Below are positions 1-64,000 of a stretch of DNA of 64,000 bases, in pieces. Source of the DNA: Thuidium tamariscinum (lineage: Eukaryota; Streptophyta; Bryopsida; Hypnales; Thuidiaceae); the NCBI GenBank assembly GCA_947034885.2, contig OX344753.2, forward strand, positions 25,932,347-25,996,346, written 5' to 3'. Position 1 is the first letter of the stretch. Each line of letters begins with the position of its first letter. Under the pieces are notes generated by a model. The model made no database searches, had not been told where the DNA came from, and worked only from the letters and a program-made list of their open reading frames with translations. The translations under genes were made by a program, and so were the position numbers.

Positions 1-148
1 TAATTCTACACCCATTCCATAAGTTCAACACCATCTTGAATTCTAATGGAGTCTATAGTAGTGCAATGAGTCAATTGTTGAGGTTGTTTTATTCCCCCTT
101 TTTTATCCCTCGAAAAAATGTAAGACCTTTCTCTTTACAATACATGAT

Positions 149-262
149 ATAATTTGCAAATTATGAGTTCATATTTGCAATCAAAGGACCTGAATTACCT
201 ATAAAAGTTGTTAACATTAGAATTAACACGGCACAAAATAGGAAGTCCTTTTTTTTTACTTT
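149..262. repeat. Dispersed repeat H, copy 1
   Basis: AATTTGCAAATTATGAGTTC, then GGCACAAAATAGGAAGTCC and a T-tract, match a second copy at 26551-26664 along their whole length with moderate divergence. The class is unknown. Confidence 0.65.
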
Positions 263-322
263 CACCCTTTGTTGGGCCTCTGCAATCAGCTCGTTGCACG
301 ACTTTAGACTTGACCTTGAATT

Positions 323-365
323 TTTATTTTTTTTTACACAAATGAAACGGAATTTCATTGCAAGG
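323..365 (-). mobile_element. 43-bp 5'-truncated retroposon tail with target duplication
   Basis: Only an A-tail (poly-T on this strand) and the 3'-terminal hairpin AATGAAACGGAATTTCATT (341-359) are present. The insert is flanked by the exact 12-base direct repeat TGACCTTGAATT at 311-322 and 366-377. This is the structure of a target-primed LINE or SINE insertion truncated almost to its tail. Confidence 0.8.
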
Positions 366-366
366 T

Positions 367-1802
367 GACCTTGAATTCTCGACCCATCCAAAGACCGGTA
401 AAAAACCGAATGGAAGGCTCTGTAAAATCACCGCTGATTAAGTTCAGTCAGTTGTCAGTAACTTACCGGTAGACACAAAAGCAGTGATTATTTTCAAGTA
501 AGTTAAATTTCCCAATGTCAGTCAATGGGGGATCTTTTTCATTTGCCCTTTTTTTCTTTTCCACGTATGAAAGCTTCTTGCATTAATGACGGTGCTCTTT
601 AAATGCCACAACACTATCATTAAAAGTAATCTGTTGAGTGAAGACCCTCCTAAGTTAGTTAATGAAGGCACTAGGAAGGAGACATTAATAACCAATATAA
701 CAATGATGGCAAGCAGGTGGAACACTTCAATTATGCTGATTGCTGAATCAGTCTTCCGGGAGTAAGTTATTAATGAGAGTTAGTCTTTGACCTTCATGAG
801 AATTAAATTCACAATTTTTTTTTCGTGGAATTCCACTTTTTGAAAAGAATGGAATGGAATTTCATTGCAAGGGAAAAAAACAACTTGAACTCCTACCTTA
901 GATTCCTAACATAGTTTATTTTATTTTATTTTATTTTTTGAATAAATAGGGAAATCCATTGCATTAAAAAGTAACACTTCACAAAAGCCAAATCACAAGG
1001 TTGGACGAAGGAAAAGATGCCACATAACATGGTTTATCAATGAAGCAAGAGTACCTTTCGCAATCCTGAAAAAGGGCCCCCTACTATGAAGAGAATGATC
1101 TTATTTCAAAAGCCAATGAGTAGCTCATTCTTGGCCCCAAAGTGCCGATGATATTTGGCATCAGTTTAATAGCATCTAGTTACACCCTTTATTTGCCTAC
1201 AAGGATGGTGACTCCATTTTTTGGATCAATGAGGGCCCTCCTTTATCTATAGTAGCAATGTACATTAGACAATAATTGCCTCCGTTTAGAGAAAATTGAG
1301 GGCCCTCTTTTGTGTGGCTGTACTCAATTGTTCATTCTTCTTTTTGATCTTATTTCACTATGATTGTTTTCTGATGAGCCTCTAGGCTTAGCTACTTGTA
1401 TTTGGTTTCTATTAATACAATGTTTTGCCATTTGTTTTTTTTAAATGGTGTTATAGATGGCTCCTCAATCAATCCCAATTCTTGATTTAATCAACAAATC
1501 CCTCCCTAGAACCTAATAAAGCATAATACCTTCTCAACATAGATGGAGTACATTGCCTAGTTATCTAATGTTATATTGTTGCAATATTACTTATTAGCGT
1601 TATCCTAGTTATATCTAGATTAGATTTATAAAAAATAAGTATCCAAAATTTGAGAGTCTTTTGAATTCCATTTTTTTTGTACTAGTGTTTTTTAATATAA
1701 AAAGGGAATATTTTGAAATATTGGTATTCCTAAATTAACTGTTTTGTCCCAATTTTGTTATTTTATATCCAAAATATTTGATAGAACCTCTAGTAGAGAG
1801 TA
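367..1802. other. AT-rich intergenic DNA
   Basis: No gene is seen. A decayed retroposon tail (GGAATGGAATTTCATTGCAAGG) is at about 849-872. Nothing else is recognisable. Confidence 0.6.
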
Positions 1803-1804
1803 TA

Positions 1805-2023
1805 AGGTAGGAGGTCTATAAACCAACCATCTAAGGGTTGAAAATGAATTTTGGAGAGGTAAAACATCTTGAAGTATTTTTCAGTAAATTTTCCTTGAAA
1901 GACAAGTGGAATAGTCATCTAATCTAAACTGTTTCATATTCTTTCGAGCTTTGTGGAATTAGTTACAAATTTTTGAAGTTGAAAAAAAGTGGTCATTTGT
2001 GGTCACCAAAAGCAACTACCTCC
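1805..2023. mobile_element. Element D5, short 219-bp form
   Basis: AGGTAGGAGGTCTATAAACC and ACTACCTCC with TA on each side (1803-1804, 2024-2025). The interior matches the right half of D2 and D4 in reverse orientation. Confidence 0.6.
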
Positions 2024-2769
2024 TAAAATGTGCAGATTTGATAAATTGAAGAAAGAAAAATATACCTCCAAGGAAGAGTTTGAGCCCCTCTGTTAACATT
2101 TGACCTCATCAACCACCTAACAAGAAAAGAACTCTCAATTTAGAGGCCAATCTGAATGCATTGTGGGGAGTCACTATCGCTTCCAACTTGTCAACTTGTT
2201 CCAACAACCTTGCTTCTTCCACATCACCCAACAACAACTAGGATCAATCTACATTTAAGAATTTTTTAACCCTTGAAGGACGTATCAGTGGCCACGAAAA
2301 CCATGCATTTTGATACCGTGTGACATTACCTATTTTGAAAAAGCCAAATATATGTATTGGAAGTCAAAGTACTGTAGAAAATCTTCCCTTTCCACCCCAA
2401 TACCGAGGATGAAAAGTTGCATTTTTGTTCTGGAAGGAAAGATTCTTTGTCATTCAACGGATGCCAAACGTCCGTGGCGTTGTTCAAGGGTTAAGTTATT
2501 GCATTAGAATTTCAGGTTGTGCAATCTTTTCGTGGAACCCCGGTTAACCTCTAAAGGATTGAGGCATATTTGGGGCACAAATCATGAAAAAATACCACTT
2601 TTCAAGGTAGTGAGAAAAAAAATGATTTTTTTTTTCTGCTTAATTCAAATGTGGAAGAATTTTCATTTTTTTTGGTAGTCTTGGCGGGGCCTTGACCAGA
2701 GTAGTGACATGCCCAATTCTCCATACCAGGGCGATTCTACCGTGTCTGCTGGTGGAGATGCTCTAGTTT

Positions 2770-3870
2770 CTGAACGCCGCAACCCACTCCCTCGAAGGCA
2801 GGTTCTTCACTTCTTCTTGTTGCAGCGGCACTCAGCCGGCCGTCAGCCTTCTACAGCAGCCTGCAGCCCAGTTGGTCAAGCCCACCATTGCCGAAAATGG
2901 CAAATCCCCGGTGGGAGCGCGTGACAGGAAATGGCCGATCATGGTGCGACGAGCACTTGGACACATGATCGAGGGATGCGAGGGTTAAACAAATGCTAAG
3001 TTACTTAGCTTCGTCTCCCATGCCCACTGGTGCAAGACCTAGAAACTGAACGGTTGTGCTTCAAGCAAGCTACCTTAAACTGGCCAACAACTTCGGCCAA
3101 TTTTAAAAAGAATAAACGGAGAGTTGGCCACAAACATTTCCCCAAATACATAAACTTCGCCAAATCTTGAATGCGGGTTCCTAATTTTAGACAGGGCGGA
3201 GGATGAGTGTATGCTAAGTTAGTGATGCTAACTGAAGTTGTATGAACAAGATATGGATTTCTTCCACGTTCCGGGAAATTCCAGAGTATGAAAAACACGC
3301 AAAAGAATCACTACCACTGCTTTGAAGCTAGCTCCACGTACAAGACTCGTAGCCAGGCCGATGTAGATTTGGCTCCCACTGTGAGTAGGAGTAGGTCTCC
3401 AACTTGGAGGTCATCGATTGATTCTCCACAACTGAACTTAGCGGCCCTTGCCCAAGTTAATCCTGCAATCTCCCAAAGCAGGCGGAAATTAGGGTCCGTC
3501 CGACTGAACACCAAGCCAGCTACACTAGTTAATTCAGTTGAGCGTGACTGAAGCTGGCCTGGCTAGCTAGATCTCGATCTCCTCACTCCTCCCGTGCAAT
3601 GGCTGAACTGAATTCCGATCGAGGGAGCCTCGATCTGGGCCCTTGCATCCCTCGATCATGCCTCCCAAGTGCTCGGGGCTCCGATCCGCCACTCCCACCA
3701 TGATCGGCCATTTCCTGTCACGCTCTCCCACCGGGGATTTGCCATTTTCGGCAATGGTGGGCTTGACCAACGGAACTGCAGACTGCTGCTGGCAGACGAC
3801 GGAGGGCTGAGTGCCGCACCAACAGGAGAACGGAACCTGGCTGCCTCAATTCAGTGGCGGTGGCTGCTTG
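2770..3870. mobile_element. Foldback-type element with about 220-bp inverted arms
   Basis: The arms at about 2770-2985 and 3645-3870 are inverted copies. Shared blocks include TTGGTCAAGCCCACCATTGC, AAAATGGCAAATCCCCGGTG, GTGACAGGAAATGGCCGATC and CATGATCGAGGGATGC. The arms are GC-rich against AT-rich flanks, and a spacer of about 660 bases separates them. The spacer has no gene I recognise; small frames there overlap on both strands. Exact ends and target duplication were not found. Confidence 0.7.
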
Positions 3871-4282
3871 ATTCCGAAATTTAATTGATGCGGTATCAAG
3901 GGAATCTGCTCTGCTCTACTGTAGGTTTTCAAGGGAGGAGACCTGGATGGAAGTAAATTAAGCCAAGCATCTACAGTGTGGATACTGGTATCAATCCGCA
4001 AGCTGTGAAAGCGGAGCATCGATGAATATCCACAAGCTCAGCTACTGGGCATTTCAGTTGCTTCTCTGAACGTGCACCGATGTGCTCAACTTGTACAAAA
4101 CAAAATGGGCAAGGAAGCAAATAGTTAGTGTGGAATAGGGGTAGTCACACCTCCGCAGAGAAGCAAATTTTCTTGAAGAATGAGAAGTTGGTGAGAGAAA
4201 TGAGGAGTGAATGGAGAGGCATTGTGCATGGAGGAGGTGTGACACCCCTTTCTGGCTCCTCCAACATGGAGAATCAAAACTG

Positions 4283-4729
4283 AAAAATGAATTTACTTGT
4301 CAAGCTCTATGTTGGTAAGTTTGTGAGCAACAATGAAGATGAAATCGGCAGAGGGTGACAAGAATGCCATGTAGGGGTGAAATGTAGGAGTGGAAGATGA
4401 AACTTTCTTCGATAAATCCACTAGAAGACCCGTTTCTTCACTTGCGGAGGAGAAGAAATGGCACTCCAAATTCTCCAATAATTTCAGCTCCACATTCCGC
4501 GTTCCATTCACAAAAATGAATTTACTTGTCAAGCTCTATGTTGGTACGTTTGTGAGCAACAATGAAGATGAAATCGGCGGAGGGTGACAAGAATGCAATG
4601 GAGGGGTGAAATGTAGGAGTGGAAGATGAAACTTTCTTCGATAAATCCACTAGAAGACCCGTTTCTTCACTTGTGGAGGAGAAGAAATGGCACTCCAAAT
4701 TCTCCAATAATTTCAGCTCCACATTCCAC
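4283..4729. repeat. Tandem duplication of a 229-bp unit
   Basis: Unit 1 (4283-4511) and unit 2 (4512-4729) differ at only a few bases. Each starts AAAAATGAATTTACTTGTC and ends in CTCCACATTCC. Both units keep the same minus-strand frame of about 70 codons (VELKLLENLECHFFSS, then ...NIELDK), and the adjacent minus-strand frame at 4713-4997 is another open stretch of 94 codons. I recognise no family. It may be a duplicated exon of a decayed gene, or chance. Confidence 0.85.
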
Positions 4730-6567
4730 AAGCATATGCCATGTGGACATTCTCAAGGAATGTCAAAGGCTTTAGAGGTGTTCTGATGACCTCCAATAGA
4801 ACAATGTTGACGCAAGTGGAAGCACTAATTGCATGATTTTTATCCAAATATTCTACGATGCCCATGACTATCTTGAAGAACAATGAAGTGTGAGAGATGA
4901 GACTGCAAAGGTAGGTTGTTGATACCAAGAATTTTAGGTCATGACTCATCTCCACAAGATTATATAAAGAATATCCATGAATTTTTTGAAGTTTCAATTC
5001 TAGAGGTATGTCATGTTTCCAAGCCCAATACTACAATATATTCATTATCAAAGCAACACTTAAATCTCTATTTCTATTTCTTCTTTAACCCATAAACAAC
5101 AAGTTGGTGACAATAGAAATCATCAATTATGATACCATTGGAATCATTGATATAAGAAAATACAAAAGCATGCATTGGAAGTCAAACTACTGGAGAGGAT
5201 CTTCCCTTTCCACCCCTAATTTTAAAGATGAATAGGGTTGTTGCAAGACAATCATATCCTTTTTTGTGTCTCCTAGGCCTTGCATATGTCATTTTTGCTC
5301 ATAACTGTTGCATAGTATATCCATTTTCTATGAAATTTGAAATCAAAGTATATGTAGTAGTTGTAGACATTGAAAAAAATTGATTTTAAAAATCGATTTA
5401 CTATTTGTAAAAAAATTCCAATTGGATGTCTACCTTGGCCGGAACCTTGGCCATTTTGAAGATTTTTAGTATTATTTTCAATTTAAAAAAATGTGAATTT
5501 GAATTTAAAAATTGAAATACAAAGACTTTTAGTACAATTACACAAGCTTATGAAGAGATTTTTAAAAATAATAAAGTATCTATCTTCCACATGTATTCAA
5601 AGTGCACTACCTTTGTGCACTTGCAAAGAATACAATTTTTTTCTTGAAGATGCAAATGGGCAATTAGAAACATCTTTATAATGGGAGAGAAAAAATTATC
5701 GGTTTATTTTCTTGAATTTTTAAACTTTTTTCTAAAAATCATATTCCAAGGTGTCTATTTTCTTGGATTTTTCAGCACTCTTTGAGTGAGCATAACTTTC
5801 AAAGATTTTTTTCTAAGTCAAAATTTTCACTCATGTACTATTTAGAGTGCTTTACATATTATCCATTATTTTAATTCATTTTTTTAAATTCCAAAAGTCA
5901 TGATACTATAGTATTTGTGCCATTTTGAGACAAAACCATTAAGTGTTTATTGCAACAATCCAATGGTTGCATTTTTGTCCTTGACAAGAAGATGTGCTCT
6001 CATTCATCCATTAGAAGATGGCTTGGGTATCATTTATGGTTTAACCTATAAAAAACTATATTCCTTTGGGGGACAAAATGGATTTTGGGCAAGTTTCTAT
6101 GACCTCAATTTTTGGTAAAACTTTTTGAAACTTTCTCATAAGATAGAAAAATTGATTAGCTTTGTAGAAATATAATTTGTATTTGCATCTTCTTGAAAAT
6201 ATAACTTTGATTGTTCATATCTTTCAATTAATATATACAGTCAAACTTCATTAAATTTTTACCACGTCATGTTGAATAAGTTAAGTACAAGATCCTACAT
6301 TTAGATTCTAAAATATGTTTTGTTTTGTTTTCCATGGATGAATGCAACAAAAATGGCATTTGAATGGTTTTGATATTAAAAAATGGCCTAGGTCCTTTAG
6401 GAATTAACAAATCCAAATTTTGTATCCTTCAATTAATTTATTCAAGTAAATCATTCTGAAATACTAGAGTGATTTAAATCCTTTTCAATTGCAAGTTCAA
6501 TGTACCTAATCTTCAATTCAAGAAGTAGCTTTTGTAGTCCTTTGAAAAGGTGAAGTCTTTGAACATT
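4730..6567. other. AT-rich intergenic DNA with a partial T copy
   Basis: The minus-strand open stretch at 4713-4997 is noted under the tandem duplication. From about 5700 the text is T-family interior (TTAAGTACAAGATCCTACAT at 6281), ending at 6403 before TTAA. Confidence 0.5.
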
Positions 6568-6571
6568 TTAA

Positions 6572-7525
6572 CCCCTAAAGGACCAAGCCCTGTTTTCTGC
6601 CCAAAAATACTAAAAACTACCAATTCTATAGCAAAGAGTAAGAAAAAAATTAATTCATTTTTTTCCACATCTAACCATAGGATCTCATACCTCACTAGTC
6701 TAAGATAGAGTGAAAAAAAATTCAGAATTTTTGACCACACAAATTGCAAGATACTTGCATTTAAAGTGGGAAAAACAAGTTTTTCAGTACATTACGAGAT
6801 TGGATTTTTTGACTTTGAACAGTTTTAACTTAAAAAAATTTCACTAAAGAGTTTTGAGCTTTAATTATTTCTAGTGAAAAATTGAATTGAGGATCTAGGG
6901 AAAAAAAAGAAATTCAAAAAAACTTAATTTTCATTCTTAAAAAAATTGTTAAGTAGAAGTAGGTACAAGATAGAAGGAAAATCTAAAATATTAATATCTT
7001 TTAGATGGAATTAAAATGCACTAATCCTAATGGTGAGATTGTTCTAGCAAGTAAACTAAACCATGAAAAAAAAATTGCAAAAATTGCAAAAATTGCATCC
7101 AGAAATGAATCCTACAAGTTATTTTTTTCAAGAAAATGCTCTAATTGCCCGAAAAACAAGAATGTCCATAACTTTTTCATAACAAATCCAAATAAAATGA
7201 ATCAAAGCTTCCTAGAAAGACAAAAATATAATCTATAAGAAAAAAAATTCAAAAAAAGATAAGAGGCATTTCACACTACAGCCGTCCAAGTCAAGAGGCC
7301 ATGGTTTTCTCAAATTTGATTGGTGGAAATCATGGTTTCTAAAATCTGATTGGTGGAATCAACGGCCTCTCAACTTGGATGGCAATAGTGTGAAACAACC
7401 CTAAGAATGATTAGAATTGATTCTAATGGGATTTCATGCAAACATTCCCAATCAAAAAAGTCAATAGAGCCTTCTCAACTTCTCAAAAAATCTAGAGTGG
7501 GTTCCTTGTCATTTGGGAATTACCA
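6572..7525. mobile_element. TTAA-flanked element T carrying element Q copy 1
   Basis: TTAA at 6568-6571 and CCCCTAAAGGACCAAGCCC form the left end. The right end is decayed, around CATTTGGGAATTACC at about 7510-7525. The interior matches 54295-55465 (for example TGCTCTAATTGCCCGAAAAA at 7138-7157). Element Q (7263-7401) is inserted into it. Just upstream, an isolated right end (GTCCTTTAGGAA then TTAA) closes at 6407 and marks another partial copy occupying roughly 5700-6403. Confidence 0.65.
7263..7401. mobile_element. 139-bp Harbinger-type miniature element Q, copy 1
   Basis: It is flanked by TAA at 7260-7262 and 7402-7404. The ends are inverted (GAGGCATTTCACACTA and TAGTGTGAAACAACCC), and the body is a near-palindrome around GGCCATGGTTTTCTCAAAT and ACGGCCTCTCAACTTGGA. 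TAA/TTA duplications are typical of PIF/Harbinger. It sits inside a TTAA-family copy. Confidence 0.88.
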
Positions 7526-9043
7526 TTATTACTTTGAAGAATAAATTGTATAATTTTATTACATGGGACTATTTGTTTTCTATCTATGTAAAAAAAATCT
7601 CTTTAATTTCTTGAAAATTGTCACTACTATTATTTTTAGAATAAACTTGAAAATAATTTAGTAATTAAAACAAAAACAATTAAACTACATTAGCTTGAGG
7701 TCACCTTCAACAAATGAATAAATAATTTTTTTGAGGTCAAGTGGTTTTGGAAACAATAGTTTGAAAATCATACATAAAAAGAAGTCAAAATGTTAGATAG
7801 GATACATATAGAGCTTGATCCTAGAACATATCTACTAATTAGCATTAAATCCAAAACTTTTTAGAATACTATGCAACTTTTTTGAACAATTTTTGAAAGT
7901 TAAAAATATATATTTAATATTTTGCAAATAACATGGTAAGAAAAAGGAACTTCTTCAACAAATCCTTTGAATTTTTCAAAATTATTAGGCAAAAATATGC
8001 CAAAGTTGCCTTCAAGCTACAATATATTAAACTTCTTCAAAAGACACAAGTTGCAATGAGAGATAGTTGAAAACTTTTCAAGTCTTTAATTAAATTTTTT
8101 AATTCAAAACATAAATAGCAATGACTTCTAACCTATCAAGGACTAGACTTTCAAGTTTTCAACAATAGATGCATGCAAACACATCCCAAGTACAAAAAAT
8201 TGTTATTTTTCATTGATTTCATTATTTTGTAGATTCTTATATTAGTTCTCTAACATTTCAACAATATGGCTTTAAAGACCTTGTTTTTAAGAGTATTCTA
8301 TAACTCAAAGAGTACTTATATATTTCACCTAAAAAAAACACTTTCTACTCTTAAAATGATCCTTTAAAAATTAAATATTATAAAATGTAAAAATTACAAA
8401 TATTCAATTAAATTTTTTAACATTTTTGCCTTAAATTATTTGATTAAAAAAAATTCTAATGTGAAAAGAAGACACTTACCAACCCACTAAACAAAGGCAA
8501 TGCTTCTACTAGTCATTAATTCTAAAAAAAGGCAATGGAGCTTCAAATTAGCAATTCTAGTTGCAACTTGCATAGTTATATTCCACCTTGCTACCAATCC
8601 TAATCACTAGCTCAGGTTTAAAGCAATATAGATAAAAAAGTTCCATCATTTTTTCCTTATTGTTAACACCTAGATATTTGTTTGACTTCTAAAAGAAGTT
8701 TGTCAAATGTCACTATAATGTAATGTTATCAAGCAAGCTACTTCAAACCCTCCTCTTTGATACCATCATTGGTCCTTGTTATCTCTCCCTCAAACCCCCA
8801 AAATGAATTTAGTCACAAATAAGATACTCCATTCCAAGTCAAATGGTAGCAAGTCCATTGTAGGCAAAATTATAGAAGTGGTGGTGCATATTCAAGTTTT
8901 TAAATATACACCACTTATATAATTTTTTCCCTAAATGGGCTTGTCCTATTTGGCATGGAATGTATTAGTTCACCTAAATAAGCAAAGAATCAATTGTTGT
9001 TTGGAAAGTTGCAGCATTGTTGTTAATGATATACTTCAAAGTA

Positions 9044-9237
9044 GGAAGGGTCCATAAATCACTCATCTAAAAGCTAAAATTGAATTTTGGGGAGGTGAAA
9101 CTTCTTGAAATATTTTTCTATAAACAAAAGGAATTGACATCTAACCTAAATCCTTTCATATTTTTTGGAGCTTTGTAGAATCATTAATGAAATTTGAAAT
9201 TGAAATGGCATAGGGCTCAAAAATTGCCCACCTCCCA
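9044..9237. mobile_element. Element D6, short decayed form
   Basis: GGAAGGGTCCATAAATCACT at the left and TGCCCACCTCCC at the right, with TA at 9042-9043. The interior (GAATTTTGGGGAGGTGAAAC) is collinear with D5. Confidence 0.5.
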
Positions 9238-9404
9238 AAATGTACATTGTCTACACATTGTAGAAGGTTGTAAAAAAGAAACGTGTACAAACATTTGAAG
9301 AAGTGGACAATTTTAGAACCTAAATGCTATCAAAACTTCCTACTTTAATCCTTAATAAACGTTGAAGACCTACATTTTCTCTTGAATGACTTCATTAATT
9401 CATT

Positions 9405-9560
9405 CACTACAAGAGAATGGGGTCTTTTAAGTAGTGTCCTAGACATCATGTCTTTTTAAGTAATGTCTTTTAAATTTTTACTTAAAAGACGCATTAAAAG
9501 ACATTACTTAAAAGACATGATGTCTAGGACACTACTTTAAAAACCCCATTCTCTTGTAGT
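9405..9560. mobile_element. 156-bp palindromic CACTA-type miniature element
   Basis: The ends are CACTACAAGAGAATGGGG and CCCCATTCTCTTGTAGTG, with ATT duplicated at 9402-9404 and 9561-9563. CACTACAAG termini plus a 3-base duplication are the CACTA (EnSpm/CMC) signature. The whole element is nearly one perfect hairpin, with blocks such as GTGTCCTAGACATCATGTCT mirrored in the other half. Confidence 0.9.
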
Positions 9561-10492
9561 GATTGCAAAAACAAAGAATGCACCTAATGGTCAAATGATC
9601 AAAGCATTTTGGTGATTGCCTTAGTCACTTAGGGCCACATCCTTCAAGGCTCAATACTTTTTTAATGAGAATATTTTGCAATTCTGAAGTAGACAAACCC
9701 ATTTCTATTCACTAGCTAAATAATCTTGTTATCCTCCTTCTAGCTTTAATTTCATTCAAAAAATTATCTAAATTTGTTTATTTTTTGATAAAATCACCAC
9801 ATCAATGCCATTGAGGGATAATTTGTCAATATTTTAATGGTGAACACTCAAGTACCGTTTGATACATGGGAGAATAGTTATGGGTTGTTTATAAGATGTT
9901 CATGATCCCACCCTCTAATTGATTTTGTAATTTCATGACAAACCACTTCAAAAATTCACAAAAATTACAATTCCACTTGGGCCTCATATGTGAAACAATT
10001 GTGCACCACTCCACAATATGTGCCCTTCTTGGAATAGGCCCCAAGATATTCATAGTGCTAGTGTACATGCTAATAGGCTTCTCTACCTTGATTCCCTTCA
10101 ATCCAGCGTAGCAGTGTTGGTGCTGACCGGTTCAGCCGGTTGCATGTGAAGAATTGAGGGGGCGCTGTAAGGGCCCGGTATCTAAGGAGGAGATTGGGTT
10201 TCAGCACCTTTAATTAGGTGAATTTGGGGTCTGCAATTAATGAGCCCTCTACTTGGGTGAGTTGGGTCCACGGCTCGCCCCTATTTCCCAGGGGGAGAAT
10301 CTGTCGGGACCACCTGGGCCCGGTCGTTATGTAAGTTAATCCGGTAGTAATGACAAAACGGCCCCTCCACATGTAGCCCATTTAGCATTTGGCGCTAACT
10401 AATTTGGAGGGAGTTTTTTTTTTGGGGGGGGGGAGGGCATAAAGGAATGGTCCTCAACTCCTCATGTTTGGGAAAAGGAAAGGACAGTACTG

Positions 10493-10678
10493 TACAGTGG
10501 AAACACCCTAAACCGTCCAAATAAGGAACTCAGCATAGTTGGAGGCAGCGTTTTCTAAAACTGATATTTTTCTAGTATTAGCGAGTGAAAATCATGAATA
10601 TTAAAAAAAATTAAATTAAAAATTTCGGAATTAGTATGTAATTTCTATAAATTTCTAAAGTGTTGGCTCCCTAGACCA
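10493..10678 (-). repeat. Dispersed repeat C, copy 1
   Basis: In the minus orientation it reads GTCTAGGGAGCCAACACTTT through to GGTGTTTCCACTGTA, collinear with the copy at 14699-14879. Confidence 0.75.
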
Positions 10679-11074
10679 CTAGAACAGTCCTATAGATGTA
10701 CCTTTAACTGAACACCTACTGAAATCAACTGTCAGTGAATGAAAACTATACATGTGTCTTACAACTGCATTAGGAAATTAGAATTAAACATTTTTCGGAC
10801 GCTTTAATGAATGCTTATAGACAGATTTAGTGGTACTCTAGGGTCCAGGAATAGGTAGAGGGATGAAAATGGGTGTTTCTCCCTTAGTTCCCAAATCCCA
10901 ATTGCCCTTGCTATCCCCTCCCCTCCAAAAGTTAAATTTTATTAATACCTCAAATAAATGTAAAAAATATCAAAAAATCTATTATTATCTCACAATTATT
11001 TTTTCAATCCTTAGTAGAGTGTCATTTTGTGGGTCAAAGTTTCAAATGGATGTAAAAAACATTCTCACAATACA

Positions 11075-11590
11075 CATGTTGAGAGATTTCAAATACCTTT
11101 ATTTGGGTGAATCTTTTGAACTTGAAATTTGGCACACATATTATCAACATAGACATGATCTCATGACAAAAATGTCATGGTAAATGAACAATTTTTCAGC
11201 CCATGGGAGGTAAGTTGTCATAAGCCCGTTGTCAAAGTTAGCAATAATGAAACTATTTTTCACAACTATGCATGGTAGTAGATTGTAAATATCTTTTTTT
11301 CTGTGAATCTTTTGGTGTTGAAATTTGGTGCACACATTATCAACATAGAGATGATTTCATGACAAATTTCATAGTGACTTCTTTTTTTAACCTAGGTAAT
11401 ATTGTCAAAGTTGGCAACACTAACATTTTTCGCATGGCTACACGTGTTGGTAGATTTTGAACATCTTCTCTTGGTTGAATCTTTTAGCCTTGAAACTTAG
11501 AACACACGTTGTTAAGATATAGGTGATCTTGCTTCAAAAAAATTCAAGATAAAACAACACTTTTTCAGCCCTTGGGAGGGTCACAAAGCC
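11075..11590. repeat. Three diverged tandem units of about 175-190 bp
   Basis: Units begin near 11075, 11266 and 11440. Each contains GGTAGATTT-like text, then TGAATCTTTTG, TTGAAATTTGGCACACA and TATCAACATAGA. Divergence is high, so the array is old. Small frames in it repeat the same short peptides (SFELEIW, SFGVEIW) and are not considered genes. Confidence 0.7.
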
Positions 11591-12956
11591 AATTTCTTTC
11601 CATGAGAGTGCAAAAATACCATTTTGATTTTTACCTTACTCTACAATGAAAGAAAAGACAAAAAAAAATAGCTATAATTTTTCAAAAGTGTTCAAAGTTT
11701 TGACAATGTAGCTTTGTGAGGGTTTTGAAACCTACAACTCAAAATTCCTTTGCAAAAAGGAATCAAAGACATTATATTTTGAATAGGGTCTTAAGTTAGG
11801 AAATTTTCAGAGCAAAATGATGTAGCCCTCTTCTTATTTGAGGGAGGGCCTAACACCAAAAAATATATGATTTTTTTTCAATTATTGAATCTCCATCAAA
11901 ATTAGATTGCCAAGAAGTTTGTTTGTTTTCCTAGTCTTACCAAAATAATGAAGAAGAGAAAACAAAACCCAATACTTCATTTTAGATATCAAAATTTTTC
12001 AAGCAAAAGAGAATAATTCTTCTACATGTTAAGCTTTTATTTATTCCATTTTGAATAGTGATGTGATAGTTATAAACAATCTTGTTTTTTAGACAATCTA
12101 AGTATATTCATGAAGAATACACTTTATAGGATTCATTTCTAAATGCAATTTTCACAAATTTCTAATAATATTTGTTTAATAAGATTAAATTTTTGTGCTA
12201 GAAAAATCTCATTGTTAAGATTATTGTGTTTCAATACCATCTTAGAGCTATTAATGATCTAGTTTATCTTTCAATCTTCTTCCTACTTCTACTTAATAAT
12301 TTTTTAAAGAACAATAATTAAGTCTTTTTTTTCTAAATTTTTGATTCTAGACTTTCTATTCAATTGTTAAATATATAAATTTTTTAATTCAAATCTTAGG
12401 TGCAAAAAAATTCCACAAGTGGTAGTCAAAGTCATCTAAAATTGCAAGTCAACTTTCATAAAAAAAAATCCCCAACTTCAAATGCTTATATCTTCCAATT
12501 TGAATGGTCAAACTTCATGAAATTTTTATAACATGACCCAAGGCAAGTAAAGTACAAGATCCTACGATTAGATTTCCTAAAAACTATTTTTTGGGGTAAG
12601 TGCAATAGAAATGGCAATTTTGCTGTGAAAGCCAATGTTGCTCAAAAAATGGCCTTGATCCTCTTTGGGATAAAGTAGGCACCCCAAATCTATTACCAAC
12701 CCCAAACTGCCATCTTCACTCTGTGTAAATTTCCAAAATCAATTATGTATCTATATAAAATAAACAAATTGGAACCAAACTTTATTCCCTTATAACTTTT
12801 GCAAACAGTGTCCAACTGTTGCGTTCTTTGGTGCATTGGAACCTCCTTTCACTTGCTAATAACCAAACCAATGAAAATTAATTTCATTGTGAGAACAAGG
12901 CTCTATAGCAAAAAGAAGTAGTCTTGGGGGGTACCCATCTTATACAATTTTTTTTT
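11591..12956. other. Old T-family and E-like remnants
   Basis: AAGTACAAGATCCTACGATT at 12549 and a decayed right end (GATCCTCTTTGGGATAAA, about 12657-12674) show an old T copy. An E-like remnant follows to about 12955. No gene is seen. Confidence 0.5.
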
Positions 12957-13200
12957 CTAGCAATTTGGTGCAAAATTACACCAAAATTTTAGGCCTGGCA
13001 CCAAGCATGTAGGAAAAAATAGTAAAATTTTGGATGAAATCACCAACGAACTTTCAAATTTTCTTAAAGTATTAGATGAAATCACCAAACAGTGGATGAA
13101 AATAGAATGATATACATATAGTGTGCGAATATAATATTTTCTATCCAATATATAGATGAATGTTGAGATTTGGAGCTCCACAATAAAATGAAATAAGGTA
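12957..13200 (+). repeat. Dispersed repeat G, copy 1
   Basis: GCAATTTGGTGCAAAATTAC, then GTGGATGAAAATAGAATGAT and GATTTGGAGCTCCACAATAA, match 61602-61843 read in reverse throughout. The minus-strand frame crossing it is not considered coding. Confidence 0.75.
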
Positions 13201-13389
13201 GAAGCACCAATTATTTTCAGTGTATTCATAGTTTGACATTAGAGTTTCCTACAAAGTGTTCCCACTAGTACCTTGAAACTTTAGTTGTGGTTGGTGGGCT
13301 CTGATTATTTTAGATTTTGGTGTGAGAATCCAGGCAGATTTATTAGGAGTGAAGATTTAGGTGCTCTACTAAGTCCTACTTTGAAAATT

Positions 13390-13545
13390 CATGGAAATTA
13401 GATGCCTTGTCCAAAAATTCCAATATTTTTTTTTGAAAATTCATGATTTTCAGTTGCCAATACTGCAAAAATATTCTTTATAGAAAAAGGTGCCTCCAAC
13501 TATGCTGAAACTGCTAACTTTGGCTGTAATGGGTGCTTCTACCTT
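13390..13545 (+). repeat. Dispersed repeat C, copy 2, diverged
   Basis: ATTCATGATTTTCAGTTGCC and GTGCCTCCAACTATGCTGAA match the inner part of repeat C; the left end is not preserved. Confidence 0.55.
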
Positions 13546-14029
13546 ATCACCACTTTGGCAGTTCACAAGAAACGAAAAAAGGCACCCCCATCTTACACTT
13601 CCTTTTCCCATCAAATATACCATGCTGTTGAAGCATCAAATGTCATCAATGTAGTAACTTAAATCGATTAATCAATACCCACTGTGCCGTGGGTCCCCGG
13701 CCTTCCCCTGAGCATTTGGGGTTTGAATCAGACAAGAGTCAAAGGGAGTATCAATGGCTCCCCTGGGGGCGAGATTTCCTTTTGAGTGTGTGATTTGTGA
13801 AGGGATCTGATCTGATATGCTGCTCCTCAGTTCTGCAGTTTGGTATGCAGCTCCAATGGTCAATGGAACACTGGTACGCTACTGGAACACTCACTGGCTC
13901 GCTCTGGCTCTGTGGGAAACTGACTGGGAAAGAGGATGATGGATGGTTCTGATAACGAAGTTGATATACCTCTGATACCTGGCCCTCCATCGCCTGCTTG
14001 GGAACTTTGTTCTCCCAAAGGAGTGGCAT

Positions 14030-14057
14030 TTGCAATGCAATTCCATTTCATTTGTGT
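14030..14057 (+). mobile_element. Further copy of the retroposon 3' hairpin
   Basis: GCAATGCAATTCCATTTCAT and then TTGTG match the shared 3' hairpin. No A-tail follows, because a Harbinger-type element begins three bases further on, at 14061. No target duplication was identified. Other partial copies lie at about 849-872 (minus), 33402-33428 (minus), 33903-33930 (minus) and 33993-34020 (minus). Confidence 0.55.
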
Positions 14058-14060
14058 TAA

Positions 14061-14490
14061 GAGCATCCCCACAGCTAGGCCCGCCAAGAGGCTCGGCCAA
14101 GCCATGGATGGCGGGTTCAGAAGATGGGGCAGGGGCATGCCGTGGAAGGGAGCCCCACCGCAAGAGCGGGGAAGACACACGCACAAGGAGACGGGTGCGC
14201 CTTCCGAGAGAACTGAAGAAGCCATGTATTTCTGCAACCAATGAGAGATTTGAGGTGGGGTCACGACTACTTGTTTTTCTCCAATTAATCTCATCAATGT
14301 GCCTTGAAATGAGCGCCAAGGCACATGCCGCGCCAAGCATTTCCCTCTCCATTTCACCGCCCCCGGCCTAAATCTGGTTGTGCCCGGCCACTAAGCGAGC
14401 CAAATTATGCGCGCCGTGGGGAAGTGTCGGCTACCCGGCCCGGCCAAATATCCAGTTTGCGCCTTTGGCCGCGCAGCCGTGGGGATGCTC
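14061..14490. mobile_element. 430-bp Harbinger-type element P1
   Basis: TAA at 14058-14060 and 14491-14493 flank inverted ends GAGCATCCCCAC and GTGGGGATGCTC. It is GC-rich, so several frames of more than 100 codons stay open on both strands. These overlap one another and are by-products of composition, not genes. Confidence 0.9.
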
Positions 14491-14698
14491 TAAGGGCAAA
14501 ACACCCATTCTCGCACCTGTTTCTCGCAATGGACTCTAGATTCATCCAAATGTGTCAGTAGACTTCCCTTATTGTGTTCACCACATGTATGATTGTAATT
14601 TGCTGACACAACTAAAGGATACATAGGGAAATTGGGTTGGCTGAGTGCTGATTTTTGCAGGGTTCAGTTTTGGGGGCACCTACATGACAGTTCCACAG

Positions 14699-14879
14699 GT
14701 CTAGGGAGCCAACACTTTGAAAATTTGTAGAAATTAGATGCTATATCTGAAATTTTATTTATTTTTTAATATTCATGATTTTCACTCACTAATACTAGAA
14801 AAATATCATTTAAAAAAAATGTGGCCTCCAACTATGCTGAATTCTTTATTTGGACGGTTTTGGGTGTTTCCACTGTAAA
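14699..14879 (+). repeat. Dispersed repeat C, copy 3
   Basis: GTCTAGGGAGCCAACACTTT to GGGTGTTTCCACTGTA, collinear with 10493-10678 read in reverse. No inverted ends were seen, so the class is unknown. Confidence 0.75.
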
Positions 14880-15278
14880 CAAAACACGAGTGGAAGTCTG
14901 GACTTTATTAGGGTAGCAATGTAAGTACTCCCCCTTCACTCACTCACTCAACTCATGTGTGTGTGTAAGATGTCAGCTTAATATTTCTATTCATCAACTG
15001 GAGGTCTAACTTAAATGCTTATGTTTCTCACATGATTTGAAACACTGGGAAAAACAGTACTTGAGAGCTCGGAAACAGGGATCTTGTCTTGGATGTTCTG
15101 CAGTGAAATCAAAACTTGGTTCCATTTGGGTGTCCATGTGTCTCCAAGCCCAAAAAAAAATTCCACTTTGGTAAACAGGAAACATGTTAAGCAAAGGTTG
15201 ATTTGTGTCCTGGTTTTTTTGGGTTTTTTGAACAAATGGAAATCATCATTGCCTTAACAAAAAAAAAAGGCACACATA

Positions 15279-15605
15279 GGTAGAAGGCTTTTGAATGGAG
15301 CGGGTTCTAAAATGGTGCCCTATCTTAAATGTACAGTACTTGTACATGTTTCTTTTTTCATAGCCTTTAGCTGTGTATTGACAATGTACATTTTAGCTAG
15401 GGCACCATTTTAGAACCCTATGCCCTTTCAACTTCAAAATTTGATAACTAATTCAAAAAAGCTCAGAAAAATATGAAATGACTTGGGTTAGATGTCAATT
15501 CTACTTGTTTTTCAAGGAAAATTTACTGAAAAATATTTCTAGAAGTTTTACCTCCCTGAAATTCTGTTTCAGCCCTTAGATGGTCCATTATAGGACCTCT
15601 TACCT
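15279..15605. mobile_element. Element D4, 327 bp
   Basis: GGTAGAAGGCTTTTGAATGG and GGTCCATTATAGGACCTC lead to a right TA at 15606-15607; the left TA is at 15277-15278. It is identical in length to D2 and collinear with it. Confidence 0.75.
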
Positions 15606-15652
15606 TAATTTGTGTCCTGTTTTGAGCAATAAGTATTCTTTCATATCTGTAA

Positions 15653-15680
15653 AGAAAGGAGAAGGAGAAGGAGAAGGAGA
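15653..15680. repeat. GGAGAA microsatellite
   Basis: About four and a half GGAGAA hexamers. Similar simple repeats occur at 33222-33246 (AAAAGT), 41063-41115 (CCCT and GGCT types) and 51172-51192 (AT). Confidence 0.85.
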
Positions 15681-16327
15681 GCATGAGTATGTAGAATTGC
15701 CTCTCTCTTCCTCACTCCAATGCTCCGAGGGAAAACTGTGGGTTAGTTCATTGTTAACCGGTGCCTTCAGAAAAAATAGCTTATTGAAGTGTGAAATTGG
15801 GGGATTCAAAAGAGGACAAAAAATTGTTAGGATTGGTTACCAATTGGTGTGCAAAAATATAAATATAAGGTGGATATGTAGTCATTGCTCTCATAAAACT
15901 GGAGCAGCTTACTATTTCAAATCCAAGGATAATATTTTGGGTTGTTGAAGGCAAGTATGTTCTTGGACAAGGTGGGTATTAAGTTACCCCAGGGTTGGTC
16001 ATGGTAGTTAACTCTTGCTTCATCATCAGTGTCTACCCGATGTAAATTAGTGAAGTTTGGAGTTTAGTTTCAAAACCAACTTGTCTCTGAAGAGGATGAT
16101 TGTAACTTTTGAAGTTGAAGAAAGTGTCTAGTGAGAATGTGGCACTACAGGAAATGAACCATGAGATTTTATAAGAAGAGGATGCAACCAATGCCCTTAA
16201 GGAGGAAAAAAACTGCTCCTTCTACAACGAGGACACAAATTCAGAAGAAGGCTCCCAAATCCCAATAACTTACTTCCAAATTAAAAGGCTGCCTCACTCA
16301 CACTAAAGTCATCTAACGCCATTGCTT

Positions 16328-16404
16328 GTTGCTTGTGTGGCTGTCTGGCTTGTAATTTTACCTCTGCAATGAAATTCAGTTTCATTTGTGCCAAATAAAA
16401 TAAA
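16328..16404 (+). mobile_element. 77-bp 5'-truncated retroposon tail with target duplication
   Basis: This copy has the same 3' signature, here GCAATGAAATTCAGTTTCAT at 16366-16385, followed by an A-rich tail. Flanking repeats are GCCATTGCTT at 16318-16327 and GTCATTGCTT at 16405-16414. The extra 5' sequence (TGTGTGGCTGTCTGGC) shows slightly more of the source element than the other two copies. Confidence 0.78.
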
Positions 16405-17587
16405 GTCATTGCTTTGACTTGGTAAGCTTAATTTGCAGATGGGGTTTCTAATTTAGTGCAGATGAATCTCACATGCAATCAAAGAGGTTTGAGGACTGTA
16501 AACTTCAAATCAAAAATATAATACTAACTATTCTAAATTTAAAAAAAACTTGGATGAGATCACTAGATTGGCAGTCCAGTCCGGGATAGAAACCATGGGG
16601 GGAACGCTGTTTCATTTGAGTAAAACAAACACAAAGAAAACATGGAGAAAATTGATTTGTAAGAGGCATAGAGGTGGCTGATGCCAAAAAGATAGGGACC
16701 CAAAAGTGCCACTTTTGACTAGTTCTAGTTCATAGTTCCTATTACTAGGCTTATCAAATTGTCATTTTTTCTTGTTGGCAAATGATAGGTTTCTAACGTG
16801 AAAACAAAATGGGATATTTGAAGCCCATATGTGAAACTAATGAAGAATCAAAGTTTTATCTAGAAGATATTCTAAAAATGTTTTTTTCAAGATAAACACA
16901 TATTGATTTTGGAGACACATGTGCACATAGTGATGATGGTAGTTGTAGACAAGGTGAAATTTTGGGTGTAATCATGACATGGCACTTTTCATTTCAAATT
17001 AGAATAAACTCAATATGTATCAAAACAACTTTTTTCTTCAATTTTTAAACAAAAAAAAAAGAATATTCATTACAAAAGTTAATTCAAACATTGACTTGTT
17101 AGTACTCCAATGTCCCAATTCTTGATGATGACAAAGAAGTTCCAAAGACTTATTTTTCCACATAAATTATCATTCATTGAAACCAATAATTGAATTTTTT
17201 TTTAGAATTTCATGTATGATGAACTTGAGGTAAATAATACTACATATGTTATAATAATAAAAATATTAAAAAAAAGTTCAATAAATGATTAGGCACTAAG
17301 GAGTTAACCTTATAAAAATGTATATTCCAAAGGTACCCTATCAATGACTTTAGAAATGAAGAATACACATATTTGTCCATAAATCAAATCATTTTTGGTA
17401 AGACACATTGATAATAGGTCTTATCTTTTCAGGGTTAAAGTGGCCACATCTTACTCTTTGCACCCAATTCCTTTCAAATGAACTCATGTTTATTAAATTA
17501 GAATAAAAATTTAGAGGAGTAAATGATCTCTTACTACCTAATTTAAATGTGATGAGAGTATCCACACTCCTAGATTATTTGGATTAA

Positions 17588-18320
17588 TCCCTAAAGGGCC
17601 AACATATTTAGAAGTCCCAAACTACTTCAAAACACTTGTCCTCCAAGCAATGTCAAAATCTTTATCAAATATTATATTTTCAGTAATCAATCCATGAGAT
17701 GCTTTAGTTAACTTATTCAAATACATTGTCCTAAGAGTTTGGAATACATATCCCTATCAATTGCAAAATTTAGTGTGCCTTAAATTCAAAGTATAGGCTT
17801 TTCTAGTGCTTCCAAAAGGTGAAGTTTTGTCTTTCATCATTTGAAAAAAAAAAATGTATGTCCTATAACTTCTATATTCTAGATCATGTGTTGGAAAATA
17901 TATTGAAAACATACACAAAAAATTTCAATCAAAAATACTTTGATATTCATCTTAAAAACAATTACAAAGTAGAAGGTAGTATTAAATGAAAGAAAAAACT
18001 AATCTACCAATAACTTTGATAAAAAAATAAAAATTCCAAATTCCAATGGTGAGAATGTTCTAGTAAAAAATTTGCCTCCTTTATTTTTATTTTTATTTCA
18101 TAATGATCAAAAGCGAAAGCAAAAGATTCCTTTATATGTTTTTCCTACCTTCTAACTTTTTCAATATTCATTGGAATGACTTTAAAAAAAAATTTACACA
18201 TGAATTACGATGAGTAGCATCCATTCTAAAATCTTTATGCAAAATTTTCAAAATATGATATCAATAGAGGTTGCCCAAGTTCTCAAAAAGCCCAAAGTAT
18301 GCTCCTTATTGCTTTAGGGA
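17588..18320. mobile_element. TTAA-flanked element T, 733 bp, decayed
   Basis: TTAA at 17584-17587, then TCCCTAAAGGGCC; right end GCTTTAGGGA with TTCA at 18321-18324. The interior is diverged. Confidence 0.6.
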
Positions 18321-19573
18321 TTCAAATGAATGTAAGTATATCATTTTGACTAATTTGAATGCAAGGAAGGCCAATAAGGTTTGTCTACACTAGTAGATAG
18401 GGATTTTGAAGCAATAAACTAGAATACTAGAGGTTGATGCTTCAAGCCCCCATAGATGTGAAGTATTGAAGTCAAATTCTTCATCATCTTACGTGTTTAC
18501 AAATTGGAAAGTCTCACCCTATAATGATTTGTATAAATCCATCCATTTGATCAACTTTGAAAATCGTAGACTTCTAATTAAAATCTTGATTTTATTTTGT
18601 AGATGGTTAATTTATATACCCTAATCTCTTTTAGCTAATTTGGGTTTTTTGAATCCAAATATGAATTCAAAATTTCCACTCATGTTCAATAATAAATTAT
18701 AAATTAATACCACAAATCAAATATATCAATTAGAACTTCTTTCTATGGTAGGGATATATCAGTAGTATTTGAAGACTTACTATAGTAGAAGTAACATATT
18801 AAGTATAGACCAATGAAATAATCCATGAAATGACCCACATGATCAATTAGACTAATTGTAGGTAATTTTGTCTTCATTTTCTTGGTCTAAGCACACTACG
18901 TTCTACTAGAGCTTTGAGAGTGTCAATCAAACAAAAGTAAATTCAATCTTGATAATTTGATTATAAAAAAATTGTTTCATTATTCTTTTAAAGGTTTGCC
19001 TCTAGTATAATTTTTTTTGAACAAACCATTTTAAAGATTAGGGTGATTAGAATTCAAAATACGTATACTATGGACTAAAATAAATTTGAGAGTCAAATCT
19101 ATTTTAGGTGAACAAATATTTTAACCACAAATTCTATATCACTTAAATTTAAGAAAAAGATTTCTAATTAGCTATCCAAATTTTGTAGCCTTGTCTCAAT
19201 ATATGATTGACTACTAATAGGAAATCAAACTTTAGCCTATCAAACTTTGGTACTATAGAAAATAATCTAACATGTCTTTGAGTATCTAAGTGAACTTAGA
19301 AGGTCACCAAAAATAATAGTTTTCTACTTGTTGTGGATTGATAAAAGTGTGTCATTTTTATGTGAAAAATGCGTTGAATGGCATGAATTTGGCAAGCAAT
19401 ACATGTGGCAATAGACAGGCATTTATATGTTTTAATTGGAAATTAAAGTGAATTTTTAAGGAAAATAATATATATGAACTTCACTTCACTTCATATATAA
19501 TTTTTTTTCTTCCATTGAGATCTCTAGGCCATGCATCTTTGGTCATGTCTTTAATACTATCAAAAAAGCTTTA

Positions 19574-19981
19574 GAACATCCCCGTGCCTCAGAGGGCAAA
19601 GAGGCCTAGCTAGGGTGAGAAAAGGAAGATGGTTGGGCACTATAGAGGGTAGTTGCCTCACTATTAGACTCAATAGAAGAGACATGAGGGGGGGGGGGGG
19701 ACTGACACAGCGTTCGAGGAAAACATAACATGGGGATGAGGTGGCCAAGTCATTTTGCTTCTTGTCATAATGAGAAAGACCTCCCATGCATCAATTTTAC
19801 CTTAGAAGCCGCGCAAAAGTACATACTAAGCTAAGCTGGGCACTCTCCATTTCCCTGTTTGCTCGGAAAATTTGGTTGTGACTAGACATTTGTTGAGCCT
19901 TATTTTGCATGTGTAGGGAAGTGTGTGTGGCTCTACCTAGCCAAATACCTAGTTTGTGCCATATTTTGCACTGGGATGCTC
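19574..19981. mobile_element. 408-bp Harbinger-type element P2
   Basis: TTA at 19571-19573 and 19982-19984 flank GAACATCCCCGTGCC and CTGGGATGCTC. Subterminal sequence matches P1 and P3. A run of 13 G's lies at 19688-19700. Confidence 0.85.
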
Positions 19982-20352
19982 TTAGTAAGGATGGTGCATG
20001 AGCTTTATTTTGTAGCATTTGATTTTAGGGTGGAAAAGTTATAGATTTTTGAATTATTTCAAATTTCAAATTTATTTTTTATCTTTATTTTGACTATAGT
20101 AACAATACATGGCACACTAAAAGAAATGCTTCATTAGAGCAAGTCAACTCACGTTATATATCTAATTTACAAGCATTCAAGTATATTGTTCACACAAGAC
20201 AATATGAACCTTTAATTAGTAGTATAGAGGTTTTAAGCATTAGGTACAATGCAAAACATGGAGCCTAAATCAGGCCTCTAGTATATGCTCTTGCATCTAT
20301 AGATTAATGAGTGGAGGGATTGGAGAAGGATTGGGGTAACTTTGTTCATTAA

Positions 20353-21214
20353 CCCCTAAAGTTTTTTTACTATGTTTTCATCAAAAGCGCTCTAAAATTG
20401 TGATTTCTAATATAAGTGCAAAATTTTAGAATTTTTTTTTGGACAAATGTAATTGTAGGATCTTGTAGTAAGGTGGTTTGAAAAGATGTGAAAATAATTT
20501 CAGAAATTTCTATTGTGTAAATTGGAAGATATTAACATTTGACAAAAATCTTATTTTATCCCTGCGAATACCTAGGCAAGTGCATTTCACAAAGTCACAT
20601 TTTTATGAAAAATTGTTCAAAGTGGTGGTTCCTCTTTGAATTCACTCTTCAATGCAAGTTGGCTACATGCTCCAAAAATTTCAAACTATTTTGAATTGTA
20701 CATTATGTAGAAAAAAAATAGAAAGTAGAAAGAAGTAGAAAATTATTCAAAATACAAAATTGTTAACAATGTATTTATGAAAATAAAAAATTCCAATCCC
20801 AATGGTTATAATATTTTAATAAAAAATCTTCACCCAATATTTAATTTTTTGTAAAAATACTAAAAATTGAATTAAATAAAGGATAACTTTCATCTCATTA
20901 ATTAAAATGGAATGATTCAAAACTTTCCACTTAGATATAAATTTAATAAACCAATTTGAAAGTTTTATTTCTTAAAAAATTAATTTTAAAAGAATTTTTC
21001 TAGCTGCCCAGATTGCCTGCCGAGTGAAATAACAACATATCATGCCATAACTTTTTAACAATGTAGTCAAAAGTTATGAAAATAGTCGGGCTTTAAAGCT
21101 ACTCCTTGGAAAAATGTTTTGTGAAAATTTCAAAGAAAAAATAAAAACTCCATTTGTAATGAGCAGCCCAAAATTGCTATATTGCCAAAAAAACGCATTT
21201 TAGGGCTTTAGGGG
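20353..21214. mobile_element. TTAA-flanked element T, 862 bp
   Basis: TTAA (20349-20352) precedes CCCCTAAAG, and GCTTTAGGGG is followed by TTCA (21215-21218), one change from TTAA. The interior is collinear with the 920-bp copies (GTAGGATCTTGTAGTAAGG). Confidence 0.8.
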
Positions 21215-22158
21215 TTCATGACAACAATATAGTGTACAAGCCCATTGGAAGCAAAAGAAGGCTGATTCTATTGCAAGCATAGTTGTTTTCGTGATATGCA
21301 TTAAAGTGATTGGAATTTATAAGGATAAACTTGTAGAAATCAACGAATGAGCACTTGGATAATGGCCCGTAGAAAGATCCACACCTAGCCTAAATTGTCT
21401 TGAAGATTCTTTTGTATATCACTTTCCTTATCAATCTATGCAAACTAAGTTTTCTCAAAGTTGTATGAAATGTGTAACATGAATACAATGTTTATTAGAA
21501 TTGGCTCAACAATTTTACAATGGTATTGTTGTTATAGATTAATATTACAACACTATGGAGACAGTCTTAGTAGAATACCTATTGCAATTGTTGTAGAATT
21601 GTCCAATCAATAGATTTTATAGTTGCAAGTGTTTGCATTCAAGTAATCCCTTCAACCAATAGTCCAATCAATAGGCCTTCCTAATTCATGTTTATGACTA
21701 GGACCAATGGCACATCAAGTTATTGTTGTGAAAATCAAAACCTCAATTTTATGCATTTGGAGACACATAACACTTTATCATTGAATGGAAAGAGGTATGA
21801 TCTTTTTCATAATATGGGACAGCTTTAGTACTGTGATGCCTTCTATTAGACACTCCATTGAAGCAATGTCTAGTGATTTGAAAATAGAGGCTCCTTATGA
21901 AAATTAACATTCCTTGTCATTTATGTCACATGATAAAGTATTTTTTCATAACATAGGTTTTACTTTTACATTACTAAGTCTTTAGCACTTTGCCTTATCC
22001 ATGTTGAACTAGCTAGGAATGAATAATTATTCTACCATTTCATTGGTCATAATCTAATTAACGCGTGTGCCCCTAAACTACAATTTTTTCCTAATAAAGA
22101 TGTCTAATTATTATTATTAAGTTACTACAATTTTCATTGGTTTTCTTGTTGGCAACTA

Positions 22159-23037
22159 TGGTAGGTACACCCAAAAGCACCAGTTTTTCATACTGTGCCT
22201 AGTTCCTGTTATTATGGTAGGATGCTCAAAAACTGTGCGTGTTCTTGCAATCGTTCAATAGAGGGCTGTGAAATTGACTCTTGACACTGGAGAAAAGAAC
22301 TGTGGATTATGTTGGAGCATGATAGATTTCATTTACACTTCTTGAGAGGATAGTTTTAGAGCTACAAGGGGTTCGTTTTTAACTAAGTGAATAGGTGTCT
22401 ACTAATTTTATTCAAAATAAAAATTAGTTGTTGAACTACCTTCTTTCAAATGATAAAAAATCTAAAATAATGATGAATTCAATCATTCATTTCAGTTTTA
22501 GAAAGAAATACATTTGGAAACCATATCAATTACTTTTGACATGTTGCAATGCTAGTTTTTAAATAAAGTCTGATTTTTTCCAAAACTTGGCATGCATGGG
22601 TTTCCAAGGGCCTACTGGTCACAATTAGGGCCCTATGGTAGATTGTGTTTGAAAATTCATAACTAATTCAATAATGCTTCAAAAAATATGAAACAACTTG
22701 TGTTAGATTCATCCTCTATTTTTCTTCACCTGAAAAATCAGCTAAAAATATTTCCATCAAAGGAAATACATGAAAAAGGCATATCAGTTCTTAAATGAGC
22801 GGTTTTTGAGCATACTACCATATGTTGTTCAGATTTTTTTACAATCTTGTTGGTGAGTGAAAGCATGTTCCAACACACCAAAGAACAGTGGATTTGGATA
22901 CCATATGCAAAAGTTATTAACAGTCAAAGTGTTTTTGAAAGCGCCATCTACAGCCTGGGTACATGTCTGATTTTGAAAATGTATGCACGTTGTACAGGGC
23001 ACTTTAAGGTCAGGTGCCATTTTGGATGTACCTACCT
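22159..23037. mobile_element. Element E3, interrupted by element D3
   Basis: TA at 22157-22158 with TGGTAGGTACACCCAAAAGC, and right end GGATGTACCTACCT with TA at 23038-23039. Without D3 and its extra TA it is 281 bases, close to the 273 bases of E1 and E2. Confidence 0.85.
22220..22815. mobile_element. Element D3, 596 bp, nested in E3
   Basis: GGATGCTCAAAAACTGTG and CGGTTTTTGAGCATAC with TA at 22218-22219 and 22816-22817. The ends match the D elements at 41507 and 26773 (GGCTCAGAAACCGCTC type). Confidence 0.78.
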
Positions 23038-23574
23038 TAAAAGGAGGGTCCCAACACATCACAAAGAATGTGACAACTTAATATTATATGCAAAGTTATG
23101 ATAGAAGATTCAAATTCTTTTTGATAGATGTTCTGGAATTGTTTCTTCCATATAGGTACATAATCATTTGGGGATGTACAGAGAGTAATGATCGTGATTT
23201 TAGGCAGGGTGTAATTTTGGGTGCACCCACTTCATCTACACTTCCTATGATGACAACCCTAATCGGCTGCAGACATATCACAGATTTTATGCTCTCAATC
23301 TGCGTTGGTACTCTGGCTCCGTTAATAACTTATATCTCTTTGTCCAAGAATGTTTGAGACACACAAAATCCTTGAATTTGCTCTCATTACAGTTGGCATC
23401 CAGAGGAAATTCAAGCAGCTTCGTTAAAAAACAAAAAACAAAAGCAAAAACATGCTTCATTATTTCACCATTCTTTAAAAAATTACTCCCTCTGTTCCAT
23501 TATAAATCTCCTAAAATCTTTCCTTTGAGAAATTAACTGTTTTTTAAGTCATAGTGCTAGAAAGACAACCCATA

Positions 23575-23903
23575 AGAGGATTTTCAGCTCCTGTACAAGA
23601 CTGTGAGTTCCCAAACGTTGGGAACGCATTGGGAACTCTGGGAACGCGATGCTGATGTGGTCGTGCGGCTGCCATGTCAAAAAAAAAAAATTTAATTAAT
23701 TTTAATTAAATATTAAATATTTTGAAAATATTTTTTTGAATCATTTTTTTTCTCTTTAATACATTCTGAAGTTTTTTGAAAAAAAAATTAATTTTTTTTT
23801 TCAAAATTCAAAAATTCAGACCAGTAGGGTGCTGGTCTGCAGCAGTGGGAACAATTTCGGGGAACAACCCTGAAACAGTCTCCTGGGGGCCCAAAAATCC
23901 TCT
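23575..23903. mobile_element. Element B2, 329 bp, mariner-type miniature element
   Basis: AGAGGATTTTCAGCTCC and GGGGGCCCAAAAATCCTCT with TA at 23573-23574 and 23904-23905. The subterminal GC-rich blocks (GGGAACGCATTGGGAACTCT) match B3. Confidence 0.8.
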
Positions 23904-24127
23904 TATGATTGAAGAACAATTAACCTATCCCCCAAATCTATGTGGAATGTCTAGTTTAGGTGCTATCTTTAGACATTCAAAATCTATGTGCAAAGTATGA
24001 TTTTTGAACATAATTTGGAAATGTTGCCACTTTTATTATTTTAAATTATTTAAAGGGTGGTGGTAACACTAAGATTCTAAAAACTTCTTCTCTAACCTAA
24101 ATATCCCAAGGAAAAAAAATTAGTTAA

Positions 24128-25049
24128 CCCCTAAAGGACCAAACTGCGTTTTTTTGGCAACATAGCGATTTTGGGCAGCTCACTACAGATGGAGTTTTTG
24201 TTTTTTTTCATTGAAATTTTCACACCATGTGCCCAAGGAGTAGCTTTAAGGCCTAACAATTTTCATAACTTTTGACTACATGGTCAAAAAATTATTGCAT
24301 GATATGTAGTTTTCATTGGTTGGCAGGCAACCCAAAAATTTCTTATAAATGTTTTTTTTTCAAAATTCAAAATTCAAAATTGGTTTTCTAGATGTATATA
24401 TATGCAGAAAGCTCTGAATCACTCCATTTTGATTTATGAGATGAAAGTTATAAAGAGATTTAGTGTGCGGGCGGTTATGGATTCTCTACTCTAAAATAAA
24501 CCTTGAAAGCCTTTATTTTTCTCAATTTTAAATATTTTTGAAAAAAAATTAAAACTTTGGATGTTGATTGTTTGTCACAATATTACAACCATTGGATTGA
24601 CATTTTTTTATTCTATAAATAAAATTTTAACAATTTAGTATTTTGAATCACTCTCTACTTCTTCCTACTTATTAATTTTTTCCTATATGTTGTACAATTC
24701 CAAATGATGCGAAATTTTTTGAGCATATAGCCAACTTGCCGTGAAGAATGAATCCAAAGAAGCACCACCATTTTGGACATTTTTTCATAGAAATGTGACC
24801 TTGTGAAGTGCAGCTGCCCGCTTTTTTGCAGGGACAAAAAAAGGTTTTTTGTCAATTCAAATGCTAATATCTTGCAATCTATACGGTGAAAAATTCTGAA
24901 ATTTTTTCTACATATTTTCACACAAGTGTACTATAAGATCTTACAGTTACATGTGTCTAAATTATTTTTTTTCAAAAATTTGGTGCTTGAGGTAGAAATG
25001 GCAGTTTTGGTGTGTTTTTGGTGAAGACATAGTCTCTGACCTTTAGGGG
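24128..25049. mobile_element. TTAA-flanked element T, 922 bp, best-preserved ends
   Basis: The ends are CCCCTAAAGGACC and CCTTTAGGGG, with TTAA on both sides (24124-24127, 25050-25053). The interior includes the family signature near AAGATCTTACAGTTACAT. No coding capacity for a transposase is seen. Confidence 0.82.
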
Positions 25050-25621
25050 TTAACTTTATAATCATATTTGCATAGGAACGAAGTGGGCACTTAACGCATT
25101 GTTAATACTAGTATTTGAAGGAGCAATTCATGCAATGAGCTTTAAACGAGCAAGGCTAAGCTTGCAAATCTTAAGGTTTGTTCCCACATTGTTTCACTTG
25201 CCCTCACAAGATCATTCCACACAAAAACTTTTAAAAAAATTGATACTAAATGGTCAAAATTAAGAAACGGAGTTTTTTTGTGGAATAGAGATTCTATCTG
25301 ATTTGGAGCTTTTTAGTGGAACAAAGGGAATATGAATTTTTTTTAAAGATTCATTATAATTATTATTGGAAAAGAGCAGTGACCATAAAAGATTCATTAT
25401 TTTTTTTAAGGTGGGGTGGGGTAGAAGTCTCCGTCTTGGCATTGTAAGTACACTCAATAATAAAAGTAGAATTCTGAGACCCCATTGATTTCATTAAACT
25501 ATTATTGTAGCTCAACTTACCCACAACACAACAATGTTTTTTTTGCCCAGACCCACCCCCCTTCAGTCCATCCAGCATGTGCATTTAGTGGGGCAGTCCA
25601 TTACAAGAAAAGGTTCGAAGG

Positions 25622-26002
25622 TTGGGGCAACAAAGTCAAGCCAAAATTGAGCTGGCTGACGGCTCTTTGAAGTTCATTATTTGCGTACAATGTCACCACT
25701 TATGCCCAATTCAAAGTTCCACTAAAATCATGTGTCCTGGTGGTGGTAGAGACATCAGCGGTAACACTTGCTACCCATTCCTGTTAGCCCAGAAACGCTG
25801 TGCCGGTCACCATGTGAATGGTTTGCTTAAGGAAATACCACAAGCACTCATTGGAAGTCAAACCTATGACCTCAGGGAAGCTTCTCCTTGGCAGGTCTGG
25901 TATAAAGGAAAGGACCAAATGAAGAAAAACTTGCCAATTCTAGCTGGTAAGCAGACACTAGCAGCTGTTGACAAGCCCCCTGCCTCGCTTGCAAAGTTGT
26001 GA
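25622..26002 (+). other. Unassigned 126-codon open frame
   Basis: A cysteine pattern CVQCHHLCP near residue 21 and RCAGHH near 58 could suggest a fragment of a cysteine-rich protein, but no family fits. It ends just before a tiny retroposon insertion (26019-26073) and may be host unique sequence or a decayed element. Confidence 0.15.
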
Positions 26003-26018
26003 TGTAAAATCTTCCCTT

Positions 26019-26073
26019 GTTTTTATGGCAATGAAATTCCCTTTCATTTGTTTCGGAAAAAAAACAAAAAAAG
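26019..26073 (+). mobile_element. 55-bp 5'-truncated retroposon tail with target duplication
   Basis: GCAATGAAATTCCCTTTCAT is followed by an A-rich tail (GGAAAAAAAACAAAAAAA). Flanks are TCTTCCCTT at 26010-26018 and 26074-26082, exact over nine bases. Confidence 0.8.
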
Positions 26074-26550
26074 TCTTCCCTTCAAATTATTCTGTCCATT
26101 AAAACTTGTGGTGTATGAGACTTCTGCAAATTGAGTAACACCCCATATGACCCGAGTCACCGTAATGTCAGAGCTCGAGTGATCAAGCATGCTGGATGTT
26201 GACGGTGCACATGGCTCTGTTTTGTTGCAAGAGGCCTCATTGCACAAAACAAACCCTACTTCTTGGGCACTGCCCTTTCCACAAGACTTTTGTATGGGCG
26301 GGGCTTCAAGCCACAATCAATTCGTTTGCTTTTGGGCCAGATAAAATTCTATCGCCATCACCCACCCCAAACTGCCCCAGGTGTGGAGAGGAAGCTTCGG
26401 CGGTAGTTAGTTAGACCCCGCCAATATGGGAGCACCCGCACCCCCACATGCTGGGTGCAGCCTCAACAACTCCGCATGGGAGGCCACTAAACCCGTCCCC
26501 CGAAGTGGGACGAGTAGGTGGGATTTACCCCAGGGTGGATGCTGAAATTT

Positions 26551-26664
26551 TATTTAATTTGCAAATTCTGAATTCATATTTGCGATCGGGGACCCCAAAT
26601 TAGCTAGGAGTGGTCAGGAACATACCCCAAAACACAGCACAAAATAGGGGGCTTTTTTACTTTT
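26551..26664. repeat. Dispersed repeat H, copy 2
   Basis: This copy matches 149-262 and is better preserved (GATCGGGGACCCCAAATTAG, then CACAGCACAAAATAGGGGGC). The GC-rich stretch just before it (about 26370-26540) has plant-retroposon-like text (TGGGAGGCCACTAAACCCGT) and may belong to the same element. I could not settle its class. Confidence 0.65.
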
Positions 26665-26772
26665 ATCTTTAGGTAACTTGAGTTTTATCTTGTTGGTCCT
26701 ACTTTGTCAGATAGATGTAGTGTCTTGTCTTAAAGTGGGCCTTGTGGAAAACTGCAGTCCATTGTTAACCTA

Positions 26773-27099
26773 AGGGAGGAGGCTCGAAAACCGCTCAGGC
26801 TCCAAAACCGCTCACCTTCTGAAATGTATATATCTGGTACATGATGTTTTTTGATCTTTACAGTAATGTACAAACAGTGAACATTTTAGGGGGGTGGGCG
26901 GTTTTGGAGCCCTATGCCATATTGACTTCAGAAATTCATAACTAACTCTACAGAGCTCCAAAAAATATGAAACGACTTGGGTTAGATGCATATTCAAGTT
27001 GTCTTTCAAGAAAAATTCACTGGAAAATACTTCAAGATGTTTGACCTGCCCAAAATTCTGTTCCAGCCCTTAGATGGTCGGTTTATGGACCTCCTCCCT
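26773..27099. mobile_element. Element D2, 327 bp
   Basis: AGGGAGGAGGCTCGAAAACC and GGTTTATGGACCTCCTCCCT, with TA at 26771-26772 and 27100-27101. The interior has AAAAAATATGAAACGACTTG, shared with all D copies. A partial D-like stretch without ends follows at about 27340-27515. Confidence 0.82.
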
Positions 27100-27101
27100 T
27101 A

Positions 27102-28951
27102 CTCTCACAAAACCTTGAGTTCTTCAAATAATACCAAAAGGTCAAATGAAAGGGACGACAACAATGAGTGAAGGCTTCTTCAACATAAAACGGTGAAGAA
27201 TTCTACTCAACCCTCCACTTGTAATCCCTTATAGAAGACTCAATTTTGCATGTTATTTTGTAATGTCAAGGAGGAAGTGCTCATATAGTAAGTTTCTAAA
27301 AGCGATCACCAACTAAGAGGTGTAAATTGCAATCTCAAGGTAGGGATGCTTTGATGTCCTTGAGTGATTTTGACTTCAAAATTCATGACTAATTCCTCAA
27401 GAATATGCTCCCAAAAATATGAAACAAGTTGGGGTAGATGCAACTTCTATTTTCTTACAACAAAATTTCAAAGGAAATTAATTCAAGGGATTTGGCACTT
27501 CCAAAAATTAGAATAAATTCGTAAATGATTTCTTTATGCACTTCCTACCTTAGTAAATACTTTACTAAATGTGAAATTGGGTTGAAAAGTCACAATTTTG
27601 TTGAGAATACCATCACATGGCTTCTATACATGGCAAAAGACTCATTCATTATTCCACTATCTATTCCACTTTGGGATTATTACTCTAAGCTTGTAAGAAA
27701 TCAAGACACACAATAGTATCGAAATTGAATAGGGTAGTTTCCACCTACGAACAACTATGGGAAGCCATATGTTCTTTTACATCAATGTCTTATACTATAT
27801 TTTTATTTATTTTCAAATGAACTTATCGAAGTATTTATAGAATATTCTTTAATTTGTTGTTATGTTTGAGAGGGATGCAAATTCAATAAGTCAAAATGTA
27901 TGCACTAGTCAAATCGTCAATAATGGTCAACATTGCCTTAGTTACCTTATAAACTACTTTTTCTCCATACTAACCTTTGTTTAATGATCTTCTATGAAAT
28001 TCTTGTTGTGCATACTTAGACAAATAAACATTAAATTAGCAAAATGGTAATCTTTGAACACTAGCTTGCAATATCAAAGTTTGGTGTTAAATGCCCATAC
28101 AACACCTACTCTTGGCATATCACCTACTCCGTGAAGTGAAATGTTTTAAATGAGCAACTTGATTATTTCAACAAGGAGTGGTTAGAAATTACCAAAATTA
28201 ATCCTTGAAATCCCAAGAGTCTACTTAGAAGATTCTTAAAGGTCCACACAAGTACCTACAAGCTCAATTTTTGACAATTTTTTGAATTTTTTTGAAAATA
28301 TAGGAAAACTAATTAAATTTGTCGTAAATGTAATTTTTATTTGATTTGGTGCTTAGAGCAGTAGTTATGGTCACAACAAGCCAAATCAAGCAGTGGTTTG
28401 CAACAAAAAACACAAAAAAGAATTGTAGTAGCTTTTTTGAAATATTGATTCTCATAGGAAATACTTTTGTCTACATGGAAAATTTTGACTTAGTAAAATT
28501 GAACTAGTGACAAGAAAATTTTGGAGGATCTTGTTTTTGAGGCAATCATAGCATTGTGATAAAAAATAACTTAAAATATTTTTTTTAACTTAATTTTTAT
28601 AATTTTTAAGAAAAAAAGTTGCACATTATTTATTTTGCTTTCTAGAAAAATTTGGCCATTGGGATAAGTTTATTTTAATTCTATCTTAGAACTATCAACA
28701 ATTGATTTGTTCCTTTGAACTTGTACAAGCTTTATTAACTTAACAATCTCTCAAAGATTGAAAATGAAAAGTTCTTTCTTTGATTTTTTTTTCCAAATTC
28801 TCAACTCAATTATTCAACATGAAATTTTTTAATTTGCAATCTATAAAACCAAAAAGAATCTAAGTTGTTGTAGTCAAGCTAAGAGCAAAAAATAGATATT
28901 TTTTCCATTTTAAACATTTGTATTTTGTGATCAATAGGGTCAAAGCATGGA
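27102..28951. other. AT-rich intergenic DNA
   Basis: A D-like remnant lies at 27340-27515. No gene is seen. Confidence 0.5.
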
Positions 28952-29505
28952 TTGCAATTATGTGAGCATAGAAGCATAAGAGGATTTATGGCCATTTTAA
29001 AAGATTGCAAGTTTCTAAACGCTAGGAACGATGTGAATGTTGAGACATCAACATGGTGATGTATGCATTAGAAAATATTAATTAATTAATGATTTTAATT
29101 AATGATTTTTAAAAAATTGGAAAAAATTGGAAAAAAATTTAATCATTTTATTTCTTTTTGATCCATTCTGAAAATTTTGGGAAATTTTAATTTTTTGAAA
29201 TTCAAAGATTCAGACCAATAGGGATTGGTCTATAGCGATAGGAACAGTTTCAAGGAACAACCTTGATATGGTCTTCCAAGGGGCCCAAAAATCCTCTTAT
29301 GTGTGAGTCCATGAGCCTATAAGACTATACACCTATGATATAAGTATCTACATTCTAGTAACCTTCTATGTTAATAGTACATGTGTGCTATAAATACCTA
29401 TATTATAGGTGTTTATGTTATAAACACCTTCAATGGTTACATGATACCTACTTATGTATATGCTTAAGGCTCACATGCTCACACTTTCATACTCACATTC
29501 TAGCA
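28952..29505. mobile_element. Element A1, interrupted by element B1
   Basis: The left end is TTGCAATTATGTGAGCATAG and the right end is TCATACTCACATTCTAGCA. Direct repeats with GGGTCAAAG in common (28937-28945, 29512-29520) sit within about 20 bases of partial flank similarity. Removing B1 joins GAGCATAGAAG to TGTGAGTCC, as in uninterrupted A copies. Confidence 0.75.
28979..29297. mobile_element. Element B1, 319 bp, mariner-type miniature element
   Basis: AGAGGATTTATGGCC and GGGGCCCAAAAATCCTCT are flanked by TA (28977-28978, 29298-29299). A TA duplication suggests Tc1/mariner. It is inserted into element A1. Confidence 0.75.
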
Positions 29506-29525
29506 CCATTGGGGTCAAAGTTTAT

Positions 29526-32500
29526 AAAATTTATTTTAGACATTGCAAAATCCTAAAGTTAAATACAAAAGTTTAATTTTTTTTGTAGTTGGCATTAAAA
29601 ATGGAAATTTTGAATGGTTTTTGACCAAAAAAAGAATGACTTTTGGACTTAAGAGGAACAAAATGCAATGAATAAATACATGATTTTCAATTTATATTTT
29701 AGTATTATAATAGGATTTTTATGAGGAATTTAATGAGCTTTTTCAATGTAAAAATGACACACATTAGAATTAGAGGTATTCTTTTAGCTAAATAAAATAA
29801 AAAACATGCTACAATAATGTGGTTTATTTATCTTATTTTCGAATAAGTTGTACATTCATTTTTTTTTAAACAATTTGGAATCCAACATTTGGTTTTGAAT
29901 AAAATTTACTATAGAAATTAGTTTATAAATATTGAATATTTGAATCTTTTATACTTTTGTTTATATCATTTATTTTCTAACTACTAGTAGTTTAGTATCA
30001 ATTTAGTAGTTTTATTGATGTTTTTGTTAAATGATAAGTACATAATGAATAACCATAGAACTAGTGTCGAAAGGTCATGAGATTAACATTGCATTTAACC
30101 TTTTGTATAATTTAATATTTTAAATCTTAAATAATTTATATGTTAGCATTGATTCAATGTTAAAATTTATTGAATATAATGAAATTTTTATTCAATATTG
30201 AAATTTTTACAAATAGAGTCTAATACTTACTTAAAGATTAAATAATTGAAAAAATCTAAATTTTTCTATTGAACACATGTAGGTTGAAACTTGTTTAAAC
30301 TAGTATTTTTTTTAAACACATGGACCAATTCTATTGATTAAACTAGTATTTTTGACACACTACAATTTTAATGTCACAATTTTGCATCACCATTGGAGAA
30401 GCTTGTAATTTTCTAGTATCACAACAAAACATCATTATTTTGTGACATTATACAACTATAATGTCATTATTTGCCGTGCAATGACTAAAGCATCATAATT
30501 TTGAAGCCATTATTGTCTATCCTTTTTTCTATATTTTAGACTTGAATAGGCATCTATGCTATCAAGAATTATACAAGTTTCCAATAATAACCACCAACAC
30601 TACTGAAAATTGCCACAAGTCTTTAAGATCAACCACCTACACCAGCCAAAATTGTTGAAGAACAATCAAGGACTGGTAAAGACTTAATAAGGTACAATTT
30701 CTACTAATGATTTTTGAATTTAATTGATATTTATTGCATACTCATAGATATATTCTTGTATATTAACAAATATACATTTCCATTGTTACACCACAAGTAT
30801 AGAGTCATATTTTTTGAAGCACCATAGATGGTTTGAAGCCATTTTTGTTTGTCCTTCATCTAATTTAGGCCTTGAATAGTCACTTTCACCATCTAAAAAT
30901 ACCATAAGTTTCAAGCAACCAATGGAAGTTAATAAGTTCTTTTGGACAAAAATTTAAGCATTACAAATTTTTAATGATTGTTAACTTTAAAGTCTCCAAA
31001 GTTTGAAACTTTGAATTAAGGATCATTTATAGCTTGATGAACAACATAATTTTAATCTATAATCAATATGTCATGGAGGCTTTTGTGAAGTATGGGGCTT
31101 AAAAATACCCTACTCTTCTAATTTTGATTCTTTTGTAGGTACAAGAGAAAAATTCATTTACTATTTTAATTAAATCAAAAGTGGTTTAGTTGAATTGTTT
31201 GTATATTGACAAATAAATGTTTTCAAATGGAAGGCAACAATTAAAGCATAATAGTTGTGAAGCGTCACAAATAAAGCATCATAATTTTGAGCACTTGTGA
31301 CTTAAATATCATAATTGAAACTTGCAAGTAAATGCTCAACCATGCATTGGATATACAATGACAATGAATGTTGTGAAAAGTGAACTTTAGCCTAAATATA
31401 TTCATTGAAGAAGTTATAAGAAAAATTGTATAATATATTATTAGAAACACAGCATAAAATTCTACGTGATTGATGATATAGATATTTAGGAAGGGTTCTA
31501 TTTTCATGTAATAACATTTCCAAAATAATATTTTTATGTTTAATTTCAGGACTTGAGGCTAAATATGATTTATCTTTTTTGGCTTTGATTTAATGAAATG
31601 CATGATTGTTGTTTTGTCTTCCCATCATTAATTTCAATCAAATGAAAAAATAAGATGAAGATTCATGTAATTGACTTTTAGATTATTGTTTGTTGAGGCA
31701 GTAACTGCCTCTTTTTGTCACATTATCACATTATCAATTGTTTGATTGAAGTTCAATTTTTTATTTAATAAAAATAGTACCTAAGGGTTCTTCATCTAAT
31801 GAAAACTTCAATTAAAAAGGAATATATGGTTTTGTGCCTAAAATACATATGGACTACACCTAAAAGCCTAAGGTTGAATCTGTGCACATCTACACTAAAA
31901 GCTTTAACTTATGCATTATGTTTAATAAATGTATGTTAATCCTTTAGATCCAAAAAGAGCCAAAAGTAGTCATTCCAAATATGCAATTTTGAATATGCGA
32001 AAATCTAACACTCCATATAAACTATATGGATGCAGTGCATCAAATGGTACAAGGTTCTTTGCAATTCAAGCTCTAGAAAATTTCTAGATACCTCAAAATA
32101 TACTAGTAATACTGACAAAAATTGATAAAGATGAATTCATATTCCACAATACTAGTCTCAAATGATTTCCTTGTTCTAAATTCTTCATTCAGAATTTAAT
32201 CCATGTGTAATTAACTAATTCCTAACTTTTTCACATAATTATAGACGTTTGTTGTAATTGAGAATGTATATCACCAAGCAACCGACACATGTCAATTTTA
32301 AATGAAACTATTATTATTTGAATTGATGATGATGATTTTGATCCATTTTTGTAACTCAAAAGTCTACATTTAGATTATATATATTTCATATTTTCATCAT
32401 TCACCAACAAATGCAAAATTGATTTTCAACTTCAGATTTTTCCATAATTAGTTAAATATTAGATAATATCATTAGGATTTTTTGTTTCTGGAAAAGAAAT

Positions 32501-33401
32501 GAGAGAGGATATGGGTGACACATTTATTTATTTTTCATTGGGCACAAACAACCCTTTTTTTTCCGGCACCATGGGACCAAATTGCACCATTTCAAAGTAA
32601 ATATCTTTTTTTCCGCTAGATAAAAGTAATCTTTTTCCACCAAATATTTTCCAATTCTCTTTAAAATATAAATGAAGCTACCAAATTTGGATGATAAAGT
32701 GTATGAATATGATGGGAAAGTGTTTTTAAGTCCCAAAGATAGATGAACGTAGAAATATAATGCTTCACCAAATTTGAAGTGATCGCCATCTTGGCACTTT
32801 CTCAAAAGGTAAGAAAAAAAGGGTTGGGCCCAAATGGAAGGATTTTGTATTTTTGTTTCAAATTTTTAAATGAAGGAGGTTTGATTCGCTCCTCTAATTT
32901 TATAAAGTGACCAAGACAGACCTTTTTTCAAAGTCACTGTAATAAGTACAACTATCTTAGCAAGGACCATGTCAAATTGACAAACCTCACTAATTTCATA
33001 CCAAATCATGCAATGAACAGACCTCCCCCCCAATTACAGTAATTGCCAATTTAAATTGAATCAGTGAGTGAGTGAAGGCGTAAGTCACTATTCCTCGGCT
33101 CCATATGGCAAATGGTGACGTCACCCTTCTCCTTGCAGTTGGTCCATTGCCCGGATGTAGAAATTAGTGGCTTTAGTGGGCATGTCTCTACAGTGTTTGG
33201 GTCATAAATAGAAAATGGGGAAAAGTAAAAGTAAAAGTAAAAGTAATAAAATTAGGGTACTCACTGTGGACCGCCTTGAATGCAATCGATCCCGGATTAC
33301 TAGCCAATAATTCTGCTCACAATTTGATTCAACACTTGGATTGGGGGTCAACCAATAGTGAGAGTTCCTCAGCAGTTATTTAAATTTTAAAAATAAAATT
33401 G
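29526..33401. other. AT-rich intergenic DNA
   Basis: Two diverged copies of a block of about 95 bases occur at 30503-30600 and 30826-30920 (GAAGCCATTATTGTCTATCC and GAAGCCATTTTTGTTTGTCC). A faintly G-like stretch is at 32521-32815. No gene is seen. Confidence 0.45.
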
Positions 33402-33575
33402 ACACAAATGAAACGAATTCCACTGCAGAAATAAAGAATTAGGTTAAATTTAAATACCCTCTTTAATGTACTTCACTAGGATAGACTCAAAGTCTAGTCT
33501 TTGTTGTAGAAGAACTTGAAAATTATTTTGGAGAAAAGGGCAAATTACATGTAGTTTTTAATGGAAAAACACAAA

Positions 33576-33822
33576 TGTTAGTATGTGAGCTTAGGATCTT
33601 GAGCACCAAAGCACCTATATTATAGTAACTTATATTATTGACACTTTTTGTGGTCATAGATTGCTTGTATTTTAAATACTTATATTATATGGCACCTATA
33701 TTGTAGGACACCTTCCATAGATATAGGTTACTTGTATTATCAATACATATAGGTACCTTCAATGGCTATAGGGTACCTATTTATACTTAGGTTTCAAGGC
33801 TTGTAGATTCACATTTCTAATA
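33576..33822. mobile_element. Element A2
   Basis: TGTTAGTATGTGAGC at the left and a decayed inverted end at the right. The interior has repeated CCTATATTATAG-like text, as in other A copies. The block before it (ATAGACTCAAAGTCTAGTC, 33481-33499) recurs at about 33832, so A2 and A3 lie in a partly duplicated stretch (33402-34360). Confidence 0.6.
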
Positions 33823-34103
33823 TCACATTTGACTAGGGTAGACTCAAAATCTAGTCTCTTTTTTGCAAATCTTGGAAGTTATCATTATTTTTATATTTAT
33901 TTATTTAATACAAATCAAACAAAATTTCATTGTTAAAGTTAAAATATCCCCTCCTGGAAATTATTTTTATTTTTATATTTATTTTTTTAACACAAATCAA
34001 ACAAAACTTCATTGTTAAGGTCAAAATACCCCCTCTAGTCACCTTGAAAGTTATTTAGAAAAAAATGGTACAACATATATATTTCTTTAATAGGCAAATA
34101 CAA

Positions 34104-34361
34104 TTGTTAGCATGTAAGCCTATGAGCCTAAGCATCTTTGTTATTGACACTTTTCATGATTGTGGGGTTCACGGGTTATAGCTACCTATATTATAGAATA
34201 CCTTCTATGGTTATAGGATTGTTGTGTTTATAATATCAACATTATAAAATACATTCTTTGGTTATAGGATACTTTTGTTATCAATATATATGTTACAAAG
34301 CACCTACCATGGTTGTGGGATATCTAATTATACTAAGGCTTAAGGCTTATAGGATGGCATT
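34104..34361. mobile_element. Element A3, right end decayed
   Basis: TTGTTAGCATGTAAGCCTAT opens the copy; the right inverted end is barely recognisable. It is preceded by two copies of an ACACAAATCAAACAAAATTTCATTG-like tail in the minus orientation at about 33903 and 33993. Confidence 0.5.
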
Positions 34362-35736
34362 CCTAAGCTTCATATGAGTTCCATTGATGTGCAAAAGAAC
34401 ATTATATATACTAGTTGTTTTCACAAATTGAGATTATACATTTTGAACTAGTGCATTTCTTTAATATCACAAGCAAGTAGCCTCAAAATGCATGTAGTTA
34501 CATGGACTTTTGTAATTATGTTGTAACAATTCAAATTTCCATGGAAGAAAGACATCAAAGTAATACACAAAGTTTTTCTATTCTCTTTATTCTTTATCAT
34601 CAAATTTCTATATTAAAAATAATGTCCTATCCTAGTTAGGGACTCCAACTATCTTTATTGGAGTTAGTCATTAGTGAAGAATGATATGTTTTTACACTAC
34701 ACCATAATCTTTGTTGAATTTAGCTTAATTTAATTTTGATTAATATTTATGATTTCCTTTTTGTAACTAGCACTCAATTGTACTTTTAAAAGAAGGTAAC
34801 ATGCAACTAGATTGGCAGTTTTTTTTGTTCAATTGGTGAAATGCTTAGATATATGCAATATAATACAACATTGAAGAGAAAGTTTGGAATTTCCAAGCTA
34901 GAATAGGACTTTCGTGGTGATTGTAATCGAGATAATCCTTCAATGACTACTACATAGTTGACTTGTCAACAATTTGTTGGATATCTTTCCTAGAATACCT
35001 AGTACCTTTTTACCAAAATTCAAATCCTTGTAAATTCATTTCAATCAAACTATCACCCAAAATAAGATCTACAAAAATTGACCATATTTGATAAATAGTA
35101 GAGATAGATTTGGAGTTGTAGGAAAATGAACAAATGATTTGAATGCACAATTGAAAAGATTATAATAGCCAAATAGAATAATCTTTCAAATTGGTTAGGT
35201 AAGATTTGAAGTGTTGGAACACTCAGGGATTAGGGAGACTATTTGTAAAATGATTAGGGCTCTACTACTCTTTGCACTATTTGTAATGAACAACTTAAGA
35301 TTTTAAAAATAATCTTTTAATTTTAATAATTAATAGTAGTTTAATAGCAAGAAATGACAATTCTTTTTGGTGGAACATATTGTAGTCATGAACCTTTACG
35401 GGTTTAAACTTCTATTATTGTAAATGCAAATTTAAATGCATTTTTCAATTTAGGTTGTACAATCTGCATTAATTCTTAATAAATTTCTACCTCGAAAAGC
35501 TTTCCAACTTTCAATAATGGTTCTTTGTGGTGTAGGTGACCATTCAAGGTGTAAATGCAAATGAATAGCTGTCTAATGTTGTAGTGGAGTTGCCTCCAAA
35601 TTATGACAATTTACCAGTAGAGTCTCAAAATTGTGATGTTTAGCTTGCGGCCCATCAATTGCAACCTACATTCATTAATACACGTGAAAAATTTGACACG
35701 ATACCAAACAGTATTAGCTAAACTAGCTCTAACCTA
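34362..35736. other. AT-rich intergenic DNA
   Basis: No repeat family or gene is recognised before the minisatellite. Confidence 0.5.
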
Positions 35737-36200
35737 AATTTGGTAAAAAACAAAGAATGTGATATTAGACGATCCATATTTTGGTAAAACAATCGAAGGA
35801 TGTGATATCAAAAGACCCATAATTTGATAAGAGATCAAAGGACATGATATTAGAGGACCTACAATTTGGTAAGAAAACAAAGGATGTGAGGATTAGAAGA
35901 CATATAATTTAGTAAGAAAACATAGGCTGTGATATTAGAGGACCTACAATTTGGTAAGAAACAAAGGATGTGATTAGTAGAGGATCCATAATTTAGTAAG
36001 AAAACAAAGGATGTGATTAGTAGAGGATCCATAATTTAGTAAGAAAACAAAGGATGTGATTAGTAGAGGATCCATAATTTAGTAAGAAAACAAAGGATGT
36101 GATTAGTAGAGAACCCATAATTTATTTAGAAAACAAAGGATGTGATATTAGAGGACCCACAATTTGGTAAGAAAACCACAAATGTGATATTAGAGAAGTT
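35737..36200. repeat. 43-bp minisatellite, about 10.5 units
   Basis: The unit is 43 bases, beginning AAAGGATGTGATTAGTAGAG and ending near AATTTAGTAAGAAAAC. The central units (about 35960-36090) are essentially identical. The outer units are diverged, reading GATATTAGAGGACC in place of GATTAGTAGAGGATCC, so growth was from the middle. The array ends about 850 bases before the SHINE start codon. Confidence 0.92.
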
Positions 36201-36774
36201 AATCGAAAGTTCAGAAAAACTCCCAATGCCTGAGTCCTGACCTCTCTGAAGTCCCCGCCCTCCATTTGGCCAAGTTGCCAACCGCAGGACCTGAATTTAG
36301 CGAACCAGATTCTCATCCCTTGCGTTTCACACGAACCGAATCAACGCCCCCCCGGCGAGCGATTCCTCTTTTCAGAATGGAGGGAACCCCGAATTCCCGA
36401 AAGATCATCAATTTCTCTGCAGTTTCATCTCTCCGTCAAGAGTCAAGACCTTGTCAAGTTTCCTACTGAACTCATTGCCGGTTTTTCTCTCATCTCCCAA
36501 ATTTGTCGACCCCAGCCAAATTTGTCTCTAATTTGTCAAATTGGGCAAAAGTTAGCCCAGTCAGTCTCACCAGTCCCGTGGGTACAGTAGTGTGGGTAGT
36601 GGAGTGCTATGGTTGACCTCCCAATCGCACAAAAGCTGCCTAGGGAAACAAATTACTGTAAAAGGGGGAAAAAAATTATGAGAAAAAAAAAATATGAGGA
36701 AAAAAATCCAACAACAACTGATGAATCACCGAGCCTTGGATGGTAAACCTTCAGAGCCTGAGAAACCATTCGAA

Positions 36775-36780
36775 TATAAA
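36775..36780 (+). promoter_or_regulatory. Candidate TATA box of the SHINE gene
   Basis: TATAAA lies about 280 bases before the SHINE start codon, at the edge of the GC-rich island. That would place transcription initiation near 36805 and give a 5' leader of about 250 bases. The leader contains a GAGC tetranucleotide run at 37018-37036, just before the ATG. The position is reasonable, but no transcript supports it. Confidence 0.4.
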
Positions 36781-37055
36781 ACGTGTATATTCCGGTGGCG
36801 GCGCAAGGAGGCAATACATATACGAGAATTGGTGCTCCTCACCTGACACGATCCCACTTCCTCACCCCCCTCGCGGCCGCGCTCTAGCTGTCTCTCCCAG
36901 GGAGCTTTCCTTTAAGCTTAGTAGTCCTCAGTGACACACTCACTGGATTTGCAGTGAGTGAAGATCAGTTCCCACATTGGGACAAGGTCAGTCACGAGAT
37001 CAGTTGGTAGGAGACTTGAGCGAGCGAGCGAGCGAGCTTGGTCCCTGAATTAGCA

Positions 37056-38269
37056 ATGGGCAGGCCGCAGCGGTTTCGAGGAGTGCGGCAACGCCACTGG
37101 GGCTCTTGGGTCTCGGAAATTCGACACCCGCTCTTGTACGTCTCTCGGTTCCCTGAGCTCGGAGAAATTGAGACATGGGCTTGTAATGTAATGTCATGTG
37201 GTAGAATTGGGTAGCATTTTCTTCTAGCTTGGAGATTTTGTAGTTGACTTGTGGTTCGTGGCTTTGAGCTTGCTCGCGTTTTGTAGCTCGTGTCGACTCT
37301 CTCGGGCTTTGCTCGAGCCTCTTGTGTTTTGGTGCGAATTTTGTGACTGAGGTGACTTGCATTGTCGTAGCTTAGCGACAATTTCTTGGGGGTGGGGTGG
37401 GGTGTTGTAGCTAGCTTAGAACGTTCGGCATCGGGGTGTTGTAAGAACGCGTTTGAGTGACATTAGTAGTGTCGTTGTAACGCGTTGGCGTGCGTTCTGT
37501 AGCAATGTCGAAGGAGCTCTGTTGTTTTGAGCTCGTTCTTTCAGTTTGGAATGATTTTGCTTTGAGAGTGTTTCAGCATTGCGACTTAGGAGTGACTAAT
37601 TTGAAGCGAAAGTAGCAGGGATTTGACGAGAGAGTTCATGTTGTAATTTGCAGGAAGACGCGAGTGTGGCTGGGCACTTTCGAGACGGCCGAGGACGCCG
37701 CGCACGCGTACGACGAGGCGGCGCGCCTGATGTGCGGCGTGCGCGCGCGCACCAATTTTCCTTACGACCCGAACGCGCCAAAGGGCCCAAACTCGCAGCT
37801 GCTGTCCGCAACGCTTAGCGCCAAGCTCCACCGTTGGTACCTCCAGTCACAGCAACAGGACAGTGTATCCCAGCAGCAACAGCAACAACAACAGCAAACT
37901 CCCCCGGCAACTAAACCCGCTACCACTAAAGACGCGCGCATGACGCAGTCGCTCACGTGCTTGTGCCTGGACGCGGAGCAATCCAACCTGGGCATTTGGC
38001 AGAAGAAGACGGGGCGACAGGCGGAAGCCAACTGGGTGCGCAACGTGCAATTCTCCTCGCTCCAGCAGCAACCTGAAAATTCGAGTGAGAGTCCGCGCAG
38101 CTGCATCAGCTCGCAGGAGGAGATGTCGGAGGAGGACAAGTTTGCCGCGGAGATGATCGAGGAGCTGCTGGGTCACAGCCCGGGATACTTCTTTAACTTC
38201 AGCTCGCCAGCCATGTCGGACTCCAGCTGCACTAGCCCCTGCTCCGCCATCACCGCCACCTCCGAGTAA
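37056..38269 (+). CDS. SHN: SHINE (WIN1/SHN) clade AP2/ERF transcription factor, two exons
   Basis: This gene encodes a 231-residue DNA-binding regulator. Exon 1 is 37056-37135 and exon 2 is 37654-38269; joining at the GT..AG borders restores the AP2 domain through an L27 codon split by the intron. The AP2 domain spans about residues 6-63, with the YRG element [20 protein letters not shown] and the RAYD element around [14 protein letters not shown] nine-glutamine run lies at 100-108. The middle motif at 127-160 ([19 protein letters not shown], then NWVRNVQF) and the C-terminal motif with MIEELL at 194-199 are the signatures of the SHINE clade (ERF group V), whose intron falls at this same place. 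Angiosperm members activate cuticular wax and cutin genes in the nucleus; that role here is inferred. The start is the first ATG and gives the clade's usual [10 protein letters not shown] terminus. It is GC-rich, unlike its surroundings, with no breaks. Confidence 0.96.
37136..37653 (+). other. Intron of the SHINE gene
   Basis: This 518-base phase-2 intron has donor GTACGT and acceptor TTGCAG. It interrupts the AP2 domain between the L27 codon's second and third bases. It is T/G-rich and contains no repeat copy that I recognise. Confidence 0.93.
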
Positions 38270-38278
38270 TTCAAACAG

Positions 38279-38576
38279 GTAGAACCAACAGCCGCCATAG
38301 CCAGATCGAAAATGCAAACACGGACTCCATGCTTTGACTCATTTGTATTTGCGCTTTCAAAGCATTCGCTCCTGACATTGGTTTCATGGTCGCACTTTCT
38401 TGTGTTTGTGTGTTCTAAGCATTCGTTCCTAGCATTGGTTTCGTGTTATCCCTCACTTGTGTTTAAGTTTTCAAAGCATTCTTTCGTAACGTTGGTTCTA
38501 TGTTCTCTGTCTCTCTCTCTTGTGTTTTTGTTTTCGAAGCCTTTGTTCCTAACATCGATTTGTGCTTTGGTTTCAG
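38279..38576 (+). other. Possible 3'-UTR intron holding a four-unit tandem repeat
   Basis: Nine bases after the SHINE stop codon is CAG|GTAGAA, and at 38571-38576 is a T-rich TTTCAG, so a 298-base 3'-UTR intron is possible. Inside, at about 38339-38570, a unit of roughly 57-65 bases is repeated four times with divergence; each carries a core like TTTCAAAGCATTCGTTCCTA followed by a GGTTT-like stretch. The plus frame stays open across all four copies and would read as repeated hydrophobic segments around FSKHSF. I do not regard that frame as a gene. Confidence 0.45.
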
Positions 38577-39090
38577 GATTTGAGTCCCTTTTTTTTGCGA
38601 TTTCGAGGACATTTTGAAGCTGGAGAGGAATGGCGCAGACGCGAGTCGATCCTCCAGGCGAGACTATTCAATTTCCGTGCCGCTGCTACTCTGAATGGAG
38701 CTCGTCGACCTTCTCGAACATGAAGCTCTGCTGATTTGTCCTCCTCTGAGAGAGAGATTGATACGATTTTTCTGTTTTGTGAGCGGCACATGATTCTTTG
38801 CATTTGTGACGGAAGAGTTGCTGGGGGTGCATTCAGTACTGTAGCGGAAGAAGATGAGGGGATTCAGTATTTTAGTGCAAAACTAGTAGTGTAGTTCTAT
38901 AGTATTAAGCTTTAGTTTTGAGGGGGTTGTACGTTTTGGGTGGTGTGGAACCTCGATACACAGGGAGTCCTCTTGCACAGATAGATCGTTGTCTGTGTTG
39001 TGACGAGACTCGGATGGGGTGCTGGCTTGTGCATATTCAATAGAATGCGGCACCTGTCCTAATTTGACAACAACAACAATAACTCGCAAA
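38577..39090 (+). other. Probable 3'-UTR and downstream flank of the SHINE gene
   Basis: GC content stays moderate here and no repeat family is recognisable. No canonical AATAAA signal is seen, so the transcript end is undefined. Short frames on both strands look incidental. Confidence 0.3.
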
Positions 39091-39609
39091 TCCTACTTGT
39101 TATGGACTACGTGTTTTCCTTTCACTTCTCTTGTCCCAATGTATACTACCGGTTTGTGGGTTGACTCGGCATGTACTCTGCCATGGTTTTCGAGGAGCAT
39201 GTTTAGGCAAGCATTTATTCTGGCATGTTTGAGATTTATCTTTTGGTTGAGCATTTATTTGGGATGGACTTTGAGTTGCGTGGGATGGTTGAGCATTTGT
39301 TTTCTTCAAGGGTCATAGATTGCAGCTGCAGATCATTAATAACTGCTTCCATTAAAGTTGGGTGGACTCTCGGTTACGAAATACCTTCGTACATGATGTT
39401 TACGAGAATGTCAACTACAGTCCAGATGATTGTCTTCCAAGAGAGTAGGAATACCGGCATTTCGTGGCATTCAAGGGATCTGGGTTCAACGTTTTGAGTT
39501 GTGGCCAAGTTCTGGGGTCTGTACCAGCCTCTGCATCTGACTGAGGGTGCTTCAATTTTCTTTGTGGCGGCTGTGCTGGCTGCTACCTTGTTTTCTGTAG
39601 CCTGCTCAT

Positions 39610-40197
39610 ATGCACACCAAGTACGTTACTCCAGCACTAATAAACTGGTCCTTTCTTCCTGCGAGTGCTGTTTTTGAGGAAGTTGGGGCATTCTCTAAAA
39701 GGGACTACGAAGCTCTTACACACAACCAGAGAAAACGAGAGATCTACGCTAACTTCCACTACGTGGGGGTTCCAAAATGCGAGAATCTAAAATTGGAGGG
39801 AGAAATGATAGGGCTACCAAACATGGGCACATTTATGGCAGAACTAACATGGATGCATTTATGGCAGATTGTTTTTCTCGTTGAGTCACTTTCCAAAAGA
39901 GTGCACTTGACTCGAGACGGACTCCCAACTCGAGAAATCATGCTCAAAATACAATTTACATCTCCGGAAAAGTTCTGCCATCAAGTGCTAGAGTCCATCC
40001 AACTGAAGACAAGAGCTCCAAGTCCGAATTTCGGATTCCCTTGCAATGTAAATGTAGTCCACTCCGGAGAGCACAGAAAGTTTCGTCAATTCTCGACCCA
40101 TAATCTCATGCGAAGAAGCCTTAAAATCTACAATTGCAATGCAACCTTGCAAGAGGCGCGGGGGTTATTACTCGTCAAAGCAGTACCTCCCTTCTGA
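39610..40197 (+). other. Unassigned 195-codon open frame
   Basis: The frame has an ATG start and a normal mix of residues, with no repeats, signal peptide or membrane span, and no domain that I recognise. It lies about 1.3 kb after the SHINE stop in a stretch of moderate GC with little repeat content, where a frame this long is less surprising than in the AT-rich parts. No splice partners or promoter elements are obvious. It may be an exon of an unknown gene or chance. Confidence 0.2.
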
Positions 40198-40960
40198 ATT
40201 ATTGATTTCCTTTCCCTCATTAATTCCGCTTCAGTCGCTTGAATTGTATGTTTTCTAAAATATGTTTTCTACTGCACCGGCTCCCCCAGTACCGTAGCCT
40301 TGTCATAGAAATCAGAGTCTAGATTACTCAAATCTCAGCTTTGGCTGTGGAAAACGTACATCCTTGCTCAACACGAGATGTACTGTTTTCCCGCTAGCAA
40401 GCTTTAGATTTCAGTTTCCTGGTACACCTTCATGTTCTGCACTGCAGTCACTCTCCAAACGAGAAATAGTGGCAACCCGTACAAACAGTGTAGATTTCAT
40501 TTTCAGCCTCTTTTTCTTTTCCTTGTACGAGAAATAATAATTACAACAACCCCCAAAAGTAATAAAATTTCTCCGTATCACTCAACTGTTGAATGGGAAA
40601 GGTGCCCGGTGAAGACGGAGGCTCCTGGTCCGGTCGTCCTGGTGCGGCAACTCGTGTCCGCAATCAGCTAAGTTAAGTGAAGTTCGCAATGCGCTCCGAA
40701 GCATCCCCGCCAAACCAGCCCGGAGCGCTGGAGCCTACTCTACGAACTTATTAGCTGGTCCACGGAGCCGGGATGGACGTACTTTCAGATTCAGTCATAC
40801 GCGGAGAGACTCACTCAGTCTTTCTTTAAGAGGTAACAGCAGTTAAGAATTGTAAAACCTAAATTAATATTAAAAGGTCAGTCAGTTTCAACGAAAAGTG
40901 AGTGCGTCAGGGTACTTCGATCAACAGTATCTAATTAACTGAGGCTGGGTTTTAAAGGTT

Positions 40961-41476
40961 TTATGTTGAAGGTACGGAAACTGAATGATGTTTTGGGTTT
41001 GTTTTTTGAAACAATTGCAAACCTGACTGATGTTTGAAGTGGTTGCCTTCCGGCTTCCGCCCCTCCGTCCCTCCCTCCCTCCGTTCGTCTGGCTGGCTGG
41101 CTGGCTGCACTGACTGACTCTTTCCGGAGACTTGCATTGGTGGGGCTTGGTTTCCTGGCGATGAATCGTTTTCGAAGGCCTCGCTTGTGGGTCGAGCTTC
41201 CTTGGGCCACCATTTGGGGAGGTTTTCTGAAGCCTCAGGCGCAGTGCTTGCACTCAGTTGTTTCCATGATGGGCCTGGCCTGGCGGTCTCACTGAGCACT
41301 GCCTGAGCAGTGAGAATTGCGCATGGCATGGCAGAGCAGGGCCTGACTCGGAGTTCTCTGGCAGAACGGAGCGCTGTCAGTGTAGCATGCACGTACATAC
41401 GAACTGCGTCGATCGAGCAGCCTCTAGAAGCTTGACTTGAACGACACGAAGGGAAGCTTAAGGTGGGATGGCCCAA
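40961..41476 (-). other. Unassigned 171-codon open frame in a GC-rich stretch
   Basis: The translation is rich in S, P, R and Q and crosses tetranucleotide repeats (41063-41115). Other frames in the same stretch are open too, as expected of GC-rich, stop-poor DNA. No domain was recognised. The GC-rich block 40600-41500 could be an upstream region or a short unique island between repeats. Confidence 0.12.
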
Positions 41477-41506
41477 TTCCGAGCATGTTCCTGGGAACGA
41501 GTCCTA

Positions 41507-42078
41507 AGGGAGGAGGCTCAGAAACCGCTCATTTAAGAGCTGATCTCCCTTTTTCATGTATTTCTTCTGATGAATATATTTTGAACTTATTTTTTTGTCA
41601 AAGAAAAATATTCTAGGAATCTAACACAAGTTGTTTCATATTTTTTGAAGCATTACTGAATTAGTTATGAATTTTCAAACACAATCTGGCATAGGGCCCT
41701 GTTTGTGATCAGTAGGCCTCACAAACTCATACATGCACAGTTTGGAAATAAATTTGGCTTTGTTCAAGAACTAGCATTGCAATATGGAAAAAGTAATCAA
41801 GGTGGTTTCTAAATGCGTTCCTTCCTAAATGCTTGAATTAATTATTATTTCAAATTTTGTAACACTTGTAAGAAGGGGATTCAACAACCAAGTCTTATTT
41901 TGTTCACTTAGTTGAGAATGAAGCCACTGTGGCTCTGAAACCATCCATTGAAGAAGGAAAAAACAAACTCTTATCATGCTCTAATGTAATTGGAAATTCA
42001 TTTACCCACAATCAAGTTCCATTTCATAGCCTCCTATTGGATGGTTGCAAAAGCGTGGGCGATTTCAGAGCCCTCTCC
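41507..42078. mobile_element. Element D1, 572 bp
   Basis: AGGGAGGAGGCTCAGAAACC and GGCGATTTCAGAGCCCTCTCC, with TA at 41505-41506 and 42079-42080. The interior carries the family text TTGTTTCATATTTTTTGAAG. Confidence 0.8.
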
Positions 42079-42270
42079 TATAAACAATCCAGAGAATGAG
42101 TTAGATGCTTGTTGCACAACTGTTCAAAGTTGGAGGCGTAGGAATCGAGACGCAGTTTGAGAAAATTCACCAATTCACTGAGATTGTTCTCTTCATAGTA
42201 TTTTCAGCATATTTTATTCAAATAGCGTTCTTGAATTTCAAGCCATTTTAGTTGTACACTGAATGAGGGT

Positions 42271-42552
42271 TGCTATTATGTGAGCATATAAATGTGAGCC
42301 TATGAGCTTAGAAGACCATATACCTATGATAAAAGTGTCTATATTCTAGTAACTTTCTATGTTAATAGTGCATGTATGCTATAAATACCTACATTACAAT
42401 TGTTTATGTTGTAAACACCTTCGATGGTTACATGATACCTACTTACATATATTCTCAAGGCTCACATACTCACACTTTCATGCTTACATGATACCTACTT
42501 ACATATATTCTCAAGGCTCACATACTCACACTTTCATGCTTACATACTAGCA
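42271..42552. mobile_element. Element A4 with an internal 56-bp tandem duplication
   Basis: Ends are TTGCTATTATGTGAGCAT and TGCTTACATACTAGCA. The flanks share GTTGTACAC plus further partial matches over about 19 bases (42252-42270, 42554-42572). The segment 42428-42483 is repeated exactly at 42484-42539, which explains its extra length. Confidence 0.78.
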
Positions 42553-42572
42553 TTGTTGTACACCAAATAGGG

Positions 42573-45237
42573 ATTTTAAGGGGATCAAAAAATTAAAGGA
42601 ACTTATGATAGAAAACTATAGATGTCTGAACATAACGTGTAACCCCCAAACACTTCAACAACTATTGATGTACAAGAAAGGTAGATATTTATTTAGTGAG
42701 AAATGTTGATGAATTAGTATGCATCCTTTGAAGACCCATGTTCATTGTAGTTTTGTCTTCATGTGATTACCAAATGAGATATTCTAAACACTTAATTGTT
42801 GTTCTTAGACATATTTGCTTGGTTGAAGGTGATCCTACATTAGTAAAAACATGGGGCATATAGGTAAAGAGAACAATCCATGAAAAGATGCATGCAATGA
42901 ATTAGATCATTGGTGGATATTGTCATAGTTGGTTTTTTGGTTGGAGTTGACCTTGTTTCCTCACATGTGAGGTTTTTCATTTGTATTTTATGTCATGATG
43001 TTCTTCAATTCCCTCAATGATAGAAATTAATCAAATGGAGTCAATGTGGAAGTGAGTAAGGCTTTTGGTCTACAATCATCTTGTGACTTTGGTACTGTTA
43101 GGTTGAAATTTATTAAATCTTTCATCCAACCCCTTCAATCTGAACAACTTTTTGACAATGGAGGTTTTCAATGAATTGTACCACTTTGATGGGGGGTTTG
43201 CACATAGATGTACTTGAAAATTTTAATTTTAATCATACAAAAGTAAAGACTACTTTACCAAGAATGCATAGAATTAATTGTAGAAAATTTTGATTGTTGG
43301 ATTTTTAGATTATAACAATTTTGGATGATCAACTTCATAGGCAAAAAACACACCTTTTAAAGATTTTTTTTTATAAAAATAAATAATGCTTTTTTATCCC
43401 CCCAAAAAATTGTCTTCTAATCTAAGGAATTTGTAGTATTTTTTAAAATTGAGAAATAAAAACACCCTCACAAATTTATATACATTTATCAAACAAAAAG
43501 AGTAGAAAATCAAAACTAACCAAATTGGATCTTACAAAAAAATTAAAAATGTATATATGCTTCGTTTTTTTGAAATTTAACAATTGATATCATTATCATA
43601 TTAATTGGAACATCTTTAGAAAATTTTAAATCATTCTAATTGTTTTGTAATCTTAATCACATTACTGTATTGGACCTTTTATTTTAAAAATTGCTAAAAA
43701 TGAAAATGTGAAAATATTTTTCATATCTTTTTTCTTTGTGTAGAGTAAACACTAAAAGTGTCCAAGAAAATGTTTCTTTCCACCTCTACTACTTTCATTG
43801 GAAAAACATTATATTCGGTCTTTTTTTTTATCAGACTTGACTTTCTAAATAAAATTTTAAATACTTCTCACATTCAAAATTTGTAAATTAGTAAATGCAA
43901 CAAGTATGTAAACTTGTTATTTTACAAGATGTTAGTTTACAAAATATTGAGATTTGTTTCACCCTATCAATAATTTGCCATCAAAAATTTTAAGAGGACA
44001 CATTATGGCTTGTGGTCCTTGAAGGGTTAAGCACATAGGTAGAGTCAAAATTACAAGATGAAATTACATTGCATTTCAAGACTAAAATAATTTATAAATA
44101 TTATAAATTAATGAATAATTGAGAAATCCTTGTAATTTGTGTGAATTTTTCAAGTGTAGGACTTTGAATAAAACTTAATTCCTTAAAGATTGAGGCCATT
44201 TTTCTATTTAAGTTTTCCAAAACTTCCATTTTTGCTACATTCACCCAAGAAACAAAACTCTTTTTAAGAATATAACTATAGGATCTTGTATTTAACTTGT
44301 TCAAGATCATGTGGTAAAAATTTCATGAAGTTTGAGCAATCAAAGTTATTTTTTCAAGAAGATGTTGAAATTGCCAAAAAACTATATTGTATACAACTTT
44401 CTCATTACTAGTCCAAATAGAATGAATCAAGGATTTACATGTAGAAAAAAATTAATTATTTTAAAAAAATAATTTAATTTAGTTTTGTCTATTTGCAAAA
44501 GAAATTGTTACTTGCTAAGTTTAGTTTTGGACTTTTGGTGGTATAACTTTTGCTCTTGAGCACCAATTGAAATGAAACTTATATTTTCACAAAGATAATT
44601 AATTTATCTCCTAAGGGGACAACAATCTTTTAGGGGTTAAAGTATTATATTGGTGCATTTGTAACTCATCTTTACAAATTAATTACCAAAGGGCAATTAT
44701 TTTATAGCCATGTTGTACCATTTATAAAGTTTAAGACACTCTCTATTGGCAATTAAAATCATATTGATAACAAAAGATCCTTCTATAAAAGAATTGAGGG
44801 AAGAGAGGGGATAAGCTTTACGTACTCATCAACCTTCTAGGATAAGATACCTTATCATGTAGCTTTACCAATGCAAGTATGCAATATACTCAATTGGTGT
44901 ACCTATAAGATGGAATGTCTCATTTTATTCAAAAATTTAGAGAAATTGCGTCAATTTGAGTTGAAAATCTTTATTTCATTTGTTTCAACAAGACTAGTAT
45001 GCCACATGCCATTCTCATAGTATAATAAAGTAAAATAATATATATTTTTAAATCTTTTTAATTCAAAAGAACTTTGAGATTCAATATCTTTATCTAAATA
45101 CTTGAATGCCACAAAATAAAAATTGTGCACTCTTCTTCACAAACAAGGCTTTCCAATGATACAAAAAAAATGTCAATGGCTAATGTAGAATCTATAATAT
45201 TGAAATAAATTTAGACTTAGTAAAAAACCTTTGCTAC
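42573..45237. other. AT-rich intergenic DNA with T remnants
   Basis: A T right end closes at 44030, and the short T copy follows. No gene is seen. Confidence 0.45.
44179..44637. mobile_element. TTAA-flanked element T, short 459-bp form
   Basis: TTAA at 44175-44178 with TTCCTTAAAGATTGAGGCC; right end CTTTTAGGGG with TTAA at 44638-44641. It retains AGGATCTTGTATTTAACTTG. An isolated right end of another copy (GGTCCTTGAAGGG then TTAA) ends at 44030. Confidence 0.7.
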
Positions 45238-45239
45238 TA

Positions 45240-45512
45240 AGGTGGGTACACCCCAAAGCACCACAAATTGGTATTGTGTCCAATTACTATTATTAGAATG
45301 TTCAAATTTTCATATAATCTTATTGGCAAGTTAAAACATGTTTCAATGTACTGAAGAACACAATACTTCAATTCAATATGCAAAAGTTATTAAGGATCAA
45401 AACTTGTTATTGAAAGAGCCATCTACAATCTATGTACATAATTGATTTTGAAAATGTACACTAATTGTAGATGGCACTTTAAGATCAGTTATGCTTTTGG
45501 GTGTACCCACCT
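45240..45512. mobile_element. Element E1, 273 bp
   Basis: AGGTGGGTACACCCCAAAGC and GCTTTTGGGTGTACCCACCT are perfect enough to pair, with TA at 45238-45239 and 45513-45514. Confidence 0.88.
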
Positions 45513-45597
45513 TAAAAGGTTACTAATTTCTTTAGTTAGACTCTTCATTGAGTATCAAGATCTAAACTAAGGGGTGTTCCACACTATGGTTGTCTAA

Positions 45598-47844
45598 GAG
45601 CAGTCCCATGCCTGACGTGCCAAAGAGGGGTGCCAAGTGGGTTTTGAAGGGAGTATTTGGAAAGTAGAGACTTGTTGTTTTTCCCCTTCCCTACGGCTGA
45701 CGCGCCAAGTACAAACGCCAAGTAAATATCTTTAAGGTTTAGTTACCAAGCAGTATGTACTTGGTAACTTAACCACAAACAATTCCAATTTCAGTTTTTT
45801 AAATTCGCTTTGCTTCCATACATGAGTCAAGAAAAAATCCCTTCCCTTGTATTAGAAACATTGAAAACTTGGAAGTGTTAATTCACCAATTTCTATTAGT
45901 AAGTCAAATAAACTTTACTAAAATTGATAGAAAGGCACATCCAATTTTTTTAGGTGTTAGTGGAGGAATGAGAAGCTCGTTATATCCACAAAGAGTGGTA
46001 GGAACTAGAGACAATCCATGTGAGATATCAAAATCACAAAGAAGGAAGAGGAGCTCCCCACTCATAGTGTAGGGGAATGTAGAAATTGTGTTAAAACTGA
46101 AATTTCAGACCCCATTTATGCATAGTAAAACATGTTATTTAAGAAAACTTTGAAATAGCAAAAGTTGGAAAATAGACATATATTTCATCTCCAAAAATCC
46201 ATTTGGGATTTCAATACTCCAATGAAAAGTTATGAACAAAATTGAAAGGGGGATTGAAAAGAACATTTTTTTGACATTTCCAAGTATCTTTCAAATATTT
46301 TATCTTCTAACATTTAGAATCACATGTTAGCAACACAATGCTCTAAAGAAATAAATTTCAACTAATGCATTTGAATATTTTGTAATGAATTCAAATTGAA
46401 TCAATCAATGAAAGTTTTTTATTTTGGCAAATATATTTCAACAATGATGCAAACAACTAGAAATTAGTTTGAAATGTAAAAATCTAAAGTTATGTAATTA
46501 AAAATTGTAATTTTTATTGTAAATGATTTGAAGTGTTGATTCAATGCTTTAAAGACAACAAATAGTTCATATGTTTAAATACTTGAATTCACAACCATTT
46601 TGATTTATTGCATAAGGATCCTTAGGACATACAAAGAGTGTAGCATGAGTAGGACAAGAGATATGAATTTTTTTTAAACATTCTCCTTGTACAAAACATG
46701 ATCGAAGTAGGAACAAAGTTTCATATCACTCATATTTAGCCAATAACTTGCATTGCATGTATGGCTTTAGAATTCTAGTTTCTGAAACCAAAAAACTTTC
46801 TATTCGAAATTCTCAAAGTTATAAAAATATCAAAAGACTAGAAAGTAAAATTTTGGTTTCTAATGAGTCGAGGTTCAACATACGATTGCACTTTGAATTC
46901 TTATACATATTCCAACCATTCCTTTTTAGCAAAATAGTCCCATGTAGCATTCATATAATTCATTCTAGTCTTCATCCAAATAACTGCTCAATACAAATTA
47001 ACCTCTTTATAGATCCACAATTTTATGAATTAGTTGAAATTTATTTCTTTAGAGCATTGTGTTGCTAACATGTGATTCTAAATGTTAGAAGATAAAATAT
47101 TTGAAAGATACTTGGAAATGTCAAAAAAATGTTCTTTTCAATCCCCCTTTCAATTTTGTTCATAACTTTTCATTGGAGTATTGAAATCCCAAATGGATTT
47201 TTGGAGATGAAATATATGTCTATTTTCCAACTTTTGTTATTTCAAAGTTTTCTTAAATAACATGTTTTACTATGCATAAATGGGGTCTGAAATTTCAGTT
47301 TTAACACAATTTCTACATTCCCCTACACTATGAGTGGGGAGCTCCTCTTCCTTCTTTGTGATTTTGATATCCCACATGGATTGTCTCTAGTCCCTACCAC
47401 TCCTTGTGGATATAATGAGCTTCTCATTCCTCCTCTAATACAAGGAAATTTGAATGTGCTTCTTCGTCACTTATTGTTGATACAAGTAAAATAACTTTTG
47501 TTACAATAGTAATGGAATATACTTTACTTGTGTCAATTGAATTGAAAATACAGCATTCTTAGTTTTTCATACTAGTGAAATTGCTTGTGAGCAGTTCATT
47601 ATTAAAAAAATATTCAAATTGGAGGGACAATTGGGGTGTCAACCTCGATTTCGGGGTGCAAAGTATAGTCAACCCCCCTTCGCGGGCACAACCAGCCACC
47701 CTCCATTTGGTCATGTACTCACTAAATTTGGCCGTGGCCACTCAGATTTTGAGCTGAATTATGCATGCCGTGGGGCAAACATTTAAACTTGGCCCGCCCA
47801 AAGAGCCAGTGTGCGTCCTTTGGCGAGCAGCGGTGGGGATGCTC
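45598..47844. mobile_element. 2247-bp non-autonomous Harbinger-type element P3
   Basis: Terminal sequences are GAGCAGTCCCATGCCTGACG on the left and GCGGTGGGGATGCTC on the right, with TAA duplicated at 45595-45597 and 47845-47847. The ends and subterminal text (GCCAAAGAGG on the left; a GCCGTGGGG and GCGTCCTTTGGCG stretch on the right) match the shorter copies at 14061-14490 and 19574-19981. No transposase is visible. The middle is occupied by a long inverted repeat. It lies inside element Q copy 2. Confidence 0.85.
45925..47470. repeat. Long inverted repeat, about 440-bp arms, 660-bp loop
   Basis: Left arm about 45925-46367, right arm about 47028-47470. By eye the inner 330 or so bases of the arms show a single mismatch (an AGC/AAC difference near 46157). 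The outer parts around 45960-46030 differ at several positions. A transcript through it would form a very long hairpin. A 106-codon plus frame at 46748-47068 lies mostly in the loop and matches nothing I know. Confidence 0.9.
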
Positions 47845-48410
47845 TAAGTCAAGAGGCCATGGTTTTCTCAAATCTGATCGGTGAAAATCATTGTTTCTAA
47901 AATCTGATTGTTGGAATCGACGGCCTCTCAACTTGGACAGTCGTAGTGTGAAACACCCCTAAAATCAACTTTCAAGCCTGAAACGGCCAAATAGTGAGTA
48001 CGGGTACATGGTTGTTGCCTTGTTGGAACATTGGGACCTACCAATGGTTTAATTTTCTCCAACACCTTTGATCTCTTGCTGAAACCAGCTTTGGGATACG
48101 CAATTTCCTTTTGTCTCTGCACATAAGGTATCCCACATTCCCATGAGGATGTTGGTGGATAAAATCTAGTTCCAAAGTGGGCATTTCGCAGGCATGGCTT
48201 TTAGCTTTTTACTGACTTTGCAGGCAATCTCTTGGAGCAAAGCCACATTTAATTGCAAAGGAAATCAACAATACCTACATACAGAAAGTTTATGTATATC
48301 TTATCATTCAATCTTGAAATGCCTTGGGTCAAGCCTGTCACAGAGCCAGGTACTTGGCTCAACAATCAGATCCAAATATTGGATGAATAGGTGCATTCTT
48401 TGTTCCTATA

Positions 48411-48630
48411 AGGGAGAGGCACCCAATGGCGCACCTATACCCAATGCCGTCCGTTTCTATAGTACACAATCATTTCAGGCCATAAATGTAGGTAGGCAGT
48501 ACATGGCTTATTTTTTTTGACCTAAAACAATAAGCAGTCTACAGTCCTACTACATTTCTATTCTAGAATGAATGACTGACTTAGAAATGGACACCATTGG
48601 GTGCAAGTGCGCCATTGGGTGCCTCTCCCG
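48411..48630. mobile_element. 220-bp miniature element with about 45-bp inverted ends
   Basis: AGGGAGAGGCACCCAATGGC and GCCATTGGGTGCCTCTCCCG pair, and the similarity continues inward (ACCCAATGCCGTCC versus GGACACCATTGGGT). TA lies at 48409-48410 and 48631-48632. A frame of 108 codons running in at 48194-48520 is interrupted by the element and is not considered a gene. Confidence 0.8.
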
Positions 48631-49007
48631 TAGAGAATGTTTCATAGCTTTACAAGACTAAGGTAGAAGTACCTACATGTGATAACTTAAGCAGTTCAAC
48701 ATGTAAGATGTGGAAAATTCACTGTGGAATTGAGCTCAATGTGTGCAAACATGAGGATGAGGAACTATGCAAAAAAAAGGATAATTTTTTTCTTCTAAAA
48801 TAAATATTTTATTCAATATTAACATAGATTTTTCATTAGGACCTATTCTGGTTTCATAAACTTACCTATTATGGGTAGCTTTGGCACTTTTCTATAATCA
48901 ATAAAAGAAGAGAGATGATTGGGCAAAAAGGTGCAAACGGAGAATCTTTTTGAATAAATAGTGCATCTAAATGGTGTTCACAATAGGTTAGCCTATGAGG
49001 CCATTAA

Positions 49008-49927
49008 CCCCTTAAATTCTTTAACTATGTTTACTCCGAAAGCAATCAAAAACTGCCATTTCTAGTACCAATATCAAATTTTTTTTAGAATTTTTTTTTG
49101 AAATTTGTAACTATAGGATCTTGTAGTAAATTGGTTTGAAAACATGTAGAAAAGATTTCAGAGTTTTTCACCGTGTAGATTGCAAGATATTAGCATTTGA
49201 ATGCTCAAAAATAAAAAATTTCACCCTATGGAAAATAGGGTAGCAACTCTTTAGCGAGCAACAATCATATGAAAAATGGTTCAAAATGGTTGTGCTTCTT
49301 TGGATTCATTGTTGAAGCTAAGTAGGGTACTTGCCTAAAAAATTTCAAATTATTTGGAATTGTACAACATATAGTAAAAAAATAATAAGTAGAAAGAAAT
49401 AGCAAATGATTCAAAATACAAAATTGTTAAGAATTTTTTTAAGGAATTGATAAATGCCAATCTCAATGGTTGCAATGTTGTAATAAACCATTTACATCCT
49501 ACGATTCTCTTTTTTTATGAAAAATATTGAAAATTGAATAAAATAGATGACTTCAAAGTTTATTTCAAAGTAGAGAATCAATAACCACCTACAAACAAAA
49601 ACTCCTCATAACTTTTGACTCATTGATCAAAATGAAATGATTCAAAGCTTTCCAAACAAAGATAAATGAAGAAAATTAATCTCAAATTTTAGTTTTTGAA
49701 TTTTTTTTCAATCTACTTGAATTGCCCAATTACAAAAAAAAACCCATAATAGGCCATACCTTTTGACTCATATGTCCAAATGTCCTAAATTTTAGTGCAT
49801 TTGAAAGATATTCTTTCTCCCCACCTTGTATTAAAATTTGGGCATGAAATTTGGAAATCTCTAGTTACATGTGTTTGCCCAAAAAATAAACTATGTTGCT
49901 AAATTTAGTAGGTTGGTCTTTTAGGGA
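49008..49927. mobile_element. TTAA-flanked element T, 920 bp
   Basis: CCCCTTAAATTC and TTTTAGGGA are flanked by TTAA at 49004-49007 and 49928-49931. The length is within two bases of the copy at 24128-25049, and it shares AACTATAGGATCTTGTAGTA near the left end. Confidence 0.82.
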
Positions 49928-49931
49928 TTAA

Positions 49932-52079
49932 AGGGGTTAGGGTGTCCAAAACAGGTGCTTGTACCTTAACTATTAACTTGTTAACTTCTTAATCTGAGAA
50001 GGATGGATTGGGCACCATGGAAATCAATCTTTTGAGTACTAAGTGAATCATTTACTTATAAGAAAAATCCAAAAATTTGACTCATTAGAGGTCAAACTAT
50101 TAGGCAAGACCTTCCTACCTTTTGACACAAAATCTTTCTAAAGATGAACATCTACATTTTTATCTTATATATAGAGATTCTTTGTCATCCATATCACACT
50201 ATGTGTCTATTGCACCCTTCTTAGGTTAAGGTCTCTAGTAGGGAATATAGTGTAGGGTTGGAATTTGGAGGGAAAAACAAATCATGGCCTAAGAAAAGTA
50301 TAGATTCAACTATATTGATTTTTATAAGTTTTACTTTCTTTCTTATTCCAACATGAGAAAACTTCAACACCTTGAATAGATATCATAAAGCATCAAAATG
50401 ACATCATTCAACACATGGCTAAAGATTAGACAAAACTTAGAGTTTCTAAATGCATATGAATGTACTTCTACCATTTCATGATATTCCTGCAAAATGTCAT
50501 TTGTGAAATCATTTGTAATCTATTCATTAGATATCAAGGCTCTTAGGGTTGTAAGCTAGAATGTGCCCAAAAGTGGTGTCATAGCTCTATGTCTATGTAC
50601 TGCCTCTCCAACCATTGAATAATAGAAGTCATTGATCTTGAAGAAACCACCCCTCGGCACTATTGATTACAATAACAAAATGGTTGGGAATCATGGCCAT
50701 TAGAGGCCACTGATGGAAATTTGAAAAGACAAAATAGATATAGTTGTTGTCAATAGAGTGCTACCGATTGAAAATTTTGCATTTGTTGATCCACAATTCT
50801 TAAATAGGGTTTGATGTCTACTTTTGTGCTCGGTTTGAGAGTCTAATTTGTTTCTCCATTTGCACAACGACACTAGTTTGTAAGCCTAAAAGCGTGAGCT
50901 TGTGAGTCCAAAGCATTAACAAAAGAAAACTTTGAATTTTTTAGGCCAAAAGAGAAAAAAGCGTAGTCATTAAAAAAAATTCTATTTATAGTAAAATTTC
51001 AGCCCTATGACCGTGGACCTATGACTGTGAAAATGTTGTTCGCATATTTTAAAATTTCAAACCTTAGTATCTCCAATTTTAATTTTTGAAATATTTTTAT
51101 TGAGGTCCAAAATCACAAATCCAACAAAAGGTCTTTTAAAACTGAAAAGGGTTTTTTGAAGTAAAAGAGTTATATATATATATATATATATAATTTATTA
51201 TGCGATTTCTTTTCGCCACTTTGTCAACCTCCAATTGATATCTCGGTATTGAGAGAAGTCTATAAAGATGTCAAAGTCAAGAAAAAAGTGAAATAGTGAC
51301 ACAATCACAAAAAAAAAATGAAAAAAAAAATGAAAAAAAAGTTTTGAGAGCTCCATGTCTTTCCACCTCCATGGGGCTTCTCACTATTGAGAGGGGTTTT
51401 GGAGCATGACAAAGTTGGACAAAAAATTTGGAAAATTAGAAGGAATTGAAAAAAAAATGAAAATGAAATTTTTTTGTTTTGAAAAACAAGAGTTTTGAAA
51501 TTCACAAATTTCAAATCCAATAAGGGAGTTCCTAGCTCTAAAAAATCCTAAATTTTTTAAAGCACAATAATAGGTCCACATTCTAAAAATCACTAAAAAT
51601 TTCACCAAAAATTATAGGCTCTCGGGCTCTCAAGCTCAAAAAATAGCACCCCCATCCGTTTGTATATGTTTCTTCCCATGCCTTCTAAATTTCAGCTTTA
51701 TTGCATTATGCACGCTCATAGTTGACAACAACCATTAGGAACGTATTGCTCGCTTATACTCCTACTCTATGACAAATTTCTCACTTTTACATAGTTGTTG
51801 ATTCATCTAAAGTGTGGGATGATTGTGTCAAAGTCTAGAAGCACCAATAGAACACCAAAAGATTTTTTGGCCTTTGTAAGTTCATCTTTTTAATGTTTTT
51901 GATTTGTTAGTTCATTTAGGAATGCATGTGGTTGAGTATGAGTGAGCAAAATTTTCTTTTGTCTTCTTAAGTTAAATTCTTGCTTTTTAATTTTGTCTTT
52001 CCTAAATTGATCCTATATGAAGCATATTGTTTTATAATTTTGTGAAATTGTATTTAGTGAAGCAATTTGGGTGAAGTAC
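49932..52079. other. AT-rich intergenic DNA before the Rep pseudogene
   Basis: An AT dinucleotide run lies at 51172-51192 and A-rich tracts at 51308-51345. The minus-strand small frames at 51305-51608 are lysine/phenylalanine by-products of these tracts. The left boundary of the transposon that carried Rep was not found here. Confidence 0.45.
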
Positions 52080-52530
52080 ATGTGAGTTTATTAAAGGGCA
52101 CTAGGTTGAGGTGGTTGGTGAGGTGCACCATTGGAAAATGAGTTTGTTTTTTGCGAAACTCTTTTGTTCCACTTCTCTATTAGTTTGAACATTTTTTTTT
52201 GTTTTTACTCATCTTTGAAGTTTTTGTCATCTGTGGTGTATGTCTTTTATTTTATTTTATTTGAGCTTTGTTTTTTGCAGAGTTTGAATCTAGAGCCTCC
52301 AAGTATCAAATTTTCAAAGAATCCACCTGCAAAGGCAAAACAAATGACACCAATGTCAACTAGTTCACAAGCACAACAATATAAAATGTGCCAATGTTCA
52401 AAATGTTAACAAATTCTTCATGACTAGTAAGTGAAAGGTTGTGAAAAAGGTTCTTATCCAAAAACCTCTTGTGAAACACGTAGCCTAAAAAAACTCTATA
52501 ACATGCTCTCCAACATAGTTAAAAAAGATA
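52080..52530 (+). other. Possible N-terminal region and intron border of the Rep pseudogene
   Basis: A T-rich tract ends in TTTTTTGCAG at 52271-52280, resembling a splice acceptor. It is followed by a proline- and lysine-rich frame (PPSIKFSKNPPAKAK) that stops at about 52407, just upstream of the first recognisable Rep block. It could be the remnant basic N terminus of the same gene. The link is positional only. Confidence 0.3.
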
Positions 52531-54080
52531 GATGTTAGTGTCACTATTTTTGTTAGAAGTGATGACATTCCATTGAGCTTCTGGAAAAGGTTGAGGACTT
52601 CTTTATCAAAAAGTGCATTTTTAGGTTGTATTAAATTGAATGTGGTGGTGTACTCTCTAGTGACTTCATATACAAATGGTTTGTAGATTGTTGACTTCTT
52701 ATGTTGCCTTAGTCAACAAATGCTGAAAATACTAGCTGGTTGGAATAATCCTAAGAATAACCTTACGGGGCACCACATCTTCACAAAAGCACTATGTAAT
52801 ACCAATCTCCATAATTTTATTGGAATGCTTGGCTATTGCATCAAAGGCAAAGGTCAAGATTACCTCCAAAATATTCAAAAAAATGTCAATTCTATTAGAG
52901 GGCAAATGCACACTATTGTAGTTCAATATGGAATGTCAAAGTTTTATATTTGTGGGATTTTTTCAAATTTCTTTAAATTCAAATATCCAATAATTGGAGA
53001 ATATAGAAGGATACATATTATTGTTGTATATTTGATGATCTATGAAATATTAAAAAGAACATTTGCAAAATTATTTACACTACATTTTGCAAAGGACTTT
53101 GAAATATACTCTTCACATAGTGTCATAGTCTATAGTATTAATGATAAAGACTCATTGATCTATTGGATACACAAATATTTGCAAAAAAAGGAATCATATG
53201 TTAATAAATATATACATAATCAAATGTTTTGATTTGAAAAATATAGAGTTGTATCTCTAAATTTGCAGATATGGACTAAATAAGTGTCATTTTTAAATAA
53301 AAAACATTGTTGATTTTTAGAGGCACATTAGACATACTTAAAATCAACTTTATACAAATCTATCTTATCAAAATAATTATAATAAATATTTATAAAGGTA
53401 GTTAAACTTTTAAGAGAATCAACTTTCATTATAATCAATTCTATTATCTATTGAAATATATCAAAATTTGATGTCATCTTTAAAGTTTTTTTATCTACAT
53501 AAATAGAAGAAATATCAATTAAATTTCTTCACCTTTTCTTTTAACACACTATGAAGAAATTATAAAGAAAAAAATAATTTAGAGGCTATATATCAAAAAA
53601 ATAAAATGGACTTTTATGAATGTATTTTTGCCAATTTTGATCCAGTGTAGTGTACATTCATCCTCAACTTGAAGGAGTTGACGAGTACATCAAATACGTA
53701 CTGGTTTTGCTAATGATGGATTTGTTTAAATTCATACAAATCTCATTGAAAGAGATCCTACATACTGTAGATACAAAATACAAAAACAACTCGACAGTAC
53801 TCTTCTTGGTACTCTCTTATCAATGCTCCAATTAAGACAATATATTCCCTCTGCTTTATAGGTTTTGCATGCCTATTAATGTCAAATGGAATATAGCAAA
53901 ACCTCTCTAAGCTTTGGAAGTGCATGATCAATCCACAAGCCATTGAAATGGATGACATGACTCAAAAATTCTTTGAGTACACATACCCTAGTTCCCACCT
54001 TGCAACATTAGGTTGACAACAACTTGTTGTGGAATTGGGAGAAGCTCAAAAAGGTGTTGCTCATGATTATATCATTCTAG
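52531..54080 (+). pseudogene. Decayed HUH-endonuclease (Replitron-like Rep) gene
   Basis: Fragments in all three plus frames, in order, match the block pattern I know for eukaryotic HUH Rep proteins of Replitron-type transposons. At 52551-52584 is a SDDIPLSFW block. At 52593 the next piece, EDFFIKKC, is in a shifted frame. At 52664-52675 LHIQ carries the second histidine of the HUH motif, but the codon for the first (52661-52663) is now TGA. From 52720 a 170-codon open stretch has GWNNPK, HHIFTKAL and GMLGYCIKGKG, where Y (52834) and K (52843) form the catalytic YxxK motif. Later blocks are MLQLRQYIPSAL at about 53823 and LWKCMINPQAIEMDDM at 53912. HUH enzymes nick single-stranded DNA and become covalently linked through the tyrosine. 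This copy is broken by several frameshifts and stops and must be inactive. Confidence 0.72.
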
Positions 54081-54294
54081 GTATTTTTCTAAATCCATTC
54101 TTGTTTAGTTGTTACCATTTCATTTCTTTTTTAAATTATGGAGAATTTTTCTTCAATTACATTCTTAACTATTTCTAAGATATTTAAAAAAAAAAATTGG
54201 AGGCTTCTTTTTTAGCAAATGGAATTCTAGTACACTCAAAACATAATCTAGACCATATCATAGATAGTCACACACAAGTACTCAATCTCATTAA

Positions 54295-55465
54295 CCCCTA
54301 CTAGGCCCAAGACCATTTTTGTATCAAAAATTGCTCAAAACTGCCATTTTTGGTGCATTCAGCCAAGAGAATCAAAAGAAAGTTAAAAAAAAATTCAACT
54401 ATAGTTGAGTTATTCGTAAAGTACTCTAAACTGGGGAGTAAACCCATGAGTTTTGTGAAAAAGCCGGTTGAGTTAAAAAAGTCGAAATAAAAATGGGTAT
54501 GAAACTTATTTTTCCATCAAAATGGTGCCTCAAAAATTTTGGTCCCCACTTTTGAAGTCGTGTGACATAAGTATCTTGCAAAAAAGTTTGACGCTTCAAC
54601 TATAGTTGCCTTCTCAACTTCAAAAAAAGTCATGCCCAAAGTGGAGTGGACTTTACAAATAACTCAAGTGTCTTATACTTTACTTGTCTTTGATCATGTG
54701 TTAAAATTTCATGAAGTTTGATCCTATAGTTTGGAAGATATTTGTGTTTAAAGTTGAAAAGAAGAGTTTTTTTGAATACTGACCTACAATTTTAGATGAC
54801 TTGGACTACCATCTATTGAGAATTTTTGCACTATGAACTTTGAATTAAAAAAAAATTATATTGAAGATTTGAGTTGAAAGTCTAGGAATTTTTTTTTTCT
54901 AAATGCTTGATTTTCACTCTTTAAAAAATTATTAAGTAGAAGTACATCTAAGATTTAAAGAAAAACTAAATCGTTAATGGCTCTAAGATGGTATTGAAAT
55001 ACAATGATCCCAATGATGAGATTCTTCTAGCAAGAAATTTTAACCTTATCAAGCAATTTTTTTTAAAAATTGTGAAAACTGCGTTTAAAAATGAATCCTA
55101 TATGTATTGTTTTTAAAAAAAGATGCTCAAATTGCCCGAAAAACAAGATTGTTCATAACTTTCACATAACTAATCCAAATGGAATGAATCAAAGATTTAC
55201 ATGTAGACAAAAATATTATCTATATGATAAAAATAATAATTTAATTTTTTTGAGGATTTATTTTTCTACTTGCTGAATTGAAATTTTGGCCTTTTGTGGT
55301 ATAGCTTTTGCTCCCGGGCACCAATTTATATACAAAAATTTATTTCCACATAGCTAATCAATTTTCCTATCTTATGTCAAAGTTTCAAAAAGTTTCAATT
55401 AAAATTGAGGTCATTGGAACATGAATTCCAAATTGTCTCCCGAGGGAATAATGAACTTTTAGGGG
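54295..55465. mobile_element. TTAA-flanked element T, 1171 bp
   Basis: TTAA at 54291-54294 and CCCCTACTAGGCCC; right end ACTTTTAGGGG with TTGA at 55466-55469. It lies about 210 bases after the Rep pseudogene. The region around 54960-55200 is an uninterrupted homologue of the interiors at 7000-7250, 58240-58640 and 60000-60310, so it serves as an empty site for insertions found there. Confidence 0.78.
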
Positions 55466-55469
55466 TTGA

Positions 55470-57813
55470 TATATATACAGAATTCACACAAAAATATAAA
55501 CATTCAATACATGCCTTTTCTCTTGCAAATAATAAATTTGAGATCTAAAATTGTGACTGTGAAATTTTGCTACATAGAGCCTTTGAGGATTTTTTGTATT
55601 TTCGGACCAACAAATTTGGTTTTGCTCACATTTTGTTACAATGCAATGCACTCAATAGTGGCACTAATTCTACTATTTTCACTAATGTGGATAATATATG
55701 GTATTGGTGTAAATTTAGCCATAAAATCAATCTTTTTTAATTCCATTTCCACTACTAGTGTATTCTACTTTGATAATAATGAATAATTATGTCAAACATG
55801 ATGGAATTACTTGATTGACAAAGGTTTATAATAAGGTAACATTAAGGTTCAAGTTGGCTAGAAGAAATTAATAATTTCTAATCAACTTATGATGATAATA
55901 TAAAGCTAACTGATACATTAGCATTTCCCACAACAATTATCATAGGATGAACCTTAACTCTCAAAAGATGTGCCCCCTATGATCAATGTAGTCACCAAAA
56001 CTACTCTGATTATTAGACCAAAATGTACATTGTTTGTTTTTGCAGTAAACAATGAAGTCATCTAGTGACTACTTTTTGATCTTGGCATTTTTTTAAGGAT
56101 TAATCTTAATCTTGGAAGGATGAAGTCTATGACCATTTAATCTTCTTCAGTACCCATTTCTTTGTTTCCATATCACAACTAAATTTGAGTGATAATTATT
56201 TTCATTTATCTTCTAGAGATGAAATCATATGACTTTGATACGTCATAAATTCTTTAATTTTACTAGTGATTAATTCAAAATATGAATTTTTGAAGATAAA
56301 ATGAAGAAATTAAAAACTTCTTTGTAGGTGTAATTTATAATTTAGAATGTTACAAAATAAAAAAGAAATTGTATACTTCTACAAATAGCAAATCAATAGA
56401 TTATAATAAAAGTCTCGAGGTTCAAATTGCAATAAAAAATTTCATTTCATGTTTTTAAAAAAAATTTGAAATTGGAGTATAAATTAGGGTCAATAAATTT
56501 CATTTCATTAGATTGATCTCAAATTCCAAAAAGATCATTTTCATAGCTCAAATTTATATCAAGAAAAGGGGGTGATAGTTGCTAAATACATTAGTCAATG
56601 ACATTTTTTGTGATTTGTGGCACTTACTTTTGGAAAGGCAAGTCATCTATGATAACATTCTTTGGATAAATAAAAATGACATGAGCAAGGGTACCAATGA
56701 ATAAAGATTGGATAGTAAAAATGTTACTTGAGTTTCTCCAATGGCTTTTGATTGTCATCAAAAAGTTAGTTTTAAGCTTCATGGACGTTCCACATTAACC
56801 AAACACCAAGCAAAGTATACAATCACTATGACAATGACAATGAGAATGAGGTGAAAAGAGGCAAACATATCTTCCCAATTCAAATTTTCCCCCTCAATCC
56901 ATTTTAGAAAAATTTAGAATGATTAATTTAATTACAAAAGAATTCCCATCCCACTCCAATGTTGTTGATCTCCAATTGAAAAGTAAATAATTGCCATTCA
57001 TGCCGTTGTGAGAAACAATTTTGGTTGTTGGTGCGATGGAATATAGAATACAAATATGAAATACAAATATGGCTATATGTATATGACAAACAAATTTCAA
57101 ATATCTAATGTTGTTTGTAAGCCAAATTAATGTCACACAAATATAGGGTAGAAAAATGTTAGTCACCACTACCCACCTCTTTTTTTTTGAACCAATGACA
57201 AAGTAACATGTGCATCCTTTCCAAAAATCTTAATAAAAATTGAGGTAATGCTATGTGTACCCCTATTGAAAACGATTTGTATTTGAAATGCAATGTCATC
57301 AAAAGATGTAATAACTACATTTCCACGTGATATGCAACTAAAAATTCCAACCAAATGGTCCTTGTTTCATGTCCCATATCCATACAATACTCTAGGTAGA
57401 AATACATATACTTGATTACTTAAGCAATTCTTGAATAGATCATGAGCAACATAAGGCGATGCCAAAAAATTTCATGTAGAAAGATAGAAAATATGGGGAT
57501 TACAAATTTTTCATAATTTATTTCCCAAAATTGAAACCACTATAATTTTTGGGAGCCAAAAAGTACTCCAAATTCATAGCCAATGTCTAGACTCTTCCAA
57601 CTCTAATAATTTGAGAGACTAGTTTCTTGCTTAGTATTTTCCACACTTTTTATGAAACTTTGGGACATGTGTTGTCACCTTATTATTCTCAACTTGGAAG
57701 GAGAGAAAAACACATTTTAAGCCTTAATGGAAAATTTGTTTCAACCTAGGTTGAAAATAGCTGCATCCTAAAGGTTGGGTATGGGTCTCTAGTTAGGAAT
57801 AAGTGGTTCTACT
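55470..57813. other. AT-rich intergenic DNA
   Basis: The minus-strand frames at 56894-57169 and 57169-57354 abut but show no recognisable domain. No other signal is seen. Confidence 0.45.
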
Positions 57814-58271
57814 TTAACCCCTAAAGTCCCAAGGTCTTTTCCATCAATGAACATTCAAAACTATAATTCCTAAAGGAAAGAACAAGAGAATCTTTAAAAT
57901 GTTATTTTTTTGTATCCAACTATAGGATCATGTACTAAACTAGTGTAAAAATTTATGAAAGAAATTCCAAAAACTTTGATCATGTCGATTGCAAGATATC
58001 TACATTTAAAGTGAAAGAAATAAACTTTTTTGTGCCTTGCTCAACTACATTTTTGGTTTTGAGTCCTCTTAAATTAAAAAAATTTCTCTATTGATTTTGA
58101 ATTTGTAAATTTATATGATAAAGAATTGAATTGAAGGTTTAGGATTTTTTTTCCCCTTAAGAAAACCACTTAGTTTATACTCATTAAAAAATATTGAGTA
58201 GAAGTAGGTTCAAGATTGAAGGGAAAATGAAAATATTGATAGCTCTAAGATGGAATTGAAAGCAACAATAC

Positions 58272-58497
58272 TAGTATGTGAGCATAGAAGTGTGAGCCTA
58301 TGAGCCTTGAGCCTAAGTATAAGTAAGTACTATCCTACACTCATTGAAGGTGTTTTTAACATAAACACCTATGATATAGGTGTTTAGAACCTAAATACAC
58401 TATAACCATTGAGGTGCTTATACTATAGACATCTACACTATAAGTGTATAGAATTCTAGGCTCATAGGCTCACACTTTCTATGCTCACATACTAGCA
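58272..58497. mobile_element. Element A5, 226 bp, clearest palindromic ends
   Basis: TAGTATGTGAGCATAGAAGT and its inverted partner at the right end are almost perfect over more than 30 bases. The flanking 12-mer ATGGAATTGAAA is exact (58250-58261, 58501-58512), and the duplicated stretch extends to about 20 bases when compared with the uninterrupted T interiors at 7002-7030 and 54985-55015. Confidence 0.8.
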
Positions 58498-58672
58498 ACT
58501 ATGGAATTGAAACTTTGAAAGACACTAATCTCAACAACAAGATTGTTCTAGCAAGAGATATTATTGTTGTTAAACTTCTTTTTGAAAAATTGCAAAAATT
58601 TAGTTCAAAAATGAATCCTACAATATTTTTGTAAATGATGTTTTGATTGCCTCTAAAATAATATTGTAATTA

Positions 58673-58948
58673 GGAGAGATTTGAGGGCTCTAGGAGCCCG
58701 CAAGTTCCCACAGCCCGAAATTGCGTAATCTACTGCGGGAACGCAATTTTGTAGGAATCCTATGTGGTCGAGACTGTAGCATGTCATTAATTTTTTTTTA
58801 AATTCTTTTTTGGACTTTTTTTCATATTTCAGGCCCCCCCCCCGCCAATTTTTTTTTTGAGAAATGTTGGCCTGACATCGGTCAGCCGTTCCTAGACCAG
58901 TTTCGGGAATAGTCCTGAAACGGCCCTTTGGAGCCCTCAAATCCCTTC
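58673..58948. mobile_element. Element B3, 276 bp, mariner-type miniature element
   Basis: GGAGAGATTTGAGGGCTC and GAGCCCTCAAATCCCTTC with TA at 58671-58672 and 58949-58950. It includes a C-run at 58834-58842 and sits in a T copy. Confidence 0.75.
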
Positions 58949-59514
58949 TAATGCATTAACTTTGCCTAACAAATCCACAAGGAATTAATAAAGCATTCCA
59001 TATAGATAAAAATACAATCTATGTATTTTTTATTGAAAAAAAATTTGTGTTTCTTTTGCTTGATGGACTAAAATTTGGGCTTTTAATGCCATTACTTTTA
59101 CTCACAATACCAATTGAAATACAAATTATATTTTTGGAAAGCTAATGTGCTTTTCAATATTAAAAAAATAATAATCACAAAAATATATTGACATGGTAGG
59201 AACCTCCCCAAAATCCAATTTGTCCTCCAAGTGGACAATGGGACTTTAGAAATTAGTACAAATATGTACACCAACATTTTTCTATATCTTCTGAAACTCT
59301 TGAATTTTTACATATCAATCCAATATTTTAACTTTCTAGAAAAATAGCCTTTACATAAGACATAGAACATCCATAAATTTTAATACTATGCACCTTATAT
59401 TATAATTCCACTTACACTAAATTTTGAAAGATATCAAAATTTTAATAGTTTTAAAGATTTTAAAAAATTCCAAATTTATCTTATGAATAGCTATTATGAA
59501 TTATAAATTATAAA

Positions 59515-60633
59515 TCCTAAAGTCTAAGGCCTTTTTTCATCTAAAAACATTCAAAATTGTGATTTTTATTGCAAAGAGGAATTTTTTTAATTAATTAATT
59601 AATTTTTTTCTATATCTAATTTTCAAATCTTGCTATAGGCTAGTTTGAAATTGTGTGGAAGGAACTTCAAACACTTTGACCATGGAGATTGCAAGTTATT
59701 TCTATCTAGGGTAAAGGAAATTTTGTACAATAGGTTTTTAATTTTTAATTTTTTATGTTGAAAAATAGAGTTGGGAGAGGGGGGGGATAAGGAGTTGATT
59801 TTCATTGAAAAAAATTATCATATAGAACTAGACATGAGATAGAAGGAAAAATCAAGTAAGTTTTATTACCAATAGTTTGAATATAGAAATTGGAACAGAC
59901 AAATCTCCTTTATGAGATTGTTCTAGGAAGAAAACTAAACTATGTAGAATTTTTTTTTGAAAAATTATAAAAATTTGAATTAAAAAAATAATCTTATAAA
60001 TTTTTTAAGAAAATGATTTCATTGCCTTAAAAAGTGTTAGCATGTGAGTATAGAATAAACAAGCCTATAAGCCTAGGAATCTATATTATAGACACCTTTT
60101 ATGACTACAAGTGTCTATATGAGACATACTTGTATTATAGACTTCTTTTGTATTATAGTGTAGCTATATTATAGGTACGTATGTTATCAATACCTTCAAA
60201 TGATTGTAGGATACAAATCTACAACTAGGTTTAGGGCTTGTAGGCTCACATCTTTGTATCCATGTGCTAACATCAATGTAATTGCCTCCAAAGCATGACT
60301 CTCCATAACTTTCTTGTCATTAATGCCAATAGAATGAATAAAAAAAATTCAAATAAACAAAAGTATTTTTTATGAGAAACAAAAAATATTAAATTTTATT
60401 TTGAATTATTTTGATTTTTTATGTGTAACTTGATAAACTACATTTTGAGCTTATTATGGCATAAATTTGACTTTCAAGCATCAACTGAAATACAAATGAT
60501 ATAATACCCCCAAAGCTAATGTGTTCAACTACTTTCAAAAGAAATTCAAAAAGTCATGTTAAAAGTCAAGATCATATGAGCCTACTAAAGTTCCTTCAAA
60601 TGTCTCATAAGAGGATATTTGAGACTTTAGGGC
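59515..60633. mobile_element. TTAA-flanked element T carrying element A6
   Basis: The left end is decayed (TCCTAAAGTCTAAGGCC). The right end ACTTTAGGGC is followed by TTAA at 60634-60637. Element A6 (60035-60272) interrupts it. Confidence 0.6.
60035..60272. mobile_element. Element A6, 238 bp
   Basis: TGTTAGCATGTGAGTATAG and CCATGTGCTAACA are the ends. Flanks share ATTGCCT and AAAG within about 20 bases (60013-60034, 60273-60293). The uninterrupted T interiors at 7136-7160 and 55125-55150 have that block once. Confidence 0.72.
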
Positions 60634-60637
60634 TTAA

Positions 60638-61601
60638 ATTGATAATAGTTTTTGATAACCACCATGTATAGGCCTTTATATTGTGAAAACCATTTCTTAA
60701 AGATGTAAAGGTGACAAAGTGGAATTCAAAGTGAGATGCAATTTCCATTTTTTCATAGTAATATCTCTTAATATGGAATTTCAATGATTGTCTCAATTAA
60801 GGATTTGATATCTAGAAATGCTATTAGTCTTTTGAGGTAAAAATATCATTTACAATATCTAATGTATTCTTTTTTGTAGAAGACAAAATGAAAATTGCAA
60901 GATTAAGTCTAAAATACATCTATTGGATTACATCAAGTTTATTATATAACTTAACCCTTAAAACATTTCATAAATCTACCTAGGTATTTGCAATTCTTGG
61001 CGAATTTAAAAAAAATTAGAATGTAAATTAGACTATTTTCTAAATTTTCCAAGACAATTTGTAAAACAAACAAGTTTGTAGTTAATGATTATTATTGGAT
61101 TTTTTTTAAAGTTCTCTAAGTTTAGGATAGCTATCAAAAAAATTGTAAATTTTAAGAAAATAGTTTCTGTATAATAGATCAAAATCTATAAGAAAAAAAT
61201 TTATTCATTCCATTCTCGTTAGTCAAGTGAAAATGAAATTTTATTTATTTTACTAGTGGTCATAATATCTTTGTCCAAATTACTATAAAGATCTTATTCT
61301 TTGCATTTTCCTTTCACAAATTTCAAAAACAAAATTATCAAAAAGTCTACACTATTTGCTTTAATATTTTCACCATCAAATTGTCATAATTAATTCCAAG
61401 TCAATATATTTATGAGCAATTGACTTATGTCTAACATCTTGCCAATCATTCTATATAACAAGCATTTAAACTATGAAAATCATGGAATTTTCCTAATTGA
61501 TTTTCCATAAATTCTCAGTCTAATCCTTGAATGTAACACTAAATTCTTTAAATTATGGGGAGTGTTTTTTTTCATTTCTTGTGAAGTGTCAAAGTGACAA
61601 T
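60638..61601. other. AT-rich intergenic DNA
   Basis: No gene or recognised repeat is present. Confidence 0.5.
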
Positions 61602-61843
61602 ACTTCATTTTATTGTGGTGCTCCAAATTTCAACATTCATCCATAAATTAGATAGAAAATATAATATTAGCACATAATACATATCTATCATCCTATTTTC
61701 ATCCATTATTTGGTAGTTTCATCCAATAGATTTTAAAATTTTGAAATTTATTGACGATTTCATCCAAAATTTTGCTGTTTATTTTCTATAGGTGTGGTGC
61801 TAGGCCAAAAAATTTGGTGCAATTTTGCTCCAAATTGCCAGAA
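61602..61843 (-). repeat. Dispersed repeat G, copy 2
   Basis: This is the reverse complement counterpart of 12957-13200. Characteristic text is TCCAAATTTCAACATTCATC and CTATTTTCATCCATTATTTG on the plus strand. Confidence 0.75.
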
Positions 61844-62067
61844 AACCCCCCCACTGCTTTTGGGAGACCAAGTGGAAGACACCCAACATAATTTCTTGTA
61901 ATATTTTGTAGTTGGAAATTCACCTTTGGAGAGGCCGGCATGAGAAAGATTTTTACACTACTATGAACATTGATCTTGGAGATCTCTAGAAAATAGGTTC
62001 TGAAAGTTAGTAAATAAACAAACATACAAGTCAAATTCAAGATCCTTCACGAGCTCTTACAGAACTA

Positions 62068-62340
62068 AGGTAGGTACATCCAAAAGCGTCACTTATTCAT
62101 ACTGAGCCTAGTTCCTGCTATTAATTAGTTCAAATTTTCATGTAGTCTTGTTGGCAAGTGAAAGCATGTTCCAAGGCACCAAAGAACGCAGGATTTGAAT
62201 ACCGTATGCAAAAGTTATTAATAGTCAAAGTCTGTTTCTGAAAATGTCATCTATAGTCTGTGAACATGACTGATTTCGGAAATGTATGTGCACTATAGAT
62301 GGTGGTTTTAGGAATAGGGCGCTTTTGGGTGTACCTACCT
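62068..62340. mobile_element. Element E2, 273 bp
   Basis: AGGTAGGTACATCCAAAAGC and GCTTTTGGGTGTACCTACCT with TA at 62066-62067 and 62341-62342. It has the same length as E1. Diverged E-like stretches without clear ends lie at about 12675-12955, 16690-16985, 23042-23245 and 62485-62562. Confidence 0.88.
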
Positions 62341-62342
62341 TA

Positions 62343-62450
62343 CACGTCTTCAAAAAGTTTCAAAAAAATCAAGTAAAATTTCAACTCAACAGAACCTACT
62401 CGAACTCCAAATTATCCCATGAGAGGCCAAGGACAATAGTCCTTTAGGGG
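62343..62450. mobile_element. Right-end fragment of element T
   Basis: The sequence ends GTCCTTTAGGGG with TTAA at 62451-62454 and starts directly after element E2. It matches the right ends of the copies at 55380-55465 and 60520-60633. Confidence 0.6.
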
Positions 62451-62574
62451 TTAAATTTGAGATCACAAACATATCACATAGCGTAGGTACACCTAAAATG
62501 ACACCTGACCTTAAAGCACCATCTACAATGTGCATAAATTTCCAAAATCGGTCATATACCCACGGGGAATGCTA

Positions 62575-62835
62575 CAAAGGGAGCAGGGAGCGGTGAGCGG
62601 TGAGCAGGGAGCAGGGATTAGTGAGTGGGGACGAAGAATAATGAAAGAAAAATTGAAAAAATAGTTAGAATTCTTAAGAAAATTGCAAAGAAGAAGAAAA
62701 AAAAGTGGATGAATTTTTGTAAGAAGTTAGATGAAATGACAGAAAAGTGGATGAAAAAAGTGGATGAAAAACGTAGATGACAAAAGTGGATGACAAAAGT
62801 GGATGAAAAAAGTAGATGAAAAAAGTGGATCATTC
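62575..62835. repeat. Low-complexity arrays: GGGAGC-type and GTGGATGAAAAA-type
   Basis: Bases 62580-62628 are repeats of GGGAGCAGGGAGCGGTGAGC type. Bases 62704-62830 repeat GTGGATGAAAAA or GTGGATGACAAA about eight times. The second unit resembles text inside repeat G (GTGGATGAAAATAG). Confidence 0.8.
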
Positions 62836-63292
62836 ATGAAAGCAGATGACAGTGAATAGTGTGGCTGAATGCATTGCTGAAGACATGAGAAACTTGGGTG
62901 AAAGTTGAAGAAGAGAGATTAAAGAGCAAGATGAAATGAGCAATTGGGTTCATATGCAAACAACTCCTAAATTGAATTCATTGTCAACACTAGGTATACG
63001 AAACCTTGTTCATATTTATTCTTTCTTTATGATTTGAAGTAGCAAAGCTAAGCACTACAATTTAATTATTTCAAGTGGATTAGGTTTTAGTTCAAGAGAA
63101 GACAGAAAGGTGAGGTTTAGGGTACATGTCATACCTATTATATTACCAAACTGAAATGTTTTTGCTGAGCACAATGTATACATGTGTTGCACATTTATCC
63201 AAAAAGGTTCTCCAAGTGTAGGGTCAAAAAATCTTTATTGAAGTCAAAACTGAACAACCTAATTTCACTTCAATTTCAGAATCCTACTTTCC
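62836..63292. other. Downstream flank of the SWIM gene
   Basis: This would hold the 3'-UTR of the minus-strand SWIM gene. No polyadenylation signal can be singled out in this AT-rich sequence. Confidence 0.35.
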
Positions 63293-64000
63293 TCACAAAT
63301 AATTGAGTATGCCACTCAAGAGTATTTGCTTCACTTCGTTGAAGCTTAGAGTGGCACAATGCATGAAGAGATCTGTTGTAGGCTGTAGGTTGCAAATAAC
63401 AGTGAAAATGAAATACAAGTGCTTACAATTCGCCCATGTTCCACGTTTACCCAAGCACCTAAGCTTCATTTCCTTGAAATTTGGACAAGTGCAGTCCAGA
63501 AATGACGAAATCGTCATCAAGTACTTTTCAACCTTTGGCTCCGTACCAGATGCCACTGAAACTATACACCCAAATCCTGGATGAGGAACCATTGTCACTT
63601 TATCAATTCGCGCAACCATTGTCAAAGCAGAAGCACAATTGTTTTGGTGCTTAACTGTAGGAGATTTCGGGTTTCGACGCACTACCTTCCCAGCACGAGC
63701 ATTTGGATGTTCATCTGCTAAAGAAGGAATAGGATACGCCTCCAACAATTCTGCACTCGTTGTTCCACCAAACAATCGCCGTGGTGAAATGAGTTGACGC
63801 TGTGGAAGTTGAAAACCCGCGTTCTCAAGGGCTAAAATCTCAGACAGCGAAAGCTTTGTTCCCATTTTGACGGGCCAAACATCAGGAATTGTTGGTGGGA
63901 TCGAAACCCATTTCCTTCGCGTCCCCTTCACACATCGCTCAATGTCGTCATTGCAGAAAAAGAACTGCATTCTATCACTAGTATTCTTCCTGTAATTCAC
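63293..64000 (-). CDS. SWIM zinc-finger protein, 5' end beyond the window
   Basis: A minus-strand frame runs in from the right edge and stops at 63293-63295, giving 235 visible residues without a true start. Near the C terminus is a SWIM-type zinc-binding pattern: C170-x-C172 (DCTCPNF), then C192-x-H194 (WANCKHLYFIF), with 19 residues between, inside the family's CxC...CxH spacing. SWIM domains occur in Mutator-type transposases, FAR1/FHY3 factors and other nuclear proteins and mediate DNA or protein contact. No transposase catalytic core is visible in this C-terminal part. Base composition is more balanced than in the surrounding repeats, and there is no internal stop. It could be a host gene or a domesticated or mobile gene; I cannot tell which from this fragment. 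Confidence 0.75.
   Translation of the reverse strand: MNYRKNTSDRMQFFFCNDDIERCVKGTRRKWVSIPPTIPDVWPVKMGTKLSLSEILALENAGFQLPQRQLISPRRLFGGTTSAELLEAYPIPSLADEHPNARAGKVVRRNPKSPTVKHQNNCASALTMVARIDKVTMVPHPGFGCIVSVASGTEPKVEKYLMTISSFLDCTCPNFKEMKLRCLGKRGTWANCKHLYFIFTVICNLQPTTDLFMHCATLSFNEVKQILLSGILNYL

Follow-up and report, generated by a model that had tools for sequence, protein, structure and literature searches.

Results

The transposase pseudogene and its state of decay

The window, i.e. the whole stretch of 64,000 nucleotides that was analysed (C5:25932347-25996346), carries on its forward strand, between 52,487 and 54,185, what is almost certainly a dead Replitron copy with another element nested inside it. 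Replitrons are eukaryotic transposons coding for a single-tyrosine nuclease of the HUH superfamily with a C-terminal partner domain. An earlier note had read positions 52531..54080 as one fossil gene of this kind. Six-frame translation recovered all the blocks that it named, SDDIPLSFW, LHIQ, GYCIK, YIPSAL and MINPQAIEMDD, in the order given, and the codons of the catalytic tyrosine (52834-52836) and lysine (52843-52845) were indeed intact. The proposed limits and the unity of the gene did not hold. Homology to other Replitron copies, followed by blastn, extends on the left to 52406-52487, weakly to 52224, and on the right to about 54185, while the stretch 52900-53663 belongs to an unrelated nested transposon. 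The features of the locus are collected in Table 1.

Table 1. Features of the Replitron locus, in window positions.
Feature	Position	Strand	Evidence
Probable N-terminal leader of the transposase gene (weak homology)	52224..52340	+	blastn to L012/L030 only
Replitron transposase pseudogene, HUH-domain portion preceding the insert	52406..52899	+	tblastn, DNA homology
LHIQ, HUQ-type metal-binding motif, H and Q intact	52664..52675	+	translation, family census
YCIK, YxxK motif with the catalytic Tyr; Y and K kept	52834..52845	+	translation, family census
Insert of a TIR DNA transposon (non-autonomous, 764 bp), unrelated to the Replitron	52900..53663	.	missing from L009/L010; TIRs of relatives
C-terminal, Replitron_C-like part of the transposase pseudogene	53664..54185	+	tblastn with L012b, DNA homology
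YIPSAL	53841-53858	+	translation
MINPQAIEMDD	53924-53956	+	translation

At the DNA level the window copy is 67-73% identical to copies L009, L010 and L012 of the same genome. Homology of the HUH part begins at 52406 with L009 and at 52487 with L012, and stops at 52887/52888. The leader region was matched by two copies only, L012 (67%, E 9e-5, from 52247) and L030 (64%, E 9e-5). The longest stop-to-stop ORF overlapping the range of the earlier note spans 52687-53229. The sole Pfam match of this ORF is Replitron_HUH (PF21859, E 0.002), but its 18.9 bits fall below the cut-off of 28.5. Taken alone, this sub-threshold match is suggestive of a Replitron origin. Neither PF21860 nor any other Replitron match appeared among the remaining window pieces, short C-terminal pieces included (9 window pieces submitted to Pfam), and other weak matches in window pieces, to Peptidase_C24 (E 0.19) and DUF1639 (E 0.049), were also below cut-off. 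We assign the window copy to the Replitrons because tblastn joins it to homologues that lie above the PF21859 cut-off. The ORF piece of L012 matched 52507-52890 with E 3e-25, and its C-terminal counterpart L012b matched 53668-54106 in three frames, with E 5.6e-35 in the table of matches and 2e-34 in the printed alignment.

Comparison with L012 also recorded how the gene evolved before it broke. Mismatches at the first, second and third codon positions amounted to 25/18/49% in the HUH part and 27/23/47% in the C-terminal part, and the same third-position excess was seen when L012 was compared with other copies, which shows that selection acted on the protein in this lineage before the gene decayed. 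Against L012 the window copy has three frame-shifting indels in the HUH part (52522-52887) and three in the C-terminal part, where in-frame stops remain as well. Its frames being broken, it is inert and no longer able to code for a transposase.

The Replitron set of the genome

The host is probably a moss: behind one atypical chain of 698 aa (9vfj), the best PDB matches of a PsaD exon of this genome (L049, 93 aa) are the chains 7ksq, 8htu and 6l35, from photosystem I of the moss Physcomitrium. The 363.2 Mb of the genome, in 19 contigs, were searched with PF21859, which gave 60 Replitron_HUH matches, 59 of them above the cut-off, compared to none in 14 control genomes. The window locus is absent from these 60. 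Its DNA homologues L009, L010 and L012 all exceed the PF21859 cut-off, L012 with 79.8 bits, and L012b matches PF21860 (Replitron_C) with 33.4 bits against a cut-off of 27; L016, L021 and L024 match PF21860 below cut-off. Further sub-cut-off Pfam matches in the relatives were to Rab15_effector (E 0.02-0.09), and several others lay at E 0.007-0.44. The HUH fold of the family is predicted from its Pfam assignment. Sequence searches of the PDB with the window ORF and with an alignment of relatives returned nothing relevant, and a scan of prokaryote genomes confirmed no relatives.

Trees of the HUH and C-terminal pieces were built separately, from 33 and 31 rows respectively, L015 and L030 being left out of the second owing to their short matches. 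In both, the window sequence falls within the Replitron set of the genome. In the HUH tree it belongs to a set of 16 rows (support 98/99) in which the nearest forks are open; in the tree of the C-terminal part it belongs to a set of 14 rows (100/99) and groups with L009 and L010 (95/90). It sits on long terminal branches in the two trees (0.28 and 0.26). The window copy is one among dozens of related Replitron copies in the same genome, and the earlier assignment to a fossil Replitron is borne out by the PF21859 and PF21860 matches of its homologues, by tblastn and by the trees of both pieces.

A TIR transposon nested in the gene

L009 and L010 align with the window on both sides of a segment of about 770 bp and show nothing in between. 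At least 43 stretches of the genome, the insert among them, match it (40 of 93 candidates scored). The terminal inverted repeats (TIRs) of its relatives begin GGGCAATTGCAAGCTA; by eye, L058 reads GAGC and one end of L060 is decayed. Flanking duplications of 4 bp were likewise recognised by eye, GATA/GATA in L057, AAAG/AAAG in L058, TATA/TACA in L060 and GTGA/GTGA in L061. The bounds of the window insert were set by the TIRs of these relatives, and its flanks read TAGA/TCAA, i.e. a decayed pair. An initial delimitation as 52888-53656 and a classification as CACTA-like were both dropped in view of the same TIRs.

The active-site motif is of HUQ type

A motif census was carried out on 32 copies of the 60 matches (L009, L010 and L012-L041). 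The histidine is conserved in 30/32 copies, the glutamine in 27/32, the tyrosine in 31/32 and the lysine in 32/32. The residue two positions before the conserved histidine is arginine in 24/32 copies and histidine in none, so that the relatives' motif reads R-[L/R]-H-[L/I]-Q. Since a histidine is absent from this position in 32/32 copies, the Replitron family of this genome has an HUQ-type motif, H-[L/I]-Q, both residues of which are preserved in the LHIQ of the window. As for the TGA that the earlier note had taken for the lost first histidine of an HUH motif, in the pairwise alignment with L012 it sits at a small indel in the arginine codon. The YxxK motif has one conserved tyrosine; two positions further on there is mostly I, V or M, with K next.

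Ends and anatomy of better-kept copies

Three copies, L042, L043 and L044, are 96-97% alike across more than 2 kb and have the 5' end ACTATCCTGGCAAAAGATGGCA in common. L042 and L044 also have the 3' end ACTATCCACTCAAAAGATGGCATAC in common; that of L043 was not found. In both L042 and L044 a short sequence is directly repeated at, or close to, the two ends. L044 has no obvious target duplication, and the flanks of L042, a copy spanning about 4.8 kb, have a near-repeat of about 20 bp in common when inspected by eye. Downstream of the transposase gene, each of the three carries an imperfect minisatellite whose unit length is about 80 bp (4088-4617 in L042, 4014-4459 in L043 and 4241-4773 in L044).

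A second pair, L046 and L047, is 93% alike; these copies begin CTATCTATGG and CTATCTATAG, and both carry GTGACTATCCACTC close to the 3' end. L046 lies within a minisatellite, and comparison of the neighbouring units by eye suggested a target duplication of 2-3 bp, where 2-8 bp would be expected of a Replitron. L047 lies between two 67-bp direct repeats (427-493 and 3247-3313) that are 95.5% identical and contain a palindrome ending CACTATC. The settings of these two copies possibly reflect a preference for repeat arrays.

On the sense strand, 7 of the 30 best copies carry the exact 14-mer GTGACTATCCACTC downstream of the gene, and none has it on the antisense strand; it was not found in the other 23 within the stretch available for each. 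In some copies the 5' end starts with the hexamer ACTATC, which is met again within GTGACTATCCACTC close to the 3' end. Some copies read GAGTG-ACTATC-CACTC at the 3' end, a possible 5-bp hairpin, and the folding of terminal hairpins was not significant (z from -1.5 to -1.0). Relatives and common ends, for which the earlier note had proposed a genome search, exist in the form of the 60 matches and of ends common to some copies, but those of the window copy itself were not found. Flank alignments seeking element ends stayed at z <3, and the terminal motif had 2 matches at 3 mismatches in the window versus 2.65 expected, the longer motif having none; neither approach revealed ends, terminal repeats or a target duplication of the window copy.

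Discussion

The enzyme of this family could be thought to derive from a Rep gene of a CRESS-DNA virus that was endogenized in this genome, as the Reps of such viruses also combine HUQ and YxxK motifs. Such an origin is nevertheless very improbable: the top Pfam match is Replitron, with Replitron_C in L012, no relative was confirmed in two IMG/VR scans (one with the window ORF, the other with the alignment of relatives), and the copies form families that are 93-97% alike and have common ends, a dispersal typical of transposons. Moreover, neither a helicase nor any Pfam domain above cut-off other than Replitron_HUH was found in ten further ORFs (≥90 aa) from L042 and L047. Helitrons are the other eukaryotic transposons of the HUH superfamily, and many of them are present in plant genomes, so that the window copy might be the Rep part of a truncated Helitron relic. 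This reading has an extremely small chance of being correct, as Pfam gives Replitron_HUH and no Helitron or helicase match in 9 window pieces, 7 ORFs of relatives and the 10 ORFs of L042 and L047, the copies have a single conserved tyrosine motif instead of two catalytic tyrosines, and direct repeats lie at or near the ends of the relatives. A chance resemblance of A+T-rich intergenic DNA, which the many stops and the non-Replitron nature of about half of the originally noted range might recall, is refuted by the tblastn control, in which the best of 13 reversed proteins reached E 0.87 against values down to 5.6e-35 for the true homologues, and is also contradicted by the DNA identity to other copies and the codon-position bias.

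A Replitron origin, in contrast, accounts for the HUH and C-terminal domains (both seen in L012), the single catalytic tyrosine, the direct repeats that L042 and L044 carry at their ends or close to them, the many dispersed copies and a host group within the published range. The window copy differs from known Replitrons in being dead and interrupted by another transposon, and L042, at about 4.8 kb, exceeds the 0.9-4 kb given in a 2023 review (PMC10741241). The same review, citing Craig 2023, lists Replitrons in liverworts, mosses, lycophytes and ferns, so that land-plant copies are less scarcely documented than the earlier note had supposed. The window copy is a new, dead Replitron, probably from a moss, a group of plants in which these elements have already been reported, and because mosses are in that list the known host range of Replitrons is unchanged. 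A Replitron relic has been confirmed from raw sequence in a chromosome-scale plant assembly, and the set of 60 matches from the same genome, some of them well kept and with candidate ends, provides a basis for testing the cut site of plant Replitrons.

By analogy with the HUH superfamily, the histidine and glutamine of living copies would hold a divalent metal, and the tyrosine of YxxK would cut one DNA strand and remain attached to its 5' end. This cut would probably be made at ACTATC, the repeat with which the 5' end of some copies begins and which GTGACTATCCACTC contains close to the 3' end. Replication would then peel the strand off, and its joining at a new site would result in copy-and-paste transposition, again as known from the superfamily. 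It is conceivable, if rather unlikely, that the Replitrons of this genome form a lineage combining an HUQ active site with one cut site, ACTATC, common to both ends and placed, at the 3' end of some copies, within the possible hairpin GAGTG-ACTATC-CACTC. If true, this would provide a concrete and testable model of the termini of plant Replitrons and would link them more closely to Reps of the CRESS type.

Other repeats in the window

Several other repeats surround the locus. From 50865 to about 51650 the window carries another repeat with at least 55 matches in the genome, itself included (40 of 577 candidates scored). The stretch 54291-55200 has a match in L045 outside the Replitron gene of that copy and was considered as the 3' part of the element. 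It is treated here as a separate repeat, because in L010 its orientation is opposite to that of the gene and in L045 its distance from the gene is very different. A MITE-like element whose inverted ends measure 28 bp interrupts it at about 54405-54667; one stretch of this element is 94.8% identical in L009. Further upstream, the repeat at 49286-49930 is 78% identical to a stretch of L011, where it lies between two parts that match the family of the nested insert. Rfam at gathering cut-offs and a tRNA scan gave no hits in the window. Finally, the ORF 37616-38266 has a sub-threshold match to the AP2 domain (28.7 bits versus a cut-off of 33.3) and probably belongs to a plant gene for an AP2/ERF transcription factor.
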